DNA from: Aurantiacibacter spongiae | Lineage (GTDB): Bacteria; Pseudomonadota; Alphaproteobacteria; Sphingomonadales; Sphingomonadaceae | Direction: 5' to 3' | Assembly: GCF_003815535.1 (NCBI RefSeq) | Contig: NZ_RPFZ01000001.1 | Location: 1,364,001 to 1,428,000, forward strand | DNA: 64,000 bases | In this document: piece after piece, positions 1-64,000 of the stretch | How positions within the stretch are numbered: position 1 is the first letter of the stretch | Layout: each line of letters starts with the position of its first letter | The notes under the pieces: generated by a model | What the model was told of the DNA's origin: nothing | Databases searched by the model: none | Seen by the model: the letters and a program-made list of their open reading frames with translations, nothing else | Translations under genes and position numbers: made by a program

Positions 1-68
1 GTCACGAAGGCGAGCAGCACCACGAGGGTGAAGCCCAGGCCGACAAGGATTCCAACAAGGCGGATCAT
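1..68 (-). CDS. petC: Cytochrome c1 (N-terminal fragment, cut by window edge)
   Basis: Only the first 22 codons lie in the window. They begin ATG-Ile-Arg-Leu and run straight into a strongly hydrophobic stretch, as in a signal peptide or membrane anchor. The identification comes from context: the gene starts 28 bases after the cytochrome b stop codon, where cytochrome c1 sits in alphaproteobacterial bc1 operons. A purine-rich GGGAAAGACGAA lies upstream of the ATG as a possible ribosome binding site. The CXXCH heme site that would prove the call is outside the window. Confidence 0.65.
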   Translation of the reverse strand, partial: MIRLVGILVGLGFTLVVLLAFV

Positions 69-96
69 ATTTTCGTCTTTCCCCTGAAGCTCGCGA

Positions 97-1389
97 TCAG
101 ACCGCGGGCTCGGCGTTTTCGCCCAGCACGGCCTTCTTGTCCGATCCCAGCACCGCCTCGGTAATCGAGAAGGGCAGGGGTTCGGGCCGTTCGATCGAGG
201 AGACCAGCGGCAGGATCACGAGGAAGTGCAGGAAGTAGTAGGCGGTCGCGATCTGGCTCAGCATCACGAACGGTTCCTGCGCCGGCGCGCCGCCGCAGTA
301 GAACAGTACCGCCATGCACGGGATCAGACCGAACCAGAAGAACTTGCGGAACAGCGGGCGGTAATGGCCGCTGCGGACCGGACCGCGATCGAGCCAGGGC
401 AGGAAGAACCAGCACAGGATCGCACTGAACATCGCGAGCACGCCCCACAGCTTCGCCGGCAGAATGAAGTCGAAGGTAAAGGCTCGCAGGATCGCGTAGA
501 ACGGCCAGAAATACCATTCGGGCACGATGTGCGCAGGCGTGGAGAGCGGGTTGGCCGGAATGTAGTTGTCCGGGTGGCCGAGCTGGTTCGGAATGAAGAA
601 CACGAAGGCCATGTAGATGAGCAGGAAGATGCCGAGCCCGAAGCCGTCCTTGGCCGTGTAATAGGGATGGAACGGCACGGTATCGCTCTCGCTCTTCACC
701 TCTACGCCGGTGGGATTGCTCGAACCGGGAATGTGCAGCGCCCAGATATGCATGATAACGGCGCCCGCGATCACGAAAGGCAGCAGGAAGTGAAGCGAGA
801 AGAAGCGGTTGAGCGCGGCGTTGTCGGGCGCGTAACCGCCCAGCAGCCAGACCTGCAACGGCTCGCCCACCAGGGGAATCGCACCGAACAGGCCGGTGAT
901 GACCTTCGCGCCCCAGAAGCTCATCTGGCCCCAGGGAAGCACATAACCCATGAAGGCGGTGGCCATCATCAGCAGGAAGATCACCACGCCGATCAGCCAT
1001 ATCATCTCGCGCGGGGGCTTGTAGCTGGCGTAGAAGAAGCCGCGGAAGATGTGAATGTAGATGACGACGAAGAAGAAGCTGGCGCCGTTGGCATGCGCAT
1101 ACCGCATCAGCCAGCCCCAGTTGACGTCGCGCATGATGTGCTCGACCGATTCGAAGGCGACCAGCGCATTGGGTGCGTAGTGCATCGCAAGGATGACGCC
1201 GGTGACGATCTGGAGCATCAGGCAGAAGCCCGCCAGAACGCCGAAATTCCAGAAATAGGACAGGTTGCGCGGCACCGGGTAGCCCGCACCCACTGCATTG
1301 TAGACCAGACGCGGCAACGGCAGCTTCTCGTCGAGGAAGCGCGTCAGGCCGGTTTGGGGGGTATATTCTCGGGCCCAGGGAAAGCTCAT
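97..1389 (-). CDS. petB: Cytochrome b of the bc1 complex (complex III)
   Basis: This is the 430-residue, multi-helix membrane subunit that carries both b hemes and the quinol oxidation and quinone reduction sites. The four heme ligands are visible as two His pairs, H99/H113 and H200/H214, each 14 residues apart as the family requires. The Qo-site PEWY motif is at 290-293. The length is normal for an alphaproteobacterial cytochrome b that is not fused to c1. It lies 17 bases after petA and 28 before petC, so the three are clearly one operon. The start MSFPWAREY follows a purine-rich leader. No anomalies seen. Confidence 0.97.
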
Positions 1390-1406
1390 CGCAGGTCTCT
1401 CTTGCC

Positions 1407-1988
1407 TCAGCCGATCACGATCGTCGTGTCGGTCGAAAATTCATAGGGCGGCACTTCGAGGTTGAGCGGCGCCGGTCCTTTCCGGATGCGCGCGGCGGTA
1501 TCGTAGCTCGAACCGTGGCAGGGGCAGAAATAGCCGTCGAATTCGCCCTTGGGCTCCCCCTCGGCGGCGCCCAGCGGCACGCAGCCCAAGTGGGTGCAAA
1601 CCCCCATGACGACGAGGATGTTCTCGTGCCCTTCGAGCGTGCGCTCCTGCAAGGTGGCCGGATCGCGCAACGAGCTGACGTTGACCGCGTTCGCCTCGTC
1701 GATCTCGCGCTGCGTGAGATGGCGCACGAAGACCGGCTGCTTGCGGAACACCGCCTTGATCGACTGGCCCGCCTCGAGCGTGGAAATATCGAGTTCGGTC
1801 GTGCTTTCGGCCAGCACGTCCGCAGACGGTGCCATCTGGCTGATCAGCGGCAGCAGCGTCAGCAGACCGCCAACGCCCGCGGCGGAAACCGCGGCGATAT
1901 TGATGAAGTCGCGGCGACGCACGCCGTCGTTCTCGGGACCATCGACGGTTGCGTCGTGCCCTTCAGCATTGCCGGTGGTGGTAGCCAT
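1407..1988 (-). CDS. petA: Ubiquinol-cytochrome c reductase Rieske iron-sulfur subunit
   Basis: This 193-residue protein transfers electrons from quinol to cytochrome c1. The 2Fe-2S ligands are in CTHLGC (131-136) and CPCHGSSYD (155-163), which also provide the usual disulfide pair. The N-terminus has an [18 protein letters not shown] stretch (24-29) before a hydrophobic segment (about 30-50), a Tat-type signal anchor that fits export of a folded, cofactor-loaded domain. It is the first gene of the bc1 operon (petA-petB-petC). A candidate promoter lies about 120 bases upstream. Confidence 0.97.
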
Positions 1989-2105
1989 ACCCTTGCCTTG
2001 CCCATCGCTTCATGGGGAAGAAGGCCGCGACCCGGCCCGCCATGAATGCGTGAAAATCCGTTCAAGCCGCACGACGAACCGTTCCCGGGCGGCGGCTTGG
2101 CGCGG

Positions 2106-2134
2106 CTGATAGCCGAGCGAACCCGCCATGCCAA
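2106..2134 (-). promoter_or_regulatory. Candidate sigma-70-type promoter of the bc1 operon
   Basis: Read on the minus strand, TTGGCA (2134-2129) is followed after exactly 17 bases by TATCAG (2111-2106). That is a plausible -35/-10 pair upstream of petA, with a leader of about 115 bases. A small hairpin (ACCGCC-TTTT-GGCGGT, 2134-2149) abuts the -35 element. The 202-base gap between petA and the laccase-domain gene shows nothing else recognisable. The match is partial and untested. Confidence 0.4.
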
Positions 2135-2190
2135 CCGCCTTTTGGCGGTAATATGGCAGTCCGCCCGCCAGCACTCGTTCGGAGCGGCGG

Positions 2191-2895
2191 TCAGCCGGGC
2201 AGGGCGATCAGCGAAAACTGGCGTCCGCTGGTCGGGTTTCCGCTATGCGTGGCACGGCGATAGGAGTGATACCGCCCGGGATTGGCATAGGTGTCGACGC
2301 CAAGCTCGTCAGCAGTTCGCACGCCCGCTTCGGACAGGCGGAAGGCGACGAACCCGGGAAGGTCGAACTTGTAGTGACCGGTGCGTCCAGTGGCAAAGAA
2401 GCGGGCGGGGTCCGTGTCGAGCCGATCCTCGATATCTTTCCGGAAGCCTGCGTCCACCTCGTAATTCTCCTGCCGGATGGTCGGACCGATCGCCGCGGCG
2501 ATGCGATAGCGCTCCGCCCCCAGTCCTTCCATCGCGTCGATTGTCGATTCGAGGACGCCCCCGACGGCCCCGCGCCAGCCGGCATGGGCAGCCCCGACAA
2601 CGCCCGCCCTGCGATCGGCGAGCAGTACCGGGGCGCAGTCGGCGGTCACGATACCCAGCGCCAGGCCGGGCCTATCCGTCACGAGAGCATCGGCTTCGGG
2701 GCGGTCGGATTCGCCGGCAAAGGGTGCGCGCACGATGCAAGCCCGGGCGGAGTGGACCTGCCGAACGAGAACCAGGCGCGATCCCGCTGCAATCTCGCCT
2801 GGATCAGGTTCGCCCTCGCGGCCGACGCCGGGAAGAAACGCATGGGGAACGCCTTCCAGGACCGCCGAGCGGATTGCGCCTCCCAAGTCAGCCAA
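2191..2895 (-). CDS. pgeF: Peptidoglycan editing factor PgeF / YfiH laccase-domain protein
   Basis: This 234-residue protein belongs to the DUF152/YfiH family (multicopper polyphenol oxidase fold). Characterised members act as purine nucleoside phosphorylases or deaminases, or help keep the muropeptide precursor correct. The conserved His-Cys-His set is visible as H48 (RQVHSA), C87 (TADCAPV) and H104 (AAHAGWRG). The C-terminal SYRRATHSGNPTSGRQ block is also typical. Its start overlaps the end of pepN by 8 bases, suggesting translational coupling. Which of the proposed activities applies here cannot be told from sequence. Confidence 0.88.
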   Translation of the reverse strand: MADLGGAIRSAVLEGVPHAFLPGVGREGEPDPGEIAAGSRLVLVRQVHSARACIVRAPFAGESDRPEADALVTDRPGLALGIVTADCAPVLLADRRAGVVGAAHAGWRGAVGGVLESTIDAMEGLGAERYRIAAAIGPTIRQENYEVDAGFRKDIEDRLDTDPARFFATGRTGHYKFDLPGFVAFRLSEAGVRTADELGVDTYANPGRYHSYRRATHSGNPTSGRQFSLIALPG

Positions 2896-5539
2896 GCGAC
2901 CGGATCACCTGTTCGGAGGTGTCGCGCGAAAGGGTCGCCGACGCCAGCCGCTCGAGCTGTCCGCGCATAAGGGCGGAGCGCTCCGTTTCTATCCGTCGCC
3001 AGCGTCCGAGCGGCGTGACGAATCGCGCCGCGGTCTGCGGGTTGATGCGGTCGAGTTCGAGAATGAGATCGGCGATCATCCGGTATCCCTCGCCGCTCGC
3101 CGCATGGAAGGCATGGGGATTGTAGGCAAAGGTCATCATGAGCGAGCGCACGCGGTTCGGATTGGCGAGCGTGAAGTCGCTGTGCTCGCGCAGCGCCTTC
3201 ACGTGCTCGAGAACGGATGGGTGCTGGGAGCCAGCCTGAAGCGCGAACCACTTGTCGATGACCAGCGCATTGCCCGCGTAGCGGTTGTAGAAATCGAGCA
3301 AGGCATCGGTCCGCTCCACCCCGGGCAGGCCCGCGAGAACCATCAACGCGCTTTGCCGGTCGGTCATGTTGTCGGCGCGGCCGTACTGGTGCGCGGCGAG
3401 GTCGGCAGCCTTGGCAGGATCACTCGCCGCGGCAAGAACAAGCACCTGGGCCTTGACCTTGCGCGCCCCGCGTGCCGCGGGATCGAGCGAATAGGGCACT
3501 TGCTCGCACCGCTCGTAGAGGGCGTGCAGATCCGTCTTCAGGCGGCGGCCCAGGTCGGCCTTCAGGCCCTCCTTCTCGTCGTGAATGCGACCGGGATCGG
3601 CGATTAGCATCGTTTCGGCGAGGTAGGTCTCGCTCGGCAGAACAAGCAGTTCCCCCCGCATCAGGTCGTCGAGCGTGTCATCGATGATGACCGCGCGAAT
3701 GGCTTGTGCGATGGCCCCGCGAGTCCGGTCTCGCCCGCTTTCGGACAAACTGCCCTCGATGGCGGCTTTCAGGTGGTTGACGACCAGATCCTGCAGCGCC
3801 TCGTAGCGAGCGAACGAATCGTCGTCGTTCGCTGCCAGAAAGACGAGGTCGTCCTGCGATATGTCGCGCTCGATGGTGACGGGCGCGGAAAAGCCGCGAT
3901 TGATGGAAAGAACAGGGAGCCGGGCAAATCCGTCGAAGGAAAGCGTCTTTTGCGCCTCGTCGAGAATGACCAGTCGCTCCCCGTCATGGGTAGCGCTGTC
4001 GCGATCGAACAGCGCGATCTTCAGCGGGATCGGCATGGGGTGCTTGTCAGGTTGGCCCGGGGTAGGCGGAACCGTCTGAACGAGGTGCAGCCTTGCGGTG
4101 CTCCCCTCGTGCTCCAGCCGGACGCTGACCTTCGGAGTGCCTGCCTGGGAATACCACAAGCGGAACTGTTCGAGATCCAGCCCGGCTCCATCCTCGATGG
4201 CGCGCACGAAATCCTCGCAGGTGGCCGCTTCGCCGTCGTGCCGATCGAAATAGAGGTCCGTCCCTTCGCGAAACCGTTCTTCCCCGCTCATCGTCCGCAT
4301 CATGCGGATGACTTCGGCCCCCTTGTTGTAAACCGTTGCGGTATAGAAATTGCTGATCTCGCGGAAGGAATCGGGCCTGATGGGATGCGCCAGCGGGCCC
4401 GAGTCCTCGGGGAACTGAGCGGCGCGCAGAACCCGGACATCCTCGATCCGCTTGACCGCCTCGGATTGCATGTCCTGACTGAACAACTGGTCGCGAAGAA
4501 CCGTGAACCCCTCTTTCAGGGAAAGCTGGAACCAGTCGCGGCAGGTTACGCGGTTGCCGGACCAGTTGTGGAAGTATTCATGCGCGATCACGCCCTCCAC
4601 GGCATCGTAATCGCCGTCGGTCGCGGTTTCGGTGTCGGCCAGCACGTATTTCGTATTGAAGACGTTCAGACCCTTGTTCTCCATCGCGCCCATGTTGAAA
4701 TCGGAAACGGCGACGATGTTGTAGAGATCGAGGTCGTATTCTCGCCCGAAGGTTTCCTCGTCCCAGCGCATTGCTGCCTTGAGCGATTCCATCGCGTGTT
4801 CGGTCCGCTCGAGATCGCCCTCGCGAACCCATACGTTCAGCGCGACCTTGCGTCCGCCCCGGGTGGTGAAGCTGTCGGATCTTGCGACCAGATCGCCCGC
4901 GACCAGCGCGAACAGGTAGGATGGCTTGAGCCAGGGATCGTGCCACTCGGCCCAGTGCGTGCCGTCCTGGCCTTCCCCTTCGGATTCCAGGTTGCCGTTG
5001 GAAAGCAGGATCGGAAACCGGGCCTTCTGACCGCGCATCCGCACGCGGTAGGTGGAAAGGACGTCGGGCCTGTCGGGGAAGAAGGCGATGCGACGAAATC
5101 CCTCGGCCTCGCATTGCGAACACAGTATGCCGTTCGATGCGAACAGGCCCATCAGCTGCGTGTTGGCGGAAGGGTCGAAACTGCTGGCGACCTCCACCTC
5201 GTGGGTACTGCCGGAGAGAGGAAGCAGAAGATCGCCCCCCTCCATCCGCCACTCGTTCACCGTTTTCCCGTCGACTTTTACGTAAAGCGGCTCGATCTCG
5301 TCGCCATTGAGGCGCAGGACCGGATCGGCTTCGGCATCCGGATTGCGTTCGACCGAAAGCGTAGCGACGACCGTCGTCCTTTCGAGGCTGAGATCGAAGT
5401 CGAGCCGGGTCTGCGGAACGCGCCAGGCGAAGGGTCGATAGTCTTCCCGCCTGATCTCGGGCGGCTGATGCGGTTCGCCGGCGGCGTCGGCCATTTCCGG
5501 ATTGCCGTCGGGAGTTGCAGGAGTGCGGGCGATATCCAT
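2888..5539 (-). CDS. pepN: Aminopeptidase N (M1 family)
   Basis: This is a zinc aminopeptidase of 883 residues, close to the usual bacterial PepN length of about 870. The exopeptidase motif GAMEN is at 284-288 and the zinc motif HEYFH at 320-324, followed by the downstream Glu in the LKEGF segment. It would trim N-terminal residues from peptides in the cytoplasm. I placed the start at MDIARTP because it has AAGGA and CAGG upstream and does not run into the divergent gene at 5591; MADAAGEP (5494) and MPRTTG (5563) are alternatives. A second, exported M1 peptidase lies at 59-60.7 kb. Confidence 0.95.
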   Translation of the reverse strand: MDIARTPATPDGNPEMADAAGEPHQPPEIRREDYRPFAWRVPQTRLDFDLSLERTTVVATLSVERNPDAEADPVLRLNGDEIEPLYVKVDGKTVNEWRMEGGDLLLPLSGSTHEVEVASSFDPSANTQLMGLFASNGILCSQCEAEGFRRIAFFPDRPDVLSTYRVRMRGQKARFPILLSNGNLESEGEGQDGTHWAEWHDPWLKPSYLFALVAGDLVARSDSFTTRGGRKVALNVWVREGDLERTEHAMESLKAAMRWDEETFGREYDLDLYNIVAVSDFNMGAMENKGLNVFNTKYVLADTETATDGDYDAVEGVIAHEYFHNWSGNRVTCRDWFQLSLKEGFTVLRDQLFSQDMQSEAVKRIEDVRVLRAAQFPEDSGPLAHPIRPDSFREISNFYTATVYNKGAEVIRMMRTMSGEERFREGTDLYFDRHDGEAATCEDFVRAIEDGAGLDLEQFRLWYSQAGTPKVSVRLEHEGSTARLHLVQTVPPTPGQPDKHPMPIPLKIALFDRDSATHDGERLVILDEAQKTLSFDGFARLPVLSINRGFSAPVTIERDISQDDLVFLAANDDDSFARYEALQDLVVNHLKAAIEGSLSESGRDRTRGAIAQAIRAVIIDDTLDDLMRGELLVLPSETYLAETMLIADPGRIHDEKEGLKADLGRRLKTDLHALYERCEQVPYSLDPAARGARKVKAQVLVLAAASDPAKAADLAAHQYGRADNMTDRQSALMVLAGLPGVERTDALLDFYNRYAGNALVIDKWFALQAGSQHPSVLEHVKALREHSDFTLANPNRVRSLMMTFAYNPHAFHAASGEGYRMIADLILELDRINPQTAARFVTPLGRWRRIETERSALMRGQLERLASATLSRDTSEQVIRSLG

Positions 5540-5590
5540 TGGCGAGCCTGTTGTCCTTGGCATGGGCGGTAGAATGGCTACAACGCGCCT

Positions 5591-6373
5591 GTGACACATC
5601 TGTTCATCTTCGGACTTGGCTATACGGCGTCTCGGGTCAAGGCCGTCGTCGAAAAAGCCGGCTGGACGGTGAACGCAACCGGGAGCGACGGGGACATCGA
5701 CTTTGCCGATGGCGATGGAGTGCGGGCCGCGCTGGATGCGGCAACGCATGTCCTGTCTTCCGTTCCCCCCGACCGCGAAAGCGGACTGGACCCGGCGCTG
5801 AACACCTACGGGCGCGATTTCGGGCGGGCGTGGTACGGTTATCTCTCATCCACGGGAGTGTACGGCGACACGCGCGGCGCCTGGGTGGACGAGAGCTCTC
5901 CTGTCGGTACGGGGCGGCGAACGGCGCGGGCCGAATGTGATGCGCTGTGGCTCCGCCTCGGTGCGCGGGTGTTTCGCCTGCCGGGCATTTACGGGCCGGG
6001 ACGCAATGCGCTCGACAAGGTGCGCGATGGTTCGGCCCACCGGATCGACCATCCCGGGCAGGTCTTCAGCCGCGTGCATGTGGACGACATCGTGAGCGGA
6101 GTGATGGCGGCCTTGACGGGCCCGGCACCACCGGGTGCCTACAATCTGGGCGACGATCTCCCGGCCAGTCACAACGCCGTGACCGAAGAGGCCTGCCGCC
6201 TGCTCGGCGTTGCACCGCCGCCTCTGCTGACCCTGGATGAGGCCGGCCTGTCGCCGATGGCGCGCAGCTTCTATGCCGAGAACCGCCGTGTGGCGAACGG
6301 CAAGGCCAGGCGGGTGCTGAACTGGCGCCCGCGCCATCCGACCTATCGCGAGGGACTACGCAGCTTGCTTTAG
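5591..6373 (+). CDS. NAD(P)-dependent SDR-family epimerase/dehydratase-like protein (YeeZ type)
   Basis: This 260-residue Rossmann-fold protein opens with a glycine-rich dinucleotide motif in IFGLGYTASRV. It continues with LSSTGVYG and DESSPV, which mark the YeeZ-like branch of extended short-chain dehydrogenases. Its substrate is unknown. It starts with GTG, only 51 bases from the divergent pepN start. Its TAG stop overlaps the TAA stop of the convergent transporter gene by four bases. The later VHVDDIVSG segment also fits an epimerase-like fold. Confidence 0.82.
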   Translation: MTHLFIFGLGYTASRVKAVVEKAGWTVNATGSDGDIDFADGDGVRAALDAATHVLSSVPPDRESGLDPALNTYGRDFGRAWYGYLSSTGVYGDTRGAWVDESSPVGTGRRTARAECDALWLRLGARVFRLPGIYGPGRNALDKVRDGSAHRIDHPGQVFSRVHVDDIVSGVMAALTGPAPPGAYNLGDDLPASHNAVTEEACRLLGVAPPPLLTLDEAGLSPMARSFYAENRRVANGKARRVLNWRPRHPTYREGLRSLL

Positions 6374-7302
6374 AGGCGCGGTCGGGGTGCTGCGCGCGCG
6401 CGCAACGCGATGACCAGGCCGATCAGGGCCAGCGCCGCTCCGGAAATGGTGACAGGGTTCCACCGGTAATCCTCGAACAGGGTGGTGAGCAACATGGCGA
6501 CGATCACGGTGACGATGCCGTTATAGGCCGCGCGTCCAGCGCCGATCTGCCGCACCAGCGTGTAGTGGAGGGGGAAGGTGACGATACTGCCCGACAGCGC
6601 CAGCCAGGCGATCCCCGCCCAGAAGCTCGCCCGGTCCGGGAGGGTGGGAGGTCCGGCGGTAATCCAGGCGAGGGCAATGTCTGCCAGCGTGCCGTAAAAC
6701 ATCGACCAGGCGAGCAGGCTGACCATGGGGAGCGACCGCCCCGTCTCGTTCGCCTGAACGACATTGGCGAGGCTGGCGGCGAGAATTCCGAGGACTGCCC
6801 ACATGATCCCGATCGAGACGTTTCCGCCGAGGGGCGAGAGGCGCGCTTCGTGGAGCAGCAGTAGCGATATTCCGGCCAGCGCGATCATGGTGCCGATCAC
6901 GAAATTACGCGTGATGCGCTGGCCAAGCAGCCACCAGCCCAGTGTCGCATTCGACACGATGAGCATGGTGAACATGACCGCCACGATCCCCGACGTAAGG
7001 TGAAGTTCGGCCCGGTAGACGAAGTTGAAATTGCCGCAGAACTGCGCGACGCCGATGAACAGGGCGAGCAGTTGCCCTCCGCGCCCGATACGCAAGGGGC
7101 GGCGCATGGCCGCGGCCAGCACGAACATGGCGGGCGTCGCCACCAGGAAGCGGATGGCGACCGACCAGCTTGGCGGCATTCCGTCAATCTGATCGGTAAT
7201 GACCCACCAGGTCGATCCCCAGATGATGCCGGTCAGGACGAAGGGGATGACGATGCGTGGACGAAGCAACGCGTGATCGGATTGCATCGCTGTCACTGCC
7301 AT
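6370..7302 (-). CDS. DMT-superfamily (EamA) transporter
   Basis: This 310-residue protein has about ten hydrophobic segments arranged as two EamA repeats, typical of drug/metabolite transporters that export amino acids or other small metabolites. The N-terminal repeat begins with IPFVLTGIIWGSTWW, a common EamA opening. It starts 4 bases after the threonine aldolase stop, so the two are very likely co-transcribed. That pairing makes an amino acid such as threonine or homoserine an attractive substrate, but this is inference from position only. Confidence 0.85.
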   Translation of the reverse strand: MAVTAMQSDHALLRPRIVIPFVLTGIIWGSTWWVITDQIDGMPPSWSVAIRFLVATPAMFVLAAAMRRPLRIGRGGQLLALFIGVAQFCGNFNFVYRAELHLTSGIVAVMFTMLIVSNATLGWWLLGQRITRNFVIGTMIALAGISLLLLHEARLSPLGGNVSIGIMWAVLGILAASLANVVQANETGRSLPMVSLLAWSMFYGTLADIALAWITAGPPTLPDRASFWAGIAWLALSGSIVTFPLHYTLVRQIGAGRAAYNGIVTVIVAMLLTTLFEDYRWNPVTISGAALALIGLVIALRARAAPRPRL

Positions 7303-7306
7303 GCGC

Positions 7307-8302
7307 TCACAGCCTGGCGATCGCCTTGCCGAAGGCAGCCGCGTGGGCGGGATCGGTCGCCCAGCTTGTCACGACGCGGATCGTGCTGTCGTTCCAGTCG
7401 TAGAAGGCAAAGCCGGCCTCGCGCAACGCGGCTCGTTCGGCGGCATCAGCGCGCACGAACAGCTCGTTGGCTTCAACCGGGCAAAGCAGACGATCCGTCG
7501 CTCCGCCCGCCACTTCCTGCGCGGCGGCATTGGCGGCACGTGCGTTCCGAAGCCAGAGATCGTCCTCAAGCAGCGCCAGAATCTGTGCGGCGAGGAAGCG
7601 GCCCTTGCTTTGCAGGTGCCCCGCCCGCTTGCGTCGCCAGCGTGCGACCTCGGCTTTCCCGGGGTCGAAGAACACTACGGCCTCGGCCCCCATGCCGCCA
7701 TTCTTGACGAAACCGAAGCTCAGGACGTCCGCCGGTCCCACCGCCTCGCTTGGCTCACCGCCGAGGAACGCCGCCGCATTGGCGAAACGCGCCCCGTCCA
7801 TATGAAGGCCCAGTCCGTGCGCGCCCGCCAGCGCACCGATGGCCGCCAGTTCGCGGGGTCGATAAACAACGCCGTATTCGGTCGATTGCGTGATGGAAAT
7901 CGCCTGTGCAGGCACCTGATGCACGCCGCGGGTGATGCCCTTCAGCCGCATCTCGATCGCTTCCGGGCTCAGCTTCGCGCCCTCGCCCGGAGCGAGCATC
8001 AGTTTGGCCCCGTGGAGGTAGAACCCCGGCGCGCCGCATTCGTCCTGTTCGATATGCGACTCCTCGTGGCAGATCACCCCGCCATGCGGTTCGACCATCG
8101 TCGCCAGCGCGAGGCAGTTCGCCGCCGTGCCGGTGGCGACCCACAGAGCAGCGCATTCGCGTCCGAAAAGCGCCGAAAACCGCGCATCCATCTCCCGGCT
8201 CAGGGCATCGGTGTCGTATGGCGTATCGCCGTCATCGGCGGCCTGCAGGGCGCGCCAGACCTGCGGATGGACGGGGGCGGCATTGTCGGAAAGGAACTGC
8301 AT
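7307..8302 (-). CDS. ltaE: Low-specificity threonine aldolase family protein
   Basis: This PLP-dependent enzyme of 331 residues cleaves L-threonine or allo-threonine to glycine and acetaldehyde. The beta-eliminating-lyase fold is recognisable from SDNAAPVHP at the N-terminus, HMDGARFANA (cofactor-ring Asp169) and the Schiff-base Lys200 in SFGFVKNGGMG. The last is the variant of the SKGLGAP motif seen in one aldolase branch. It is the upstream gene of a pair with the EamA transporter, and is divergent from a small acetyltransferase gene. Confidence 0.9.
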   Translation of the reverse strand: MQFLSDNAAPVHPQVWRALQAADDGDTPYDTDALSREMDARFSALFGRECAALWVATGTAANCLALATMVEPHGGVICHEESHIEQDECGAPGFYLHGAKLMLAPGEGAKLSPEAIEMRLKGITRGVHQVPAQAISITQSTEYGVVYRPRELAAIGALAGAHGLGLHMDGARFANAAAFLGGEPSEAVGPADVLSFGFVKNGGMGAEAVVFFDPGKAEVARWRRKRAGHLQSKGRFLAAQILALLEDDLWLRNARAANAAAQEVAGGATDRLLCPVEANELFVRADAAERAALREAGFAFYDWNDSTIRVVTSWATDPAHAAAFGKAIARL

Positions 8303-8355
8303 CGCGGAACGCCCTGCCCGCCCTGCCGGTTGAGCGCAAGAAGGAGAACCTGCCC

Positions 8356-8658
8356 ATGTCCGATATCGATATCACAACCACCGACGAAACTACGCACGGC
8401 GCCTACCGCGCCCGGGTAGAGGGAGCCGACAGGCCCGCCGAACTGACATGGCAGGCGCGTGGCGAGGCCCGCGTCGCCACTCACACCTTCACCCCGCCCG
8501 AGGCGCGCGGCAAGGGCGTGGCGCTGAAACTGGTCGAAGCGATGATCGCCGACGCCAGGGCGAACGGCTTCACGATCGTTCCGCAATGTTCCTACGTGGA
8601 GGCGCAGTTTCGCCAGCATCCGGAATGGGCCGACATACGCGCGCAAATCGAAAGCTGA
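8356..8658 (+). CDS. Small GNAT-like N-acetyltransferase (YjdJ / PF14542 type)
   Basis: The 100-residue protein is a minimal GNAT fold. It has a beta-strand region with ELTWQ, then PEARGKGVALKLVEA as the acetyl-CoA pyrophosphate loop, and ends with a conserved PQCSYVEAQF and HPEW segment. These features define the short YjdJ-type family, whose substrates are mostly unknown. The start was set at MSDIDITT because a strong AAGGAG lies 9 bases before that ATG. It stands alone between a divergent aldolase gene and a convergent PH-domain gene. Confidence 0.88.
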   Translation: MSDIDITTTDETTHGAYRARVEGADRPAELTWQARGEARVATHTFTPPEARGKGVALKLVEAMIADARANGFTIVPQCSYVEAQFRQHPEWADIRAQIES

Positions 8659-8664
8659 TCGCCG

Positions 8665-10269
8665 TCAGCGGGGCAATTTCGCGAAATCGACCGCAGTAAT
8701 CGACCCTACGATCTCTCCCCGGATCCGGCGGGCTTCTTCGAGCGGCAGGCCGGGAATGGCGAGCTTCCCTCCCGCAAGGCCCAAATTGAGGTCGGCATAG
8801 CCGCGCAGTCGGGAAAGCGGGCCTTGCGAAATCTCGACGGACTGCAGCTTGATCCGGCTGGCGATCTTCATTTCGGGTGCGAGCCAGTGTCGCCGCGTGA
8901 AGAGGAAGGTTTCGTCCAGGGCATGTCTCTGGTGTCGCCATAAAAAGGCCTGTTGCGCTGCGAACATCACTCCGATCGCCGCCATCAGCACGGCACCCAG
9001 ACCAAGCCCGCGCGCATCAGCGGGAAGGACAGCCTTCGCCAGCAGAAACGCGCCGGCCGCGATGAAGCACGTGCCGGCACTCAACAACAGTCGATCGGTC
9101 CGGTATCTCCGGCTCGATCGGCGCCAGTCCAGCGCGTCGACCGGCAGGGCGAACTGCGCTTCCTCGACGATTGGCGCGATCTCCGCCATCCTGGCAAACG
9201 GCGCGACGTCATGGTTAGCCGCGCCCGAATCCTGCGCCAGGCTGATGAAGGACAGGCCGTGCCAGCCGAACAGGCGCCGCAGCCATCCCGTCGAGACCTT
9301 CATCGCCTGCACCCTGTGGGCCGGCATCATCACGTCGGTCTTCGTCAGCAGCCCGCGTCGCCGCCGAAACCCCCGTGTCGTTCGCTCGAGCCGGAATTTC
9401 CAGTCGCGCAAAAAGGTGATGATGACCCCGCTCGCGAGTCCGACAACGACGATCCCGCCAGCGAAGTAGAGCGCGGCGGCAATCTGCGCCGCTAAGCCGA
9501 GATGGGACAGGTAGCTGCCGGTCGTGACGTAACCGCCATCGGTCACGAACGCCGCGAGCCATCCCCACGGGTCGAACGGCACAAAACCCTGAAACTGCTG
9601 AAGAGCGCCCAATAGGATGGCAAATACGACAAGCGAGAAATTGAAGAGGCCGTAGGTGAACAACCGGCGCGGCCCCATTGCGAAAAGCGTGCGTCCGCCC
9701 TCCGACGCCGCTGTACTGCTTTCCCCCTCTCCCTGTTCCGAAGGTATCGCCGAACCGCTTTCCTCCTCGGCGAGCGCACGCACGGTTTCGCGCAGGCGTT
9801 CGCCCTCCGCCTCGGTCACATAGGCGAGCTTCAGTTCGTCCTTGCCGCCGGCGCCCGTCTCGAAGCGCACCTCGACCAGACCCAGCAGCCGGGGTATCAG
9901 CTTCTGTTCGAGGCTGACGTCCTGGATACGGTCATAGGGGACCGAGCGCGCAGTGCGGCTGAGCACGCCTTGCTCCACGCGCACGTCGTTCGCGCCGATA
10001 CGGTAGCGCAGCCGCCACCAGCGAAGCCAGCTTCCGCCCAAGTTCAGCGCCACGATGCCAAGCACTATGGGAACGGCGAACGGCGCGATGGCGGACAGAC
10101 CCTGACCATCCTGGGCGGCCGAGCCGACGAAGATCGCCAGTACCGGCAAGGCCGATCTGGCGAGCGCCCGCACGCTCTCGGCAAGGACGCTGAGCCGATT
10201 GACGCGTTGCCATTCGTCGATCTCGGCGACTTCGGGCAGGCCCGCCTCGGCAACCGCCGCCGCGCTCAT
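8665..10269 (-). CDS. bPH2 (bacterial PH domain) membrane protein, YdbT-like
   Basis: This 534-residue membrane protein appears to contain three bacterial PH-like (bPH_2) repeats between hydrophobic helix pairs. The repeats centre near residues 92-150 (VRVEQGVLSRTARSVPYDRIQDV), 290-350 (GLLTKTDVMMPAHRVQAM) and 445-510 (LAPEMKIASRIKLQSVEI). YdbT of Bacillus has the same layout. Its start overlaps the stop of the smaller bPH2 gene, so the YdbS-YdbT-like pair is translated together. No biochemical role is firmly known; some YdbS/YdbT proteins affect resistance to bacteriocins. Confidence 0.85.
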   Translation of the reverse strand: MSAAAVAEAGLPEVAEIDEWQRVNRLSVLAESVRALARSALPVLAIFVGSAAQDGQGLSAIAPFAVPIVLGIVALNLGGSWLRWWRLRYRIGANDVRVEQGVLSRTARSVPYDRIQDVSLEQKLIPRLLGLVEVRFETGAGGKDELKLAYVTEAEGERLRETVRALAEEESGSAIPSEQGEGESSTAASEGGRTLFAMGPRRLFTYGLFNFSLVVFAILLGALQQFQGFVPFDPWGWLAAFVTDGGYVTTGSYLSHLGLAAQIAAALYFAGGIVVVGLASGVIITFLRDWKFRLERTTRGFRRRRGLLTKTDVMMPAHRVQAMKVSTGWLRRLFGWHGLSFISLAQDSGAANHDVAPFARMAEIAPIVEEAQFALPVDALDWRRSSRRYRTDRLLLSAGTCFIAAGAFLLAKAVLPADARGLGLGAVLMAAIGVMFAAQQAFLWRHQRHALDETFLFTRRHWLAPEMKIASRIKLQSVEISQGPLSRLRGYADLNLGLAGGKLAIPGLPLEEARRIRGEIVGSITAVDFAKLPR

Positions 10270-10778
10270 AGCGATTCGCGCTTCACGTGCCGGCGAATGG
10301 CCTCGCGCATCGCTACGGCATCGACGTGGGCGAGGCCCGGCAGGGTCACCGACGAATTGTGCGTGCCCGCCGTGTGCAGAATGAGCCGGGCGATGCCGAA
10401 GGCGCGCTCGAGCGGTCCCTGCTCGACGTCCAGATGTTGCACCCGGCTGAACGGCACGACGGTGTCGGAACGGAACATGACGCCCTTCACCACTTGCAAC
10501 CGATCCTCGCCCATATCGTAACCGCGCGCGGCGTACCGGCGCATCGGAAGATAGATCAGCAGGATCGCCGCGATGAAAATCAGGAGGAGAACCGGCACAA
10601 GGGGCGGCAGATCGCCTGCCACGGAAAGGCCTACCCCGCCCGCGATCAGGGGCAGGAGTATCAGCGCCCCGCGAATACGCAGGACGGTCGCGTATCCCGG
10701 ATCGAGCTTCGTCAGTTCCCCGTATCCGTCATCCCGACCGGGGCGAGCAAATGCGTCATCGGCGATGAGGTCGTGCAT
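10266..10778 (-). CDS. bPH2 membrane protein, YdbS-like
   Basis: This 170-residue protein has two adjacent hydrophobic helices (about residues 36-76) followed by one bPH_2 repeat (LQVVKGVMFRSDTVVPFSRVQHLDV). It is the small partner of the YdbT-like protein, and its stop codon overlaps that start by four bases. The start is uncertain: MHDLIADD was chosen because the region after it matches the family. An in-frame upstream ATG at 10877 would add 33 residues of low-complexity character, and neither start has a convincing ribosome binding site. Confidence 0.83.
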   Translation of the reverse strand: MHDLIADDAFARPGRDDGYGELTKLDPGYATVLRIRGALILLPLIAGGVGLSVAGDLPPLVPVLLLIFIAAILLIYLPMRRYAARGYDMGEDRLQVVKGVMFRSDTVVPFSRVQHLDVEQGPLERAFGIARLILHTAGTHNSSVTLPGLAHVDAVAMREAIRRHVKRESL

Positions 10779-10925
10779 GGCGGGAAAGTGGCACGGTCGG
10801 CACGCACGGGCAAGTTCGTCCGTCGAGCGCTGTAGGCCGGTAAGCGAACGCCGCGCCCTCTCGTTTCCATTTTCCATCGCGCCCGCCTGCTCGGGGGCCT
10901 TGCCACAGGGCAACGCATGGAAGAA

Positions 10926-11000
10926 TGGTGCCACGAGAGAGGATCGAACTCTCGGCCTCACCCTTACCAAGGGTGCGCTCTACCACTGAGCTACCGCGGC
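10926..11000 (-). tRNA. tRNA-Thr (anticodon GGT)
   Basis: Read on the minus strand, GCCGCGG starts a seven-base acceptor stem that pairs with TCGTGGC, followed by discriminator A and an encoded CCA. The D-arm contains AGCTCAGTGGTAGAGC. The anticodon arm is CACCC-TTGGTAA-GGGTG, giving anticodon GGT. The T-arm contains GTTCGATCC. All parts are present and spaced normally, 75 bases including CCA. A candidate promoter lies 22 bases upstream. Confidence 0.96.
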
Positions 11001-11021
11001 ACATTGTCGAAACAGGCGCGC

Positions 11022-11050
11022 GCTATTGTCGGGCGAGGGCCGAAAGTCAA
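11022..11050 (-). promoter_or_regulatory. Candidate sigma-70 promoter of tRNA-Thr
   Basis: On the minus strand TTGACT (11050-11045) is followed after exactly 17 bases by AATAGC (11027-11022), about 22 bases before the tRNA 5' end. The -35 element is five of six to consensus and the spacing is ideal, while the -10 is weaker. The rest of the 11001-11093 gap has no other clear signal. Confidence 0.45.
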
Positions 11051-11093
11051 GCCGAGCTTGAGGCGCGCACGCGGTTGCGGCAAGGATAAGGGC

Positions 11094-11252
11094 ATGGCAT
11101 CGGACGACACGAACAGCGGACGCGGGCGCGAGGAACGGCTCGCCGAAAAGCTTCGCGAGAACCTTCGGCGGCGCAAGGCGCAGGCCAGGGCCAAGGGCGG
11201 GGCCGGCACGTCGGCGGATCGCGACCTTTCCAATCCCGCGCGCGGCGGCTAA
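11094..11252 (+). CDS. Small highly charged hypothetical protein (52 aa)
   Basis: A 52-residue ORF begins at an ATG preceded by CAAGGATAAGG, which is a reasonable ribosome binding site. The middle is basic and probably helical (EERLAEKLRENLRRRKAQARAK), and the ends are polar. It has no signal peptide or membrane segment. The composition suggests a small nucleic-acid- or ribosome-associated protein, but nothing proves it. It lies 34 bases upstream of gpmA on the same strand, so they may share a transcript. I do not recognise a named family. Confidence 0.6.
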   Translation: MASDDTNSGRGREERLAEKLRENLRRRKAQARAKGGAGTSADRDLSNPARGG

Positions 11253-11286
11253 CGCCCGACCGCGCCTTGCAGGGAGAGCCGACACC

Positions 11287-11973
11287 ATGCCCGTTCTGAT
11301 CCTCGTCCGCCACGGCCAGAGCCAGTGGAACCTCGAAAACCGCTTCACCGGGTGGTGGGACGTCGATGTTACCGAAAAGGGCGCGGAGGAAGCCCGAGCC
11401 GCCGGCCGGCTGTTGCTGGAAAAGGGCGTGTTGCCGACGATGGCCTTCACTTCGCTGCAAACCCGGGCCATCAAGACGCTGCATCTCGCGCTGGAGGAGT
11501 GCGGACGGCTGTGGATCCCCGAGGTCAAGGACTGGCACCTCAACGAGCGGCATTACGGCGGGCTGACCGGACTCGACAAGGATGAGACCCGGGAAAAGCA
11601 CGGCGAGGAACAGGTTCATATCTGGCGGCGCAGCTTCGACACCCCGCCACCGCCGATGGAAAGGGGCGATCGCTACGATCCGGGCGCCGACCCCCGCTAT
11701 GCCGGCATCGACGTACCGCAGACCGAGAGCCTGAAGCTGACGATAGAGCGGGTTTTGCCCTACTGGCAGAGCGACATCGTACCGCAGCTCGCGGGGGGCG
11801 AGACGGTCATCATCTCCGCCCACGGAAACTCGCTGCGCGCGCTGGTCAAGCATCTCTCGAACATTTCGGACGAGGATATCACCGGCCTCGAAATTCCTAC
11901 CGGGCAGCCGATCGTCTACGAATTCGACGAGGCGATGCAGCCGGGTGAACGGTACTACCTGAAGGATAGCTGA
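11287..11973 (+). CDS. gpmA: 2,3-bisphosphoglycerate-dependent phosphoglycerate mutase
   Basis: This 228-residue glycolytic enzyme interconverts 3- and 2-phosphoglycerate. It is a histidine-phosphatase superfamily member: the phospho-acceptor His9 is in [10 protein letters not shown], and the second catalytic His179 is in [10 protein letters not shown]. The long [12 protein letters not shown] and TPPPPM segments distinguish true dPGM from other phosphatases of the superfamily. It precedes purE by four bases and so probably heads, or belongs to, the purE-purK-folA run. Confidence 0.96.
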
Positions 11974-11977
11974 GGAC

Positions 11978-12469
11978 ATGGACAGGACCGCATCCAGGGT
12001 CGCCATCGTCATGGGAAGCCAGTCCGACTGGCCGACCATGCAGGCCGCGGTGGATACACTCGGCCAGCTGGAGGTTTCGTGCGAGGCGCGCATCGTATCC
12101 GCCCATCGCACGCCCGATCGGCTTCACGCCTTCGGCAAGGGCGCGGCGGAGGAGGGGTTCGAGGTCGTGATCGCGGGCGCGGGAGGGGCCGCACATCTGC
12201 CTGGGATGATTGCCGCCCTTACCCATCTGCCCGTGCTGGGCGTGCCCGTGCAGAGCCGCGCGCTGAGCGGTCTCGACAGCCTGCTGTCCATCGTTCAGAT
12301 GCCGGCTGGCGTGCCGGTCGGCACGCTCGCCATCGGCGAGGCGGGGGCAACGAACGCGGCGCTGCTCGCAGCTTCGATCCTTGCCCTGTCCGACGATTCG
12401 CTCGCCGATCGGCTGCGGGCGTTCCGCGCGCGGCAGACCGGGGACGTAGCGGACAGGCCTGTGGCCTGA
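11978..12469 (+). CDS. purE: N5-carboxyaminoimidazole ribonucleotide mutase
   Basis: This 163-residue class I PurE moves the carboxyl group of N5-CAIR to C4 in de novo purine synthesis. The phosphate-binding [10 protein letters not shown] loop and the SAHRTPDRL segment with the catalytic His are both present, as is the [11 protein letters not shown] motif. It is separated from purK by one base, and the two enzymes act in consecutive steps (PurK then PurE). Confidence 0.97.
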
Positions 12470-12470
12470 C

Positions 12471-13523
12471 ATGCTCGAGCCCGGTTCCACGATAGGCATT
12501 CTGGGGGGCGGCCAGCTCGGGCGGATGCTGGCCATGGCCGCCGCGCAGCTCGGCTATCGCTGCCATATCTACGCACCGCAGAAGGACTGCGTCGCGGCCG
12601 AGGTTTCCGCTTCCTTCACCAGCGCCGAATGGCACGACCGGGAAGCGCTGGCGGCCTTCGCGCAAGGTTGCGAAGTCATAACCTACGAATTCGAAAACGT
12701 ACCGACAGAACCGCTGCTGGCCCTTCCCGCCGATCTGCTGGCTCCGGGGCCGCGGGCGCTGGAAGTCGCCCAGGACCGGGTGCGCGAAAAGCGCTTCGTG
12801 GAGAATCTCGGTGGCCGCCCCGCGCCCTTCGCCGCCGTCGATCACGACAGCGACCTTGTTCCCGCGCTAGAACGGATCGGTACGCCCGGAATCCTCAAGA
12901 CCCGGCGCGACGGGTATGACGGCAAGGGACAGTGGACCATAACCGGTGCCGCCGACGCGAACGGCATACGCGTCCCGCATACGGGTGCGGTTTACGAGCG
13001 GAAGGTGGCGTTCGAGTGCGAATTCTCGGTGGTGATGGCAAGGGGCCGGGATGGGGCGGCAAGGTTCTGGGATTCGACCCGCAACCGCCACGATGACGGC
13101 ATTCTCGCTCATTGCGAGCTGCCCCCGCCCGCCATCGTCAACGCGCAGGTGGGTGCGGCGCGCGATCTCGCTGAGAAGGTCGCCACCGCACTGGGCTATG
13201 TCGGCGTGCTGACGCTCGAATTCTTCGCCACCGAAGACGGCCCCGTGTTCAACGAAATGGCGCCCCGCGTCCACAATTCGGGCCACTGGACGATCGAGGG
13301 TGCCGTCACCAGCCAGTTCGAAAACCACATCCGCGCGATCTGCGGCCTGCCGCTCGGCGACACAGGCAGCGTCGCGCATCGGATGGTGATGGACAATCTC
13401 ATCGGTCCCGACGCGCTCGATATCCGGCGCCATTGCTCGGACCCGACGGCGCATGTCCATCTCTACGGCAAGGGCGAGGCGCGCGCCGGGCGCAAGATGG
13501 GTCACGTCACGCGGGTCGGATAG
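12471..13523 (+). CDS. purK: N5-carboxyaminoimidazole ribonucleotide synthase
   Basis: This 350-residue ATP-grasp enzyme makes N5-CAIR from AIR, bicarbonate and ATP. The N-terminal IGILGGGQLGRMLAMAA motif is diagnostic. The ATP-grasp region shows TRRDGYDGKGQ and, later, FFATEDGPVFNEMAPRVHNSGH with the metal-binding Glu and Asn. It follows purE by one base and precedes folA by one base, so it is clearly part of the same transcription unit. Confidence 0.97.
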   Translation: MLEPGSTIGILGGGQLGRMLAMAAAQLGYRCHIYAPQKDCVAAEVSASFTSAEWHDREALAAFAQGCEVITYEFENVPTEPLLALPADLLAPGPRALEVAQDRVREKRFVENLGGRPAPFAAVDHDSDLVPALERIGTPGILKTRRDGYDGKGQWTITGAADANGIRVPHTGAVYERKVAFECEFSVVMARGRDGAARFWDSTRNRHDDGILAHCELPPPAIVNAQVGAARDLAEKVATALGYVGVLTLEFFATEDGPVFNEMAPRVHNSGHWTIEGAVTSQFENHIRAICGLPLGDTGSVAHRMVMDNLIGPDALDIRRHCSDPTAHVHLYGKGEARAGRKMGHVTRVG

Positions 13524-13524
13524 C

Positions 13525-14016
13525 ATGACCGACATCGTGTTCATCGTCGCCCGCGCAACCGATGGCACCATCGGCCATGACGGCGCGGTGCCGTGGGCGA
13601 TCCGCGAAGATCTTCGGCGGTTCAAGCGCCTGACCATGGGCCGGCCGATGGTCATGGGTCGCAAGACCTTCGAGAGCCTGCCTGGCCTGTTGCCCGGGCG
13701 CCGTCACATCGTCCTTACCCGGCAGGCGGGTTGGCGGGCCGACGGCGCGGAAGTGGCGCATTCCCCGGAAGCGGCACAGGCACTGGCCGGCGATGACGGC
13801 TTCGCGGTCATCGGCGGGGCCGAGGTGTTCGACCTGCTGTGGGAACACGGGGGCCGCTTCGAACTCACCGAGATATACGAGAGTACCGGCGGCGACACCA
13901 CGATGCGATCCCCCGCCGACGATCCATCGTGGCGGGAGGTGGCGCGCGAATGCCGCCCCGCCGCAGACGCCCATCCGCCTTTCGACTTCGTGACCTACGA
14001 GCGGCGAGCGCGCTGA
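13525..14016 (+). CDS. folA: Dihydrofolate reductase
   Basis: This 163-residue enzyme reduces dihydrofolate with NADPH. DGAVPWAIREDLRRFK contains the Trp and the acidic catalytic position (equivalent to Asp27 of the E. coli enzyme). MGRKTFESLPGLLPGR is the NADPH phosphate-binding region, and AVIGGAEVFD is the second glycine motif. The start was placed at MTDIVFIVA, one base after purK, because homologues begin there. Its TGA stop overlaps the next ATG (ATGA). Confidence 0.95.
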   Translation: MTDIVFIVARATDGTIGHDGAVPWAIREDLRRFKRLTMGRPMVMGRKTFESLPGLLPGRRHIVLTRQAGWRADGAEVAHSPEAAQALAGDDGFAVIGGAEVFDLLWEHGGRFELTEIYESTGGDTTMRSPADDPSWREVARECRPAADAHPPFDFVTYERRAR

Positions 14017-15227
14017 TGCGGCGCTGGCCGTTGCTGGTGCTTGCCGGGCTTGCGCTGGTGGCGCTCGCCTTCTTCGCAGTTGCGCCCGGCATTGCGGAGC
14101 GGAGCATGAACCGGGTTGACGGCCAGCGGCTCCCGCCGGTCAGCGACGAGGCACGAAACCTGCATGCCGCGCTCACCATCGTGGACCTGCACGGCGATAC
14201 CCTGCTGTGGGACCGCAACCTGCTGACCCGCGCGCAGCGGGGGCATATCGACCTGCCGCGATTGCGGGATGGCAACGTCGCGCTGCAGGTCTTCTCGAGC
14301 GTCACCAAGACGCCGCGCGGACAGAACTACGAGGCGAACACAAGCGAGACCGATACGATCACGCCGCTCGTGGTCGGGCAGTTGCAACCGGTGCGGACAT
14401 GGGGATCGCTGCTCGAGCGCTCGCTTTACCATGCGGCGAAACTCGAACGGGCGGCGGAGGCGTCGGGCGGCAGCCTGGTTCTGGTGCGAAACGGGTCCGA
14501 TCTCGGACAGGTCCGGCGTACCGGCGCGCCGGGGCCGGTTGCTGCGATGCTGTCGGTAGAGGGACTTCACGATCTCGAAGGCGATCTCGACAACCTCGAC
14601 CGGCTGTACGCCGCCGGGGTGCGGATGGCGGGCCTGACTCACTTCTTCGACAATTTTCTCGCCGGATCGATGCACGGGACTACGAAGGGCGGGCTGACCG
14701 ATGCCGGGCGCGAGGCGGTGCGGCGGATGGAGCGCATGGGGATGGTCGTCGACATCGCCCATTGCAGCCATGCCTGCGTCGCCGACGTGCTGGCGATGGC
14801 GCGGCGGCCGGTCGTCTCCAGCCACGGCGGGGTACAGGCGACCTGCCGGGAGAACCGCAACCTGACCGATGCCGAGATACGCGGCATCGCCGCGACCGGA
14901 GGGATCGTCGGCATCGGCTACTGGCCGGGTGCCGTGTGCGACACCTCGCCCGCCGCCATCGCCCGCGCCATACGGCACGTGGCCGATGTCGCCGGCGTCG
15001 ACCACGCCGCACTCGGCAGCGATTTCGACGGGGCGGTGACGACCCGCTTCGACACGTCGCACCTGGTACAGGTCACGCAGGCGTTGATGGACGCGGGTTT
15101 TACCGACAGCGAGATCGGCAAGGTCATGGGCGGCAACGCTCTGCGGGTGCTGGAGCGCGGGCTGGAACCGATGGCGCGCGTGCCCCTTGCGCCGCCGCGC
15201 CCGCTCCCCCAACAGGCGCGGCCATGA
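14016..15227 (+). CDS. Membrane dipeptidase (peptidase M19), exported or anchored
   Basis: This 403-residue zinc dipeptidase is of the renal-dipeptidase family. The N-terminus is a signal anchor (about residues 4-24). Metal-site segments are IVDLHGDTL, MVVDIAHCSHA and VSSHGGVQA, and the C-terminal LGSDFDGAV block is also conserved. It probably cleaves dipeptides, possibly D-amino-acid-containing ones, in the periplasm. It overlaps folA upstream (ATGA) and ribF downstream (ATGA), so it sits inside an operon of otherwise cytoplasmic biosynthesis genes. Confidence 0.92.
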   Translation: MRRWPLLVLAGLALVALAFFAVAPGIAERSMNRVDGQRLPPVSDEARNLHAALTIVDLHGDTLLWDRNLLTRAQRGHIDLPRLRDGNVALQVFSSVTKTPRGQNYEANTSETDTITPLVVGQLQPVRTWGSLLERSLYHAAKLERAAEASGGSLVLVRNGSDLGQVRRTGAPGPVAAMLSVEGLHDLEGDLDNLDRLYAAGVRMAGLTHFFDNFLAGSMHGTTKGGLTDAGREAVRRMERMGMVVDIAHCSHACVADVLAMARRPVVSSHGGVQATCRENRNLTDAEIRGIAATGGIVGIGYWPGAVCDTSPAAIARAIRHVADVAGVDHAALGSDFDGAVTTRFDTSHLVQVTQALMDAGFTDSEIGKVMGGNALRVLERGLEPMARVPLAPPRPLPQQARP

Positions 15228-16177
15228 CGATTCTCCACCATCGCGACCGCGTGCCCGACGCGCTGCGCGGAGCCGTGATCGCTCTCGGCAATTTCGACGG
15301 TTTTCACCTTGGCCACCAGCGCGTCGTGGCAGAGGCGGTCGACATGGCGCGGTTGCAGGGCAGGCCCGCCATCGTCGCCACGTTCGATCCCCATCCGGTG
15401 CGCCATTTCGCACCGCATGTCCCGCCCTTCCGCCTGACGACGCTCGATCAGCGCAACGAACTGTTCGGCGCCGCGGGGGCCGACGCGATGCTGGTGTTCG
15501 ATTTCGACGACGATCTTGCCGCGATGAGTGCCGAGGGCTTCGTGCGCGATCTGCTGGGCGATCATCTGGGCGCAAGCGGCGTGGTAACGGGAGAGGACTT
15601 TACCTTCGGCAAGGATCGCGGCGGCAATACGCAGGTGCTGAAGGCCATCGGCGCAAGCTGCGGGATCGAGGCGCGCACCGTGGGCCCGGTGGGGACGCGC
15701 GGCCAGACCGTCTCGTCCAGCCGCATTCGCGATGCGCTGAAAGCGGGGGAATGCGATACCGCCTGCGAATTGCTGACCCGTCCCTTCACCGTGCGCGGCA
15801 CCGTGGTCCACGGTGACAAGCGCGGGCGTGAGCTGGGCTATCCCACGGCCAATATCGAGCTCGGCAGCTATCTGCGCCCGCGCTTCGGCATCTATGCCGT
15901 ATCGGGCCGCGTGCTGGCGACCGGGCAGCGCCTGCTCGGTGCGGCCAATGTCGGCGTGCGGCCGAGCTTCGATCCGCCCCGGGAACTGCTCGAGCCCTAT
16001 TTCTTCGACTTCACCGGCGATCTCTACGGGCAGGAGCTCGACATCGCCTTTCGCGCCTTCATCAGGCCGGAGGCGAAGTTCGATTCGATGGACGAGCTGC
16101 GCGCGCAGATGGCCAAGGATTGCGAGGAGGCGGTGAAACGCCTAGGTGCGCCCCGAAACGGCGAACAGGCATCATGA
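15224..16177 (+). CDS. ribF: Bifunctional riboflavin kinase / FAD synthetase
   Basis: This 317-residue enzyme makes FMN and then FAD. The N-terminal FAD-synthetase half has the nucleotidyltransferase motif GNFDGFHLGHQRVV, and the C-terminal kinase half (about 190-310) has VHGDKRGRELGYPTANIEL. The start MTILHH overlaps the dipeptidase stop by four bases. Its own stop overlaps the ileS start (ATGA). The ribF-ileS-lspA order is widely conserved in Proteobacteria. Confidence 0.96.
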   Translation: MTILHHRDRVPDALRGAVIALGNFDGFHLGHQRVVAEAVDMARLQGRPAIVATFDPHPVRHFAPHVPPFRLTTLDQRNELFGAAGADAMLVFDFDDDLAAMSAEGFVRDLLGDHLGASGVVTGEDFTFGKDRGGNTQVLKAIGASCGIEARTVGPVGTRGQTVSSSRIRDALKAGECDTACELLTRPFTVRGTVVHGDKRGRELGYPTANIELGSYLRPRFGIYAVSGRVLATGQRLLGAANVGVRPSFDPPRELLEPYFFDFTGDLYGQELDIAFRAFIRPEAKFDSMDELRAQMAKDCEEAVKRLGAPRNGEQAS

Positions 16178-19119
16178 GCGACGATACAGGCAAGCGCGAC
16201 TACCGCGACACGGTTTTCCTGCCCAGGACGGATTTCCCGATGAAGGCCGGACTCCCCGCGAAGGAACCGGGCATCCTGTCGCGCTGGGAGGAGGAGGGGC
16301 TCTACCGCCAGCTGCGCGAGGCGCGGGCCGGGCGCGAGACATTCATCCTCCACGACGGCCCGCCTTACGCCAACGGCAACATCCATATCGGCCACGCGCT
16401 GAACAAGGTGCTGAAGGACGCGGTGACGCGCACGCAGACGCTGCTGGGCAAGGACGCGCCCTACGTGCCCGGCTGGGACTGCCATGGCCTGCCGATCGAG
16501 TGGAAGGTCGAGGAGCAGTACCGCAAGACAAAGCGCTCCAAGGACGCCGTGCCGCCCGCCGAATTCCGCCAGGAATGCCGCGAATACGCGCAGAAATGGG
16601 TCGAGGTGCAGATCGACCAGTTCAAGCGACTGGGCGTCAGCGGCGAATGGGACAAGCCTTACCTCACCATGGCGCCCGAGGCCGAGGCGGGCATCGTCGC
16701 CGAATTGCTGAAATTCGCGGAGTCAGGCCAGCTCTATCGCGGCGCCAAGCCGGTGATGTGGTCCCCGGTCGAGAAGACCGCGCTGGCCGAGGCGGAGGTC
16801 GAGTACGAGGATATCGTCTCGACGCAGATCGACGTGGCGTTCGAGATCGTTGAGTCGCCGATCGCGGAGCTGGTCGGGGCGCATGCGGTTATCTGGACCA
16901 CGACGCCTTGGACCATTCCGGTTAACCAGGCGCTGGCGTATGGGCCGGAGATTGATTACGTTCTGCTCACGCCGTCTTATGATCGTGCGTTAAACGATGC
17001 TTCCTTCACAAACGCGGACGCAGTTTCTCATAAGAAGTTATTGGTTGCGCGGTTGTTGTTAGGCGCGGTGAAAGCGCGTCTGGGTTTTACGAGCCATCAC
17101 GAAGCTTGGTCCGGCAAAGGCTCCGACCTCGCCGGCACCATCGCCCGCCACCCGATGCACCATCTCGGCGGGTTCTACGCCGAGCCGCGTCCGCTGCTGC
17201 CCGGCGATTTCGTCACCACCGACAGCGGCACCGGCCTCGTCCACATGTCGCCCGATCACGGCGAGGACGATTTCGAGCTGTGCAAGGCCTACGGCATCGG
17301 CCCCAAATTCGTTGTCGAGGCCGACGGGCGCTATCGCGAGGACTGGGGATGGCTGCCGCGTTACGACGAGCGCAGCGCCAGCGTCATCAACCCCACGTTC
17401 AACGCGCCCGACGGCCCGATCTGCTCGGACTTGCGGGAGGCGGGCGCGCTGCTTTCGGCGAGCGCGGATTACCAGCACTCCTATCCGCATAGCTGGCGGT
17501 CGAAGGCGAAGGTCATCTACCGCTGCACGCCGCAGTGGTTCGTGCCGATGGACCGGCCCCTAAAGCCCTCTCCCCCTGAGGGGAGAGGGTTGGGAGAGGG
17601 GGATGCGCGCACCGCCGCGGCCGGCAGCCCCCTCCCCCCGACCCCCTCCCCTGAAGGGGCGGGGGAGACGACCCTGCGCGAAACCGCCCTCGCCGAAATC
17701 GAGGCCACCCGTTTCGTCCCCGCCAAGGGCCAGAACCGCATTCGCGCCATGGTGGGGGGCCGCCCCGACTGGGTGCTCAGCCGTCAGCGCGCATGGGGCG
17801 TGCCGATCACGCTGTTCGTCGATCGCCGCTCGGGCGAGTATCTGGTCGATCCCGCCGTCAATGCCCGCATCGTCGAGGCGGTGAAGCAGGACGGGGTCGA
17901 CGCCTGGAGCGAGGACAACGCCGCCTCGCTCCTCGGCCCGGACCGCGATCCTGCCGCTTACGAGATGGTCACGGACATTCTCGACGTGTGGTTCGATTCC
18001 GGCTCCACCCACGCCTTCGTGCTCGAAAGCGACGAATGGCCCGACCTGCGCTCCCCCGCCGATCTGTATCTGGAGGGCAGCGACCAGCATCGCGGCTGGT
18101 TCCAGTCCTCGCTGCTGGAAAGCTGCGCCACCCGCGGCCGCGCGCCATACGACCAGGTGCTGACGCACGGCTTCACCATGGCCGCGGACGGGCGCAAGAT
18201 GTCCAAATCGCTCGGCAACACGGTCGATCCGCTGAAGGTGATGGAGGAATACGGCGCCGACATCATCCGCCTGTGGGCGCTGAGCGTCGATTACACCGAG
18301 GACCACCGGATCGGGCCTGAAATCCTCAAGGGCGTGGCCGATAGCTACCGCAAATTGCGCAACACTTTCCGCTACATGCTGGGCGCCCTCTCCGGGTTCG
18401 CGGAGAACGAGCGCGTGACGGACGTGGCCGCCATGCCCGAGCTCGAACGGTACATGCTGGCGTTGCTCGGCAGGCTGGACGCGCGATTGCGGCAGGCGGT
18501 CGCGGATTACGACTTCAACGCCTATGTCCGCGCTCTGACCGAGTTCGCGAACGAGGATCTGTCGGCCTTCTTCTTCGATATCCGCAAGGACCGGCTCTAC
18601 TGCGACGCGCCCGGTTCCATCGAGCGGCGCGCCTATCGCACCGTGCTCGACACGCTGTTTCACGCGATGGTGCGCTACGCCGCGCCGGTGCTGGTCTTCA
18701 CCGCCGAAGAGGTATGGGGCACGCGCTATCCGGACGGCGGTTCGGTCCACCTGCTCGAATGGCCCGAGATCCCGCCGGCCGATGCCGATATGGACCGGTG
18801 GGACGCGCTGCGTCGCTTGCGCGAGCGGGTGATGGAGGCAATCGAGCCGATGCGGCGCGAGAAGACCATCCGCTCCGGCCTGGAGGCGGAGGTATCCGTG
18901 CCCGCGCCGGCGGTGCCCGAAGGGTTCTCTTCCGACCAGTTGATGACGCTGTTCATCTCGGGTGAAGTCCGTCTGCACGATGGAGATACCGTGAAAGTCG
19001 CCAAGACCGACGACGCCAAATGCGGCCGCTGCTGGCGCCTGCTGCCCGAGGTTTCGGAAGACGGCGACCTGTGCGCGCGGTGCGAGGGCGTGGTCGCCGA
19101 ACTGGACGCCGCACGATGA
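16174..19119 (+). CDS. ileS: Isoleucyl-tRNA synthetase, carrying an in-frame repeat insertion
   Basis: This 981-residue class I synthetase has HIGH at 71-74 and KMSKS at 675-679. Its CP1 editing domain shows TTTPWTIP and GTGLVHMSPDHGEDD, and a C-terminal zinc knuckle (CGRCW ... CARC) is present. All catalytic signatures are intact. Two oddities stand out. Residues about 464-500 (PSPPEGRGLGEG and so on) are encoded by a GC-rich double-hairpin repeat inserted between WFVPMDRP and TLRETAL. Bases 16921-17100 are only about 52% GC and contain three TTA codons, unlike the rest of the gene. The start MSDDTG overlaps the ribF stop. Confidence 0.97.
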   Translation: MSDDTGKRDYRDTVFLPRTDFPMKAGLPAKEPGILSRWEEEGLYRQLREARAGRETFILHDGPPYANGNIHIGHALNKVLKDAVTRTQTLLGKDAPYVPGWDCHGLPIEWKVEEQYRKTKRSKDAVPPAEFRQECREYAQKWVEVQIDQFKRLGVSGEWDKPYLTMAPEAEAGIVAELLKFAESGQLYRGAKPVMWSPVEKTALAEAEVEYEDIVSTQIDVAFEIVESPIAELVGAHAVIWTTTPWTIPVNQALAYGPEIDYVLLTPSYDRALNDASFTNADAVSHKKLLVARLLLGAVKARLGFTSHHEAWSGKGSDLAGTIARHPMHHLGGFYAEPRPLLPGDFVTTDSGTGLVHMSPDHGEDDFELCKAYGIGPKFVVEADGRYREDWGWLPRYDERSASVINPTFNAPDGPICSDLREAGALLSASADYQHSYPHSWRSKAKVIYRCTPQWFVPMDRPLKPSPPEGRGLGEGDARTAAAGSPLPPTPSPEGAGETTLRETALAEIEATRFVPAKGQNRIRAMVGGRPDWVLSRQRAWGVPITLFVDRRSGEYLVDPAVNARIVEAVKQDGVDAWSEDNAASLLGPDRDPAAYEMVTDILDVWFDSGSTHAFVLESDEWPDLRSPADLYLEGSDQHRGWFQSSLLESCATRGRAPYDQVLTHGFTMAADGRKMSKSLGNTVDPLKVMEEYGADIIRLWALSVDYTEDHRIGPEILKGVADSYRKLRNTFRYMLGALSGFAENERVTDVAAMPELERYMLALLGRLDARLRQAVADYDFNAYVRALTEFANEDLSAFFFDIRKDRLYCDAPGSIERRAYRTVLDTLFHAMVRYAAPVLVFTAEEVWGTRYPDGGSVHLLEWPEIPPADADMDRWDALRRLRERVMEAIEPMRREKTIRSGLEAEVSVPAPAVPEGFSSDQLMTLFISGEVRLHDGDTVKVAKTDDAKCGRCWRLLPEVSEDGDLCARCEGVVAELDAAR
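17566..17665. repeat. 100-bp double-hairpin dispersed-repeat-like element inside ileS
   Basis: The left arm is a perfect hairpin: CCCTCTCCCC (17566-17575), loop CTGA, GGGGAGAGGG (17580-17589). The right arm is a near-perfect one: CCCCCTCCCC (17642-17651), loop TGAA, GGGGCGGGGG (17656-17665). The segment between starts with a G-run and ends with a C-run that can also pair. Such paired palindromes are typical of intergenic dispersed repeats in GC-rich Proteobacteria. Here the insertion keeps the ileS reading frame and adds a Pro/Gly/Glu-rich loop. That it is repeated elsewhere in the genome is inference. Confidence 0.75.
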
Positions 19120-19688
19120 GCTTTCTCAATCGCCATCGCATGATCGGCCTCGTGGTCGCGTTCGTCGTGTTCGTTGCCGACCAGTGGCTCAAGAGCGTGG
19201 TGGTGAACACGCTCGGCCTGACGCAGGTAGGCAACCATTACGACCTGCTGCCCTTCTTCGATTTCACGCGAACCAACAATTACGGCGTATCGCTGGGCAT
19301 GTTCGAAGCCACGAGCATGGAGATGCGCTGGATTCTCGTCGCCATGACCGCCGCCATCGCCGTGCTCGTGCTGGTGTGGATGATGCGCGAGCGCAAGCTG
19401 TGGGACATCGTCGCGCTGGGCATGGTGCTGGGCGGGGCGATCGGAAACATTCGCGATCGCTTCCTCTATGGCTATGTCATCGATTTCGCCGACCTGCATT
19501 TCGGCGACTTCCGCCCGTTCCTGATCTTCAACGTCGCCGATGCCGCGATCACCGTGGGGGTGGTGATTATCCTTGCCCGCGCGCTGTTCATGCGCGAGAA
19601 ACGGAGCGACGAGCAGGAGGGCGGGCGCGCCGCGCCAACCGCCACCACGACCGCCGACGACACTTCCGAGGACCTGACCAATGCGTAA
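19116..19688 (+). CDS. lspA: Lipoprotein signal peptidase (signal peptidase II)
   Basis: This 190-residue inner-membrane aspartyl protease removes signal peptides from diacylated prolipoproteins. The catalytic aspartates are Asp114 (GNIRDRF) and Asp142 (FNVADAA), matching the known family positions, and four hydrophobic helices are visible. The start overlaps the ileS stop (ATGA). A 28-residue Ala/Thr-rich C-terminal tail follows the last helix. The next gene encodes a lipoprotein, a likely substrate. Confidence 0.96.
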   Translation: MSFLNRHRMIGLVVAFVVFVADQWLKSVVVNTLGLTQVGNHYDLLPFFDFTRTNNYGVSLGMFEATSMEMRWILVAMTAAIAVLVLVWMMRERKLWDIVALGMVLGGAIGNIRDRFLYGYVIDFADLHFGDFRPFLIFNVADAAITVGVVIILARALFMREKRSDEQEGGRAAPTATTTADDTSEDLTNA

Positions 19689-20091
19689 CCCCATCCGGAT
19701 CACCATCGCGGGCACCCTTGCCTTCGCGCTTGTCGGCTGCGGCGGCATCAATATCGGCGGGCGTGACCGGCCGGACGAATTCGCCGTATCGCGCCAGGCT
19801 CCGCTGGTGGTGCCGCCCGATTTCCACCTCGTGCCGCCCGCTCCCGGCGCTCCGCGACCGACCGACGACACCGCCTCGCAACAGGCGCTCGACGCGTTGT
19901 TCGGCGGCAGCGCGCCGCGCAGCCAGGTGGAGACGAGCGCCCTGCGCGAGGCCGGAGAAGCGGCGCCCGGCATCCGTTCGGCCGTGGGCGATACGGACAC
20001 CAACACGGTCGCCAAGGGCGCGACCACCCGCGCCATCATCGCGGCCCCCGAAGGGGACGGCCAGAGCGCGCGGGCGAGCATACCCGGCTGA
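19681..20091 (+). CDS. DUF3035 lipoprotein (BamF-like)
   Basis: This 136-residue protein has a lipoprotein signal ending LVGC (Cys about 20) and then a DUF3035 region with RDRPDEFAVSRQAPLVVPPDF. DUF3035 proteins of alphaproteobacteria include BamF, a beta-barrel assembly complex component in Caulobacter. The gene overlaps the lspA stop by eight bases and has GAGGAC upstream as ribosome binding site. It probably acts at the inner face of the outer membrane. The BamF role here is inferred from family and lineage. Confidence 0.85.
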   Translation: MRNPIRITIAGTLAFALVGCGGINIGGRDRPDEFAVSRQAPLVVPPDFHLVPPAPGAPRPTDDTASQQALDALFGGSAPRSQVETSALREAGEAAPGIRSAVGDTDTNTVAKGATTRAIIAAPEGDGQSARASIPG

Positions 20092-20100
20092 GTGTCTCTT

Positions 20101-20120
20101 GACCCCGCATGCTCGGGGTC
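20101..20120. terminator. Hairpin after the gpmA-to-DUF3035 gene run
   Basis: GACCCCG, a six-base loop CATGCT, then CGGGGTC form a perfect 7-bp stem ten bases after the DUF3035 stop, between convergent genes. There is no T-run on either strand, so it could be a weak terminator or a 3'-end stabiliser. The rest of the 20092-20180 gap shows nothing else. Confidence 0.35.
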
Positions 20121-20180
20121 GTCGTGCCGGGTGTTCCACCGGCTACGGTGCGGCGCCGGTCCAGGCGCGCGGGCAGGCGA

Positions 20181-21479
20181 TCACCCCGCCTCGCTTACCA
20201 GCAGCTTGTCGATCTTGCGGCCGTCCATGTCGACAACCTCGAACCGCCAGCCCTGCTCGGTAAAATGCTCGCCCTCTGCGGGCAGGCGCTTGAGCACGAA
20301 AAGAGCGTAACCCGCCGCCGTCGCGAATTCGCGGTTTTCGGGAAGATCGAGACCCAGCCTTTCCGCCAGCGCATCGGCGGACAGTCCGCCCGACACCAGA
20401 AGCGAGCCGTCCTCGCGCTCCGTCACCATGGGCGTGTCGCCCTCGTCCTGATGGCTGGCGAAGTCGCCGGCGATGGCGGAAAGCAGGTCGGCGGTGGTGA
20501 CGATACCATCGAGATGACCGTACTCGTCATGCACCATCGCCATTCCGGTGCCCGATTGCTGAAGCACGCGCAGCGCATCCATCGCATCGAGCTGGTCCGG
20601 CAGCACCTCGCTCTTGCGCGCGAGATCGGCGAGCGAGAAGGTCTCGCCGCGCAGCAGCCGGCTGAGCACCTCGCGCACCTTGACCACGCCCAGCATCTTG
20701 TCCGCAGCACCTTCCGCCACCGGCAGCAGGGAATGCGGGGATTCGGCGATACGGGCGCGCAGCGTATCCGCGTCGGCATTGACGTCGAGCCACACCATGT
20801 CGGTGCGCGGCGTCATCAGTTCGCGCACCGGCCGATCCGCCAGCCGCATGATGCCCGACAGGATGGCGCGCTCCTGTTCCTCGATGACGCCGGTACGCGT
20901 CGCGTCCGCGAAGATCATGTGGAGTTCCTCGGCGGTCAGCGAATGGTCGCCGCCCCGGCGTATCCCGATCGCCCGCAGCAGCAGGCCGGACGATGCGTCC
21001 AGTAGCCAGACGAAAGGCGCGGCGACCTTCGCCAGCAGGGCCATCGGCCGCGCCATGATGATGGCGATCCGGTCGGCGGCGCGCAGCGCCAGCTGCTTGG
21101 GCACCAGTTCCCCGACGACGAGGCTGAAATAGGTCGTCAGCGCGATCATCAGGACGAAGCCGATATTCATCGCCGTTTCGCGGTCGACCACGTTCCAGCT
21201 GGCGATGCGCTCGCCCACCGGACCGCCCAGCGTGGCGCCCGACACCGCGCCGGCGACGATCCCGATCAGCGTGATGCCGATCTGCACGGTGGACAGGAAC
21301 TTGCCGGGCTCCGCCGCCAGCTTCATCGCCACTTCCGCGCTGCCGCTGCCCTTGTCGGCGGCCAGGCGAAGGCGCGCGGTGCGGGCCGAAACGATGGCCA
21401 GCTCGGACATCGCGAACACGCCGTTGAGCACAATCAGCAAGGCGAGCGCGGCAAGATAATGCCAGGGGAACGGTGCCAT
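20181..21479 (-). CDS. CNNM/CorC-HlyC family membrane protein (DUF21-CBS-CorC_HlyC)
   Basis: The 432-residue protein has a DUF21 transmembrane domain (about 1-200), two CBS motifs (MTPRTDMVWLDV region and the VHDEYGHLDGIVT region) and a C-terminal CorC_HlyC domain. Proteins of this layout act in magnesium/cobalt efflux or membrane ion homeostasis; older annotations say hemolysin. The gene runs divergently from the OmpA-like gene with 161 bases between their starts. Confidence 0.93.
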   Translation of the reverse strand: MAPFPWHYLAALALLIVLNGVFAMSELAIVSARTARLRLAADKGSGSAEVAMKLAAEPGKFLSTVQIGITLIGIVAGAVSGATLGGPVGERIASWNVVDRETAMNIGFVLMIALTTYFSLVVGELVPKQLALRAADRIAIIMARPMALLAKVAAPFVWLLDASSGLLLRAIGIRRGGDHSLTAEELHMIFADATRTGVIEEQERAILSGIMRLADRPVRELMTPRTDMVWLDVNADADTLRARIAESPHSLLPVAEGAADKMLGVVKVREVLSRLLRGETFSLADLARKSEVLPDQLDAMDALRVLQQSGTGMAMVHDEYGHLDGIVTTADLLSAIAGDFASHQDEGDTPMVTEREDGSLLVSGGLSADALAERLGLDLPENREFATAAGYALFVLKRLPAEGEHFTEQGWRFEVVDMDGRKIDKLLVSEAG

Positions 21480-21553
21480 CAGGCCTGCCGCGCTAGCAGA
21501 ACATTCGCTCCCGGCGAAAGCCTATCCTTGCGCCGTGCGTTGTCGATCGGCGC

Positions 21554-21578
21554 GGAACGGTGCCGGGTAAAATGCGTT
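21554..21578 (+). promoter_or_regulatory. EcfG-type (general stress response) promoter of the OmpA-like gene
   Basis: GGAAC (21554-21558) is followed after exactly 16 bases by CGTT (21575-21578), a full match to the GGAAC-N16/17-CGTT consensus of alphaproteobacterial EcfG/SigT sigma factors. Transcription would begin near 21585, giving a leader of about 56 bases to the ATG at 21641. The consensus is established knowledge; its use here is inferred. Confidence 0.65.
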
Positions 21579-21640
21579 TTCCCACCGCAAGACCGGCCAC
21601 TCGCCGATGTGGTCTGCTGAACGCAGTGAGGACTATGATA

Positions 21641-22321
21641 ATGAAAAAGACCAAGATTTTTGCCTGCTCCATCGGTGCGCTCGCCCTGCTGGGCACCAGC
21701 GCATGCGTCACCGATCCCAACACCGGAGAACGCTACGCCTCGCGCACCGCCATCGGCGGCGTCGGCGGTGCCGGTCTCGGTTATCTGCTGGGCGGCCTGA
21801 TCGGCGGCAAGACCGCCCGCATCGTGGGCGCCGGCATCGGCGCAGCGGCCGGCGGTTACGTCGGCTACCGCATGGACGAGCAAATTCGCGAACTCGAAGA
21901 GGCGACGGCCGGCACGGGCGTCGACGTGGGCCAGACGCCCAATGGCGACGGCATTCTGCTGAATTTCCCCGATGTCACCTTCGCGGTCGACAGCACGACG
22001 ATCAATTCCAACATGCGCAACGTTCTCGACGACGTGGCGCAGTCGATGACGAACTACCCCAACTCGCTGATCGACGTCATGGGCCACACCGATTCGACCG
22101 GTAGCGAGCAGTACAATCTCGACCTCTCGCGCCGCCGTGCCGAATCGGTCGCCAACTACCTGACCTCGCGCGGGGTGTCGCGCGCCCGGATCGAGACGAT
22201 CGGTTACGGCGAACAGTATCCGATCGCGGATAATTCGACCGAAGCCGGGCGGTCGCAGAACCGCCGCGTCGAAATCCGGATTACGCCGATCACGCAGCAG
22301 GACGTGCAGCAGGCCTACTAG
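21641..22321 (+). CDS. OmpA-family outer-membrane lipoprotein with glycine zipper (YiaD-like)
   Basis: The 226-residue protein has a lipoprotein-type signal peptide (Cys after LLGTSA). A glycine-zipper segment follows (GGVGGAGLGYLLGGLIGG and a second Gly/Ala stretch). The C-terminal OmpA peptidoglycan-binding domain contains DVMGHTDSTGSEQYN, LSRRRAESVANYL and RSQNRRVEI. It likely tethers the outer membrane to the cell wall. Two ATGs are six bases apart; the second (21641) was chosen because GAGGA lies 8 bases before it. An EcfG-type promoter upstream suggests stress induction. Confidence 0.92.
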   Translation: MKKTKIFACSIGALALLGTSACVTDPNTGERYASRTAIGGVGGAGLGYLLGGLIGGKTARIVGAGIGAAAGGYVGYRMDEQIRELEEATAGTGVDVGQTPNGDGILLNFPDVTFAVDSTTINSNMRNVLDDVAQSMTNYPNSLIDVMGHTDSTGSEQYNLDLSRRRAESVANYLTSRGVSRARIETIGYGEQYPIADNSTEAGRSQNRRVEIRITPITQQDVQQAY

Positions 22322-22345
22322 GCAGAGGCCGTCGATCGCCGACGC

Positions 22346-22379
22346 AAAGGGCCGGTTCTTCGCAAGGGGGCCGGCCTTT
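22346..22379. terminator. Bidirectional terminator-like hairpin between convergent genes
   Basis: AAAGGGCCGG (22346-22355) pairs with CCGGCCTTT (22371-22379) with one bulged G, and the inner CTTCGCAAG can extend the fold. Both sides end in short T-runs (TTTC on plus, TTTGC on minus), as expected for a terminator shared by the OmpA-like gene and the CysQ-like gene. Confidence 0.6.
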
Positions 22380-22394
22380 CGCTGCGGCGCGCAT

Positions 22395-23174
22395 TCATCC
22401 GGCCAACCGCTCGGCCCGCTCCTTCAGCCGCACGATTGCCGCGTCATGGATGGCGGGCGAGCTGACCAGAAGGCCGAAGGCACGCGGGTCGCGCTTGTTG
22501 TAGGTTAGCGGCTGTCCGAACGCGTCGCTCACGCGCGCCCCTGCCTCGCGCGCGATCAGCGCGGCCGCGGCGACATCCCATTCGAAGCCCCAGCGTACCG
22601 TCGCCACCAGGTCGGCCTCGTCACTGGCCACCATGGCGATGCGCAGGGCAATGGAGTTCGGCTTCTCGACCATCGTCAGGTCGCGATCGTCCTTCGACAG
22701 CGAATCGGCGGGGACACGCGCGCCGGAAAACCGCGTCCTGGTGCTGGCCCGCAGACGTTCGCCATTGCGCCAGGCCCCCTTGCCGGCGGTGGCCGACCAC
22801 ACCTCGCCCCGGGCGGGCGCCACCAGCGTTCCGAGAAGCGGACGCCCGCCGCTCACCAACGCGACCGATACCGCCCAGCCCTTTCGTCCGCGGATGAAGT
22901 CTCGCGTGCCGTCGATCGGATCGACCAGCCAGGCAAGTCCCCTGTCGAGCCGCGCCTCGCTGTCCCGGGTTTCCTCCGACAACCACCCCGCTGCCGGCAG
23001 AAGGCTGGCCAGTTCCCGCTTGAGGAAGGCGTCGACATCGAGATCGGCCTCACACACCGGAGAGCCCGGCGTCTTGTCCCAGCTTTTCAGGTCGTACCCG
23101 GTCCCCGGCCATTTGCCGTGGGCGATATGGCCTGCCTCCCGGCAGATCTGTTCGAGGCGCATCGTGTCGATCAT
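22395..23174 (-). CDS. cysQ: Inositol-monophosphatase-family phosphatase, CysQ-like
   Basis: This 259-residue lithium-sensitive-type phosphatase has metal-binding motifs WLSEETRDS, the core DPIDGTRDFI, and the C-terminal WDVAAAALIAREAGARV. The sequence resembles CysQ, which dephosphorylates 3'-phosphoadenosine 5'-phosphate left over from sulfate assimilation. Related family members act on inositol phosphates, so the substrate is not certain. It may start at Met1 or at the Met five codons later. It runs divergently from sucC. Confidence 0.85.
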   Translation of the reverse strand: MIDTMRLEQICREAGHIAHGKWPGTGYDLKSWDKTPGSPVCEADLDVDAFLKRELASLLPAAGWLSEETRDSEARLDRGLAWLVDPIDGTRDFIRGRKGWAVSVALVSGGRPLLGTLVAPARGEVWSATAGKGAWRNGERLRASTRTRFSGARVPADSLSKDDRDLTMVEKPNSIALRIAMVASDEADLVATVRWGFEWDVAAAALIAREAGARVSDAFGQPLTYNKRDPRAFGLLVSSPAIHDAAIVRLKERAERLAG

Positions 23175-23223
23175 CGGTGGAAGAGCCGTCGATGGTGCGA
23201 TGCGGAACCAATTGCAAGGCCGG

Positions 23224-23232
23224 TGCGATAAT
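23224..23232 (+). promoter_or_regulatory. Candidate extended -10 promoter of sucC
   Basis: TGC-GATAAT (23224-23232) matches an extended -10 element (TGn followed by a five-of-six TATAAT match). It lies about 57 bases before the sucC ATG in the 114-base divergent gap. There is no good -35 at the right distance, which is normal for extended -10 promoters. Confidence 0.35.
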
Positions 23233-23288
23233 GCTTAGGCACTCGCGAGAAACCTCCCCATCCGATCGTAGAAGAAAGCACTGTCCCC

Positions 23289-24488
<1,200 letters not shown>

Positions 24489-24515
24489 ATACGGGCCCCT
24501 CGCCCTTCGGGCAGG

Positions 24516-24543
24516 TTGACGTATAGGTAAGGCTGCTTACATA
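24516..24543 (+). promoter_or_regulatory. Candidate promoter and inverted repeat upstream of etfB
   Basis: TTGACG (24516-24521) with TACATA (24538-24543) after 16 bases resembles a sigma-70 promoter. The -10 lies within an imperfect inverted repeat, GCTGCTTA-CA-TAAGCGGC (24533-24550), a possible operator. GAGGAG at 24561 is the etfB ribosome binding site. So etfBA can probably be transcribed apart from sucC. Confidence 0.35.
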
Positions 24544-24575
24544 AGCGGCACGATGAGTTTGAGGAGAGCGATGCG

Positions 24576-25322
24576 ATGAAGATCCTCGTCCCCGTGAAGC
24601 GGGTGATCGACTACAACGTGAAGCCGCGCGTGAAAGCTGACGGGTCCGGTGTTGATCTTGCGAACGTCAAGATGAGCATGAACCCGTTCGACGAGATCGC
24701 TGTGGAAGAGGCGTTGCGCCTCAAGGAAGCCGGGAAGGCCGAGGAAGTCGTCGCTGTCAGCATCGGGCCGGCCAAGGCGCAGGAAACGTTGCGGACCGCG
24801 CTCGCCATGGGCGCCGACCGGGCGATCCTGGTCGAGACCGACGAGCAGGTCGAGCCGCTGGCCGTCGCCAAGATCCTGAAGGCCGTGGCGGAGGAGGAAG
24901 GTCCGGGCATCGTGATGCTGGGCAAGCAGGCCATCGATGACGACTCCAACCAGACCGGACAGATGCTCGCCGCGCTGATGGACCGGCCGCAGGGCACCTT
25001 CGCCAGCAAGGTGGAAATCGATGGCGACCACGTTTCCGTCACGCGGGAGGTCGATGGCGGGCTGGAAACCGTGCGGCTGGCCATGCCGGCGATCGTGACC
25101 ACCGACCTTCGCCTGAACGAGCCGCGCTATGCCTCGCTGCCCAACATCATGAAAGCGAAGAAGAAGCCGCTCGATAGCAAGTCCCCCGCCGATTACGGCG
25201 TCGACGTTTCCCCGCGCCTTACCACTACCAACGTTTCCGAACCCCCGGTCCGCCAGGCGGGCGAAATCGTGGAAGACGTGGATGCGCTGGTGGCGAAGCT
25301 GAAGGCGCTCGGCGTCGCCTGA
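24576..25322 (+). CDS. etfB: Electron transfer flavoprotein beta subunit
   Basis: The 248-residue subunit begins [16 protein letters not shown], as ETF beta proteins do. It carries the AMP-binding region and the dehydrogenase recognition loop ([19 protein letters not shown]). With EtfA it collects electrons from acyl-CoA and other dehydrogenases and passes them to ETF-quinone oxidoreductase. A clear GAGGAG lies nine bases before the start. etfA follows after 45 bases. Confidence 0.97.
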
Positions 25323-25367
25323 ACGACCCCGTGCGCGCGAACCGAACGGGAATGAGGTAGGATTGAT

Positions 25368-26294
25368 ATGACCGCACTAGTAATCGCAGAACCGCATGGC
25401 GACGACGTCGCCGACGCGACGCTCGCCACCGTCACCGCCGCCGCGAAGCTCGGCGGTGATGTCCACGTGCTCGTGGCAGGGTCCGAGGCCGCCGCGCAGG
25501 CTGCCGCGAAGGTGGAAGGCGTATCAAGGATCCTGCATGCCGGCGGGGACGCGTATGCGCACGGTCTTGCGGAAAACATGGCTCCGCTGATCACCAGCCT
25601 GGCCGACGGTTACGACGCGATCCTCGCCCCCGCCACCACTACCGGCAAGAACATCCTGCCTCGCGTGGCCGCGGGACTCGACGTGATGCAGGTGTCGGAC
25701 ATCATCAGCGTGGAAGGCCCCAGGACCTTCACCCGCCCGATCTACGCCGGAAATGCCATAGCCACGGTCGAAAGTTCCGATTCCAAGCTCGTCGTAACGG
25801 TGCGCACCACGGCCTTCGACAAGGCCGAGGCCGAGGGTGGCAGCGCGTCGGTGGAAAGCGTCGACGGGCCCGGGGCGGCCGGCACCAGCGAATTCGTCAA
25901 GCTGGATGCGGTAGAGAGTGAACGCCCCGAACTTACCAGCGCCGGGATCGTCGTTTCGGGGGGCCGGGCGTTGAAGGATGGCGAAACGTTCGAGGAATAC
26001 ATCACCCCGCTTGCCGACAAGCTCGGCGCCGCCATCGGCGCCAGCCGTGCCGCGGTGGATGCCGGTTACGTGCCCAACGACTACCAGGTCGGTCAGACCG
26101 GCAAGATCGTCGCACCCGAAGTCTATATCGCCATCGGTATCTCCGGCGCGATCCAGCACCTCGCCGGCATGAAGGATTCCAAGACGATCGTCGCAATCAA
26201 CAAGGATCCCGATGCACCGATCTTCCAGGTCGCCGATCTCGGCCTCGTCGCCGACCTGTTCAGCGCCGTCCCGGAACTGACCGAGAAACTCTGA
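25368..26294 (+). CDS. etfA: Electron transfer flavoprotein alpha subunit
   Basis: The 308-residue subunit binds FAD. The C-terminal FAD domain contains [38 protein letters not shown] and [17 protein letters not shown], all diagnostic. It pairs with EtfB immediately upstream. The beta-alpha gene order is standard in alphaproteobacteria. Confidence 0.97.
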
Positions 26295-26355
26295 AGCGGC
26301 GGGTTGCATCGATCCGAGAATTCCCCCTAAGCTTCCGGCATCGGGGGGATTATTC

Positions 26356-27282
26356 ATGGGGCGATTCACAGTCGCAGCCGCGATTGCGGCTATCGCAAGT
26401 CCAGTCACGTCGGGGGCGAGCGCATTCGCGCAGACCGGCGACGCGCCCACGGCCCAGCTCGACGGGAGGACGCGCGAGGCCATCGCCGAGGGCAGGTTAT
26501 ACCTGCCCGACGGCGTGTGGCGCCTCACGCGATCCGAAGATGGCTGCAACATTCAACGCGATTTCATCCGCGATGACGCGCGCGTCACTCTCGCCATGCG
26601 GCAGCAACCCGCCGGTCCCACCGAATTTTCCCTGATCGGAGCCGGTTTCGAAATTGGCGATGATCTGGAAGCCGGTTTCGTACCGGGCACCGGACTGACC
26701 CCGTTCACCTATCTCCGGCGCGCCTCCATCGGCGATCGTCATGGCGTGATCTACACCGGTGCGATGTTCGGAGACGGCCAGGCAATCAGTCAAACGGGGG
26801 CGGCGAACATGCGCTATTACGTGGCGCAGGCGAAACGCACCGAACCGGTAGTCCTTTCGACCGGTCCGCTTGGCCAGGCGCTCGCCGCGTTGGTGGATTG
26901 TCAGGGGCAGATCCTGGAAAGCCTGGGCGTCGATCTCGCTGTCCAGCGCACCCTTTCGCAAAACGTCGAACTCACCAATGTTGGTGCGCTGATAGATGCG
27001 TTCGAGAACGAGTATCGCGGGCGGCTGCTGCGGCAGAGCGGGCGCGGTGCGATCACCGTGTTTTATGTCGTCGATGCCGACGGGAAGATGACGCACTGCC
27101 GCTCCACCGACAGGCTGATGTCGGCTGAATTGCGTCAGCTGGTCTGCGACACCATGACAGAGGTCGCCCAGTTCACCCCGGCGCGAACGGCGCAGGGCGA
27201 GGCTGTCACCGGGTACATGACGCAAAGCATAAACTTCACCTTTTCGCTGTGGCCCGGCGCCAACGGACAACGCCGCCGCTAG
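26356..27282 (+). CDS. Exported protein with C-terminal TonB-like domain
   Basis: This 308-residue protein has a signal peptide (cleavage probably after ASAFA, about 26). Its central part, about 170 residues, is unlike anything I recognise. The C-terminal region (about 215-300) resembles a TonB C-terminal domain (ITVFYVVDADGKMTHC, FTPARTAQGEAV). Unlike true TonB it lacks an N-terminal membrane anchor and a Pro-rich linker, so it may be a soluble periplasmic relative. GGGGGGA lies upstream of the ATG. Its TAG stop shares a CTAG palindrome with the convergent DUF445 gene. Confidence 0.7.
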   Translation: MGRFTVAAAIAAIASPVTSGASAFAQTGDAPTAQLDGRTREAIAEGRLYLPDGVWRLTRSEDGCNIQRDFIRDDARVTLAMRQQPAGPTEFSLIGAGFEIGDDLEAGFVPGTGLTPFTYLRRASIGDRHGVIYTGAMFGDGQAISQTGAANMRYYVAQAKRTEPVVLSTGPLGQALAALVDCQGQILESLGVDLAVQRTLSQNVELTNVGALIDAFENEYRGRLLRQSGRGAITVFYVVDADGKMTHCRSTDRLMSAELRQLVCDTMTEVAQFTPARTAQGEAVTGYMTQSINFTFSLWPGANGQRRR

Positions 27283-28487
27283 ATGAACCGGGTGACTGCG
27301 TGGATAACCACGCCCACCAGTCCGCCGACGAGCGTGCCGTTGATGCGGATGAATTGCAGATCGCGGCCGACGGCGCCTTCGATTCGCCCCGTTACGGTCC
27401 GCGCGTCCCAGCCCTTTACCGTGGTTGAGACGAGTCCGACGATCTGTTCCCCGTAACGGTTGACGACACCCACCAGCGTGCGGCGGGCGAAGCGGTTCAC
27501 CTGCAATTGCAGCGCCGGATCGCTGCGCAGCGTCTCCCCCAGTTCGGAAAGGCTGCTGCCGAGCTGCCCGCCCAGGGCACGCCCCGGATCGCGGATCGTG
27601 TCGATCAGCGCATGACGTATGCGCTCCCACACGCCCATCCACCACGCGGAAACGGCTGGATTGGCGAGCAGGTCGTTCTTCATCGCCTCCACCTTGGCGC
27701 GGGTGGCGGGATCGTGCTGAAGATCGCGCGCCAGCTTCTGCAGACCTTCCTCGACCTTGCGGCGCAGCGGATGCTGCGGATCGACCAGAACTTCCGCCAG
27801 CAGACGATAGAGCCCGTCCAGCACCGAATTGGCTATCCGGCCGTCCAGCCCGGCCCAGCGAATCAGCGAATTCGCCCGCTGCTGCACCATGTCGCGGACC
27901 ATGTCCTCATTGTCTTCCAGCGCGAGGCCCGCCCAGCGGATCAACCCGTCGATCAACGGGCGGTGGCGGTCGTCCGCAATGGCCGCCTCCAGCATCTGTC
28001 CCAGCAAGGGCGCGACATTGATCTTCTCGGCCTGCCGCGCCAGCCCGGCCTTCACCTGTAGCCCGAGCCGATCGGGATCGAGCGATTCGAGCAGTTCAAC
28101 CATCAGTTCACCGGCACCCGCGCGAAAGCGCCCCTCGCCGCTCTCGCCGCTGCGCTTCAGAAAATCGCCGGCGGCGCGCGCCACGTTCATCTCGCGCATC
28201 CGCCGCGCGACGACGACCGGGGTTAGGAAGTTCGAGCGCAGAAAGACCGCCATCGTATCGGCGATCCTGTCCTTGTTCTCCGGTATGATGGCTGTGTGCG
28301 GGATGGGAATGCCGAGCGGATGCCGAAACAACGCGGTCACCGCGAACCAGTCGGCCAGACCGCCGACCATCGCCGCCTCCGCAAAGGCGTGGACGTAGCC
28401 CCAGGCAGGGTTTGCGCCCAGCATCCCCTGGGTGATGACAAAAAGACCCGCCATCGCCACCAGGAGGAGGGTCGCCGTAACGCGCAT
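27279..28487 (-). CDS. DUF445 membrane protein (YjiN-like)
   Basis: The 402-residue protein has an N-terminal hydrophobic segment, the DUF445 hallmark GGLADWFAVTALFRHPLGIPIPHTAIIP, a long helical and polar middle, and a C-terminal membrane segment (TLVGGLVGVVIHAVT). The family is widespread and has no established function. Its stop is interlocked with the convergent TonB-like gene (CTAG). It lies 55 bases after the RND permease stop, on the same strand, so it could share its transcript. Confidence 0.9.
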   Translation of the reverse strand: MRVTATLLLVAMAGLFVITQGMLGANPAWGYVHAFAEAAMVGGLADWFAVTALFRHPLGIPIPHTAIIPENKDRIADTMAVFLRSNFLTPVVVARRMREMNVARAAGDFLKRSGESGEGRFRAGAGELMVELLESLDPDRLGLQVKAGLARQAEKINVAPLLGQMLEAAIADDRHRPLIDGLIRWAGLALEDNEDMVRDMVQQRANSLIRWAGLDGRIANSVLDGLYRLLAEVLVDPQHPLRRKVEEGLQKLARDLQHDPATRAKVEAMKNDLLANPAVSAWWMGVWERIRHALIDTIRDPGRALGGQLGSSLSELGETLRSDPALQLQVNRFARRTLVGVVNRYGEQIVGLVSTTVKGWDARTVTGRIEGAVGRDLQFIRINGTLVGGLVGVVIHAVTRFI

Positions 28488-28542
28488 CCGCCGCGCACGG
28501 TCGGGCGACAGCGAAGCGCCGGGGAGCGGGGCGGGGGGTTGC

Positions 28543-31500
28543 CTATTCGGCAGGTCGCGGCTCCGCGCTGGTTGTGGCGTCGTCGCCCGGCCGGTAGGTC
28601 AGCAACCGATCGCGAAGCCACGGGCCAAGGCGCTTTTCCATGCCATCGGCAAGGCTGAACCCGGCGGGCACGATCAGCAGCGTCAGCAGCGTCGACAGGC
28701 ACAGCCCCCCGATCACGATCATTCCCATCGGCTGACGCCACGCCCCGTCGGCGCTGAGCGCCAGCGCCGTCGGGATCATCCCGGCCGTCATCGCCACGGT
28801 GGTCATGACGATGGGCTGGGCGCGCTTGTGCCCGGCGTCGAGGATGGCAGCACGCTTCTCCACCCCGTCATCCATTTCCTCGATGGCGAAATCGATCAGG
28901 AGGATGGAATTCTTGCCGACGATGCCGAACAGCATGAGGATGCCGATGAAGACAGGCAGCGACAACGGCTTGTCGGCCGCCAGCAGGAGCAGCAGGCCGC
29001 CGAGCGGAGCGAGGAAGAGCGAACCCATGTTGACGAGCGGAGAGACGAAGCGGCGGTAGAGCAGCACCAGCACCGCGAAGACGAGCAGCACGCCGGTGAT
29101 GAGCGCGCCCGAGAACGCCGACTGCATTTCCTGCTGTATCTCGTCCTCGCCGATCGCCGGACTCGTGACGCCCGTCGGTAGGTTCTGCATGATCGGCAGC
29201 TTCTGGATGGCGGAGGTCACATCGCCCCGGGCATAGCCCGCCGCCACGTCGGCGCTTACGAAGGTGCGGCGGTTCTGATCATAGCGCTCGATCGCGGTCG
29301 GTCCCATGCCGAAGCTGATGTCGGCGACCCGTTCGAGAGGCACCGATCCGCCGGCGGCGGTGGGCACGGGCAGGTTGCGGATCGTTGAAAGGTCGCGCCG
29401 CTGTTCCTCGGCCAGGCGCACGCGTATCGGCACCTGCCTGTCCGACAGCGAGAACTTGGCCGCGTTCTGGTCGATGTCGCCGAGCGTGGCGATACGGATC
29501 GCCTGGCTCAGCGCGGTGGTCGTGACACCGAGGCTGGCGGCGAGTTCCTCGCGCGGCTGAACGAGCAGCTCGGGCCGCTGAAGGTCGCGCTCCACCCGTG
29601 GCGCCACCGCCCCGGGCACGCTCTTCATCTGATCGGCCAGTGTCTCGGCCGCCTCGTTCAGCAGATCGGGTTCGGATCCCGCGAGCATGATGGAGATGGC
29701 GCGGCCGGTACCGCTGCCGCCGCCCGGGCCGTTCTGGTCCTGGAAGTTGATCCGGGCATCGGGAAACTGCTGAAGAACGGGGCCGAGTTCGCGTTCGAAC
29801 TCCAGGCTGCTGCGTTCGCGATCCTCGCGCAGCACCAGACGCACCATGCCGCTGCCCTCGTTCACGATGCCGAGGGCAAGGGCCACCTCCTGTTCCTGCT
29901 GCAAGCGGTCGGCGACGCGGGTGACGACGGCGTCGGTCTGTTCCAGCGTGGTGCCGGGCACCATCTCTATCCGCACCATCGAGAAGTCGCTGTCGGTGGA
30001 GGGGAAGAACTGCGCGGGCATGGTGATGATCGTGAAGACCGTCATCGCCAGCGCGCCGGCACCCACGCCGAGCATCCAGACGCGGTGATCGGCGAACCGG
30101 GCGCGCAACCGGGCCTTGCGGTTGACGAACCAGGCATGGAACCCTCCGCCACCGCCGCGCGCGAGCTGAGCCAGGACGAAACCGACCAGCTTGGCGGCCA
30201 GCCAGCCGCCGATCCCGGCGGCGAAGATCGCGAGGCTCATCACGATGACGACGAGAACGAAGCCACCAAGCTGCGCCCCGAGATCCGGCAGCGCCGAGAG
30301 ACGATCCTTCCAGAACCCGAGATCCATCGCTCCCGACAGGGCCGGGGTGGTGAACCAGAAATAGAGCACTGCGGCAAAGCCGGCGATGCCTGCGACCGTG
30401 ATGAGCAGGAACAGCGGCGCCGCCATCACGCCGTAACGCGCTCGGAAGGGCGCCCTGCCCAGGGCGCGCACCCGGTCCCGCAGGCCGCTGTCGTCGAGCG
30501 ACCAGTGCAGCACGCGCATGTAGAGATCCATCGCCCGGCCCTCGCCGTGGGTTGCATGACCCTTCGCCTCGAGGAAGTAGGCGGCGATCATCGGCGTGAT
30601 CATGCGCGCAACGGCCAGACTCATGAGCACCGAGGCAACCACGGTAAGGCCGAAATTCTTGAAGAAGATGCCCGTGATACCCGGCATCAGACCCACCGGC
30701 AGGAACACCGCGACGATGGAGAACGTGGTCGCGACGACGGCGAGGCCGATCTCGTCCGCCGCATCAATACTGGCCTGGTAGGCGCTCTTGCCCATGCGCA
30801 TGTGGCGCACGATGTTTTCGATCTCGACGATGGCATCGTCGACCAGCACGCCGGCCACCAGCCCCAGCGCCAGCAGGCTCATCGTGTTGAGGGTGAAGCC
30901 GAACCAGACATCCATGAACCAGAATGTGGGGATCGCCGAAAGCGGAATGGCGAGCGCGGCGATGATGGTGGCGCGCCAGTCGCGCAGGAACAGGAAAACG
31001 ACGATGACCGCGAGGATCGCCCCCTCCACCATGGCGGCGATGGAGCTCTCGTACTGCGCCTTGGTATAGTCGACCTCGGTGAACAGCCGGGTGAAGCTGA
31101 CGCCGGGGTTCTGCTCCTCGATCTCGTGCAGGGCCTCGACGACCCCGTCATATACGGTCACGTCGGACTCGCCGCGGGCGCGGGTGACGGAGAAGGTGAC
31201 GACCTGCTCCCCGTTCAGCTTGGCGAGCGAACTGACCTCGCCATAGGAATCGGTCACGCGGGCGATGTCGGCGAGCTTGATCGTCGAGCCGTTGAGCGGA
31301 ATCTGCGCCTGGGAGAGTTCGTAGGCGGTTTGCGAATTGCCCAACACGCGCACCGACTGGCGCGATCCGGCGATTTCCGCCTGCCCGCCGGCAGCGTTGA
31401 TGTTGAGCTGTCTCAGCGCCGCGTTCACCTGGCTGGCGGTGAGGCCGAGCGCCTGCATCTTCGCAGGATCGAGAATGACCAGGATTTCCCGGTCGACGCC

Positions 31501-32043
31501 GCCATTGCGATTGACTTCGGCCAGGCCCGGCACGTTCAGCAATCGCTTGGTAACGGTATCGTCGATGAAATAGCTCAGCTGCTCGATCGTCATGTCGTCG
31601 GCCTCGACGCCGAAATAGACGATGGGGCGGGAGCTGGTCTGCTGCTTGAACACGCGCGGTTCGAGTATTCCGTCGGGAAGTTCGCCGCGGATCTGGTCGA
31701 CCGCGCTCTTAACCTCGCTGACGGTGGCGTCGATATCGGTGCCGAGTTCGAACTCGATCACGGTCGTCGAATTGCCCTCGGACGCAGTGGAGCGGATGCT
31801 TTCCACGCCTTCCAGCGTCTGCACCGCCGCTTCCACCCGCTGCGTGATCTGGTTGACGACTTCGGACGGCGCGGCGCCGGGTTGGGAGATGCTGACGATT
31901 GCGACCGGAAACTCGATGTCCGGATTGTTCTGCACGTCCATGCGCGAGAAGCTGACTATGCCGGCGAGCGTCAGGCCGATGAAGGCCAGCAGGGGGACGA
32001 TCGGGTTGCGGATCGACCAGGAGGATATGCGGTTGAGGTCCAT
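28543..32043 (-). CDS. RND multidrug efflux permease (HAE1/AcrB type) with extended central region
   Basis: The 1166-residue inner-membrane proton antiporter has proton-relay residues in LVDDAIVEIEN (the Asp-Asp pair in helix 4) and VGKNSILLIDFA (the helix 10 Lys). AcrB-type pumps are about 1030-1050 residues. The extra length lies between the two halves, where additional hydrophobic stretches occur at about 536-560 and 591-628 before the expected helix 7 (about 651-678). It would work with the adaptor encoded 17 bases upstream and an outer-membrane channel not in the window. Substrate unknown. Confidence 0.94.
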   Translation of the reverse strand: MDLNRISSWSIRNPIVPLLAFIGLTLAGIVSFSRMDVQNNPDIEFPVAIVSISQPGAAPSEVVNQITQRVEAAVQTLEGVESIRSTASEGNSTTVIEFELGTDIDATVSEVKSAVDQIRGELPDGILEPRVFKQQTSSRPIVYFGVEADDMTIEQLSYFIDDTVTKRLLNVPGLAEVNRNGGVDREILVILDPAKMQALGLTASQVNAALRQLNINAAGGQAEIAGSRQSVRVLGNSQTAYELSQAQIPLNGSTIKLADIARVTDSYGEVSSLAKLNGEQVVTFSVTRARGESDVTVYDGVVEALHEIEEQNPGVSFTRLFTEVDYTKAQYESSIAAMVEGAILAVIVVFLFLRDWRATIIAALAIPLSAIPTFWFMDVWFGFTLNTMSLLALGLVAGVLVDDAIVEIENIVRHMRMGKSAYQASIDAADEIGLAVVATTFSIVAVFLPVGLMPGITGIFFKNFGLTVVASVLMSLAVARMITPMIAAYFLEAKGHATHGEGRAMDLYMRVLHWSLDDSGLRDRVRALGRAPFRARYGVMAAPLFLLITVAGIAGFAAVLYFWFTTPALSGAMDLGFWKDRLSALPDLGAQLGGFVLVVIVMSLAIFAAGIGGWLAAKLVGFVLAQLARGGGGGFHAWFVNRKARLRARFADHRVWMLGVGAGALAMTVFTIITMPAQFFPSTDSDFSMVRIEMVPGTTLEQTDAVVTRVADRLQQEQEVALALGIVNEGSGMVRLVLREDRERSSLEFERELGPVLQQFPDARINFQDQNGPGGGSGTGRAISIMLAGSEPDLLNEAAETLADQMKSVPGAVAPRVERDLQRPELLVQPREELAASLGVTTTALSQAIRIATLGDIDQNAAKFSLSDRQVPIRVRLAEEQRRDLSTIRNLPVPTAAGGSVPLERVADISFGMGPTAIERYDQNRRTFVSADVAAGYARGDVTSAIQKLPIMQNLPTGVTSPAIGEDEIQQEMQSAFSGALITGVLLVFAVLVLLYRRFVSPLVNMGSLFLAPLGGLLLLLAADKPLSLPVFIGILMLFGIVGKNSILLIDFAIEEMDDGVEKRAAILDAGHKRAQPIVMTTVAMTAGMIPTALALSADGAWRQPMGMIVIGGLCLSTLLTLLIVPAGFSLADGMEKRLGPWLRDRLLTYRPGDDATTSAEPRPAE

Positions 32044-32060
32044 TGGCGGGTCGGTTCGCT

Positions 32061-33266
32061 TTATTTGCCGGCCATGACCGGGCGCACCGTTTCACCCTCG
32101 GTGAGGAAGGCGCCGGCCCGCAGGACGACCTTTTCCGAGCCGTCTAGGCCGGACGAAATCGCAAGACCGTCATCGGTGATCATGCCCACCTCGACATTGC
32201 GCCGCTCGATCTTGTCTTCGCCGTTGACGATGAGGACATAGCTGCCCTCGTCATCCGACAGGACCGCGCTTTCGGGAAGCCGGGGCGCGACGAGAGTGCC
32301 GCTGGCGATGGTCGCCGTCGCGAAGCCGCCCGGTCGCAGGGCCGGATCGTAGGAGAGGGCCACCCGCACCGTGCCCTGGCGGTTCTGCTCGTCGATGGTG
32401 GGGGAAACCTGCCACACCTGGCCGGTGAAGCTCTGGCTGCTGCCCGTTGGCGTCACGCGGGCGGTCGCGCCGACCGGTATCTGCGCCAGCTCCTCCTCGC
32501 TGACCTGCGCCAGCATCTCCATCTCGCCGCCGCGGGCGATCGAGAACAGCGTGCCCGAGCCGGGGCTGACGACCTGGCCCGGTTCGACATTGCGCTCCAG
32601 CACGAGACCGGCGGCGGGGGCGACGATGTTGAGCTGCGCGTTGCGCGCCTGTCGTTCGTTGAGCTGCGCCCGGGCCACCCGGACGCGGGCGACTGCGGCA
32701 TCGCGCGTCGCGGTCAGTTGGTCGATGTCCGCCTGGCTGATGAAGCCCCGGTCTACAAGGCGCAGCGCGCGGTCGAGGTTGGCCTGCGCAAGATCGGCGT
32801 CAGCCTGCGCCACCTGGATCTGCGCGGCCTGGCTTTCGGCCTGCTGGTTCTGCACCGAGCGGTCGATTACCGCCAGCACCTGCCCCTGACGCACCCACTG
32901 CCCTGCCTCGACGGGGACGAAGGTAACGCGCCCGCCTTCGCCGACCACGCCGACCGGCATTTCGCGCCGCGCCGCCAGCGTACCGGTGGCGTTGATCGTT
33001 CCTTCCAGCGTCGCCGCGCCGGGAGCGAGCACCGTGACCGCGGCAAGCGTACCGTCCTCCTCGGGCGCAAAGGCGGTTTCCTCTTCGCCCCCCGAGAACA
33101 TCAGCGCGGCGATCAGCGCGCCGGCGAGAATGACGGCGAGCACGATGAACAGGCGGCGACGCTGGCTACCCTTTTCCTCGGCCAACGCCTCTTCCTCGAG
33201 AACGCGACCGTCCATCACGATGCGGTCGGCGGGTTCGGCGCTGTCCATCCTGGTTTCGTAATTCAT
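32061..33266 (-). CDS. RND efflux periplasmic adaptor (membrane fusion protein)
   Basis: The 401-residue protein has an N-terminal cytoplasmic stretch, one membrane helix (about 38-60), then the usual adaptor modules. The first lipoyl half is VEAGQWVRQGQVLAVID, followed by a helical hairpin (QAESQAAQIQVAQADAD) and the second lipoyl half VEPGQVVSPGSGTL. A beta-barrel domain follows. It links the permease to an outer-membrane TolC-type channel. It is the first gene of the pump operon. A perfect 16-bp palindrome sits 50 bases upstream. Confidence 0.94.
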   Translation of the reverse strand: MNYETRMDSAEPADRIVMDGRVLEEEALAEEKGSQRRRLFIVLAVILAGALIAALMFSGGEEETAFAPEEDGTLAAVTVLAPGAATLEGTINATGTLAARREMPVGVVGEGGRVTFVPVEAGQWVRQGQVLAVIDRSVQNQQAESQAAQIQVAQADADLAQANLDRALRLVDRGFISQADIDQLTATRDAAVARVRVARAQLNERQARNAQLNIVAPAAGLVLERNVEPGQVVSPGSGTLFSIARGGEMEMLAQVSEEELAQIPVGATARVTPTGSSQSFTGQVWQVSPTIDEQNRQGTVRVALSYDPALRPGGFATATIASGTLVAPRLPESAVLSDDEGSYVLIVNGEDKIERRNVEVGMITDDGLAISSGLDGSEKVVLRAGAFLTEGETVRPVMAGK

Positions 33267-33316
33267 CGGCCTGATGCCTTGTCATCTCGGGCGCCTGGCG
33301 GGGGCGCGTTGCGACG

Positions 33317-33332
33317 GCCGGACAGGTCCGGC
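33317..33332. promoter_or_regulatory. Perfect 16-bp palindrome, candidate operator of the efflux operon
   Basis: GCCGGAC-AG-GTCCGGC is a perfect two-fold symmetric site 50 bases upstream of the adaptor start. It is bracketed by GCGTTGCG (33306-33313) and its reverse complement CGCAACGC (33367-33374). No regulator gene is adjacent. A repressor or activator site is the simplest reading; a small hairpin in the leader is the alternative. Confidence 0.35.
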
Positions 33333-33428
33333 GTTCGCCCCGCCATAGCGCCAAGCGGGCAGGCGGCGCAACGCACCCTTCTGCCAAACCGCGATCCCCG
33401 CCGACGAAAACCGTCCCGCCATACGAAA

Positions 33429-33458
33429 GGGCGGGAAACTTGCGTGAGTTTCCCGCCC
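33429..33458 (-). terminator. Rho-independent terminator of glsB
   Basis: GGGCGGGAAACT and AGTTTCCCGCCC form a perfect 12-bp stem around a six-base loop. On the minus strand it is followed by TTTCGT. It lies 34 bases after the glsB stop and separates glsB from the efflux operon. Confidence 0.8.
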
Positions 33459-33492
33459 CCGAATGCGGACATTCCCTCAGTTCAACAAGGCA

Positions 33493-33756
33493 TTACCGCA
33501 CGCGACCGCGCTGGATCAGGTTGGCGATGCCGAGCAGTACGATCGCGCCAACCAGGCTCATCAGCAGGCCGGGAATGCTGAATTCGGTCAGCGTCGAGCC
33601 AACACCGATCAGCGAACCGATCCAGCCGCCAAGAAGAGCGCCGATCAGACCGACGACGATGTTCCAGAAGATGCCCATTGAAGCGTCGCGGCCCATGATC
33701 ATGCTGGCAATCCAGCCAATGATACCACCGACGATAATCGCGATAATCCAACCCAT
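33493..33756 (-). CDS. GlsB/YeaQ/YmgE family stress membrane protein
   Basis: The 87-residue protein is almost wholly hydrophobic, with three glycine-rich helices (GWIIAIIVGGIIGWIASMIM, NIVVGLIGALLGGWIG, IPGLLMSLVGAIVLLGIANL) and a short basic tail. This is the small transglycosylase-associated family linked to general stress. AAGGAG and GGGAG lie upstream of the ATG. An exact EcfG-type promoter 52-76 bases upstream supports stress control. It has its own strong terminator, so it is monocistronic. Confidence 0.93.
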   Translation of the reverse strand: MGWIIAIIVGGIIGWIASMIMGRDASMGIFWNIVVGLIGALLGGWIGSLIGVGSTLTEFSIPGLLMSLVGAIVLLGIANLIQRGRVR

Positions 33757-33807
33757 ATCCGTTACTCCCTTCTCCTTAGGCCCCTGTCGAGGGGGAACGG
33801 AGAAAGA

Positions 33808-33832
33808 AACGCGGATGCACCCGCGACGTTCC
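33808..33832 (-). promoter_or_regulatory. EcfG-type (general stress response) promoter of glsB
   Basis: On the minus strand GGAAC (33832-33828) is followed after exactly 16 bases by CGTT (33811-33808), a full consensus match. Transcription would start near 33800, about 44 bases before the glsB ATG. GlsB-type genes are common members of the alphaproteobacterial general stress regulon, so position and function agree. Confidence 0.7.
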
Positions 33833-33925
33833 GAAAGCCGCGCGGGCTCGGGGGTTTGGCTGATCGTGTATTCGCGAAAAACGGCGCAATGTGGCCATAA
33901 AGTAAGTTACGGGGGATCGGGAGAT

Positions 33926-34225
33926 TCAGTACTTCAGCTGCCGCTCGTAGAGGTCGCGATAGTGCTGGATGCGGGTCACGCGGAGACCCTGCATGCCCGA
34001 CCGGTCGACGGCGCGCTGCCAGCCGGCGAATTCTTCCAGCGTCAGGTTGTAGCGTTCGAGCACCTCGTCGATGGTCAGCAGGCCGCCATTGACCGCAGCG
34101 ACGACCTCGGCCTTGCGCCGGACGACCCAGCGCTTCGTCTTCGGAGACGGCAGATCGGCGATGGTCAGCGGTTCCCCGAGGGGACCGATCACCTGCGCCG
34201 GTCGGATTTTCTGGTTCTCGATCAT
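33926..34225 (-). CDS. sciP: CtrA inhibitor SciP (DUF1153)
   Basis: This 99-residue cytoplasmic regulator of the DUF1153 family begins [20 protein letters not shown]. Its helix-turn-helix core has the conserved KTKRWVVRRKAEVVAAVNGG and LTLEEFAGWQ segments. In Caulobacter SciP binds CtrA and blocks transcription of CtrA targets during the cell cycle. The length is near the Caulobacter protein (93). GAGGAA lies upstream of the start, which overlaps the stop of a small unknown ORF by four bases. The gene has a clear relative of its network, trcR, at 52 kb. Confidence 0.94.
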   Translation of the reverse strand: MIENQKIRPAQVIGPLGEPLTIADLPSPKTKRWVVRRKAEVVAAVNGGLLTIDEVLERYNLTLEEFAGWQRAVDRSGMQGLRVTRIQHYRDLYERQLKY

Positions 34226-34614
34226 GTACTTCCTCGGCTGGCCGTTTGGTCGCGGTCGGCGCGCGGACCGGCATCCGGCCCCTCGACGCGGCCAGTTTTG
34301 CGGCGCTGGCATTTGCCATTGCCTAAACCATTGGGGTTAACGTCCTGTTTCTCCGGCCTTCGAACCACGTGGCCCGTACTCCCGGCATGCGGTTCGCCGA
34401 GAGCGGCGATGTGCCGGGCGAAGGCGGCATCGAAACTGGCGGGATCGGTTTTCCGGCCGCCCGACGCCGACGCAAGTTCCGCCCGCAATTCGCGTGCCGC
34501 CGCCAGTCTGGAGACGAGGTCCGACCAGGTCACCCGGCGCAGGGACTCCCGCCCCGCATCCGGACCGACCGACTCGCGCGAATGCGCGGCTTCGGGCTGT
34601 TTCCCCTCGAACAT
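34222..34614 (-). CDS. Hypothetical protein overlapping the sciP start (130 aa)
   Basis: This ORF begins at [12 protein letters not shown], and its TGA stop overlaps the sciP ATG (ATGA), which implies translational coupling. The first 75 residues look like a real protein ([35 protein letters not shown]). The last half is polar and low in complexity, with a short NPNGLGNGK stretch. There is no signal or membrane segment. I do not recognise a named family. If real, its coupling to sciP suggests a link to cell-cycle control. Confidence 0.55.
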
Positions 34615-34793
34615 GGATCGAAGCGATAACCGCCAAGGGTCAAGATCGGGTAAAGCCGCAAATCGCGACGAAAACGGGGATAGAATGTGCCGGCAGGTCA
34701 GCGGCTCGCAAGTTCCCCGCGATCCCTGCCCGCCGCCCGCGTGGATGCCTTGGCGTAGCCGGCGCGGGCGTGTATGGCGGCGCAACCCGCCCC

Positions 34794-35981
34794 ATGACAG
34801 ATGCCTGCCTTTCTCCTTGCACGGTTAACGCCGCGCCCGAATTCGCCGCCATGACGCCCGGCGACGCCGCGCATCTGTTCGATCTGCCGCGAGACGCGTC
34901 TAGCTGCCGCATCGTGGTCGCCATGTCGGGCGGAGTGGACAGTTCGGTCGTCGCCGCACTGGCCGCGAAAAGCGGTGCCGAGGTCATCGGCATAACACTC
35001 CAGCTCTACGATTACGGGGCGGCTACAGGGCGCAAGGGGGCCTGCTGCGCGGGCGACGATATCGCCGATGCCCGCAAGGTCGCCGACCGGCTCGGTATCG
35101 CCCACTACGTCTTCGACCATGAAAGCCGCTTTCGCGAAGAGGTGGTAGAGACTTTTGCCGACGAATATCTCGCCGGCCGAACCCCCATACCCTGCATTCG
35201 CTGCAACATGGGCCCCAAATTCACCGATCTGCTGCGCATGGCGCGCGAGCTGGGTGCGGACTGCCTCGCCACGGGCCACTACGTGCGCCGCGTACCGGGC
35301 GATGCCGGGGCCGAACTGCACCGCGCCCGGGATCCCGCGCGCGACCAGTCCTATTTCCTCTACGCAACGACGGGAGAGCAACTCGATTATTTGCGCTTTC
35401 CGCTCGGCGGACTACCCAAGGATGCGGTACGCGCCATCGCCGCCGAATCCGGTCTGGCCGTGGCCGGAAAGCCCGACAGCCAGGACATCTGCTTCGTCCC
35501 CGACGGCGATTACGCAAAGATCGTGAAGGCGATGCGCCCACAGGGCGGGCGTGCCGGCATGATCGTCCACGCCGAGACCGGCGCTCAGCTGGGGCAGCAC
35601 CCGGGCGTCATCCATTATACGGTCGGCCAGCGCCGCGGGCTGGAAATCGGTGGACAGGCCGAACCGCTCTACGTCGTGGGCCTCGACCCCGAAGCGGCGC
35701 AGGTTCTGGTCGGTCCGCGCCGGATGCTGGCGGTGGCGAGCGCGCGCGTGATCGAAAGCAATCGCATCGGGCCCATGCCGCGCGAACCCCTTTCAGCCAA
35801 GGTACGTTCGATGGCGAAGCCGGTGCCGGTCATGCTGGAAGGGGAGCCGGGTGACGGGCGCGCCGTGACCCTTCGTTTCGAAACCCCCGAATACGGCGTC
35901 GCCCCCGGACAGGCGGCGGTAATCTACGCCGGGGAGCGGGTGGTCGGCGGCGGCTGGATCGATTCGACCGTCAAAGCCTGA
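34794..35981 (+). CDS. mnmA: tRNA-specific 2-thiouridylase
   Basis: This 395-residue enzyme makes 2-thiouridine at position 34 of Lys, Glu and Gln tRNAs. It has the PP-loop SGGVDSS, catalytic Cys137 in [10 protein letters not shown] and Cys233 in DSQDICFVP, and the C-terminal beta-barrel region. The start is uncertain because there is no strong ribosome binding site; MTDACLSP (34794) matches relatives with a leader before the PP-loop, while MTPGDAAH (34851) is possible. The 179-base divergent gap to the sciP operon shows no clear promoter motif. Confidence 0.96.
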
Positions 35982-35984
35982 GCG

Positions 35985-36332
35985 CTATCCTTCCCAGCGC
36001 GCCAGCGTGCAGCCATACCCTTCGCGCCAGGTCGCCGTATTGCTCGCCACCAGCGGCACATAGGCGGTAACGCTCTTCGCTTCTTCGTCCTGGCTCAACC
36101 AGATGGCGCCCATGCCGTCGATGAAATCGTCCTTGCAACTCGATAGCGAGCGTCCGGCGATGAACCGACAGGAGCAGGCGTTCTTGGCACCGTATGCGGT
36201 TCCCGCGGCGCTCAGCCCCATGATCGGGGCGCGGTAGTACCAGAACGTGCCGGCCAGCACCGCCGAGACCAGCAACAATGCCTTGAACCATGCGCCGCCC
36301 CGCCTGCTGCCGGCCCGTTTTGCGGTTGCCAT
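35985..36332 (-). CDS. Hypothetical membrane-anchored protein with conserved cysteines (115 aa)
   Basis: The protein has a basic N-terminus, one membrane helix (about 17-34), and a periplasmic domain of about 80 residues. That domain contains Cys-Ser-Cys (NACSCRF), another Cys in SSCKDDF and a fourth in GYGCTLA. Four cysteines outside the membrane suggest disulfides. I recognise no named domain. It sits head-to-head with the serine hydrolase gene, 32 bases apart, and its stop is 3 bases from the convergent mnmA stop. Confidence 0.75.
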   Translation of the reverse strand: MATAKRAGSRRGGAWFKALLLVSAVLAGTFWYYRAPIMGLSAAGTAYGAKNACSCRFIAGRSLSSCKDDFIDGMGAIWLSQDEEAKSVTAYVPLVASNTATWREGYGCTLARWEG

Positions 36333-36364
36333 TCTTAGTGTCCTGCCAGAAAGAGAGCGCGCCG

Positions 36365-37510
36365 ATGCCGCGTCGCAAGTTCCCTAGCCGCCCCGCCCTT
36401 CGCTCGCCAGCCCTGCTGGCAGGCCTGCTGGCGCTCGGCGCATGTTCGCAGGATGGTCCCCCGCCCGAACCGCCATTGCCACAGGAGGCCCTTGCCGCCG
36501 TCGCCGCCGATCCCGGCGTGCCGCGCGAACGCCTCGCCCGCGCGGTCGACGACTTGTTCGCGGCCGAGGGTATCGGCGAAACGCGGGCGGTCGTGGTGAT
36601 GCATGACGGCGAGGTCGTGGCCGAACGCTATGCCGAGGGCTTCAATGCCGAAACGCGCTTTACCGGCTGGTCCATGTCGAAGACCGTCACCGGCCTCGTC
36701 ATCGGCATGATGGTGGCGGACGGTCGCCTGCGCCTCGACGATCCGGCCCCGGTCGCGCGCTGGCAGCGTCCCGGCGATCCGCGCGGCGAGATCACCCTGC
36801 GCCATCTGCTGCAGATGCGCTCCGGTCTGCGGCACAAGGAAGCGGTGGAACCGCTCTACACCTCGGACGAGGTACGGATGCTGTTCCTCGACGGGCGTGA
36901 CGACATGGCAGCCTGGGCGGAGGCGCAGCCGCTGGAGCACGAACCGGGTTCGACCTTTGCCTATTCCACCGCCACGAGCGTGATACTGGCCGACATCGCC
37001 ACCGATACCATCGCGCCCGGCGCCGATGCCGACAGCCGTCAGCGCGCGATGGCCGAGTTCGTCGAAGCGCGGCTCGCCGTTCCACTGGGTCTGCGCTCGC
37101 TGGTGGGCGAGTACGATGCGAGCGGTACGCTGGTGGGCGGCAGCCATTTCTGGGCGACGGCCCGCGACTGGGCAAGGCTCGGCGAATTCCTCCGCCACGG
37201 CGGGTCGGTCAAGGGTGCGCAGATCGTCCCGCGTCGCTGGATCGAGTTCATGCGCGGGGAAAATCCCGCCGCTCCCGACTACGGTGCGCAGATGTGGCTC
37301 AACCACCCCTCCGGTTCGGATCGCACGGTCCTGTTTCCCGATCAGGCGCCCGAAACGGTCTTTGCCGCAGTCGGTCATCTGGGCCAGTATCTGATCGTCT
37401 CCCCCGAACAGCGCCTGACCGTCCTGCGCGTCGGCAAGACCGGGCACGAGGCGCAGCCGGTTCTGCGCGAAGAACTGGGCGATATCTTCGCGCTCTATCC
37501 GTCGCGCTAG
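36365..37510 (+). CDS. Lipoprotein serine hydrolase (beta-lactamase/EstB-like family)
   Basis: This 381-residue protein has a lipobox (LALGAC) and a penicillin-binding-protein-like fold with the SxxK motif SMSK (Ser103, Lys106). The second motif is FAYSTATS, a Tyr-Ser-Thr variant of the YxN motif seen in esterase and dimer-hydrolase members rather than true class C beta-lactamases. A peptidase or esterase role at the inner face of the outer membrane is likely, and true beta-lactamase activity is unlikely. An AAAGAGAG stretch precedes the start. Confidence 0.88.
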   Translation: MPRRKFPSRPALRSPALLAGLLALGACSQDGPPPEPPLPQEALAAVAADPGVPRERLARAVDDLFAAEGIGETRAVVVMHDGEVVAERYAEGFNAETRFTGWSMSKTVTGLVIGMMVADGRLRLDDPAPVARWQRPGDPRGEITLRHLLQMRSGLRHKEAVEPLYTSDEVRMLFLDGRDDMAAWAEAQPLEHEPGSTFAYSTATSVILADIATDTIAPGADADSRQRAMAEFVEARLAVPLGLRSLVGEYDASGTLVGGSHFWATARDWARLGEFLRHGGSVKGAQIVPRRWIEFMRGENPAAPDYGAQMWLNHPSGSDRTVLFPDQAPETVFAAVGHLGQYLIVSPEQRLTVLRVGKTGHEAQPVLREELGDIFALYPSR

Positions 37511-37513
37511 CCC

Positions 37514-38320
37514 TCAGGGCAGCCGGAAGCGTCCTTCCACCACCGTCACGCAGTGCCCGCCGAGGACGGCCCGGTCCCCGTCGATGCGGCAGGCGATGTC
37601 GCCACCGCGCGCGCTCGCCTGATGCGCGGTGAACCTGTCACGACCCAGCTTGTCGGCCCAGTAGACGGTCAGTGCCGCGTGGGCCGACCCGGTGACAGAA
37701 TCCTCCGGCACGCCGGCACCGGGCACGAACACTCGGCTCACCACGTCCGACGCGGTGCCGCGCGCGGTGCAGATGAACATGGTGTCGCCGTGACTGGCCA
37801 GCTGCGCCATGTCAGGGTCGAGCGCGCGCACCGTCGCCTCGTCGCGATAGAGCGCGATGACATAGCCGCGTCCGTCGTAAAGCGCTTCTTCAGGCTCGCG
37901 ATCGAGACCTGCCAGCATTCCTTCCGGCACTGCATCCCGGACCCGTATGGCCGGCAGTGCGAGCTCGTATCCGCCGGCCCCGTCGCGCCGTACCTCCAGC
38001 ATGCCGGACTTGCGGGTCGCGAAGGTCACGCTCTCGCGCGCTTCGTCGCCCTCCAGCATCGCGTGGCCCGAGGCGAGCGTCGCATGTCCGCACAAGGCCA
38101 CCTCGCAGGCCGGTGTGAACCAGCGCAGTTCGTAATCGGCGGCGTCAGAGCCGGACGGAAGAAGAAAGGCGGATTCGGCGAACAGGTTTTCCGCCGCCAC
38201 CGCCTGCATGACACGGTCGTCGGGCCAGGCGTCGACCACCACCACCGCCGCCTGATTGCCGGCGAAAGGCGTTCCGGCGAAGGCGTCGACATGCCAGTAG
38301 GGGATGGTGTTGCCGGTCAT
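37514..38320 (-). CDS. PhzF-family isomerase-like protein
   Basis: This 268-residue protein of the PhzF/DapF fold has the N-terminal block HVDAFAGTPFAGNQAAVV, the catalytic Glu in NLFAESAFLL and the CGHATLASGHA block. PhzF itself isomerises a phenazine precursor, but most family members have unknown substrates. No other phenazine genes are here. Its start overlaps the CDF transporter stop by one base, so the two are co-translated. Confidence 0.92.
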   Translation of the reverse strand: MTGNTIPYWHVDAFAGTPFAGNQAAVVVVDAWPDDRVMQAVAAENLFAESAFLLPSGSDAADYELRWFTPACEVALCGHATLASGHAMLEGDEARESVTFATRKSGMLEVRRDGAGGYELALPAIRVRDAVPEGMLAGLDREPEEALYDGRGYVIALYRDEATVRALDPDMAQLASHGDTMFICTARGTASDVVSRVFVPGAGVPEDSVTGSAHAALTVYWADKLGRDRFTAHQASARGGDIACRIDGDRAVLGGHCVTVVEGRFRLP

Positions 38321-39252
38321 CAGCTATTCCTCAGCTCCTTGAATTCGTCCGTCTCGGCGAGCGGATTGTCGGGTTCGTCGACATGGCCGCGCGGATCGAT
38401 ATGCACGACCAGTTCGAGGTTGGGGAAGCGCGCATGCAGATCTTCCTCGACCCGGTCGATGATGTCGTGCGCCTCGGCCACGCTCATCGAGCCGGGCAGG
38501 TCGACGTGGAACTGCGCGAAGTCGCGGTCGCCGCTGGTGCGCGTGCGCAGGTCGTGAAGGTTCGAAAGCTCCGGGTGACGCGCTGCCGCTGCCACGAAGG
38601 CGCGGCGCTTCTCGTCGTCCCATTCGCGGTCCATCAGGTGATCGACAGCCTCCGCCGACGCGGCCCAGGCGTTCCACAACAGCCAGGCGGCAATGGCGAT
38701 GCCGAACAAGGGATCGGCCTGCCGGAAGCCGAGATACTGGTCCAGCGCCAGCGCGGCGATCACGGCCAGGTTCAGCAGCAGATCGGACTGGTAATGAACC
38801 GAATCGGTGTGGATCGCGACCGAGCCGGTACGCCTGACGACGTGCCGCTGCCAGGCCACCAGCGCCAGCGTCACCGCGATCGCGATCAGCGACACGGCGA
38901 TGCCCTGCTCCGCCCCTTGCGTCTCGCTCCCGCCCAGCAGGCGAAGCACGCCGCGAAAGGCTATGGCCCCCGCCGACAGCACGATCAGGATGACCTGGAA
39001 CATCGCCGCCAGCGCTTCCGCCTTGCCGTGGCCGAAACGGTGCTCCCGGTCCGCCGGCTGGGCGGCGAACCACACCGCGAACAGGGTGGCGCAGCTGGCC
39101 ACCAGATCGAGCCCCGTATCGGCGAGACTGCCGAGCATGGCGGTGGACGAGGTCTGCCATACCGCCCACAGCTTCAGAACGCCCAGCACCAGTGCCGCGG
39201 CGATGGACGCCATTGCGGCGCTCCGGGTCAGCGAGGCGCGTGTTTCGGTCAT
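38320..39252 (-). CDS. Cation diffusion facilitator (FieF-like metal efflux)
   Basis: The 310-residue protein has about six membrane helices and a cytoplasmic C-terminal metal-sensing domain (about 220-300). Metal-site residues are visible in SLADTGLDLVAS (helix 2) and HTDSVHYQSDLLLN (helix 5), with a His-rich HRFGHGKAEALAA loop between helices 2 and 3. It probably exports Zn or Fe in exchange for protons. pdxH lies 19 bases upstream and the PhzF-like gene overlaps downstream. Confidence 0.93.
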   Translation of the reverse strand: MTETRASLTRSAAMASIAAALVLGVLKLWAVWQTSSTAMLGSLADTGLDLVASCATLFAVWFAAQPADREHRFGHGKAEALAAMFQVILIVLSAGAIAFRGVLRLLGGSETQGAEQGIAVSLIAIAVTLALVAWQRHVVRRTGSVAIHTDSVHYQSDLLLNLAVIAALALDQYLGFRQADPLFGIAIAAWLLWNAWAASAEAVDHLMDREWDDEKRRAFVAAAARHPELSNLHDLRTRTSGDRDFAQFHVDLPGSMSVAEAHDIIDRVEEDLHARFPNLELVVHIDPRGHVDEPDNPLAETDEFKELRNS

Positions 39253-39271
39253 ACGGGCGTGCTCGGCCCCC

Positions 39272-39895
39272 TCACGGATAGAGCAGCGTGCTGGTCCACG
39301 CTTCCTCCTCGCCCGCGCGGGTGTAGCGGCGGCGGTCGTGCAGGCGGTTGGGCCGGTCCTGCCAGAACTCGATGGCGAGCGGGGTCATGCGAAAGCCCGT
39401 CCAGTGCGACGGGCGGGGCACCTCGCCCGCGTCCTCGTACCGCTCGCGCAGCGCCTCGACCCGGTCGGTGTAGGTCCGCCGCCCGTCGAGCGGCCGCGAC
39501 TGGTCGCTCGCCGCGCTGCCGACCTGGCTGACGAAGGCGCGCGAGTGGAAGTAGGCGTCGGCCTCCGCCACGCTCACCTCGGCCAGCCTGCCTTCGATGC
39601 GGACCTGGCGACGCAGGCTCTTCCAGTGGAACAGCAGCGCGGCCTGCGGATTGCTGGCGATCTCGCCGCCCTTGCGGCTGTGGGCGTTGGTGTAGAACAC
39701 GAAGCCGTCCTCGCCATGCCCCTTCAGCAGCACCATCCGCACCGACGGCGCGCCGCCGCGGGTGGCGGTGGCGAGCGCCATCGCGTTGGGATCGTTCGGC
39801 TCGCTCTGCCGGGCTTCGGCGAACCAGGCGTCGAACAGCGCGAACGGGTCGGTTTCGGGCAGGGCCGTCTCTTCGCCGCGGTCGCTACCGGGCAT
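39272..39895 (-). CDS. pdxH: Pyridoxamine 5'-phosphate oxidase
   Basis: The 207-residue FMN enzyme makes pyridoxal 5'-phosphate, the final step of vitamin B6 synthesis and salvage. Diagnostic blocks are MALATATRGGAPSVRMVLLKG, FYTNAHSRKGGEI and the C-terminal FWQDRPNRLHDRRRY. TTGGAGG lies upstream of the ATG. A perfect tandem 9-base repeat (39909-39926) lies just upstream of that ribosome binding site. Confidence 0.96.
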   Translation of the reverse strand: MPGSDRGEETALPETDPFALFDAWFAEARQSEPNDPNAMALATATRGGAPSVRMVLLKGHGEDGFVFYTNAHSRKGGEIASNPQAALLFHWKSLRRQVRIEGRLAEVSVAEADAYFHSRAFVSQVGSAASDQSRPLDGRRTYTDRVEALRERYEDAGEVPRPSHWTGFRMTPLAIEFWQDRPNRLHDRRRYTRAGEEEAWTSTLLYP

Positions 39896-39908
39896 GGCAA
39901 GCCTCCAA

Positions 39909-39926
39909 GGTGTGACAGGTGTGACA
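39909..39926 (-). repeat. Tandem 9-bp repeat just upstream of pdxH
   Basis: GGTGTGACA occurs twice head to tail (39909-39917, 39918-39926), followed by a GACAGTGTC palindrome. It ends 13 bases before the pdxH start, next to the ribosome binding site. It could be an operator or a leader element. The remaining 156 bases up to the DnaJ-like gene show no clear signal. Confidence 0.55.
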
Positions 39927-40082
39927 GTGTCCTGTGCGCAAAAGCCCGCCGCGCATCCCGGGCGGGATCGAGAGCGAGGGGAGTGGGGGCCGCATCATAG
40001 CGCAGCGGACCTAACGCGCCCGGCGCGCGTAGGAAAGGGCCACTTGCCTTCGCCCGTCGCCTTACCTAGCTAACACACCCGT

Positions 40083-41066
40083 ATGGCCGATCCCTATTCC
40101 ACCCTCGGCGTAAGCCGTTCCGCGACCGAATCCGACATCAAGTCGGCCTACCGCAAGCTCGCCAAGGAGCTGCATCCCGATCGCAACAAGGACAATCCGC
40201 AGGCGGCGGAGAAATTCTCCAAGGTCACCAACGCCTACGATCTGCTGTCCGACAAGGACAAGCGCGCCCAGTTCGACCGGGGGGAGATCGACGCGGACGG
40301 CAATCCGGCCATGCCCTTTGGCATGGGCGGCGGCGCGGGCGGCTTCGGCGGGGCGCGGCCCGGGGGCGGCGGACAGCGCGGCTATTCGGCGCGCGACTTC
40401 CAGGGTTTCCAGGGCGCAGAGGAAATGGATCTCGGCGACCTGTTCGAAGGTCTGTTCGGTCGCCGCGGCGGCCCCGCCGGCGGGGCGCAGCCGGGCGGCG
40501 CCGGTTTCGGCGGAGCGGGGCAGCGCACCCGGCAGGCGCCCCCGCGCAAGGGGGCCGACATCCGCTATACGCTGTCGGTGCCCTTCGTCGATGCCGCGAC
40601 GCTCGCCAAGCAGCGCATCACGCTGGCGGACGGCAAGACCATCGACCTGTCCCTGCCCGCCGGCGTGGACGACGGCACGCAGATGCGACTCAAGGGCAAG
40701 GGCCAGGCGGGTCCGGGCGGCGCGGGCGACGGGCTGGTGGTCATCGACGTGCAGCCCCATCCCTTCTTCGAGCGGGATGGCAACGACGTGCGGCTCGACC
40801 TGCCCATCACGCTCGACGAGGCGGTGAACGGAGCCAAGGTGCGCGTGCCCACGGTGGACGGGCCGGTCATGCTGACGGTCGCGCCGGGAAGCGGATCGGG
40901 CCGCACGCTGAAGCTGACGGGCAAGGGTTTCACCCGCAAGACCGGCGGGCGCGGCGATCAGCTGGTCAAGCTGCAGATCCACCTTCCTGACGACGTTTCG
41001 GAGCTTGCCGGAAAGCTCGAGGGATGGCGCGATACCGGCAATCCGCGCGCCGACCTGGGCGTGTGA
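40083..41066 (+). CDS. DnaJ-family cochaperone without zinc finger (CbpA/DjlA-like type)
   Basis: The 327-residue protein has an N-terminal J-domain with HPD at 31-33, a Gly/Phe-rich linker (about 75-155) and the DnaJ C-terminal substrate-binding domains (IRYTLSVPFVDAATLAKQ, VMLTVAPGSGSGRTLKLTGKGF). The zinc-finger CXXCXGXG repeats of classical DnaJ are missing, so it is a type II cochaperone that would activate DnaK on selected clients. It is the first of three plus-strand genes ending in fabI. Confidence 0.93.
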   Translation: MADPYSTLGVSRSATESDIKSAYRKLAKELHPDRNKDNPQAAEKFSKVTNAYDLLSDKDKRAQFDRGEIDADGNPAMPFGMGGGAGGFGGARPGGGGQRGYSARDFQGFQGAEEMDLGDLFEGLFGRRGGPAGGAQPGGAGFGGAGQRTRQAPPRKGADIRYTLSVPFVDAATLAKQRITLADGKTIDLSLPAGVDDGTQMRLKGKGQAGPGGAGDGLVVIDVQPHPFFERDGNDVRLDLPITLDEAVNGAKVRVPTVDGPVMLTVAPGSGSGRTLKLTGKGFTRKTGGRGDQLVKLQIHLPDDVSELAGKLEGWRDTGNPRADLGV

Positions 41067-41128
41067 TCCCGGACCGCCCCGGCCCCCGTCCTCGACTTGC
41101 CGCGCGGCGCTGCTAGAACCGGGCTGCG

Positions 41129-42178
41129 ATGGCGCCACCCGGACTCACCCAAGAAAGCGCGCAGCCCGGCCCCCCGCGGCCCGACTACTCGCCCGAGGCC
41201 CGCCGCCGCGCGGCGCTGGCCGACGCGCAGGATCCCGGTCGGCTCGAACGGCTCAAGAATCGCTACGGGCCGGGCACGAGGGCGTGGGACATCCTGAAAC
41301 GGGTCGCCGCCGGGTGCTTCAACGACGGTCTGATCCATGCCGGCAACCTCGCCTACATGTCGGTGTTGGCGATCTTTCCCTTTTTCATCACCGGAGCGGC
41401 GATCTTTTCCGTCATCGGGGAAGAGGGCGAACGCGCCGCCACGATCAACGCCATCCTCACCGCCCTGCCGCCCGTGGTGGGCGAGGTGATCGGCCCGGTC
41501 GCGCGCAGCGTGGTCGATGCGCGCAGCGGCTGGCTGCTGTGGGTGGGCGGCCTGTTCGGCCTGTGGACCGTCGGCAGCCTGGTCGAAACGATTCGCGACA
41601 TCCTGCGCCGCGCCTACGGCACGCATGCGACGCAGGCCTTCTGGAAGTACCGCATCTTCTCGACCGGGATCATCCTTGCCGCCATGTTCATGCTGATCCT
41701 GTCGCTGATCGCGCAGGTGATGATCGGCGCCGCGCAGGAAGTGATCGCGGCGTATTTCCCGCAGCTCAACGACGCGCTCGGCCAGCTCGCCTGGTCGCGC
41801 ATCGTTCCGGCAGCGGGGCTTTTCGGATCGATCTACCTGCTGTTCTACGCGCTGACGCCGGCCAATTACCGCACCAGGCGCTATCCCAAATGGCCCGGCG
41901 CGCTGCTGGTCACATGCTGGTGGCTGACCGTGACCATCGCCCTGCCGCCGGTGCTGCGCAGCCTGTTCAGCTACAACCTGACCTACGGATCGCTGGCCGG
42001 CTTCATGATCGCGCTTTTCTTTTTCTGGCTGGTGGGCCTAGGGATGGTCGCCGGCGCCGAGCTGAACGCGGCGCTGGCCGAAACCCCGGAGGAAGAACGC
42101 AACCGGGTGGGCCAGGCGGACGACCGGGCACGAGCGGCGGCCGCGGCTGAACACGAACAGGAGACGCAGCAGGCATGA
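41129..42178 (+). CDS. YihY/BrkB-family membrane protein
   Basis: The 349-residue protein has a polar N-terminus, then six or so membrane helices in the BrkB/YihY pattern (GNLAYMSVLAIFPFFITGAAIF, LFYALTPANY, AGFMIALFFFWLVGLGMVAGAELNAAL). Older notes call it RNase BN, now considered wrong. Function unknown; a transporter or envelope role is likely. It overlaps the fabI start by four bases, a common arrangement suggesting co-expression. Confidence 0.92.
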   Translation: MAPPGLTQESAQPGPPRPDYSPEARRRAALADAQDPGRLERLKNRYGPGTRAWDILKRVAAGCFNDGLIHAGNLAYMSVLAIFPFFITGAAIFSVIGEEGERAATINAILTALPPVVGEVIGPVARSVVDARSGWLLWVGGLFGLWTVGSLVETIRDILRRAYGTHATQAFWKYRIFSTGIILAAMFMLILSLIAQVMIGAAQEVIAAYFPQLNDALGQLAWSRIVPAAGLFGSIYLLFYALTPANYRTRRYPKWPGALLVTCWWLTVTIALPPVLRSLFSYNLTYGSLAGFMIALFFFWLVGLGMVAGAELNAALAETPEEERNRVGQADDRARAAAAAEHEQETQQA

Positions 42179-42981
42179 CGTCAGGGCTGATGGCAGGAAA
42201 GAAGGGCCTCATCATGGGGCTGGCGAACGACAAGTCGCTGGCCTGGGGCATCGCGAAGAAGCTGCACGAGGCAGGCGCCGACATGGCCTTTTCCTATCAG
42301 GGAGAAGCGCTGAAGAAACGCGTCGGGCCGCTTGCCGAGCAGGTCGGCAGCGATTTCCTCATTCCCTGCGACGTTTCCGACATGGAGGCGATGGACACCG
42401 CCTTCGCCGAGATAGAAAGCCGCTGGGGCCGGCTCGACTTCCTCGTCCACGCGATCGGCTTTTCGGACAAGAGCGAACTGCGTGGCAGGTATGTCGATAC
42501 CAGCCTCGATAATTTCCTGATGACGATGAACATTTCCGCCTACTCGCTGGTCGCCGCCGCCAAGCGCGCCGCCCCGCTGATGGCTAAGGGCGGCAGCATC
42601 GTCACGCTGACCTATTACGGCGCGGAAAAGGTCGTGCCGCATTACAACGTCATGGGCGTCGCCAAGGCCGCGCTGGAGACGAGCGTGCAGTATCTCGCCA
42701 ACGATCTGGGACCGGACGGCATCCGCGTGAACGCGATCAGCGCCGGCCCGATCAAGACACTGGCGGCAAGCGGGATCGGCGATTTCCGCTACATCCTTAA
42801 ATGGAACGAGCTCAATTCGCCGCTGCGGCGCAACGTCTCCATCGAGGATGTCGGCGGGGCGGGGCTGTATTTCTGTTCCGACCTGTCATCGGGCGTAACC
42901 GGAGAGACGCACCACGTCGATGCGGGCTATCATGTCGTCGGCATGAAACAGGAAGACGCGCCGGATATCGCGCTGAGCTGA
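42175..42981 (+). CDS. fabI: Enoyl-ACP reductase (NADH), FabI
   Basis: The 268-residue enzyme catalyses the last reduction of each fatty-acid elongation cycle. It has the FabI-type coenzyme motif GLANDKSLAWGIAKKL and catalytic Tyr157 and Lys164 (YNVMGVAK, the Tyr-X6-Lys spacing). The triclosan-binding region YYGAEKVVPHY is normal. The start overlaps the BrkB stop by four bases. It ends the plus-strand run. Confidence 0.97.
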   Translation: MTSGLMAGKKGLIMGLANDKSLAWGIAKKLHEAGADMAFSYQGEALKKRVGPLAEQVGSDFLIPCDVSDMEAMDTAFAEIESRWGRLDFLVHAIGFSDKSELRGRYVDTSLDNFLMTMNISAYSLVAAAKRAAPLMAKGGSIVTLTYYGAEKVVPHYNVMGVAKAALETSVQYLANDLGPDGIRVNAISAGPIKTLAASGIGDFRYILKWNELNSPLRRNVSIEDVGGAGLYFCSDLSSGVTGETHHVDAGYHVVGMKQEDAPDIALS

Positions 42982-42982
42982 C

Positions 42983-43003
42983 CGGGCCGGTGGCCCCGGC
43001 CCG
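42983..43003. terminator. GC-rich hairpin between convergent genes
   Basis: CGGGCCGG, loop TGGCC, CCGGCCCG form a perfect 8-bp stem two bases after the fabI stop. The convergent gene ends at 43009. No T-run follows on either strand, so its strength as a terminator is unclear. Confidence 0.45.
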
Positions 43004-43008
43004 TCGCC

Positions 43009-43695
43009 TCATTGCGGCGACTGCGCGGGCGGAATGGCGTCGAGCGGCCGGGGGCCGTCATCCTCGTCGCCTTCGAAACTGGGCGGCGGCAGATCCTGCG
43101 GCGGGATGCGGCTGGGATCGACGATCTCCGCCGGCGGCGCCGCGGGATCGACCGTCTCGTCGCCCACGGGCCGTTCCTGCGCGGCGCGGCGGCGGGCGAG
43201 TTCGGCATCCTCCAGCTCCTCCACGCGCGCCTGCGTCGCCGCGGCTTCGGCGTCGATCTCGGCCAGGCGTTCGTTGCGCGCTTCCGCGATCAGCTGGCTG
43301 AAGCGAACGTCGCTCCCCTGTGCGCGCTCCTGATAGGCGGCCTCGATCATCTCGACCGTGCAGCCAAGATCGCCGCCCGCGCCCACCGGCGTGCAACTGA
43401 GCGGACCGAACTCGCCGATCGTCTCGAGGCTGCGCGCGCGAGCCGCCCACGCCTCGTTCTGCGGCGAATCGCTCTGACGCAGGCGCTCGGGAATGCGATA
43501 GCGCTCGCTCTCGTCCATTCGCGCGCAGACCGTGATGGTATCGTCGGTCGATTGCGGGCATTCGTCATCGCCGTAGATGATGACCTGGTTGATGCGGTCG
43601 CCGGGCTGGTCCTGCGCGGCGGCGGGAGCGGCGGCGGCAAGGCCGGCCAGACCGGTCAGGGCGGTGGCGGCGGTCAGGAACAGGTGGCGGGTCAT
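43009..43695 (-). CDS. Exported hypothetical protein with Cys-containing N-terminal domain
   Basis: The 228-residue protein has a signal peptide ending in AAPAAAQ. A region of about 100 residues follows, with four Cys (GDDECPQS, TVCARM, LSCTPV, LGCTVE) and a charged alpha-helical stretch with Glu/Ala/Arg (about 135-175). A Pro-rich, acidic tail ends the protein. This pattern recurs in sphingomonad genomes but has no named function that I can support. The start was placed at MTRHLFL because the signal peptide begins there. The helix could be a coiled coil. Confidence 0.8.
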   Translation of the reverse strand: MTRHLFLTAATALTGLAGLAAAAPAAAQDQPGDRINQVIIYGDDECPQSTDDTITVCARMDESERYRIPERLRQSDSPQNEAWAARARSLETIGEFGPLSCTPVGAGGDLGCTVEMIEAAYQERAQGSDVRFSQLIAEARNERLAEIDAEAAATQARVEELEDAELARRRAAQERPVGDETVDPAAPPAEIVDPSRIPPQDLPPPSFEGDEDDGPRPLDAIPPAQSPQ

Positions 43696-43798
43696 TGTCG
43701 TCCTCTCGGGAGGGTTCGGGTCATGCGCCAGATCAGCGCCTTTCCCGTTTAACGCGCGATGAAGGCCGGTTGTTTCCGCGCTTCCCCCGGGCAACCCG

Positions 43799-44329
43799 TC
43801 AGATCTTCTTCGAGATGCCGATCGCGGCCTTGCAGCCCAGCCGGATCGCGGCGGACAACAGCGGATAGCCGGGCGCGCGCTCTGCGCCCGCCTCGAGTGC
43901 CGCGTCGCGGTGTTCGCGCTCGTCCTCGCGGAAGCGTTCGATCATGTCGGCAAGCTCGGGATCGTCGCCGTCCGCTTCGAGCGTTTCCAGCTGCGCTGAG
44001 TAATGGCGGTCGATCTCCTCCTCCACCGCGGCGGTGCAGGCCATCGCCGCCTCCGGTCCGATCAGCGCGGTGACCGCGCCCAGCGCGTAACCGGCACGGT
44101 CCCAGAACGGCTGGAGGATCGTGGGGCGCACGCCGCGCCGGGCCATCAGCGCGTCGAATTGCGCGCGGTGGCGCTTCTCCTGCTCGGCCATGCCGCGGAT
44201 TTCCGCCGAGTGCGGGCCGCGGTCGCCCATGACGGCGAGCTGCCCGGCATAGATCCGCGTCGCGCCGAATTCGCCGGCCTGGTCGACGCGGATCATCTCT
44301 TCGCGGGTCTTGCGGTTCGTCTCGGTCAT
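43799..44329 (-). CDS. coq7: Demethoxyubiquinone hydroxylase
   Basis: This 176-residue diiron monooxygenase makes the penultimate hydroxylation in ubiquinone synthesis. The carboxylate/His ligands form the usual pattern: RVDQAGEFGA (Glu), EQEKRH (E-X2-H), AAVEEEID (Glu) and REDEREH (E-X2-H). It is a compact COQ7 protein of normal size. Its start overlaps the dsbB stop by four bases. It feeds the same quinone pool as the bc1 complex at the window start. Confidence 0.93.
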   Translation of the reverse strand: MTETNRKTREEMIRVDQAGEFGATRIYAGQLAVMGDRGPHSAEIRGMAEQEKRHRAQFDALMARRGVRPTILQPFWDRAGYALGAVTALIGPEAAMACTAAVEEEIDRHYSAQLETLEADGDDPELADMIERFREDEREHRDAALEAGAERAPGYPLLSAAIRLGCKAAIGISKKI

Positions 44330-44778
44330 GCGCGCGTCTCCCTGGCCAGCAGCAACACCCATATGGCGATTGCGCCGCCCAGCGAAAGGAGCGCGTTGAA
44401 CCCGGCGAGCGAGATGCCGAACAAGGTCCAGGCCGGTTCGTCGCAGCGGACGAAATCGAGCGAGGTGAAATCGCCCGTGCCCGCGCATCCCGGCCCTTCC
44501 CACCAGCGATATTCGACGCCGGCATGGAACACCCCGATCAGGCCCGACACCGCGATGGCAAGCCCCGCCAACGCGATCCACGCCCGGCGCGGCGGCAATA
44601 CGGTCGAAACGAGGCCGATCAGGATCGCCGCGAAGTGCGGATAGCGTTGCCACCAGCACATCTGGCACGGGGCGAGGTCGAAGCCGTATTGCCCGACATA
44701 GGCACCGGCCAGCAGCAGCGCGGGAATGCCGAGGGCAAGGCGCTGCGCAAGTTTGTCGGAGGGAGATAGCGGGGTCAT
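44326..44778 (-). CDS. dsbB: DsbB-family disulfide bond formation protein
   Basis: The 150-residue inner-membrane protein has four helices, the quinone-linked pair Cys38/Cys41 (APCQMCWWQR) and a second periplasmic pair Cys98/Cys112. This is the DsbB design, oxidising DsbA and passing electrons to ubiquinone. The start MTPLSPS was chosen over an upstream MAARR because the shorter form matches family length. No dsbA is present in the window. It overlaps coq7 by four bases. Confidence 0.9.
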   Translation of the reverse strand: MTPLSPSDKLAQRLALGIPALLLAGAYVGQYGFDLAPCQMCWWQRYPHFAAILIGLVSTVLPPRRAWIALAGLAIAVSGLIGVFHAGVEYRWWEGPGCAGTGDFTSLDFVRCDEPAWTLFGISLAGFNALLSLGGAIAIWVLLLARETRA

Positions 44779-44858
44779 GCGCGCCTTATCGGGAGGCACG
44801 AGGCACGAGGCAATGCGTTTGTTTGGCGGGCGCCGCGCAGCCACGCCCGCCAGACGGA

Positions 44859-46193
44859 TTACCTCGAAGCCACGCCGCGCCCCGCCGTGCGCCTCAGCGT
44901 GCGGGCGGCGTAGTCGAGCTGGAAGTCGTCGATCCCCTGTTCCTCCAGCTGCGCGGCCGTAAGCTGGAAGCGCGGATCGTCCATCCGGTCGCGTTCGAGC
45001 GCCTCGTCCTCCCGGCCTACCTCGCCGACCAGATGGCCGCGAAGGTCGCTTTCGCGCAGCGCGTAGCGCTGGCGGCGCGCGGCGTCGGGATCGGACAGCT
45101 GCGGGACGCGGATGTCGGGTTCGATCCCGCCTTCCTGCACGCTGCGGCCCGAGGGGGTGTAGTAGCGCGCCGTGGTCAGCTTGAGCGCGGTGTCGCGGGT
45201 CAGCGGCAGCAGCGTCTGCACGCTACCCTTGCCGAAGCTGCGCTCTCCCATCACCAGCGCGCGGTGATGATCCTGCAGCGCCCCGGCGACGATCTCGCTG
45301 GCCGAGGCGGAGCCTTCGTCGATCAGCACGATGATGGGCAGACCTTCGGCGACATCGCCGCGATAGACGCTCTCGGCATCGTAGTAGATCGTGTCGCGCC
45401 GGCTGCGTCCGCGCTGGGAGACGATCTGCCCGTCGGCCAGGAACAGGTCGGACAGTGCCACCGCCTCGTCCAGCGCGCCGCCCGGGTTGCGCCGCAGGTC
45501 GAGCACGATGCCGTTCAGCCTGCCGGTCGCCTCGGTCCGCAGGGCGGCGAGCGCGTCGCGCACGTCGCTGCCGACGTCGGCGGAGAATTCGTTGACGCTG
45601 ATATGACCGATATTGCCGTCCAGCAGCTCGTGCGTCACCGGTTCCAGTTCGATCACGCCGCGCGTCACGCTGACCTCGAACGGATCGTCGCGACCGGGAC
45701 GGAAGATGGTCAGCTCGATCGCCGAACCCGCCGGCCCGCGCATCTGCGCGACCGCTTCGTCCAGATCCAGTCCGTAGATCAGCTTGCCGTCGATATGGGT
45801 GATGAAATCGCCGGCCTTGATGCCGGCGGCATCCGCCGGGCTGCCCTTGAACGGGCTGACGACCTTCACCGCGCCCTCGTCCATCTGCACGGAAATGCCG
45901 AGACCCTGGTAATTGCCGTCGATCATGGTGTTCAGGCGCTCGAGCGCCGTACCGTCGAGATAGGCCGAGTGCGGATCGAGCGAGGCCAGCATGCCGTCTA
46001 TCGCGCCGCGAATCAGCGTCTCGTCGTCCACCGGATCCACGTAGCTCGCCTTGATCCGCTGATAGGTGGCGAACAGTTTGGCGAATTCGGGCGAGGCGCG
46101 CCCCTCCACCTGCGCGAAACCGGCGGTGGTGGCGGGCAGCAGGGCGACGGCCGTGCAGAGGGCGGCAGCGCGCAGGGTCGGGGCGAATTTCAT
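44859..46193 (-). CDS. ctpA: Carboxy-terminal processing protease CtpA (S41A)
   Basis: The 444-residue exported serine protease has a signal peptide (about 1-28). The N-terminal domain contains YVDPVDDETLIRGAIDGM and LDPHSAYL. A PDZ domain follows (about 85-165), then the S41 catalytic domain with Ser297 (GSASASE) and Lys322 (FGKGSVQT), the correct 25-residue spacing. It degrades or matures periplasmic proteins. It is 115 bases after the EnvC-like gene, a pairing common in Proteobacteria. Confidence 0.96.
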   Translation of the reverse strand: MKFAPTLRAAALCTAVALLPATTAGFAQVEGRASPEFAKLFATYQRIKASYVDPVDDETLIRGAIDGMLASLDPHSAYLDGTALERLNTMIDGNYQGLGISVQMDEGAVKVVSPFKGSPADAAGIKAGDFITHIDGKLIYGLDLDEAVAQMRGPAGSAIELTIFRPGRDDPFEVSVTRGVIELEPVTHELLDGNIGHISVNEFSADVGSDVRDALAALRTEATGRLNGIVLDLRRNPGGALDEAVALSDLFLADGQIVSQRGRSRRDTIYYDAESVYRGDVAEGLPIIVLIDEGSASASEIVAGALQDHHRALVMGERSFGKGSVQTLLPLTRDTALKLTTARYYTPSGRSVQEGGIEPDIRVPQLSDPDAARRQRYALRESDLRGHLVGEVGREDEALERDRMDDPRFQLTAAQLEEQGIDDFQLDYAARTLRRTAGRGVASR

Positions 46194-46308
46194 CTGAGTG
46201 GCGTGTCCTTGCCGAAAGAGGCGTGTCCCATGTTTGTCGTTTTATCGCATGGCGGCGCTGAACGCCAGATGAGGCGATCGGGGCGCGCCGTTGCGGGACA
46301 GCGCGGCG

Positions 46309-47532
46309 CTAGCGCAGCAGGCCCAGCGGATTGACCGGCTCTCCGTCCCGGCGCAGTTCGAGCGTCACCGTGGGCTTGTCCGGCCCTGCCACGCCCAGCG
46401 GCGCGCCGCCGAGCAGCGTCTCCCCCACCGCTACGTCGGAGCGGGCGAGACCGGTTACGAGACTCGTCCAGCCACCGGCATGCTCGATGATGACGATGCG
46501 CCCGTATCCGCGATAGGGCCCGGCAAAGGCGACGCGCCCGGCGGCGGGGGCGACGACCTGGGCGCCGGCAAGCGGGGCGAGCGTCAGGCCCTGGCTCAAT
46601 CCCGCCTCCACGGGGGCGCCGAAGCCCGTCACCGTGCGGCCGGCCACCGGCAGGATATAGGGCGAGGGCGCGGCGGTTCGGCGGGGCTCGGGAGCCGCCT
46701 CTTCCGCGGCATTGCCCGTTTGCGCGAGATCCGGCCGGGCCGGTCGCGGCCGCGGCCCGGGAAGCGCGGCAAGCTGCGCGCGCAAGGAGGCCGCGCGGTC
46801 CAGTTCGCCGACCAGCGCATCGAGATCGCGAGCCTCCTCCGCCAGCGCCAGCGCGCGCTCCGCTTCGCGACTGGCGGAGCCGCCGGCAGACCGCGCGGCG
46901 AGGCGCTGGCGAGTTTCGATTTCGGCCAGTTCCTCGCGCCGGTTCGCCAGCGTCGCTTCCTCGTTCCGCAGCGCCTGCGCGGCGGCGAGCGCTTCGGCCC
47001 GAAACTGGCGCGAGCGCGCGATCCGTTCGCGAAGGCCGCGCGTCTGGCCGCGCACTTCGGGGACGGTGTCGTGCAGCATGGCGCGCAGATAGACCACGTC
47101 CTTGACCGAGCCCGGTCGCAGGACGGCAAGCGTGACCGGGCGGCGGGCGAATTGCTGGAGCGCCGCAGTCAGGCGCACCACCGGCTGTTGCTCGCGGCCC
47201 AGTTCCTCGCGCAGGGCGGTGCGGCGGGCGTCGATCATCGCGATGCGCGCGCGCGCCGCGGCGATCCCTTCCTCGGCCTGCTGGATCCGGGCGGCCAGCG
47301 CGGCGGCCTTGCTGGCGGCACGTTCGGCGGCATCCTTCGCCGCCTGAGCCCGGGCCTCCAGCCGCACGCTGCGCGCCTCGGCGGCGCGGCGCCCCTCCAG
47401 CGCAGCGGCGAGCGCGGCGCGGGTTTCGCCCGGATCGTCGTAGAGCGTGGCGCGCTGCCCCTTCGCCCCGGTCGAAACCAGGGCGGCGGCGAACAGGGCT
47501 ATGGCCCCGGTTAACAGCAGCAGGCGGTGCAT
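46309..47532 (-). CDS. envC: EnvC-like murein hydrolase activator with degenerate LytM domain
   Basis: The 407-residue protein has a signal peptide, a long coiled coil (about 30-250, rich in Ala/Arg/Glu), and a C-terminal M23 (LytM) domain. The zinc ligands are lost: the first His is replaced in GLSQGLTL, the YAHL motif reads VTGL, and HLHFE reads VTLEL. That is the pattern of EnvC, which activates amidases rather than cutting peptidoglycan. The start MHRLLLL lies eight bases after rlmH. It differs from the intact M23 protein at 50.5 kb. Confidence 0.9.
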   Translation of the reverse strand: MHRLLLLTGAIALFAAALVSTGAKGQRATLYDDPGETRAALAAALEGRRAAEARSVRLEARAQAAKDAAERAASKAAALAARIQQAEEGIAAARARIAMIDARRTALREELGREQQPVVRLTAALQQFARRPVTLAVLRPGSVKDVVYLRAMLHDTVPEVRGQTRGLRERIARSRQFRAEALAAAQALRNEEATLANRREELAEIETRQRLAARSAGGSASREAERALALAEEARDLDALVGELDRAASLRAQLAALPGPRPRPARPDLAQTGNAAEEAAPEPRRTAAPSPYILPVAGRTVTGFGAPVEAGLSQGLTLAPLAGAQVVAPAAGRVAFAGPYRGYGRIVIIEHAGGWTSLVTGLARSDVAVGETLLGGAPLGVAGPDKPTVTLELRRDGEPVNPLGLLR

Positions 47533-47539
47533 GGCGGGC

Positions 47540-47962
47540 CTATCCTGCCCGATGATAGGGGTGGCCGGCAAGGATCGCCGTCGCGCGGAACAACTGTTCC
47601 ATCAGCATGGCGCGGGCAAGCAGATGCGGCCAGGTGGCCCTGCCGAACGCGACCAGCAGATCAGCCTCCGCACGCTCGGCATCACTGTGCCCGTCCGCCG
47701 CGCCGAGCACGAAGCGACATTCGCGCATCCCATCGTCGCGCCAGCGTTCCAGGTGACGGGCGAGCTGTTCGGAGGACAGGTCGCGGCCCTTCTCGTCGAG
47801 CAGCACCGTGCGATACGGCGTCAGCGGGTCGGCGACCCTGCCCCCGGTTTCCGGCAGTTCGGTCAGCCTGAGCGGCCAGGCAATTCGCTTCTCGTACCGC
47901 TCGACCAGTTCGGCTTCGGGCGAGCGGGCGATCTTGCCGCGCGCGATGACGTGTAGGAGCAT
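47540..47962 (-). CDS. rlmH: 23S rRNA (pseudouridine-1915-N3) methyltransferase
   Basis: This 140-residue SPOUT methyltransferase modifies helix 69 of 23S rRNA. Conserved blocks are LLDEKGRDLSSEQLA, FVLGAADGHS, FGRATWPHLLARAML and the C-terminal LAGHPYHR. The last makes up the AdoMet-binding knot. rsfS lies 36 bases upstream; the rsfS-rlmH order is conserved across many bacteria. Confidence 0.96.
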   Translation of the reverse strand: MLLHVIARGKIARSPEAELVERYEKRIAWPLRLTELPETGGRVADPLTPYRTVLLDEKGRDLSSEQLARHLERWRDDGMRECRFVLGAADGHSDAERAEADLLVAFGRATWPHLLARAMLMEQLFRATAILAGHPYHRAG

Positions 47963-47998
47963 GGGCCTGGCCGGTCGGTTTCCCGCACGCGAAGGCGG

Positions 47999-48433
47999 CT
48001 AGTTCCCGACCGCGCTCTTCGCCTCGCCATCCTCGCCGAAGCCCCACATCCGCTCGAGATTGTAGAAGCTGCGGACCTCGGGGCGGAACAGGTGAACCAC
48101 GACGTCGCCCGCGTCGATCAGGACCCAGTCTGCCGCCGGCAGCCCTTCGATGCGCGGGGCCGGTTCGCCCGAATGCTTGATCTTCTCGGCGAGCTTCTGC
48201 GCCATCGCGGCGACCTGCCGGGTCGAGCGGCCCGAGGCGACGATCATGTGATCGGCGATCGAACTCTTGCCCTCGAGCGGGATCGAGACGAGGTCGATCG
48301 CCTGGTCGTCGTCGAGCTGGGTGAGGATCAGGTGATGCAGCGAGCCGGGCTCGGCATCGGGAAGGGTATCGTTATCGGGCATGGAATAGGGGGTGGCTTT
48401 CGCGGCGGAACCGGTTTGGCTGGCTTCGATCAT
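47999..48433 (-). CDS. rsfS: Ribosome silencing factor RsfS
   Basis: The 144-residue protein of the Iojap/RsfS family binds L14 and blocks subunit joining when growth slows. Conserved blocks are LDDDQAIDLVSIPLEGKSSIADHMIVASGRS, WVLIDAGDVVVHLF and RSFYNLERMW. The N-terminus is about 30 residues longer than many relatives, so MPDNDTL (48382) is an alternative start. nadD lies 60 bases upstream. Confidence 0.95.
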   Translation of the reverse strand: MIEASQTGSAAKATPYSMPDNDTLPDAEPGSLHHLILTQLDDDQAIDLVSIPLEGKSSIADHMIVASGRSTRQVAAMAQKLAEKIKHSGEPAPRIEGLPAADWVLIDAGDVVVHLFRPEVRSFYNLERMWGFGEDGEAKSAVGN

Positions 48434-48493
48434 CGCTACGAGAGATGCTCCTGTGCAGTGCGAATGGGGAATACCCAGTGGCGCGCGGCAGCA

Positions 48494-49174
48494 TCATTGC
48501 GTCCGCACCCCCGCGATATGGGAAGGTTCGCCAGGTTTTATAAGGGTATGCGTCACATCGTCCCTCGGGGCCGCGCCGGTCATGGCGTCGGACCAGTCGG
48601 GATCCGCACGGCGCAACTGGGTGGCCGAGCGCGGATCGGGATCGAAACGCAATTCAATCAGCGCAGGTGCGCTCCATTCGCGCCGGTTTCCAAGACGGGC
48701 CGCGGGCAACCGGTAACGTCGCAGCCATGCCCTAGCGGGGCTCGCCAGGGCCTCGCCATCATATCCGGGCCGGGCGATGACCGCAATCGGCATTTCCCGG
48801 GCAATGGTGCGCCAGTCCTTCCAGCGGTGGAATTGCGCGAGATTGTCGGACCCCATCAGCCAGATGAAGCGGCGCCGGGGATAGCGGCGCTTGAGCGCGC
48901 GCAGCGTATCGACGGTGTACCGTGTGCCGAGGTCACGCTCGATGGCGGTCACGCGGATCGGCGCGCGGCGCGCCATGCGCTTCGCCGATCGCACGCGGGC
49001 CGCAAGCGGGGCCATGCCGGTCTTCGGCTTCAGCGGATTTCCCGGGGAGACGAGCCACCACGCCTCGTCCAGCGCCAAGGCCTTCAGAGCGAACAGGGTG
49101 ATCCGGCGGTGTCCGCCATGCGCGGGATTGAAGCTTCCGCCAAGAAGGCCGGTGACAGGTCCGGTGCGACGCAA
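48494..49174 (-). CDS. nadD: Nicotinate-nucleotide adenylyltransferase
   Basis: The 226-residue NAD-synthesis enzyme has the nucleotidyltransferase motif LLGGSFNPAHGGHRRI and the MGSDNLAQFHRWKDW block. Its final part is weakly conserved and ends in a polar tail. It makes deamido-NAD from nicotinate mononucleotide and ATP. It begins four bases after the aldo/keto reductase stop and precedes rsfS. Confidence 0.95.
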   Translation of the reverse strand: MRRTGPVTGLLGGSFNPAHGGHRRITLFALKALALDEAWWLVSPGNPLKPKTGMAPLAARVRSAKRMARRAPIRVTAIERDLGTRYTVDTLRALKRRYPRRRFIWLMGSDNLAQFHRWKDWRTIAREMPIAVIARPGYDGEALASPARAWLRRYRLPAARLGNRREWSAPALIELRFDPDPRSATQLRRADPDWSDAMTGAAPRDDVTHTLIKPGEPSHIAGVRTQ

Positions 49175-49178
49175 GCGG

Positions 49179-50234
49179 TCAGTCGTCCTTCGGGGGATCG
49201 CCGGCCCTGCCGCCGGAGCGGTAGGAGGATTGCCTCTCGATCATCCAGCCCGGATATTCGGGGCGCAGCGCGCTCGCCTTGTCGAGCCGCTCCATGTCCT
49301 CGTCCGACAGCGAAACGTCGACCGCGCCCAGATTGTCCTCCAGCTGGTGCGTCTTCTTGGCCCCGACGATGACGCTGGTGACAACCGGCTTGGCCAGCAG
49401 CCACGCCAGCGCGACCTGCGCGACGCTGGCGCCGCGCGCGTCGGCGATCTCGCGCATGATGTCGAGGATGGCGAAACCATGCTCCTTATCGACCGGCGGA
49501 AAATCGAAATCGGCGCGGCGGCCCTCGGCCCCCTTGTCGCGGGTGTACTTGCCCGACAGGAACCCGCCGGCGAGCGGGCTCCACACCATCAGGCCGAGGG
49601 TCTCGCTCTCCAGCAACGGCACGATCTCGCGTTCGAGCCCGCGACCCACGAGCGAATAATAGGCCTGGAGCGAAACCGGCGCCGCGATGCCCAGCCGTTC
49701 GGCGATGCCGAGCGCCTTCGCGATCTGCCAGGCGGCCCAGTTCGACACGCCGACATAGCGCGCGCGGCCCGACGCCACGATCGTCTCGAGCGCGCGCAAC
49801 GTCTCCTCGACCGGAGCGGCGGGATCCCAGCCGTGGATCTGGTAGAGGTCGACATGATCCATGCCGAGCCGGTCCAGGCTGGCGTCGATGGCGTTCAGCA
49901 GGTGTCCGCGCCCCGCGCCACGCTGGTTCACGCCCTCGCCCATCGGGCCGTAGGCCTTCGTGGCGACCACCACCTCGTCCCGCGCGAGGCCGAGGTCGCG
50001 GATCGCCTGCCCGGTTATCTTCTCGCTCAGCCCCTCGGCATAGACATTCGCGGTGTCGAGGAAATTGATGCCCCCGTCGATGGCGGTACGCACCATCTGC
50101 GTCGCTTCGTCCTGCTGCAGCTTGCCGATCTTCTGCCACATGCCGTCCCCGCCGCCGAACGTCATGGTGCCGAGGCACAATTCGGAAACGAAGAGGCCGG
50201 TCCGGCCGAACTGGTTGTACTGCATGTCTGCCAT
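49179..50234 (-). CDS. Aldo/keto reductase
   Basis: The 351-residue TIM-barrel NADPH-dependent reductase opens with QYNQFGRTGLFVSELCLGTMTFG. It has the DTANVYAEGLSE block with the catalytic Asp and Tyr, VVATKAYGPMGEG with the catalytic Lys, and VDLYQIHGWDP with the catalytic His. The substrate is unknown. It is the first gene of the long minus-strand run to coq7. A 275-base gap separates it from the divergent M23 gene. Confidence 0.94.
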   Translation of the reverse strand: MADMQYNQFGRTGLFVSELCLGTMTFGGGDGMWQKIGKLQQDEATQMVRTAIDGGINFLDTANVYAEGLSEKITGQAIRDLGLARDEVVVATKAYGPMGEGVNQRGAGRGHLLNAIDASLDRLGMDHVDLYQIHGWDPAAPVEETLRALETIVASGRARYVGVSNWAAWQIAKALGIAERLGIAAPVSLQAYYSLVGRGLEREIVPLLESETLGLMVWSPLAGGFLSGKYTRDKGAEGRRADFDFPPVDKEHGFAILDIMREIADARGASVAQVALAWLLAKPVVTSVIVGAKKTHQLEDNLGAVDVSLSDEDMERLDKASALRPEYPGWMIERQSSYRSGGRAGDPPKDD

Positions 50235-50360
50235 TATCCGTTTTACGCTGAAACCGATCTTCCAAGTCGCGAGAGGCGGGCCGTGTTCCCGAACGTTTCA
50301 ATTCGCCCCTGCGCGCTCGAATCGAAGCCGCAAACAATAGAGATTCGCCCATCCGGTTCC

Positions 50361-50402
50361 CGATGAAACGGAAAATTTTTCAGGGCGGGGCACGTTTCAT
50401 CG
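50361..50402. promoter_or_regulatory. 10-bp inverted repeat with AT-rich core in the AKR/M23 divergent gap
   Basis: CGATGAAACG (50361-50370) and its exact reverse complement CGTTTCATCG (50393-50402) flank a 22-base spacer holding a GAAAATTTTTC palindrome. It lies 108 bases upstream of the M23 start and 127 upstream of the aldo/keto reductase. It may be a divergent operator or a promoter-proximal hairpin. The rest of the gap (50235-50509) shows no clear promoter elements. Confidence 0.5.
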
Positions 50403-50509
50403 CAACTTTTGTTCGACTCGCCCCAAAGGTTAATACCAGCCTATCGACGTAGGGCGCCGCGCCGGTATCCCGGTCGGCAACAGTCTAGAAGCAACCGGAC
50501 GGGGTCGTT

Positions 50510-51679
50510 TTGCAGATATTTACCGCTGGCGGATGGGACCGCCTGCGGAGCTGGTTTCCGGAGCGTGAATTCTTCATGCGCTCCGATGGCCAGGTTCGCT
50601 TCATTACCGTGACCACGCGCATGCAGATGATCGCCGCCGGAGCGCTGGCCGCGCTCGTGCTGGTCGTTCTCGGCACGATGGGCGCGACCGCGTTCAGCCA
50701 GTACCGCGCCGCGAGCGAGCGGATCGCGCTGGCCGACCGCGAAGCGCACGTGGCGCAATCGGAAACGCGCCTTGCCGATTACCGCGACGATCTGGCCCAC
50801 ACCACCGCCGATCTGGAACAGCGCCAGGCCTATCTCGAAGGCATGCTCGACATGCTGCCCGAGGACATCGTTGCCGAAGTGAAGGCCGATGCCGCCACCG
50901 ATTCGGGTGCCGAATCGGAAAAGCTCATCAGCATGATCCGCGATTCGTTTCCCGAAGCGGAAGGGCTGGCCCGCATCGAGGCGCGGCAGCTCGCCTTCGC
51001 CGAAGGGCTGACCCGCTATGCCGATCGCCGCGCGACCCGCGCCGAAGCGGCGATACGCAAGCTGGGCCTCGATCCGCGGGCGATGCAACGCGCAAGCGCC
51101 GCCGCGATGGGCGGTCCGCTGGAGACGCTGTCATCCGAAGCCGACGGTTCGCTCGATCCGCGTTTCGAACGCCTGGGACTGTCGCTCGCGCGGATGAGCG
51201 CGCTGGAGCGGGGCCTCGATTCGATCCCGCAGGTCATGCCAGCCGACATGAACCTCATCTCCTCCGGCTTCGGTCCGCGCAGCGATCCGTTCAACGGCAC
51301 CGCCGCCATGCATAGCGGGCTGGACTTCCGCGGTGCGCTCGGCTCGCCCATCCATGCCGCCGCCGACGGCCGGGTATCCTTTGTCGGCGTTCGCTCGGGC
51401 TACGGCAACGTGGTCGAGATCACGCACACTTCCGGCATGATCACCCGTTATGCCCACATGTCGCGCTTCAACACCCGCGTCGGTGCCCGCGTCGATGCCG
51501 GCGACGTGATCGGCGCGATCGGCAGCACCGGTCGTTCGACCGGCCCCCACCTGCATTTCGAAGTCCGCATCAATGGCCGCGCCGTAAACCCGCGCCCGTT
51601 CCTGGAGACCGCACCCGATGTTCTCGAAGAAGCCCGAGCAGAATTCGCCGGCCATCGCGGGGCCACGCACCGTGGCTAA
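50510..51679 (+). CDS. M23 (LytM) peptidoglycan endopeptidase, membrane-anchored
   Basis: The 389-residue protein has a short cytoplasmic part with WFPEREFFMRS, one membrane helix (about 40-62), a coiled-coil region (about 65-125), and a C-terminal LytM domain. All zinc and catalytic residues are present: His268/Asp272 in MHSGLDF, YAHM, and His347/His349 in HLHFEVR. The start is the TTG at 50510, the only usable start before an upstream TAG that keeps the family-typical leader; ATG 50576 would delete it. It overlaps the bactofilin gene by 62 bases. Confidence 0.93.
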   Translation: MQIFTAGGWDRLRSWFPEREFFMRSDGQVRFITVTTRMQMIAAGALAALVLVVLGTMGATAFSQYRAASERIALADREAHVAQSETRLADYRDDLAHTTADLEQRQAYLEGMLDMLPEDIVAEVKADAATDSGAESEKLISMIRDSFPEAEGLARIEARQLAFAEGLTRYADRRATRAEAAIRKLGLDPRAMQRASAAAMGGPLETLSSEADGSLDPRFERLGLSLARMSALERGLDSIPQVMPADMNLISSGFGPRSDPFNGTAAMHSGLDFRGALGSPIHAAADGRVSFVGVRSGYGNVVEITHTSGMITRYAHMSRFNTRVGARVDAGDVIGAIGSTGRSTGPHLHFEVRINGRAVNPRPFLETAPDVLEEARAEFAGHRGATHRG

Positions 51680-52076
51680 GGCCGGCAGCACCTTTTCCGT
51701 CATCGGTCCCGACGTCACCATACGCGGAGATATCGAGGCGTCGGTCGACCTGCACGTCGATGGCAAGGTGGTCGGCGATATCGCCTGCGCCTCGCTGGTA
51801 CAGGGCGAATCGAGCCGCATCGAGGGCGAGGTGAAGGCCGAAAGCGCCCGCCTGTCGGGCGAGGTCGCCGGCACGGTGGAGGTGCGCGAACTGGTCGTGC
51901 TGCGTAGCGCGCGGATCGCCGGTGACGTTTCCTACGAGACGCTGACCATCGAACAGGGCGCGTCGGTCGATGGCCGCTTCGCCCCGCTCGACAACCGCTC
52001 CGCTATCAGGGGCGCGAATGACGCGGCGGACGCGGACACGTCCGACGAGGAGCGCACCCTGACCCTCGCCGGATAG
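51618..52076 (+). CDS. Bactofilin (polymer-forming cytoskeletal protein)
   Basis: The 152-residue protein has a central right-handed beta-helix (about 28-118, with GPDVTIRGDIEA, VDGKVVGDIAC, EGEVKAES, GEVAGTVEV and RIAGDVSYE repeats). It has a short N-terminus of the kind used for membrane contact and an acidic tail. Bactofilins form filaments that scaffold cell-wall enzymes; in Helicobacter, Caulobacter and Hyphomonas they work with M23 or PBP enzymes. The ATG lies inside the M23 gene in another frame, preceded by GGAGACC. Confidence 0.95.
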   Translation: MFSKKPEQNSPAIAGPRTVAKAGSTFSVIGPDVTIRGDIEASVDLHVDGKVVGDIACASLVQGESSRIEGEVKAESARLSGEVAGTVEVRELVVLRSARIAGDVSYETLTIEQGASVDGRFAPLDNRSAIRGANDAADADTSDEERTLTLAG

Positions 52077-52094
52077 GGCGGCGTGCCGAAGTCC

Positions 52095-52137
52095 GAACGA
52101 AAAGGGGCGGCCCCGGCGGGGTCGCCCCTTTTCGTTC
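52095..52137. terminator. Strong bidirectional terminator between bactofilin and trcR
   Basis: GAACGAAAAGGGGCG (52095-52109) pairs perfectly with CGCCCCTTTTCGTTC (52123-52137), extended by five further inner pairs to a 20-bp stem with a three-base loop (GGC). A-runs and T-runs occur on both arms, so it can end transcription of both convergent genes. Confidence 0.85.
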
Positions 52138-52153
52138 CGGTCGCGCCAGCGGC

Positions 52154-52888
52154 CTACAGGTCGCCGGGATCGGGGTTGGCCTCGGCGGCGCGCTTGGCCG
52201 TCAGCCAGGCTTCGGCCTCGGCCTCCTGCGCGGCTTCGGAGGCGGCCTTTGCGGCCTCCTCGCGCTCGCGGCGCAGTTCCTCGATCAGCTTTTCCTTGTC
52301 GTCGCGCTTGTCGAGCGTGATCGACTCCTGCGTCACGGGTGTTTCCTCACCCTCCGCCGGGGCGGGCGCGCGTTTCGCCGCCTTGGCCACCGCCGCGTCC
52401 AGTTCACGCTGCGAACACAGGCCGAGCGTGACCGGATCCTTGGGCTGGATATTCTGGATGTTCCAGTGGCTGCGTTCGCGGATCGCGTTGATGGTGTTGC
52501 GCGTGGTGCCGATCAGACGGCCGATCTGCGCGTCGGATATTTCCGGGTGGTTACGCAGGATCCAGGCGATGCCGTCGGGCTTGTCCTGCCGCTTGGATAC
52601 CGGCGTGTAGCGCGGTCCCTTCGTGCGGCTGACATCGACGGGCGCCTTCTGCATCCTGAGCTGATAGGAGCTGTCGTTCTGTCCGCGCTCGATCTCCTCG
52701 TGCGTCAGCTCACCCGAATGGACGGGGTCGCGACCGGTGTACTTGGCCCCGGCGAGGTCGTCTGCCATCGCCTGCACCTCGAGGATGTGAAGACCGCAGA
52801 AGTCGGCGATCTGGGTGAAGCTCAGGGCCGTGTTGTCGACCAGCCAGCTGGCGGTCGCATGGGGCATCAGGGGCGTGGGCTGGGCCAC
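52154..52888 (-). CDS. trcR: Cell-cycle transcriptional regulator TrcR (DUF1013)
   Basis: The 244-residue protein has the DUF1013 core: WLVDNTALSFTQIADFCGLH, EVQAMADD, GRDPVHSGELT, LRNHPEISDAQIGRLIGTT and a helix-turn-helix. A charged, coiled-coil-like C-terminal tail follows (about 190-235). In Caulobacter TrcR/DUF1013 binds RNA polymerase and DNA at CtrA-controlled and other cell-cycle promoters. The GTG at 52888 is chosen as start because GGAGA lies 8 bases before it; the ATG at 52867 is an alternative. SciP is also encoded in this window. Confidence 0.92.
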   Translation of the reverse strand: MAQPTPLMPHATASWLVDNTALSFTQIADFCGLHILEVQAMADDLAGAKYTGRDPVHSGELTHEEIERGQNDSSYQLRMQKAPVDVSRTKGPRYTPVSKRQDKPDGIAWILRNHPEISDAQIGRLIGTTRNTINAIRERSHWNIQNIQPKDPVTLGLCSQRELDAAVAKAAKRAPAPAEGEETPVTQESITLDKRDDKEKLIEELRREREEAAKAASEAAQEAEAEAWLTAKRAAEANPDPGDL

Positions 52889-52904
52889 AGGCGTTTCTCC
52901 GGAT

Positions 52905-52940
52905 ACGAAATAAAAGGGCCGCCCCTCGCGGGACGGCCTT
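52905..52940 (-). terminator. Terminator of the plcP-agt-like operon
   Basis: A hairpin with an 11-bp imperfect stem (AAGG, bulge, CCG, mismatch, CCC around loop TCGC) lies 56 bases after the glycosyltransferase stop. On the minus strand it is followed by TTTATTTCG. It separates the operon from trcR. Confidence 0.6.
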
Positions 52941-52995
52941 GCGCTTGGCAGATGTAGAGGCTTTGCCCGCCAACGGCAAGCGTTACCGGCGAAGG

Positions 52996-54039
52996 TCAGG
53001 CGGCGGCGGGTCTGACGGATACCCTCGACGCCGGCGGATCGACGGTCCGCAGGCCGGCAACGAACTGGTCGGCGCTCGCTTCCCAGGTGAAGCTGGTTCC
53101 CCGGGCATGGCAGGCGGCGCGATCGCAGCGAAGCGCGGCGGCGATGGCGTCCTCCAGCCGGTCGTTCATCGCTCCGCTGTCCGGGGAGAGGACGTCGAGC
53201 GGCCCCGGCACGGGAAAGGCGGCGACGGGCGTGCCGCAGGCCATCGCCTCGATCATCACCAGGCCGAACGTGTCGGTCCGGCTGGGAAATACGAACACGT
53301 CCGCCCCGGCATAGCACGCGGCAAGATCATCGCCCTCGCGCCGCCCCAGGAAATGCGCTTCGGGAAAGCGCCGCTGCAGGCTGTCGCGCGCCGGACCGTC
53401 GCCGATCACCACCTTCGATCCGGGATGCGTGTTGCCCAGGAACGCCTCGATGTTCTTCTCCACCGCCACGCGGCCCACGTAGATCTGGATGGGGCGCGGC
53501 AGTTCGAAGAACAGGTCCGGCGGCGCATGGTCGGGTCCGAAGGCGGTGGTGTCGACCCCGCGACCCCAGCGATGCAGCGGCCCGATTCGCTGCGCGCGCA
53601 ATTCGCGCTCGATCGTCGCAGTCGCCACCATCGTCCGCGCGGCCGGCGCGTGGAAGCGGCGGATGAACGGCCAGACAAGCTCTGGCGATAGCCCGGTCCG
53701 GCGGGCGACGTAGTCGGGAAACTGCGTGTGGTAGGCGGTGGTGAACGGCAGATTCCGCTTCACGCAGTGCCCGCGCGCCGCCCAGCCGAGCGGACCTTCG
53801 GTCGCGATATGAATGGCGTCCGGCGCGAAGGCGTCGATGCGCTTCGCCACCGCGCGGCGGCCGGCCAGCGCGAGGCGGATTTCCGGGTAGGAAGGCGCGG
53901 GAAGTGAACCGAACTGATCGGGCGAGATCACTGCGACCCGGTGGCCGCGGCTGCGCAGTTCGGCAACGATCGTCGTGAGCGTGCGGACCACGCCGTTCAT
54001 CTGCGGCAACCACGCATCCGTGACCAGGGCGATCCTCAT
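52996..54039 (-). CDS. agt: GT4 glycosyltransferase, candidate glycolipid synthase Agt
   Basis: The 347-residue protein begins MRIALVTDAWLPQMNGVVRTL, a GT-B fold with the donor-site Gly-rich loop. The HIATEGPLGWAARG, FTTAYHTQFPDYV and PSRTDTFGLVMIEAMACGTPVAAFPV blocks are typical of the GT4 group that glycosylates diacylglycerol. Directly upstream is a PlcP-like phosphoesterase gene (36-base gap). In Sinorhizobium and marine alphaproteobacteria the PlcP-Agt pair replaces phospholipids with glycolipids under phosphate starvation. The sugar donor cannot be deduced. The start after MGAGT was set at MRIALV by homology. Confidence 0.8.
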   Translation of the reverse strand: MRIALVTDAWLPQMNGVVRTLTTIVAELRSRGHRVAVISPDQFGSLPAPSYPEIRLALAGRRAVAKRIDAFAPDAIHIATEGPLGWAARGHCVKRNLPFTTAYHTQFPDYVARRTGLSPELVWPFIRRFHAPAARTMVATATIERELRAQRIGPLHRWGRGVDTTAFGPDHAPPDLFFELPRPIQIYVGRVAVEKNIEAFLGNTHPGSKVVIGDGPARDSLQRRFPEAHFLGRREGDDLAACYAGADVFVFPSRTDTFGLVMIEAMACGTPVAAFPVPGPLDVLSPDSGAMNDRLEDAIAAALRCDRAACHARGTSFTWEASADQFVAGLRTVDPPASRVSVRPAAA

Positions 54040-54075
54040 GGTTCCCGCTCCCACGCCGCCCCCCGTCGCCGCCGA

Positions 54076-55008
54076 TCAGGCCGCGAGCACCCCGGCGCGG
54101 TCCGCTTCTGCGCCGGTCGCGGCGAGCCGTTCCTCGCGCGCCGCGACTTCGGCGGGCCAGTCGAGGATTTCCATGCGACCGTCCTCGTGCTCGACCAGCG
54201 CGTTGCATCCCTCGACCCAGTCGCCATCGTTCCAGTATTCGACCTGCCGCCCCTGCGGCCCGATCATGCGGTGTTCGGCGGTATGGATATGACCGCACAC
54301 CACCCCGTCCAGCCCGCGTTCCGCCGCGGCGCGCGAGACGACTTCCTCGTAGCGGCCGATGAACTCCACCGCGTTCTTGACCCGGTGCTTGGCCGTCTTC
54401 GACAAGGACCAGTAGGGCAGGCCGAGCGTGCGGCGGGCGGCGTTGACCCAGTTGTTCGCCGCCATCAGCAGATGGTAGGCGGTATCGCCGACGAAGGCGA
54501 GCCAGCGATGCGACAGCATGACGGCGTCGAACTCGTCGCCATGCAGCACCATGAGCCGCCGCCCGTCGGCGGTGTCGTGGAAGGCCGCGCGGCGGATCTC
54601 GATACCGCCGAAGTTGAGACCGGTGAACTGCCGGAACATCTCGTCGTGATTGCCGGGGATGTACACGATCCGGGTTCCGCGCTTCGCCCGTTTGAGAAGG
54701 CGCCAGACAATGTCGTTGTGAGCGGCCGGCCAGTAGAACTTCCTCTTCAGCCGCCAGCCGTCGATGATGTCGCCCACGAGATAGAGCGTGTCCGAACCCG
54801 TGCTGTCGAGAAAGTCGATCAGGAGGTCGGCATTGCACCCCCTGGTTCCCAGGTGAATGTCCGAGATCCAGATCGTGCGATAGCGGCGACGCGGTTCGGG
54901 CGGGCGCTCGGGACGCGCCGGCTCCTGCGGCGTCAACCGTTCGAGCGACGGGACGGCGCGGACCGGTCCGGAATTGCCGACATAGCCGTCGATGTAGTCG
55001 CTGAACAT
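54076..55008 (-). CDS. plcP: PlcP-like metallophosphoesterase (phospholipid phosphodiesterase), often annotated UDP-2,3-diacylglucosamine diphosphatase
   Basis: The 310-residue calcineurin-like phosphoesterase has the metal ligands ISDIHLGTRG, LVGDIIDGW, IPGNHDE and CGHIHTAEH. The sequence WRLKRKFYWPAAHND and the TGLNFGGIEI block match the PlcP group (Sinorhizobium SMc00171 type), which cleaves phosphatidylcholine/ethanolamine during phosphate limitation, more than the LpxH group. It is upstream of the glycosyltransferase. Its promoter region has three TGAC at 11-base intervals, as in a Pho box. LpxH function remains the alternative. Confidence 0.78.
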   Translation of the reverse strand: MFSDYIDGYVGNSGPVRAVPSLERLTPQEPARPERPPEPRRRYRTIWISDIHLGTRGCNADLLIDFLDSTGSDTLYLVGDIIDGWRLKRKFYWPAAHNDIVWRLLKRAKRGTRIVYIPGNHDEMFRQFTGLNFGGIEIRRAAFHDTADGRRLMVLHGDEFDAVMLSHRWLAFVGDTAYHLLMAANNWVNAARRTLGLPYWSLSKTAKHRVKNAVEFIGRYEEVVSRAAAERGLDGVVCGHIHTAEHRMIGPQGRQVEYWNDGDWVEGCNALVEHEDGRMEILDWPAEVAAREERLAATGAEADRAGVLAA

Positions 55009-55090
55009 GGTGGGCGCCCTCGCATGGCCTGGTCCTGGCCTGGATCACCTAGCGCGCGAATGTTACGCCCCGCGCAAGGTTGCGAGTCCG

Positions 55091-55119
55091 TTTGACGACA
55101 TTGTGACCGATTGGTGACG
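55091..55119 (-). promoter_or_regulatory. Candidate Pho box upstream of the plcP-agt-like operon
   Basis: TGAC occurs at 55093, 55104 and 55115, exactly 11 bases apart. On the minus strand this reads as three consecutive 11-base units, GTCACCAATCG, GTCACAATGTC and GTCAAACGGAC. PhoB boxes are built of 11-bp direct repeats of a TGTCA(T/C)-like core, so layout and core agree, though the cores are not perfect. It lies about 83 bases upstream of the plcP start in the 55009-55136 gap, which holds no other clear signal. Confidence 0.55.
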
Positions 55120-55136
55120 CCGCCCGCACGCTCCGG

Positions 55137-56144
55137 TCAGCCGGCGACCTTCAGCACGATCTTGCCGATATGCTCGCCCGCCTCCATGCGTTCGTGCGCC
55201 GCGGCCGCGTCGGCCAGCGCGAACACCTCGTCCATTTCCGGATGGAGGCGGTCCTGTTCGACCAGCGGCCACACTTCGCGAAAGATCTCGTCCGCCACCA
55301 ATCCCTTGAACGCATCCGATCGCGGGCGCAGCGTCGAGCCGGTCATCGTCTGGCGTTTCGTCATGAGCCTGGCCATATCGATCCGTGCCTGCGCTCCGCC
55401 GAGCACGGCGATGGTGACATGGCGGCCATTCGTCGCCAGGCAGGCGAGATTGCGCTGGACATAGTCGCCCGAAACCATGTCGAGCACCACGTCGCAGCCG
55501 CGTCCGTCGGTGAGGGTCTTCACGCGCTCGGAGAAATCCTGCGTGTTGTAGTTGATCGCGTGGTCCGCCCCGATCCGGCGGGCCGCGGCGCACTTCTCGT
55601 CGCTGCCGCAGGTGACGATGACACTCATGTCGAACAGTTTCGCCAGCTTGATCGCCATCGTACCGATGCCCGAGGTCCCGCCGTGAACCAGCAGAACTTC
55701 GCCGTCGCGCGCCAGCCCGCGCTGGAAGACGTTGTGCCAGACGGTGAACAGCGTTTCGGGTATCGCCGCAGCTTGCGCCATCGTCAGCGTCGCGGGGACG
55801 GGCAGGCAATGTTCGGGCCGGGCGATGCAGAATTCGGCATAGCCACCCCCGGCCACCAGCGCGCAGACCCGCTTGCCCGCCTCCCCCGCGTCCACCCCGT
55901 CGCCCACCGACACCACGGTGCCGGAAATCTCCAGCCCCGGCAGGTCCGACGCGCCCGCGGGTGCCGGATACTTGCCCGCGCGTTGCAGGCAGTCGGGCCG
56001 GTTGACCCCGGCGTGATCGACCCTGACCAGCACTTCGCCCGGCTGCGGCACCGGCAACGGTCTGTGTTCTGGCTGGAGGACGCCGGGTCCGCCGGGTTCG
56101 CTGATCGCGATGGCCGTCATGGTGGCTGGCAGGTCGTCCGGCAC
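55137..56144 (-). CDS. NAD(P)H:quinone oxidoreductase / zinc-less alcohol dehydrogenase (TP53I3/PIG3-like)
   Basis: The 335-residue MDR-family protein starts MPDDLPATMTAIAISEPGGPGVLQ. It has the nucleotide-binding HGGTSGIGTMAIKLAK and the CGSDEKCAAARRIGADHAINY segment. It lacks the structural zinc Cys cluster, as in quinone oxidoreductases of the PIG3/QOR type. It may reduce quinones with NADPH. It runs divergently from DUF1192, 103 bases away, and is upstream of the Pho-like operon on the same strand. Confidence 0.9.
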   Translation of the reverse strand: MPDDLPATMTAIAISEPGGPGVLQPEHRPLPVPQPGEVLVRVDHAGVNRPDCLQRAGKYPAPAGASDLPGLEISGTVVSVGDGVDAGEAGKRVCALVAGGGYAEFCIARPEHCLPVPATLTMAQAAAIPETLFTVWHNVFQRGLARDGEVLLVHGGTSGIGTMAIKLAKLFDMSVIVTCGSDEKCAAARRIGADHAINYNTQDFSERVKTLTDGRGCDVVLDMVSGDYVQRNLACLATNGRHVTIAVLGGAQARIDMARLMTKRQTMTGSTLRPRSDAFKGLVADEIFREVWPLVEQDRLHPEMDEVFALADAAAAHERMEAGEHIGKIVLKVAG

Positions 56145-56247
56145 TGATACCCCTTTTCAACACATCGCAAGCAATTGCGCCCCGGCGCGCATCCCTAGGG
56201 CGGGGCGGCATTGACAGCAAGCCGCCCGCGACCGATGCTGCCTCCAG

Positions 56248-56454
56248 ATGCACGAGGACGAGCTTCCGCGGACGCGTTCCGATGCCGCCGGTCAGCTGGC
56301 CGGCGAACCGCTCGACAGCTATTCGCAGGACGAGCTGATGGCGCGCATCGCCTTGCTGGAAGCCGAGATCGAACGGGTCCGCCGCCGCCATGCGAAGGCG
56401 GCGGCGCATCGGCAGGCCGCCGACACGCTGTTCCGACCGCGAGAGGCCGACTGA
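56248..56454 (+). CDS. DUF1192 small protein
   Basis: The 68-residue protein matches DUF1192: an acidic N-terminus, then SYSQDELMARIALLEAEIERVRRRHAKA, a short amphipathic helix that likely forms a coiled coil, and a basic end. It is an alphaproteobacterial family of unknown function. It lies 163 bases upstream of clpA on the same strand. The gap between them (56455-56617) has no clear promoter and is too short for clpS. Confidence 0.85.
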   Translation: MHEDELPRTRSDAAGQLAGEPLDSYSQDELMARIALLEAEIERVRRRHAKAAAHRQAADTLFRPREAD

Positions 56455-56617
56455 TGGGCCGCCGGCCCCGCCGACCTCTCGAAATCGCGCGAAGGCGCCC
56501 TACATACCCGTTTGAAACCGCCAGGCCCGCCGCCGGCATTAGGCCCGCGTTCACCGCGCGCGCCGCATATTCACACTCCAAGACCTGACCGGGCCTGACG
56601 CCAACGTAAGGACGACA

Positions 56618-58987
56618 ATGCCAAGTTTCGCGCAAAACCTCGAAAAGACCCTGCACTCGGCGATCCAGAACGCGATCGACCGCAGCCACGAATACGCGAC
56701 GCTCGAACATCTGTTGCTGGCGCTGGTCAACGATCCGGAAGCGAGCGACGTGATGAATGCCTGCGGCGTGGACATGGACGAGCTGGGCAATGTGGTGCGC
56801 CAGTATCTCGATCAGGAATACCAGTCGCTGAAAACCGACGAGGACGCCGATCCGCAGCCCACCGCCGGGTTCCAGCGCGTGATCCAGCGCGCGATCCTGC
56901 ACGTGCAGTCGAGCGGCAAGGACACCGTCACCGGCGCGAACGTGCTCGTCGCGCTGTTCTCCGAGCGCGACAGCTATGCGGTCTATTTTCTGCAGCAGCA
57001 GGACATGAGCCGGCTGGACGCGGTCAGCTTCATCTCGCACGGCATCGGCAAGGGCGGCCGGCAGATCGACACCCGCAATGCCGAAGGTAGCGAGGAGGAA
57101 GCGCCCGCCCGCGGCGAAGAGAAGGCCGAAAAGTCCAAGAAGGATTCCGCGCTCGACCAGTTCTGCGTCAACCTCAACCAGAAGGCGCTGGACGGCAAGG
57201 TCGATCCGCTCATCGGGCGCGGCCCGGAAGTGGATCGCACGGTGCAGATCCTGTGTCGCCGGTCGAAGAACAACCCGCTCTACGTCGGCGATCCCGGCGT
57301 CGGCAAGACCGCCATCGCCGAAGGTCTCGCGCGCAAGATCGTCGAGGGCGAGGTGCCCGAGGTGCTCGAGGACGCGGTCATCTACTCGCTCGACATGGGC
57401 GCGCTGCTGGCCGGTACCCGCTATCGCGGCGATTTCGAGGAACGGCTGAAGCAGGTCGTGAACGAGCTGGAAAAGATGCCCGAGGCGATCCTGTTCATCG
57501 ACGAGATCCACACGGTCATCGGCGCGGGCGCGACCAGCGGCGGGGCGATGGACGCTTCCAACCTGCTCAAGCCCGCACTGTCGAGCGGCACGATCCGCTG
57601 CGTGGGTTCGACCACCTACAAGGAATTCCGCAACCACTTCGAGAAGGACCGGGCGCTGCTGCGGCGCTTCCAGAAGATCGACGTGAACGAACCCACGGTG
57701 GAGGACACGATCAAGATCCTCAAGGGTCTGCGCTCCGCCTTCGAGGAGCATCACAAGGTCAAGTACACGCCGGATGCGATCAAGACCGCAGTGGAGATGA
57801 GCGCGCGCTACATCAACGACCGCAAGCTGCCCGACAAGGCGATCGACGTGATCGACGAGGTCGGTGCGATGCAGATGCTCGTGCCGCCCAGCCGCCGGCG
57901 CAAGACCATCACCGCCAAGGAGATCGAGAAGGTCATCGCGACGATGGCGCGCATTCCCCCCAAATCGGTCAGCAAGGACGACAAGGCCGCGCTGTCGAAC
58001 CTGGAAAAGGATCTGAAGCGCGTGGTCTACGGTCAGGACGAGGCGATCGAGCGCCTGTCCACCGCCATGAAGCTGAGCCGCGCCGGTCTGCGCGAGGCGG
58101 ACAAGCCCATCGGCTCGTTCCTGTTTTCCGGCCCCACCGGCGTCGGCAAGACCGAGGTCGCGCGCCAGCTCGCCAGCATCATGGGGATCGAGCTGAAGCG
58201 TTTCGACATGTCGGAATACATGGAGCGCCACTCGGTCAGCCGCCTGATCGGCGCCCCTCCGGGCTATGTCGGCTACGATCAGGGCGGCCTGCTGACCGAC
58301 GCCATCGACCAGCACCCGCACTGCGTGCTGCTGCTGGACGAGATCGAGAAGGCGCACCCCGACCTGTTCAACATCCTGCTGCAGGTGATGGATAACGGCA
58401 AGCTGACCGATCACCACGGCAAGACCGTCGATTTCCGCAACGTCGTTCTCATCATGACGACCAATGCCGGCGCGGCGGACGCGGCGAAACAGGGCATCGG
58501 CTTTGGCAGCGGCACCAAGCTCGAGGCGAGCGAGGAAGCGGTGAAGAAGATGTTCACCCCGGAATTCCGCAACCGCCTCGATGCGATCGTGCCCTTCGCC
58601 TATCTCGGCAGCGAGACGATCAGCCGCGTGGTCGACAAGTTCATCCTCCAGCTGGAACTGCAACTGTCGGAGCAGAACGTGCACATCCAGTTCGACGGCG
58701 ATGCCCGCGAATGGCTGGGCAAGCGCGGTTACGACAAGCTGATGGGCGCCCGTCCGATGGCGCGCCTGATCCAGGAAAAGGTGAAGCAGCCGCTGGCCGA
58801 GGAATTGCTGTTCGGCAAGCTGGCGAGCGGCGGCGAGGTGCATGTCAGCGTGAAGGACGACAAGCTCGCCTTCGAACTGACCCCGGCGCCGCCCAAGGGC
58901 CGCAAGAAGAAGGCGAAGAAGGCCAGGCCCGCCAAGCCCTCTTCCGACGCCGATGCCGAGAACGAGGCGGGCAGGAACGAGGACTAG
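56618..58987 (+). CDS. clpA: ATP-dependent Clp protease ATP-binding subunit ClpA
   Basis: The 789-residue AAA+ unfoldase has the N-domain (about 1-145), AAA module 1 with Walker A Lys230 ([10 protein letters not shown]) and AAA module 2 with Lys511 ([10 protein letters not shown]). The ClpP-docking loop shows an IGF tripeptide (KQGIGFGSG). The Lys/Ala-rich C-terminal tail is longer than usual. With ClpP it degrades N-degron and SsrA-tagged proteins. The ClpS adaptor gene, commonly upstream, is not in the window. Confidence 0.96.
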
Positions 58988-59019
58988 GCGGCGGGCGCGC
59001 GGCGGATTACCGATCCGGC

Positions 59020-60747
59020 ATGACGCTTCGCCAACTCACCATCGTTCTGGCGGCGGGGGCCTCGGCCCTCGCCGCTTCGGTATGCGCGCAGGAACACGCC
59101 CCGCCGCTCGCCGAACGAACCGGCGAAAGCGACCTGCCGCTCGAAGGCGCGAGGGCGGGCGAGCATATCGAACACGCCTCGTTGTCGATCCTGGTCGATC
59201 CGGCCCACCGGCAGATTGCCGGGGCGATACTCTACCGCATCGTCGCCACCGCTCCGCTGGACCGGCTGGCGCTCGATCTCGACCCGCGCTTCGCCATCTC
59301 CGACGTCTCGGTTGACGACACGGCCATCGCGCCCGGCCGGTGGCGCAATCCCGACGGGCTGCTCACGATCGATCTGCCGCGCCCGCTTGCCGCCGGGGAC
59401 ACGGCGATACTGGCGCTGCGCTATCGCGGCGCGCCGCATGTCGCCGCCAATCCGCCGTGGGAAGGCGGAATGACCTGGTCCGAAACACCGGACGGGCAGC
59501 CCTGGATCGCCAGCACCGTGCAGGGCGAGGGGTGCGACCTGTTCTGGCCCTGCATCGATTCCTCCGCGCACCGGATCGACACGATGGACCTGCTCGTCAC
59601 CGTCCCGGAGGCGCTGACGGCGGCGGGCAATGGCCGACTGATCGGCACGACGGACAATGACGACGGCACGCGGACCTTCCACTGGCGGGCGAGAAATCCG
59701 TCGAATTACGGAATCGCGCTGCAAATAGCGCCCTACGAACTGGCCCGGCGCGACTACGCCAGCCGCTTCGGCAATATCGTGCCGATCCGGTTCTGGCACC
59801 TGCCCGGGCATGACGACGGGGTGAACCGCCTGCTGGGGGAAATGGAGGACTTCCTCGCCTTTTTCGAAAGCACGGTCGGCCCCTACCCTTTCGCCGACGA
59901 GAAGGCCGGCATTGCCGAGACCCCGCATCTCGGCATGGAACACCAGACCATCAATGCCTACGGCAACGGTTTCGCGCGCGATCCGCTGGGGTATGACTGG
60001 TTGCTCCATCACGAATTCGCGCATGAGTGGTTCGGCAACCAGCTGACCCATGCCAGCATCAACCACATGTGGTTGCACGAAGGGCTGGGCACGTGGATGC
60101 AGCCGCTCTATCTCGAACGCACGCGCGGTCGCATGCAGTACGATGCCGAAATGTGGCGCTACCGCACGCAGATCGCCAGCCGCGTACCGCTCGTTTCGCC
60201 GGACGCCGTGCGGCCCGATTACAATGACAGCGACGCGGGTTGGGGCACCGACATCTACTACAAGGGCGCCTGGGTGCTGCACACGCTGCGCCATCTGGTC
60301 GGGGACGAGGTGCTGTTTCCGGCCATTACCCGGCTGGTCTACGGCACGGACGATCCGCGCCCCGGCGCGATCCGGCCGGTGACCCGCACGACCGACGATT
60401 TTCGCCGCATTCTCGAAGACAAGTCGGGCCGCGACCTGCGCTGGTTCTTCGATGCCTATTTCACCCGGGCGGACCTGCCTCGCCTCGCATCCGCTCGCGA
60501 AGGCGGGGATCTGCTGCTCGAATGGCAGACACCCTCCCGATATCCGTTCGAAATGCCCGTCGAGGTGGAGATCGACGGAAACCGCGTGTCGGTGCCCATG
60601 ACGGGCGGCCGCGCGAAGCTCGCGCTGGACAGTGGGGATCGCCATGTCCTCCTCGATCCGGACAACCGCATATTGAGGGCCGATGACGCCATTGCCGCAT
60701 GGCGTGCGGCGCAGGAGGAACGGCGGGAGGCAGCCGCGGCCGAGTAG
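59020..60747 (+). CDS. Exported M1-family metallopeptidase
   Basis: The 575-residue protein has a signal peptide (about 1-24) and an M1 fold with GMEHQTINAYG in place of the GAMEN motif. The zinc motif HEFAH is at 331-335, with the downstream Glu in LHEGLGTW. The GMEHQ variant is typical of one exported M1 branch. It lacks the extra C-terminal domain of PepN, so it is shorter. It would cut peptides in the periplasm or outside. It starts 33 bases after clpA. Confidence 0.93.
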   Translation: MTLRQLTIVLAAGASALAASVCAQEHAPPLAERTGESDLPLEGARAGEHIEHASLSILVDPAHRQIAGAILYRIVATAPLDRLALDLDPRFAISDVSVDDTAIAPGRWRNPDGLLTIDLPRPLAAGDTAILALRYRGAPHVAANPPWEGGMTWSETPDGQPWIASTVQGEGCDLFWPCIDSSAHRIDTMDLLVTVPEALTAAGNGRLIGTTDNDDGTRTFHWRARNPSNYGIALQIAPYELARRDYASRFGNIVPIRFWHLPGHDDGVNRLLGEMEDFLAFFESTVGPYPFADEKAGIAETPHLGMEHQTINAYGNGFARDPLGYDWLLHHEFAHEWFGNQLTHASINHMWLHEGLGTWMQPLYLERTRGRMQYDAEMWRYRTQIASRVPLVSPDAVRPDYNDSDAGWGTDIYYKGAWVLHTLRHLVGDEVLFPAITRLVYGTDDPRPGAIRPVTRTTDDFRRILEDKSGRDLRWFFDAYFTRADLPRLASAREGGDLLLEWQTPSRYPFEMPVEVEIDGNRVSVPMTGGRAKLALDSGDRHVLLDPDNRILRADDAIAAWRAAQEERREAAAAE

Positions 60748-60782
60748 GAACGAACCGGGCACGCCGCCGGTTCATCCATGCG

Positions 60783-61787
60783 ATGAGCGCCGCCTTTTCC
60801 TGGATCAAGCCCGACCCGCACGGCATCTACATTCCGCCCGCCGATTGCTGGATCGACCCCTCGAAGCCGGTCGACAAGGCACTGGTCACGCACGGCCATG
60901 CCGACCACGCGCGCGGCGGGCACGGCAAGACCGTGGCCACGCCCGAGACGCTGGCGATCATGGAACTGCGCTACAACACGCGGGAAAACACGCGGCCCGT
61001 GGAATATGGCGAGACGGTACGGCTCGATGGCGGGGTCGATGCGACCTACATTCCCGCCGGCCACGTGCTCGGCAGCGCGCAGATCCTGCTCGAACATGCC
61101 GGGGAGAGGGTTGTCGTGACAGGCGATTACAAGCGCCGGCCCGATCCGACCTGTCCGCCCTTCGAAGTGACGCCGTGCGATATCTTCATCACCGAGGCGA
61201 CTTTCGGCCTGCCGGTGTTCACGCATCCGCCCATCGCGCAGGAAATGGCCAAGCTGACCGACCGCCTCGCCGCCCACCCCGATCGCTGCGTCCTCGTCGG
61301 CGCCTATGCCCTCGGCAAGGCGCAGCGCGTGATCGCGGAATTGCGCGCGGCCGGGCATGGCGAACCGATCTATCTCCACGGCGCGATGGAAAAGATGTGC
61401 CGGCTGTACGAGGAATTCGGCGTCGATCTTGGCGAACTGCGCCTCGTTTCCGATCACGCGAAGGACGATATGCGCGGTTCGGTAGTGGTGTGCCCGCCCT
61501 CCGCCCTCAACGACCGTTGGAGCCGCCGGCTGCCCGACCCCATCACGGCCATGGCGAGCGGCTGGATGCGCGTGCGCCAGCGCGCCCGTCAGCGCAATGT
61601 CGAGCTGCCGCTGGTGATTTCCGACCACGCCGACTGGCACGAGCTGACGCGCACCGTGGAAGAGGTCGACCCGCAGGAAACGTGGATCACCCACGGCCGC
61701 GAGGAAGCGCTGCTGCGCTGGTGCCAGCTGGGCCAGCGGCGCGCCCGCGCACTGGCGATGGTGGGGTATGAGGACGAGGATGACTGA
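60783..61787 (+). CDS. Ligase-associated DNA exonuclease (MBL fold, beta-CASP)
   Basis: The 334-residue metallo-beta-lactamase/beta-CASP nuclease has the metal motif VTHGHADHARGG, followed by AGHVLGSAQILLE, VVTGDYKRRPDP and ISDHADWHELT. It is encoded 13 bases before an ATP-dependent DNA ligase, the pair that defines the ligase-associated family. It probably resects or trims DNA ends in repair. The start MSAAFSW follows a purine-poor leader; the upstream frame is a shadow. Confidence 0.92.
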   Translation: MSAAFSWIKPDPHGIYIPPADCWIDPSKPVDKALVTHGHADHARGGHGKTVATPETLAIMELRYNTRENTRPVEYGETVRLDGGVDATYIPAGHVLGSAQILLEHAGERVVVTGDYKRRPDPTCPPFEVTPCDIFITEATFGLPVFTHPPIAQEMAKLTDRLAAHPDRCVLVGAYALGKAQRVIAELRAAGHGEPIYLHGAMEKMCRLYEEFGVDLGELRLVSDHAKDDMRGSVVVCPPSALNDRWSRRLPDPITAMASGWMRVRQRARQRNVELPLVISDHADWHELTRTVEEVDPQETWITHGREEALLRWCQLGQRRARALAMVGYEDEDD

Positions 61788-61799
61788 GGCGGGCCGCTG

Positions 61800-63395
61800 A
61801 TGGAAGAGTTCGCCGCCCTCGTCGATGCGCTGGTCTATACCCGTTCGCGCAACGAGAAGCTGCGCCTGATCGCGGAGTATCTGCAGGCCACCCCCGATCC
61901 CGATCGCGGGTGGGCGCTGGCGGCACTGACGGACGGCCTGGATTTTCCGGCGGTCAAGTCCAGCACCATTCGCAACCTGCTCAAGGAGCGGGTCGATCCG
62001 GTACTGTGGACGCTCAGTCGCGATTTCGTCGGCGATACGGCGGAAACGGCCAGCTTCCTGTGGCCCGATCCGCCGGGCGAGGCCGCGCCGCCGCCGTCCG
62101 TGTCCGAAGCCGTGGAGGCCCTGTCCGGCATGACCCGTGCCAGCGTGACGGGCGAATTGCCGCGCCTGCTCGACCGGCTCGACAGCTCGGGCCGCTACGC
62201 CCTGTTCAAGATCGCGACCGGCGGTATGCGCGTGGGCGTGTCGGGTCGCCTCGCCAAGGTCGCCTTCGCACAGGCCTTCGGCGTCGATGTCGACCGGGTG
62301 GAGGAATACTGGCACGCGCTCGAACCGCCCTTCGCCGACCTGTTCGCCTGGGCGGCTGACGGCGCGGAGCCGCCCGATACCGAGAACATGCCGCTGTTCC
62401 GTCCGTTCATGCTGGCCCACCCGCTCGAAGACCTGGTGGTCGACCTGTCCGACTATGCCGCCGAATGGAAATGGGATGGCATCCGCGTGCAGATGGTCCA
62501 TGTGGCTGGCGAAACACGCGTTTACTCGCGCTCGGGCGATGATATCTCGGGCACATTCCCCGAAATGGTCCACGCCCTCGATTTTCCCGCCGTGCTGGAC
62601 GGCGAATTGCTAGTGCGGGGCAGTCACCAGGGCGGCGAGGCGGGGGGAGCGGCGAGCTTCAACGCGCTTCAGCAGCGGCTGGGGCGCAAGACCGTCAGCA
62701 GGAAGATGCTGGCGCAATCGCCTGCGTTCGTGCGACTCTACGACGTGCTGATGCTGGACGGGAAAGACCTGCGCCCCCTCCCCTGGACCGAACGGCGAGC
62801 GGCGCTCGAAAAGTTGATGGCGCGCCTTCCCGCGACGCATTTCGACCTGTCGCAACTGGTCGAGGCACGCGATTTCGATCAGCTGGCCACAATCCGCGAG
62901 GGGGCACGCGACGATGCGATCGAGGGGCTCATGCTCAAGCGGCGCGATTCCAGCTACGTGCCGGGTCGCAAGACCGGCCTGTGGTACAAGTGGAAGCGCG
63001 ATCCGCTGCTCGTCGATTGCGTGCTGATGTACGCCCAGCGCGGCAGCGGCAAGCGCTCCAGCTTCTTTTCCGACTACACCTTCGGCTGCTGGGACGGCGA
63101 CCCCGACGAGGGGGCGGATCTGCTGCCGGTGGGCAAGGCCTATTCGGGCTTCACCGACGAGGAGCTGAAGAAGCTCGACCGGCACGTGCGCCAGAATACC
63201 GTCAACCGCTTCGGCCCGGTCCGCGAGACCGACAAGAGCCTGGTGTTCGAGGTTGCGTTCGATTCGGTCCACGAAAGCAAGCGCCACAAGAGCGGCCTCG
63301 CCATGCGCTTCCCGCGCATCCACCGGATCAGGTGGGACAAGCCGGTCCATGAAGCGGACCGGATCTCGGCGCTCAAAGCGCTCATCCGCGATTAG
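61800..63395 (+). CDS. ATP-dependent DNA ligase
   Basis: The 531-residue protein has the adenylation-site Lys224 in EWKWDGIRVQ (motif I, KXDG-type), then motif III-like RVYSRSGDDIS, motif IV EGLMLKRRD and motif V LWYKWKRD. The N-terminal DNA-binding domain is about 200 residues. It is a non-replicative ATP-dependent ligase (the bacterial ligase-associated system), not NAD-dependent LigA. The associated helicase and PdeM phosphoesterase genes that often complete this operon are not next to it. Confidence 0.94.
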   Translation: MEEFAALVDALVYTRSRNEKLRLIAEYLQATPDPDRGWALAALTDGLDFPAVKSSTIRNLLKERVDPVLWTLSRDFVGDTAETASFLWPDPPGEAAPPPSVSEAVEALSGMTRASVTGELPRLLDRLDSSGRYALFKIATGGMRVGVSGRLAKVAFAQAFGVDVDRVEEYWHALEPPFADLFAWAADGAEPPDTENMPLFRPFMLAHPLEDLVVDLSDYAAEWKWDGIRVQMVHVAGETRVYSRSGDDISGTFPEMVHALDFPAVLDGELLVRGSHQGGEAGGAASFNALQQRLGRKTVSRKMLAQSPAFVRLYDVLMLDGKDLRPLPWTERRAALEKLMARLPATHFDLSQLVEARDFDQLATIREGARDDAIEGLMLKRRDSSYVPGRKTGLWYKWKRDPLLVDCVLMYAQRGSGKRSSFFSDYTFGCWDGDPDEGADLLPVGKAYSGFTDEELKKLDRHVRQNTVNRFGPVRETDKSLVFEVAFDSVHESKRHKSGLAMRFPRIHRIRWDKPVHEADRISALKALIRD

Positions 63396-63463
63396 GGCAC
63401 GGCGGCGAACACCGGCGGGAGCGAGCAGGACCGGACGCCCCGGGGCGCGCATTCGCGGGCGAC

Positions 63464-63482
63464 AAGTCGCGCCGCGCGACTT
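63464..63482. terminator. Hairpin between convergent ligase and carbonic anhydrase genes
   Basis: AAGTCGCG (63464-63471) and CGCGACTT (63475-63482) form a perfect 8-bp stem with a three-base loop, right at the end of the carbonic anhydrase gene. No T-run follows on either strand, so it may be a weak terminator. Confidence 0.4.
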
Positions 63483-64000
63483 CTATCCGTGCAGTTCCGC
63501 CATGTGCCGCTGCGCCAGCCGGCAGTAACGCTCGGTCTGGAAGCGCACCTTTTGGGCCTGCGCATCGTCTATCGTGCGGAAAGGCTTCGCGGGACGACCG
63601 ATCCAGATCTCGCGCGCCGGAATGCGCTTGCCCGGACTGAGCAGCGCGCCCGCGCCCAGCATCGCGCCCTCGCCGATGCGGCAATCGTCCATCGCCACCG
63701 CTCCCATGCCGACGAAGCCGCGATCCTCCACGGTGCAGCCGTGGACCACCGCCATGTGCCCGATCACGCATTCCTGCCCAAGGATCGTCGGGCAGCCGTC
63801 GGTATCCGGACGCGGCCCCTCCACGTGGAAGACGCTGCCGTCCTGGACGTTGGAGCGCGCGCCGATCTCGATGCGGTGGATGTCGCCGCGCAGCACGCAA
63901 TTGTACCACACGCTCGCCTCCGGACCGATCGTGACATCGCCGATGATGCGCGCACCCGGCGCCACGAAGGCGCTGTCGGCGATCTGCGGCGCCTTGCCCT
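63483..64000 (-). CDS. Gamma-carbonic anhydrase family protein (5' end outside window)
   Basis: This left-handed beta-helix protein of hexapeptide repeats has PGARIIGDVTIGPEASVWYN, GDIHRIEIGARSNVQDGSVFH and ILGQECVIGHMAVVHGC. The zinc-site His positions are in DGSVFHV and GHMAVVHGC. Such proteins are YrdA/CaiE-like or carbonic anhydrases, often with unknown activity. The frame is open to the window edge (GKAPQIADSAFVAPG), so the start is missing. The earlier GTG is an internal Val, not a start. Confidence 0.92.
   Translation of the reverse strand, partial: GKAPQIADSAFVAPGARIIGDVTIGPEASVWYNCVLRGDIHRIEIGARSNVQDGSVFHVEGPRPDTDGCPTILGQECVIGHMAVVHGCTVEDRGFVGMGAVAMDDCRIGEGAMLGAGALLSPGKRIPAREIWIGRPAKPFRTIDDAQAQKVRFQTERYCRLAQRHMAELHG

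Follow-up and report, generated by a model that had tools for sequence, protein, structure and literature searches.

The 64,000-nt window analysed here (positions 1,364,001-1,428,000 of contig NZ_RPFZ01000001.1, assembly GCF_003815535.1, Aurantiacibacter spongiae) contains a metallophosphoesterase gene followed by a gene for a GT4 glycosyltransferase. The question raised by this locus is whether the two genes form a PlcP-Agt pair that exchanges phospholipids for glycolipids under the control of PhoB, or whether the first gene encodes LpxH, an enzyme of lipid A synthesis, with the glycosyltransferase an incidental neighbour. The features of the locus are as follows.

plcP, 54076-55008, minus strand: metallophosphoesterase of 310 aa (PF00149, 41 bits), predicted phospholipase C acting on glycerophospholipids.
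agt, 52996-54039, minus strand: GT4 glycosyltransferase of 347 aa counted from ATG (PF13439/PF13692), predicted diacylglycerol glycosyltransferase.
TAGG, 55048-55051, minus strand: position of a CATAGG common in relatives; possible -10 element, judged from the alignment.
GTAACA, 55061-55066, minus strand: position of the best-kept array element of relatives; the window reads CGTAACA.
Pho-box-like array, 55093-55118, minus strand: three GTCA spaced by 11 bp when read along the genes' strand (plus strand: TGAC).

As the preliminary description of this DNA had stated, both open reading frames are found on the minus strand, plcP first and agt second, and are separated by 36 nt, provided that the glycosyltransferase starts at the ATG at 54039; a longer, mechanically called frame begins with GTG at 54054. 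The three TGAC start at 55093, 55104 and 55115 on the plus strand, a spacing of exactly 11 bp that agrees with that description, and read as GTCA they are located 85-110 nt upstream of the plcP start codon. Downstream, agt is adjoined on the same strand by the gene for a TrcR (PF06242) cell-cycle regulator (52154-52891). Elsewhere in the window (60699-63395), a gene of the metallo-beta-lactamase fold comes immediately before one for an ATP-dependent DNA ligase, and we take the two to resemble a ligase-associated DNA repair pair.

Several observations could be read in favour of LpxH. The window phosphoesterase is the genome's best match to the LpxH model, its nearest solved structures are LpxH both by sequence and by fold, and its relatives carry the name 'UDP-2,3-diacylglucosamine diphosphatase' in public records. 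The expectation that routine annotation would call it an LpxH-like enzyme is therefore borne out by these names, but not by NCBI's two LpxH models, against which it scores 40.9 bits (cut-off 134) and 32 bits (cut-off 190), far below both cut-offs. The protein also has GNHD where LpxH has GNRD. In the LpxH structure paper (PMC5016852), as far as its accessible text goes, arginine at this position is described for LpxH alone, with histidine in the other enzymes of the superfamily. Among the best 80 of 440 relatives (described below), GNHDE is conserved in 80/80 and GNRD in 0/80. One Bacteroides protein annotated as LpxH also carries GNHD, so an LpxH label by itself is not informative. The structure model of the phosphoesterase is of moderate quality (pLDDT 72.9), and its nearest folds, which are LpxH at TM-scores of 0.45-0.48 by query length, indicate in such a model a shared fold only.

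Phylogenetic placement points in the same direction. In a tree of 31 rows, the five LpxH sequences form a single clade (96/92), and the window protein falls outside it, on the PlcP side (100/99), as the PlcP interpretation had predicted. The AU test against a grouping of the window protein with LpxH gives a moderate p of 0.032, in a tree with long branches that resolves little of the branch order inside the PlcP side and does not place the window protein beyond its own family. The rows from S. meliloti and P. aeruginosa were labelled as PlcP on the basis of gene neighbourhood and general background. The S. meliloti protein is 51.3% identical to the window phosphoesterase over residues 45-284, and its gene lies near an acyl-homoserine-lactone synthase gene and a LuxR-type gene, in what is presumably the studied SmPlcP locus. 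That locus differs from the window in its next listed downstream gene, an MFS transporter rather than a glycosyltransferase.

The rest of the lipid A pathway was searched for in the source genome, which is 99.97% complete. Family-model searches of this genome gave no match to LpxC or LpxB, and none above cut-off to LpxI or LpxH; in the control sets, the models score above cut-off in 4/14 (LpxC), 4/14 (LpxB), 1/14 (LpxI) and 1/14 (LpxH) genomes. An LpxH role would thus have no pathway to serve. For the same reason, the absence of a second LpxH, which the preliminary description had regarded as grounds for abandoning the PlcP interpretation, does not refute it, since LpxC and LpxB are also unmatched and LpxI and LpxH do not rise above cut-off. 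Four lipid A families without an above-cut-off match are also consistent with an LPS-less outer membrane; LPS-less sphingomonads, according to the accessible part of PMC6445935, use glycosphingolipids instead. The candidate identity as LpxH was rejected on the histidine of GNHD, the scores below the LpxH cut-offs, the position outside the LpxH clade and the missing above-cut-off matches to lipid A families. That the protein is nevertheless a lipid A enzyme sitting next to a glycosyltransferase by accident is hardly credible, and the sequence evidence supports its identification as a PlcP and not an LpxH.

The pairing of the two genes is widely conserved. In a scan of contigs from public genomes, 457 stretches matched and 440 of them encode a relative; the best 80 were retained, which by record title come from Erythrobacteraceae genera, from other Sphingomonadales or, with no finer label, from Alphaproteobacteria. 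A glycosyltransferase gene follows plcP in 79 of these best 80 of 440 relatives, and the sequence of the remaining one (L078) ends 121 nt after the match. It is also present in 29/29 loci of a second set, which shares at least two loci with the first. Other arrangements were also seen: in Mitsuaria sp. 7 (L103), the plcP relative adjoins the polyphosphate kinase gene ppk1 and no glycosyltransferase is found there, and on plasmids of Fuscovulum and Pannonibacter (L108 and L110) a PlcP-like gene precedes one annotated as ceramide glucosyltransferase.

The glycosyltransferase itself carries the published features of the Agt family. The residues and motifs of GTcp, the enzyme of Candidatus Pelagibacter HTCC7211, were taken from the accessible text of PMC8231724, and the window protein was compared with them, and with the Agrobacterium Agt described there, by published residue numbers. 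Both UDP-sugar motifs are present (GRVAVEKN at 189 and FPSRTDTFG at 251), as is the H104-D256 dyad, and most of the tested residues occur at the same numbers as in GTcp (G16, G82, G85, H104, R190, K195, D256, T257, F258, G259 and E264). At numbers 163 and 320 themselves, the window protein has D and E; the likely counterparts of GTcp R163 and W320, judged from the alignment, are shifted by a few positions (a WGRG stretch and W319). GRVAxEKN is kept in 66/79 and FPSxTDTFG in 78/79 of the relatives. Plasmid-borne glycosyltransferases encoded beside plcP share 58.5% identity with the window protein in Sphingomonas parapaucimobilis and 50.5% in Pseudomonas aeruginosa. A homologue from Citromicrobium has been placed in the Agt clade, as PMC8231724 states in its accessible part. 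These comparisons support the assignment of an Agt-like enzyme, predicted to be a diacylglycerol glycosyltransferase. The earlier proposal of a PlcP-Agt pair is supported by the PlcP-side placement, GNHD, the Agt motifs and the conserved pairing.

An alternative acceptor deserves consideration. Instead of diacylglycerol, the glycosyltransferase could use ceramide and be an Sgt1-type glucuronosylceramide synthase, given that LPS-less sphingomonads use glycosphingolipids. The lack of above-cut-off matches to the four lipid A families would fit such a role, as would the glycosphingolipid that Caulobacter makes under phosphate starvation (PMC6445935, accessible text). However, the GTcp/Agt motifs and residues are present in the window protein, agt adjoins plcP, whose family yields diacylglycerol, and the Novosphingobium glycosyltransferase network described in the available part of PMC13318209 separates an Agt-like from an Sgt1-like cluster, Sgt1 being known here by description. 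We consider a ceramide enzyme improbable, and diacylglycerol stays the predicted acceptor. A further GT4 paralogue encoded in the same genome (L164, 2268906-2269814) is 33% identical to agt, has TETFG in place of TDTFG and lies some 4 kb away from a gene for an NDP-sugar dehydrogenase; it is possibly another lipid glycosyltransferase. The source genome has four NDP-sugar dehydrogenase family matches above cut-off, which do not settle the donor. Nor can the sugar be read from homology, because P. aeruginosa Agt1 is restricted to UDP-glucose, whereas GTcp uses different UDP-sugars to produce three glycolipids.

The second part of the question is whether the pair is controlled by PhoB. Direct repeats at 11-bp spacing, as in a Pho box, lie upstream of plcP on the genes' strand. 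The exact GTCA triple occurs once in the 64-kb window and once in the 2.86-Mb genome, and 0/20,000 dinucleotide-shuffled versions of the 128-nt intergenic stretch contained it on either strand. A looser pattern, three copies of any 4-mer at one constant spacing of 8 to 14, is present in 2.8% of 5,000 shuffled sequences, which makes the triple alone suggestive and not decisive. Compared with the two-unit consensus CTGTCATN4CTGTCAT, the window agrees at only 9/14 positions (shuffle P 0.12); the same consensus reaches P<=0.05 in 36/80 relatives. The case for a PhoB-type promoter, itself a prediction, is made by comparative evidence and not by the window motif alone.

The upstream regions of the relatives can be aligned, and they reveal a degenerate array of 11-bp units, of which the best kept is CTGTAACA. 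TGTAACA is found in 50/80 upstream stretches of 200 nt, versus 0/80 stretches taken 600-800 nt upstream. In the 56 upstream regions left after thinning 81, TGTCA-like pairs on the sense strand number 61 at 11 bp, versus a mean of 6.0 at other spacings, and 39 at 22 bp, with lesser peaks at 8 bp (20) and 13 bp (24); farther away, 400-600 nt upstream, the number at 11 bp is 0. On the opposite strand, the 56 regions likewise show a peak at 11 bp (45 versus 7.6). Three or more units chained at 11 bp are present in 18/56 regions on the sense strand and 4/56 on the opposite strand, and sense-strand chains at spacings of 8-10 and 12-14 in at most 1/56.

The form of the array, however, is not that of the window. 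The exact GTCA triple was found in 0/80 upstream stretches of the relatives, and a GTCA pair at 11 bp in 5/80 within 200 nt and 10/80 within 300 nt. The pair is kept in two of three other loci of the window's genus. As we read the alignment, the window triple appears to stand in another register, offset by 8, than the relatives' array, whose last unit would correspond to the window's GTAACA at 55061-55066. In 4/80 relatives (L045, L048, L056 and L084), the genes' strand carries three TGAC spaced by 11 bp, an orientation opposite to that of the window's triple; there, CTGAC units lead into CCGTCA or TTGTCA, resembling the site at phoB in the source genome. Of the Pho-box architecture proposed in the preliminary description, the 11-bp periodicity is thus shared by the relatives, as a degenerate array, and similar sites occur at phoB and at a porin gene, but the exact triple is not shared.

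A genome-wide search with the repeat, which had been proposed as a check, gives a divided answer. Sites within one mismatch of the GTCA triple number 5 in the genome, and the reversed-pattern control also gives 5, so the count in itself proves nothing; the two-unit pattern gives 16 sites versus 21 in the control. The number of matches as proof of a Pho regulon was rejected, since neither count rises above its control. What stands is the location of particular sites. One of the four other triple-like sites precedes phoB, between phoU (TIGR02135, 218 bits, cut-off 130) and phoB (TIGR02154, 342 bits, cut-off 296), with PstB just before, and another lies between the gene for a PhoR-like kinase (TIGR02966, 263 bits, short of the 334-bit cut-off) and a Porin_O_P gene (215 bits). 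The chance of at least two of the four sites falling inside this 8.9-kb block is about 6e-5, with block borders chosen after the sites had been seen. Among the 16 two-unit matches, 3 are at the pho locus and the other 13 have no phosphate gene evident by eye.

These counts, together with the weak consensus match of the window and the absence of its exact triple from the 80 relatives, would suit a genuine plcP-agt pair without PhoB control, in which the TGAC triple is a product of chance or the site of another regulator. Against this are the similar sites before phoB and the Porin_O_P gene, the 11-bp array upstream of plcP in the relatives, and the phosphate regulation of plcP reported for the strains of PMC4796936 in its accessible text. 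We regard a pair outside PhoB control as unlikely, and control by PhoB as the better account of the upstream array.

The closest known systems share this organization. Erythrobacter sp. NAP1, compared here by its published description, has plcP with an agt homologue downstream, as in the window, and several of the window's relatives are also named Erythrobacter. The accessible part of that description (PMC4796936) reports that plcP was induced by phosphate starvation in the strains tested, NAP1 among them, that MGDG, GADG and DGTS rise in NAP1 under phosphate limitation, and that plcP clusters have putative Pho boxes. The window's genome differs in that BtaA has no match above cut-off in it, so that DGTS is not expected by the BtaA route, and a DGTS route as in NAP1 was rejected on this ground. 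In P. aeruginosa, PA3219-PA3218 (PlcP-Agt1) likewise consists of plcP directly followed by a glycosyltransferase gene, and a Pho box has been reported; Agt1 takes only UDP-glucose there, and a second enzyme, Agt2, makes GADG (PMC8528852, accessible text). A plasmid-borne pair of this species is 52.7% (PlcP) and 50.5% (glycosyltransferase) identical to that of the window, whereas the species differs in having a true LpxH as well. Our search of the literature on PlcP, Pho boxes and glycolipids found no paper that uses the word sphingomonad, and among the papers listed for Erythrobacter lipids only PMC4796936 names Erythrobacter.

Gene order, family placement, conserved residues, conservation of the pair and the similar sites at phoB and the porin gene make it very probable that the locus is a PhoB-controlled plcP-agt operon that swaps membrane phospholipid for glycolipid at low phosphate. 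When phosphate is short, phosphorylated PhoB would bind the upstream 11-bp repeats and turn on plcP and agt. PlcP, by analogy with its family, would then cleave membrane glycerophospholipids into diacylglycerol and a phosphate-bearing head group, and Agt may use a UDP-sugar to attach glucose and/or glucuronic acid to this diacylglycerol, yielding MGDG and/or GADG. PhoB binding, induction, the substrates and the sugar are what we infer from these observations.

A bolder version of this scheme is that the Agt-like enzyme serves as the main source of phosphate-free lipid, glycosylating both diacylglycerol and ceramide in a genome in which lipid A genes were not found and BtaA has no match above cut-off. 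This is a long shot; if true, such a dual-acceptor Agt would connect the glycosphingolipids used in place of LPS with the Pho response.

The plcP-agt pathway is already known, including in a relative, and the locus is an ordinary new example for its family. PlcP was found in 104/196 sampled genomes of the order, and in four of five same-genus genomes among those listed, the window's own included; it is common but patchy across this bacterial order. The analysis assigns a well-supported function to a gene whose relatives public records name after a lipid A enzyme.
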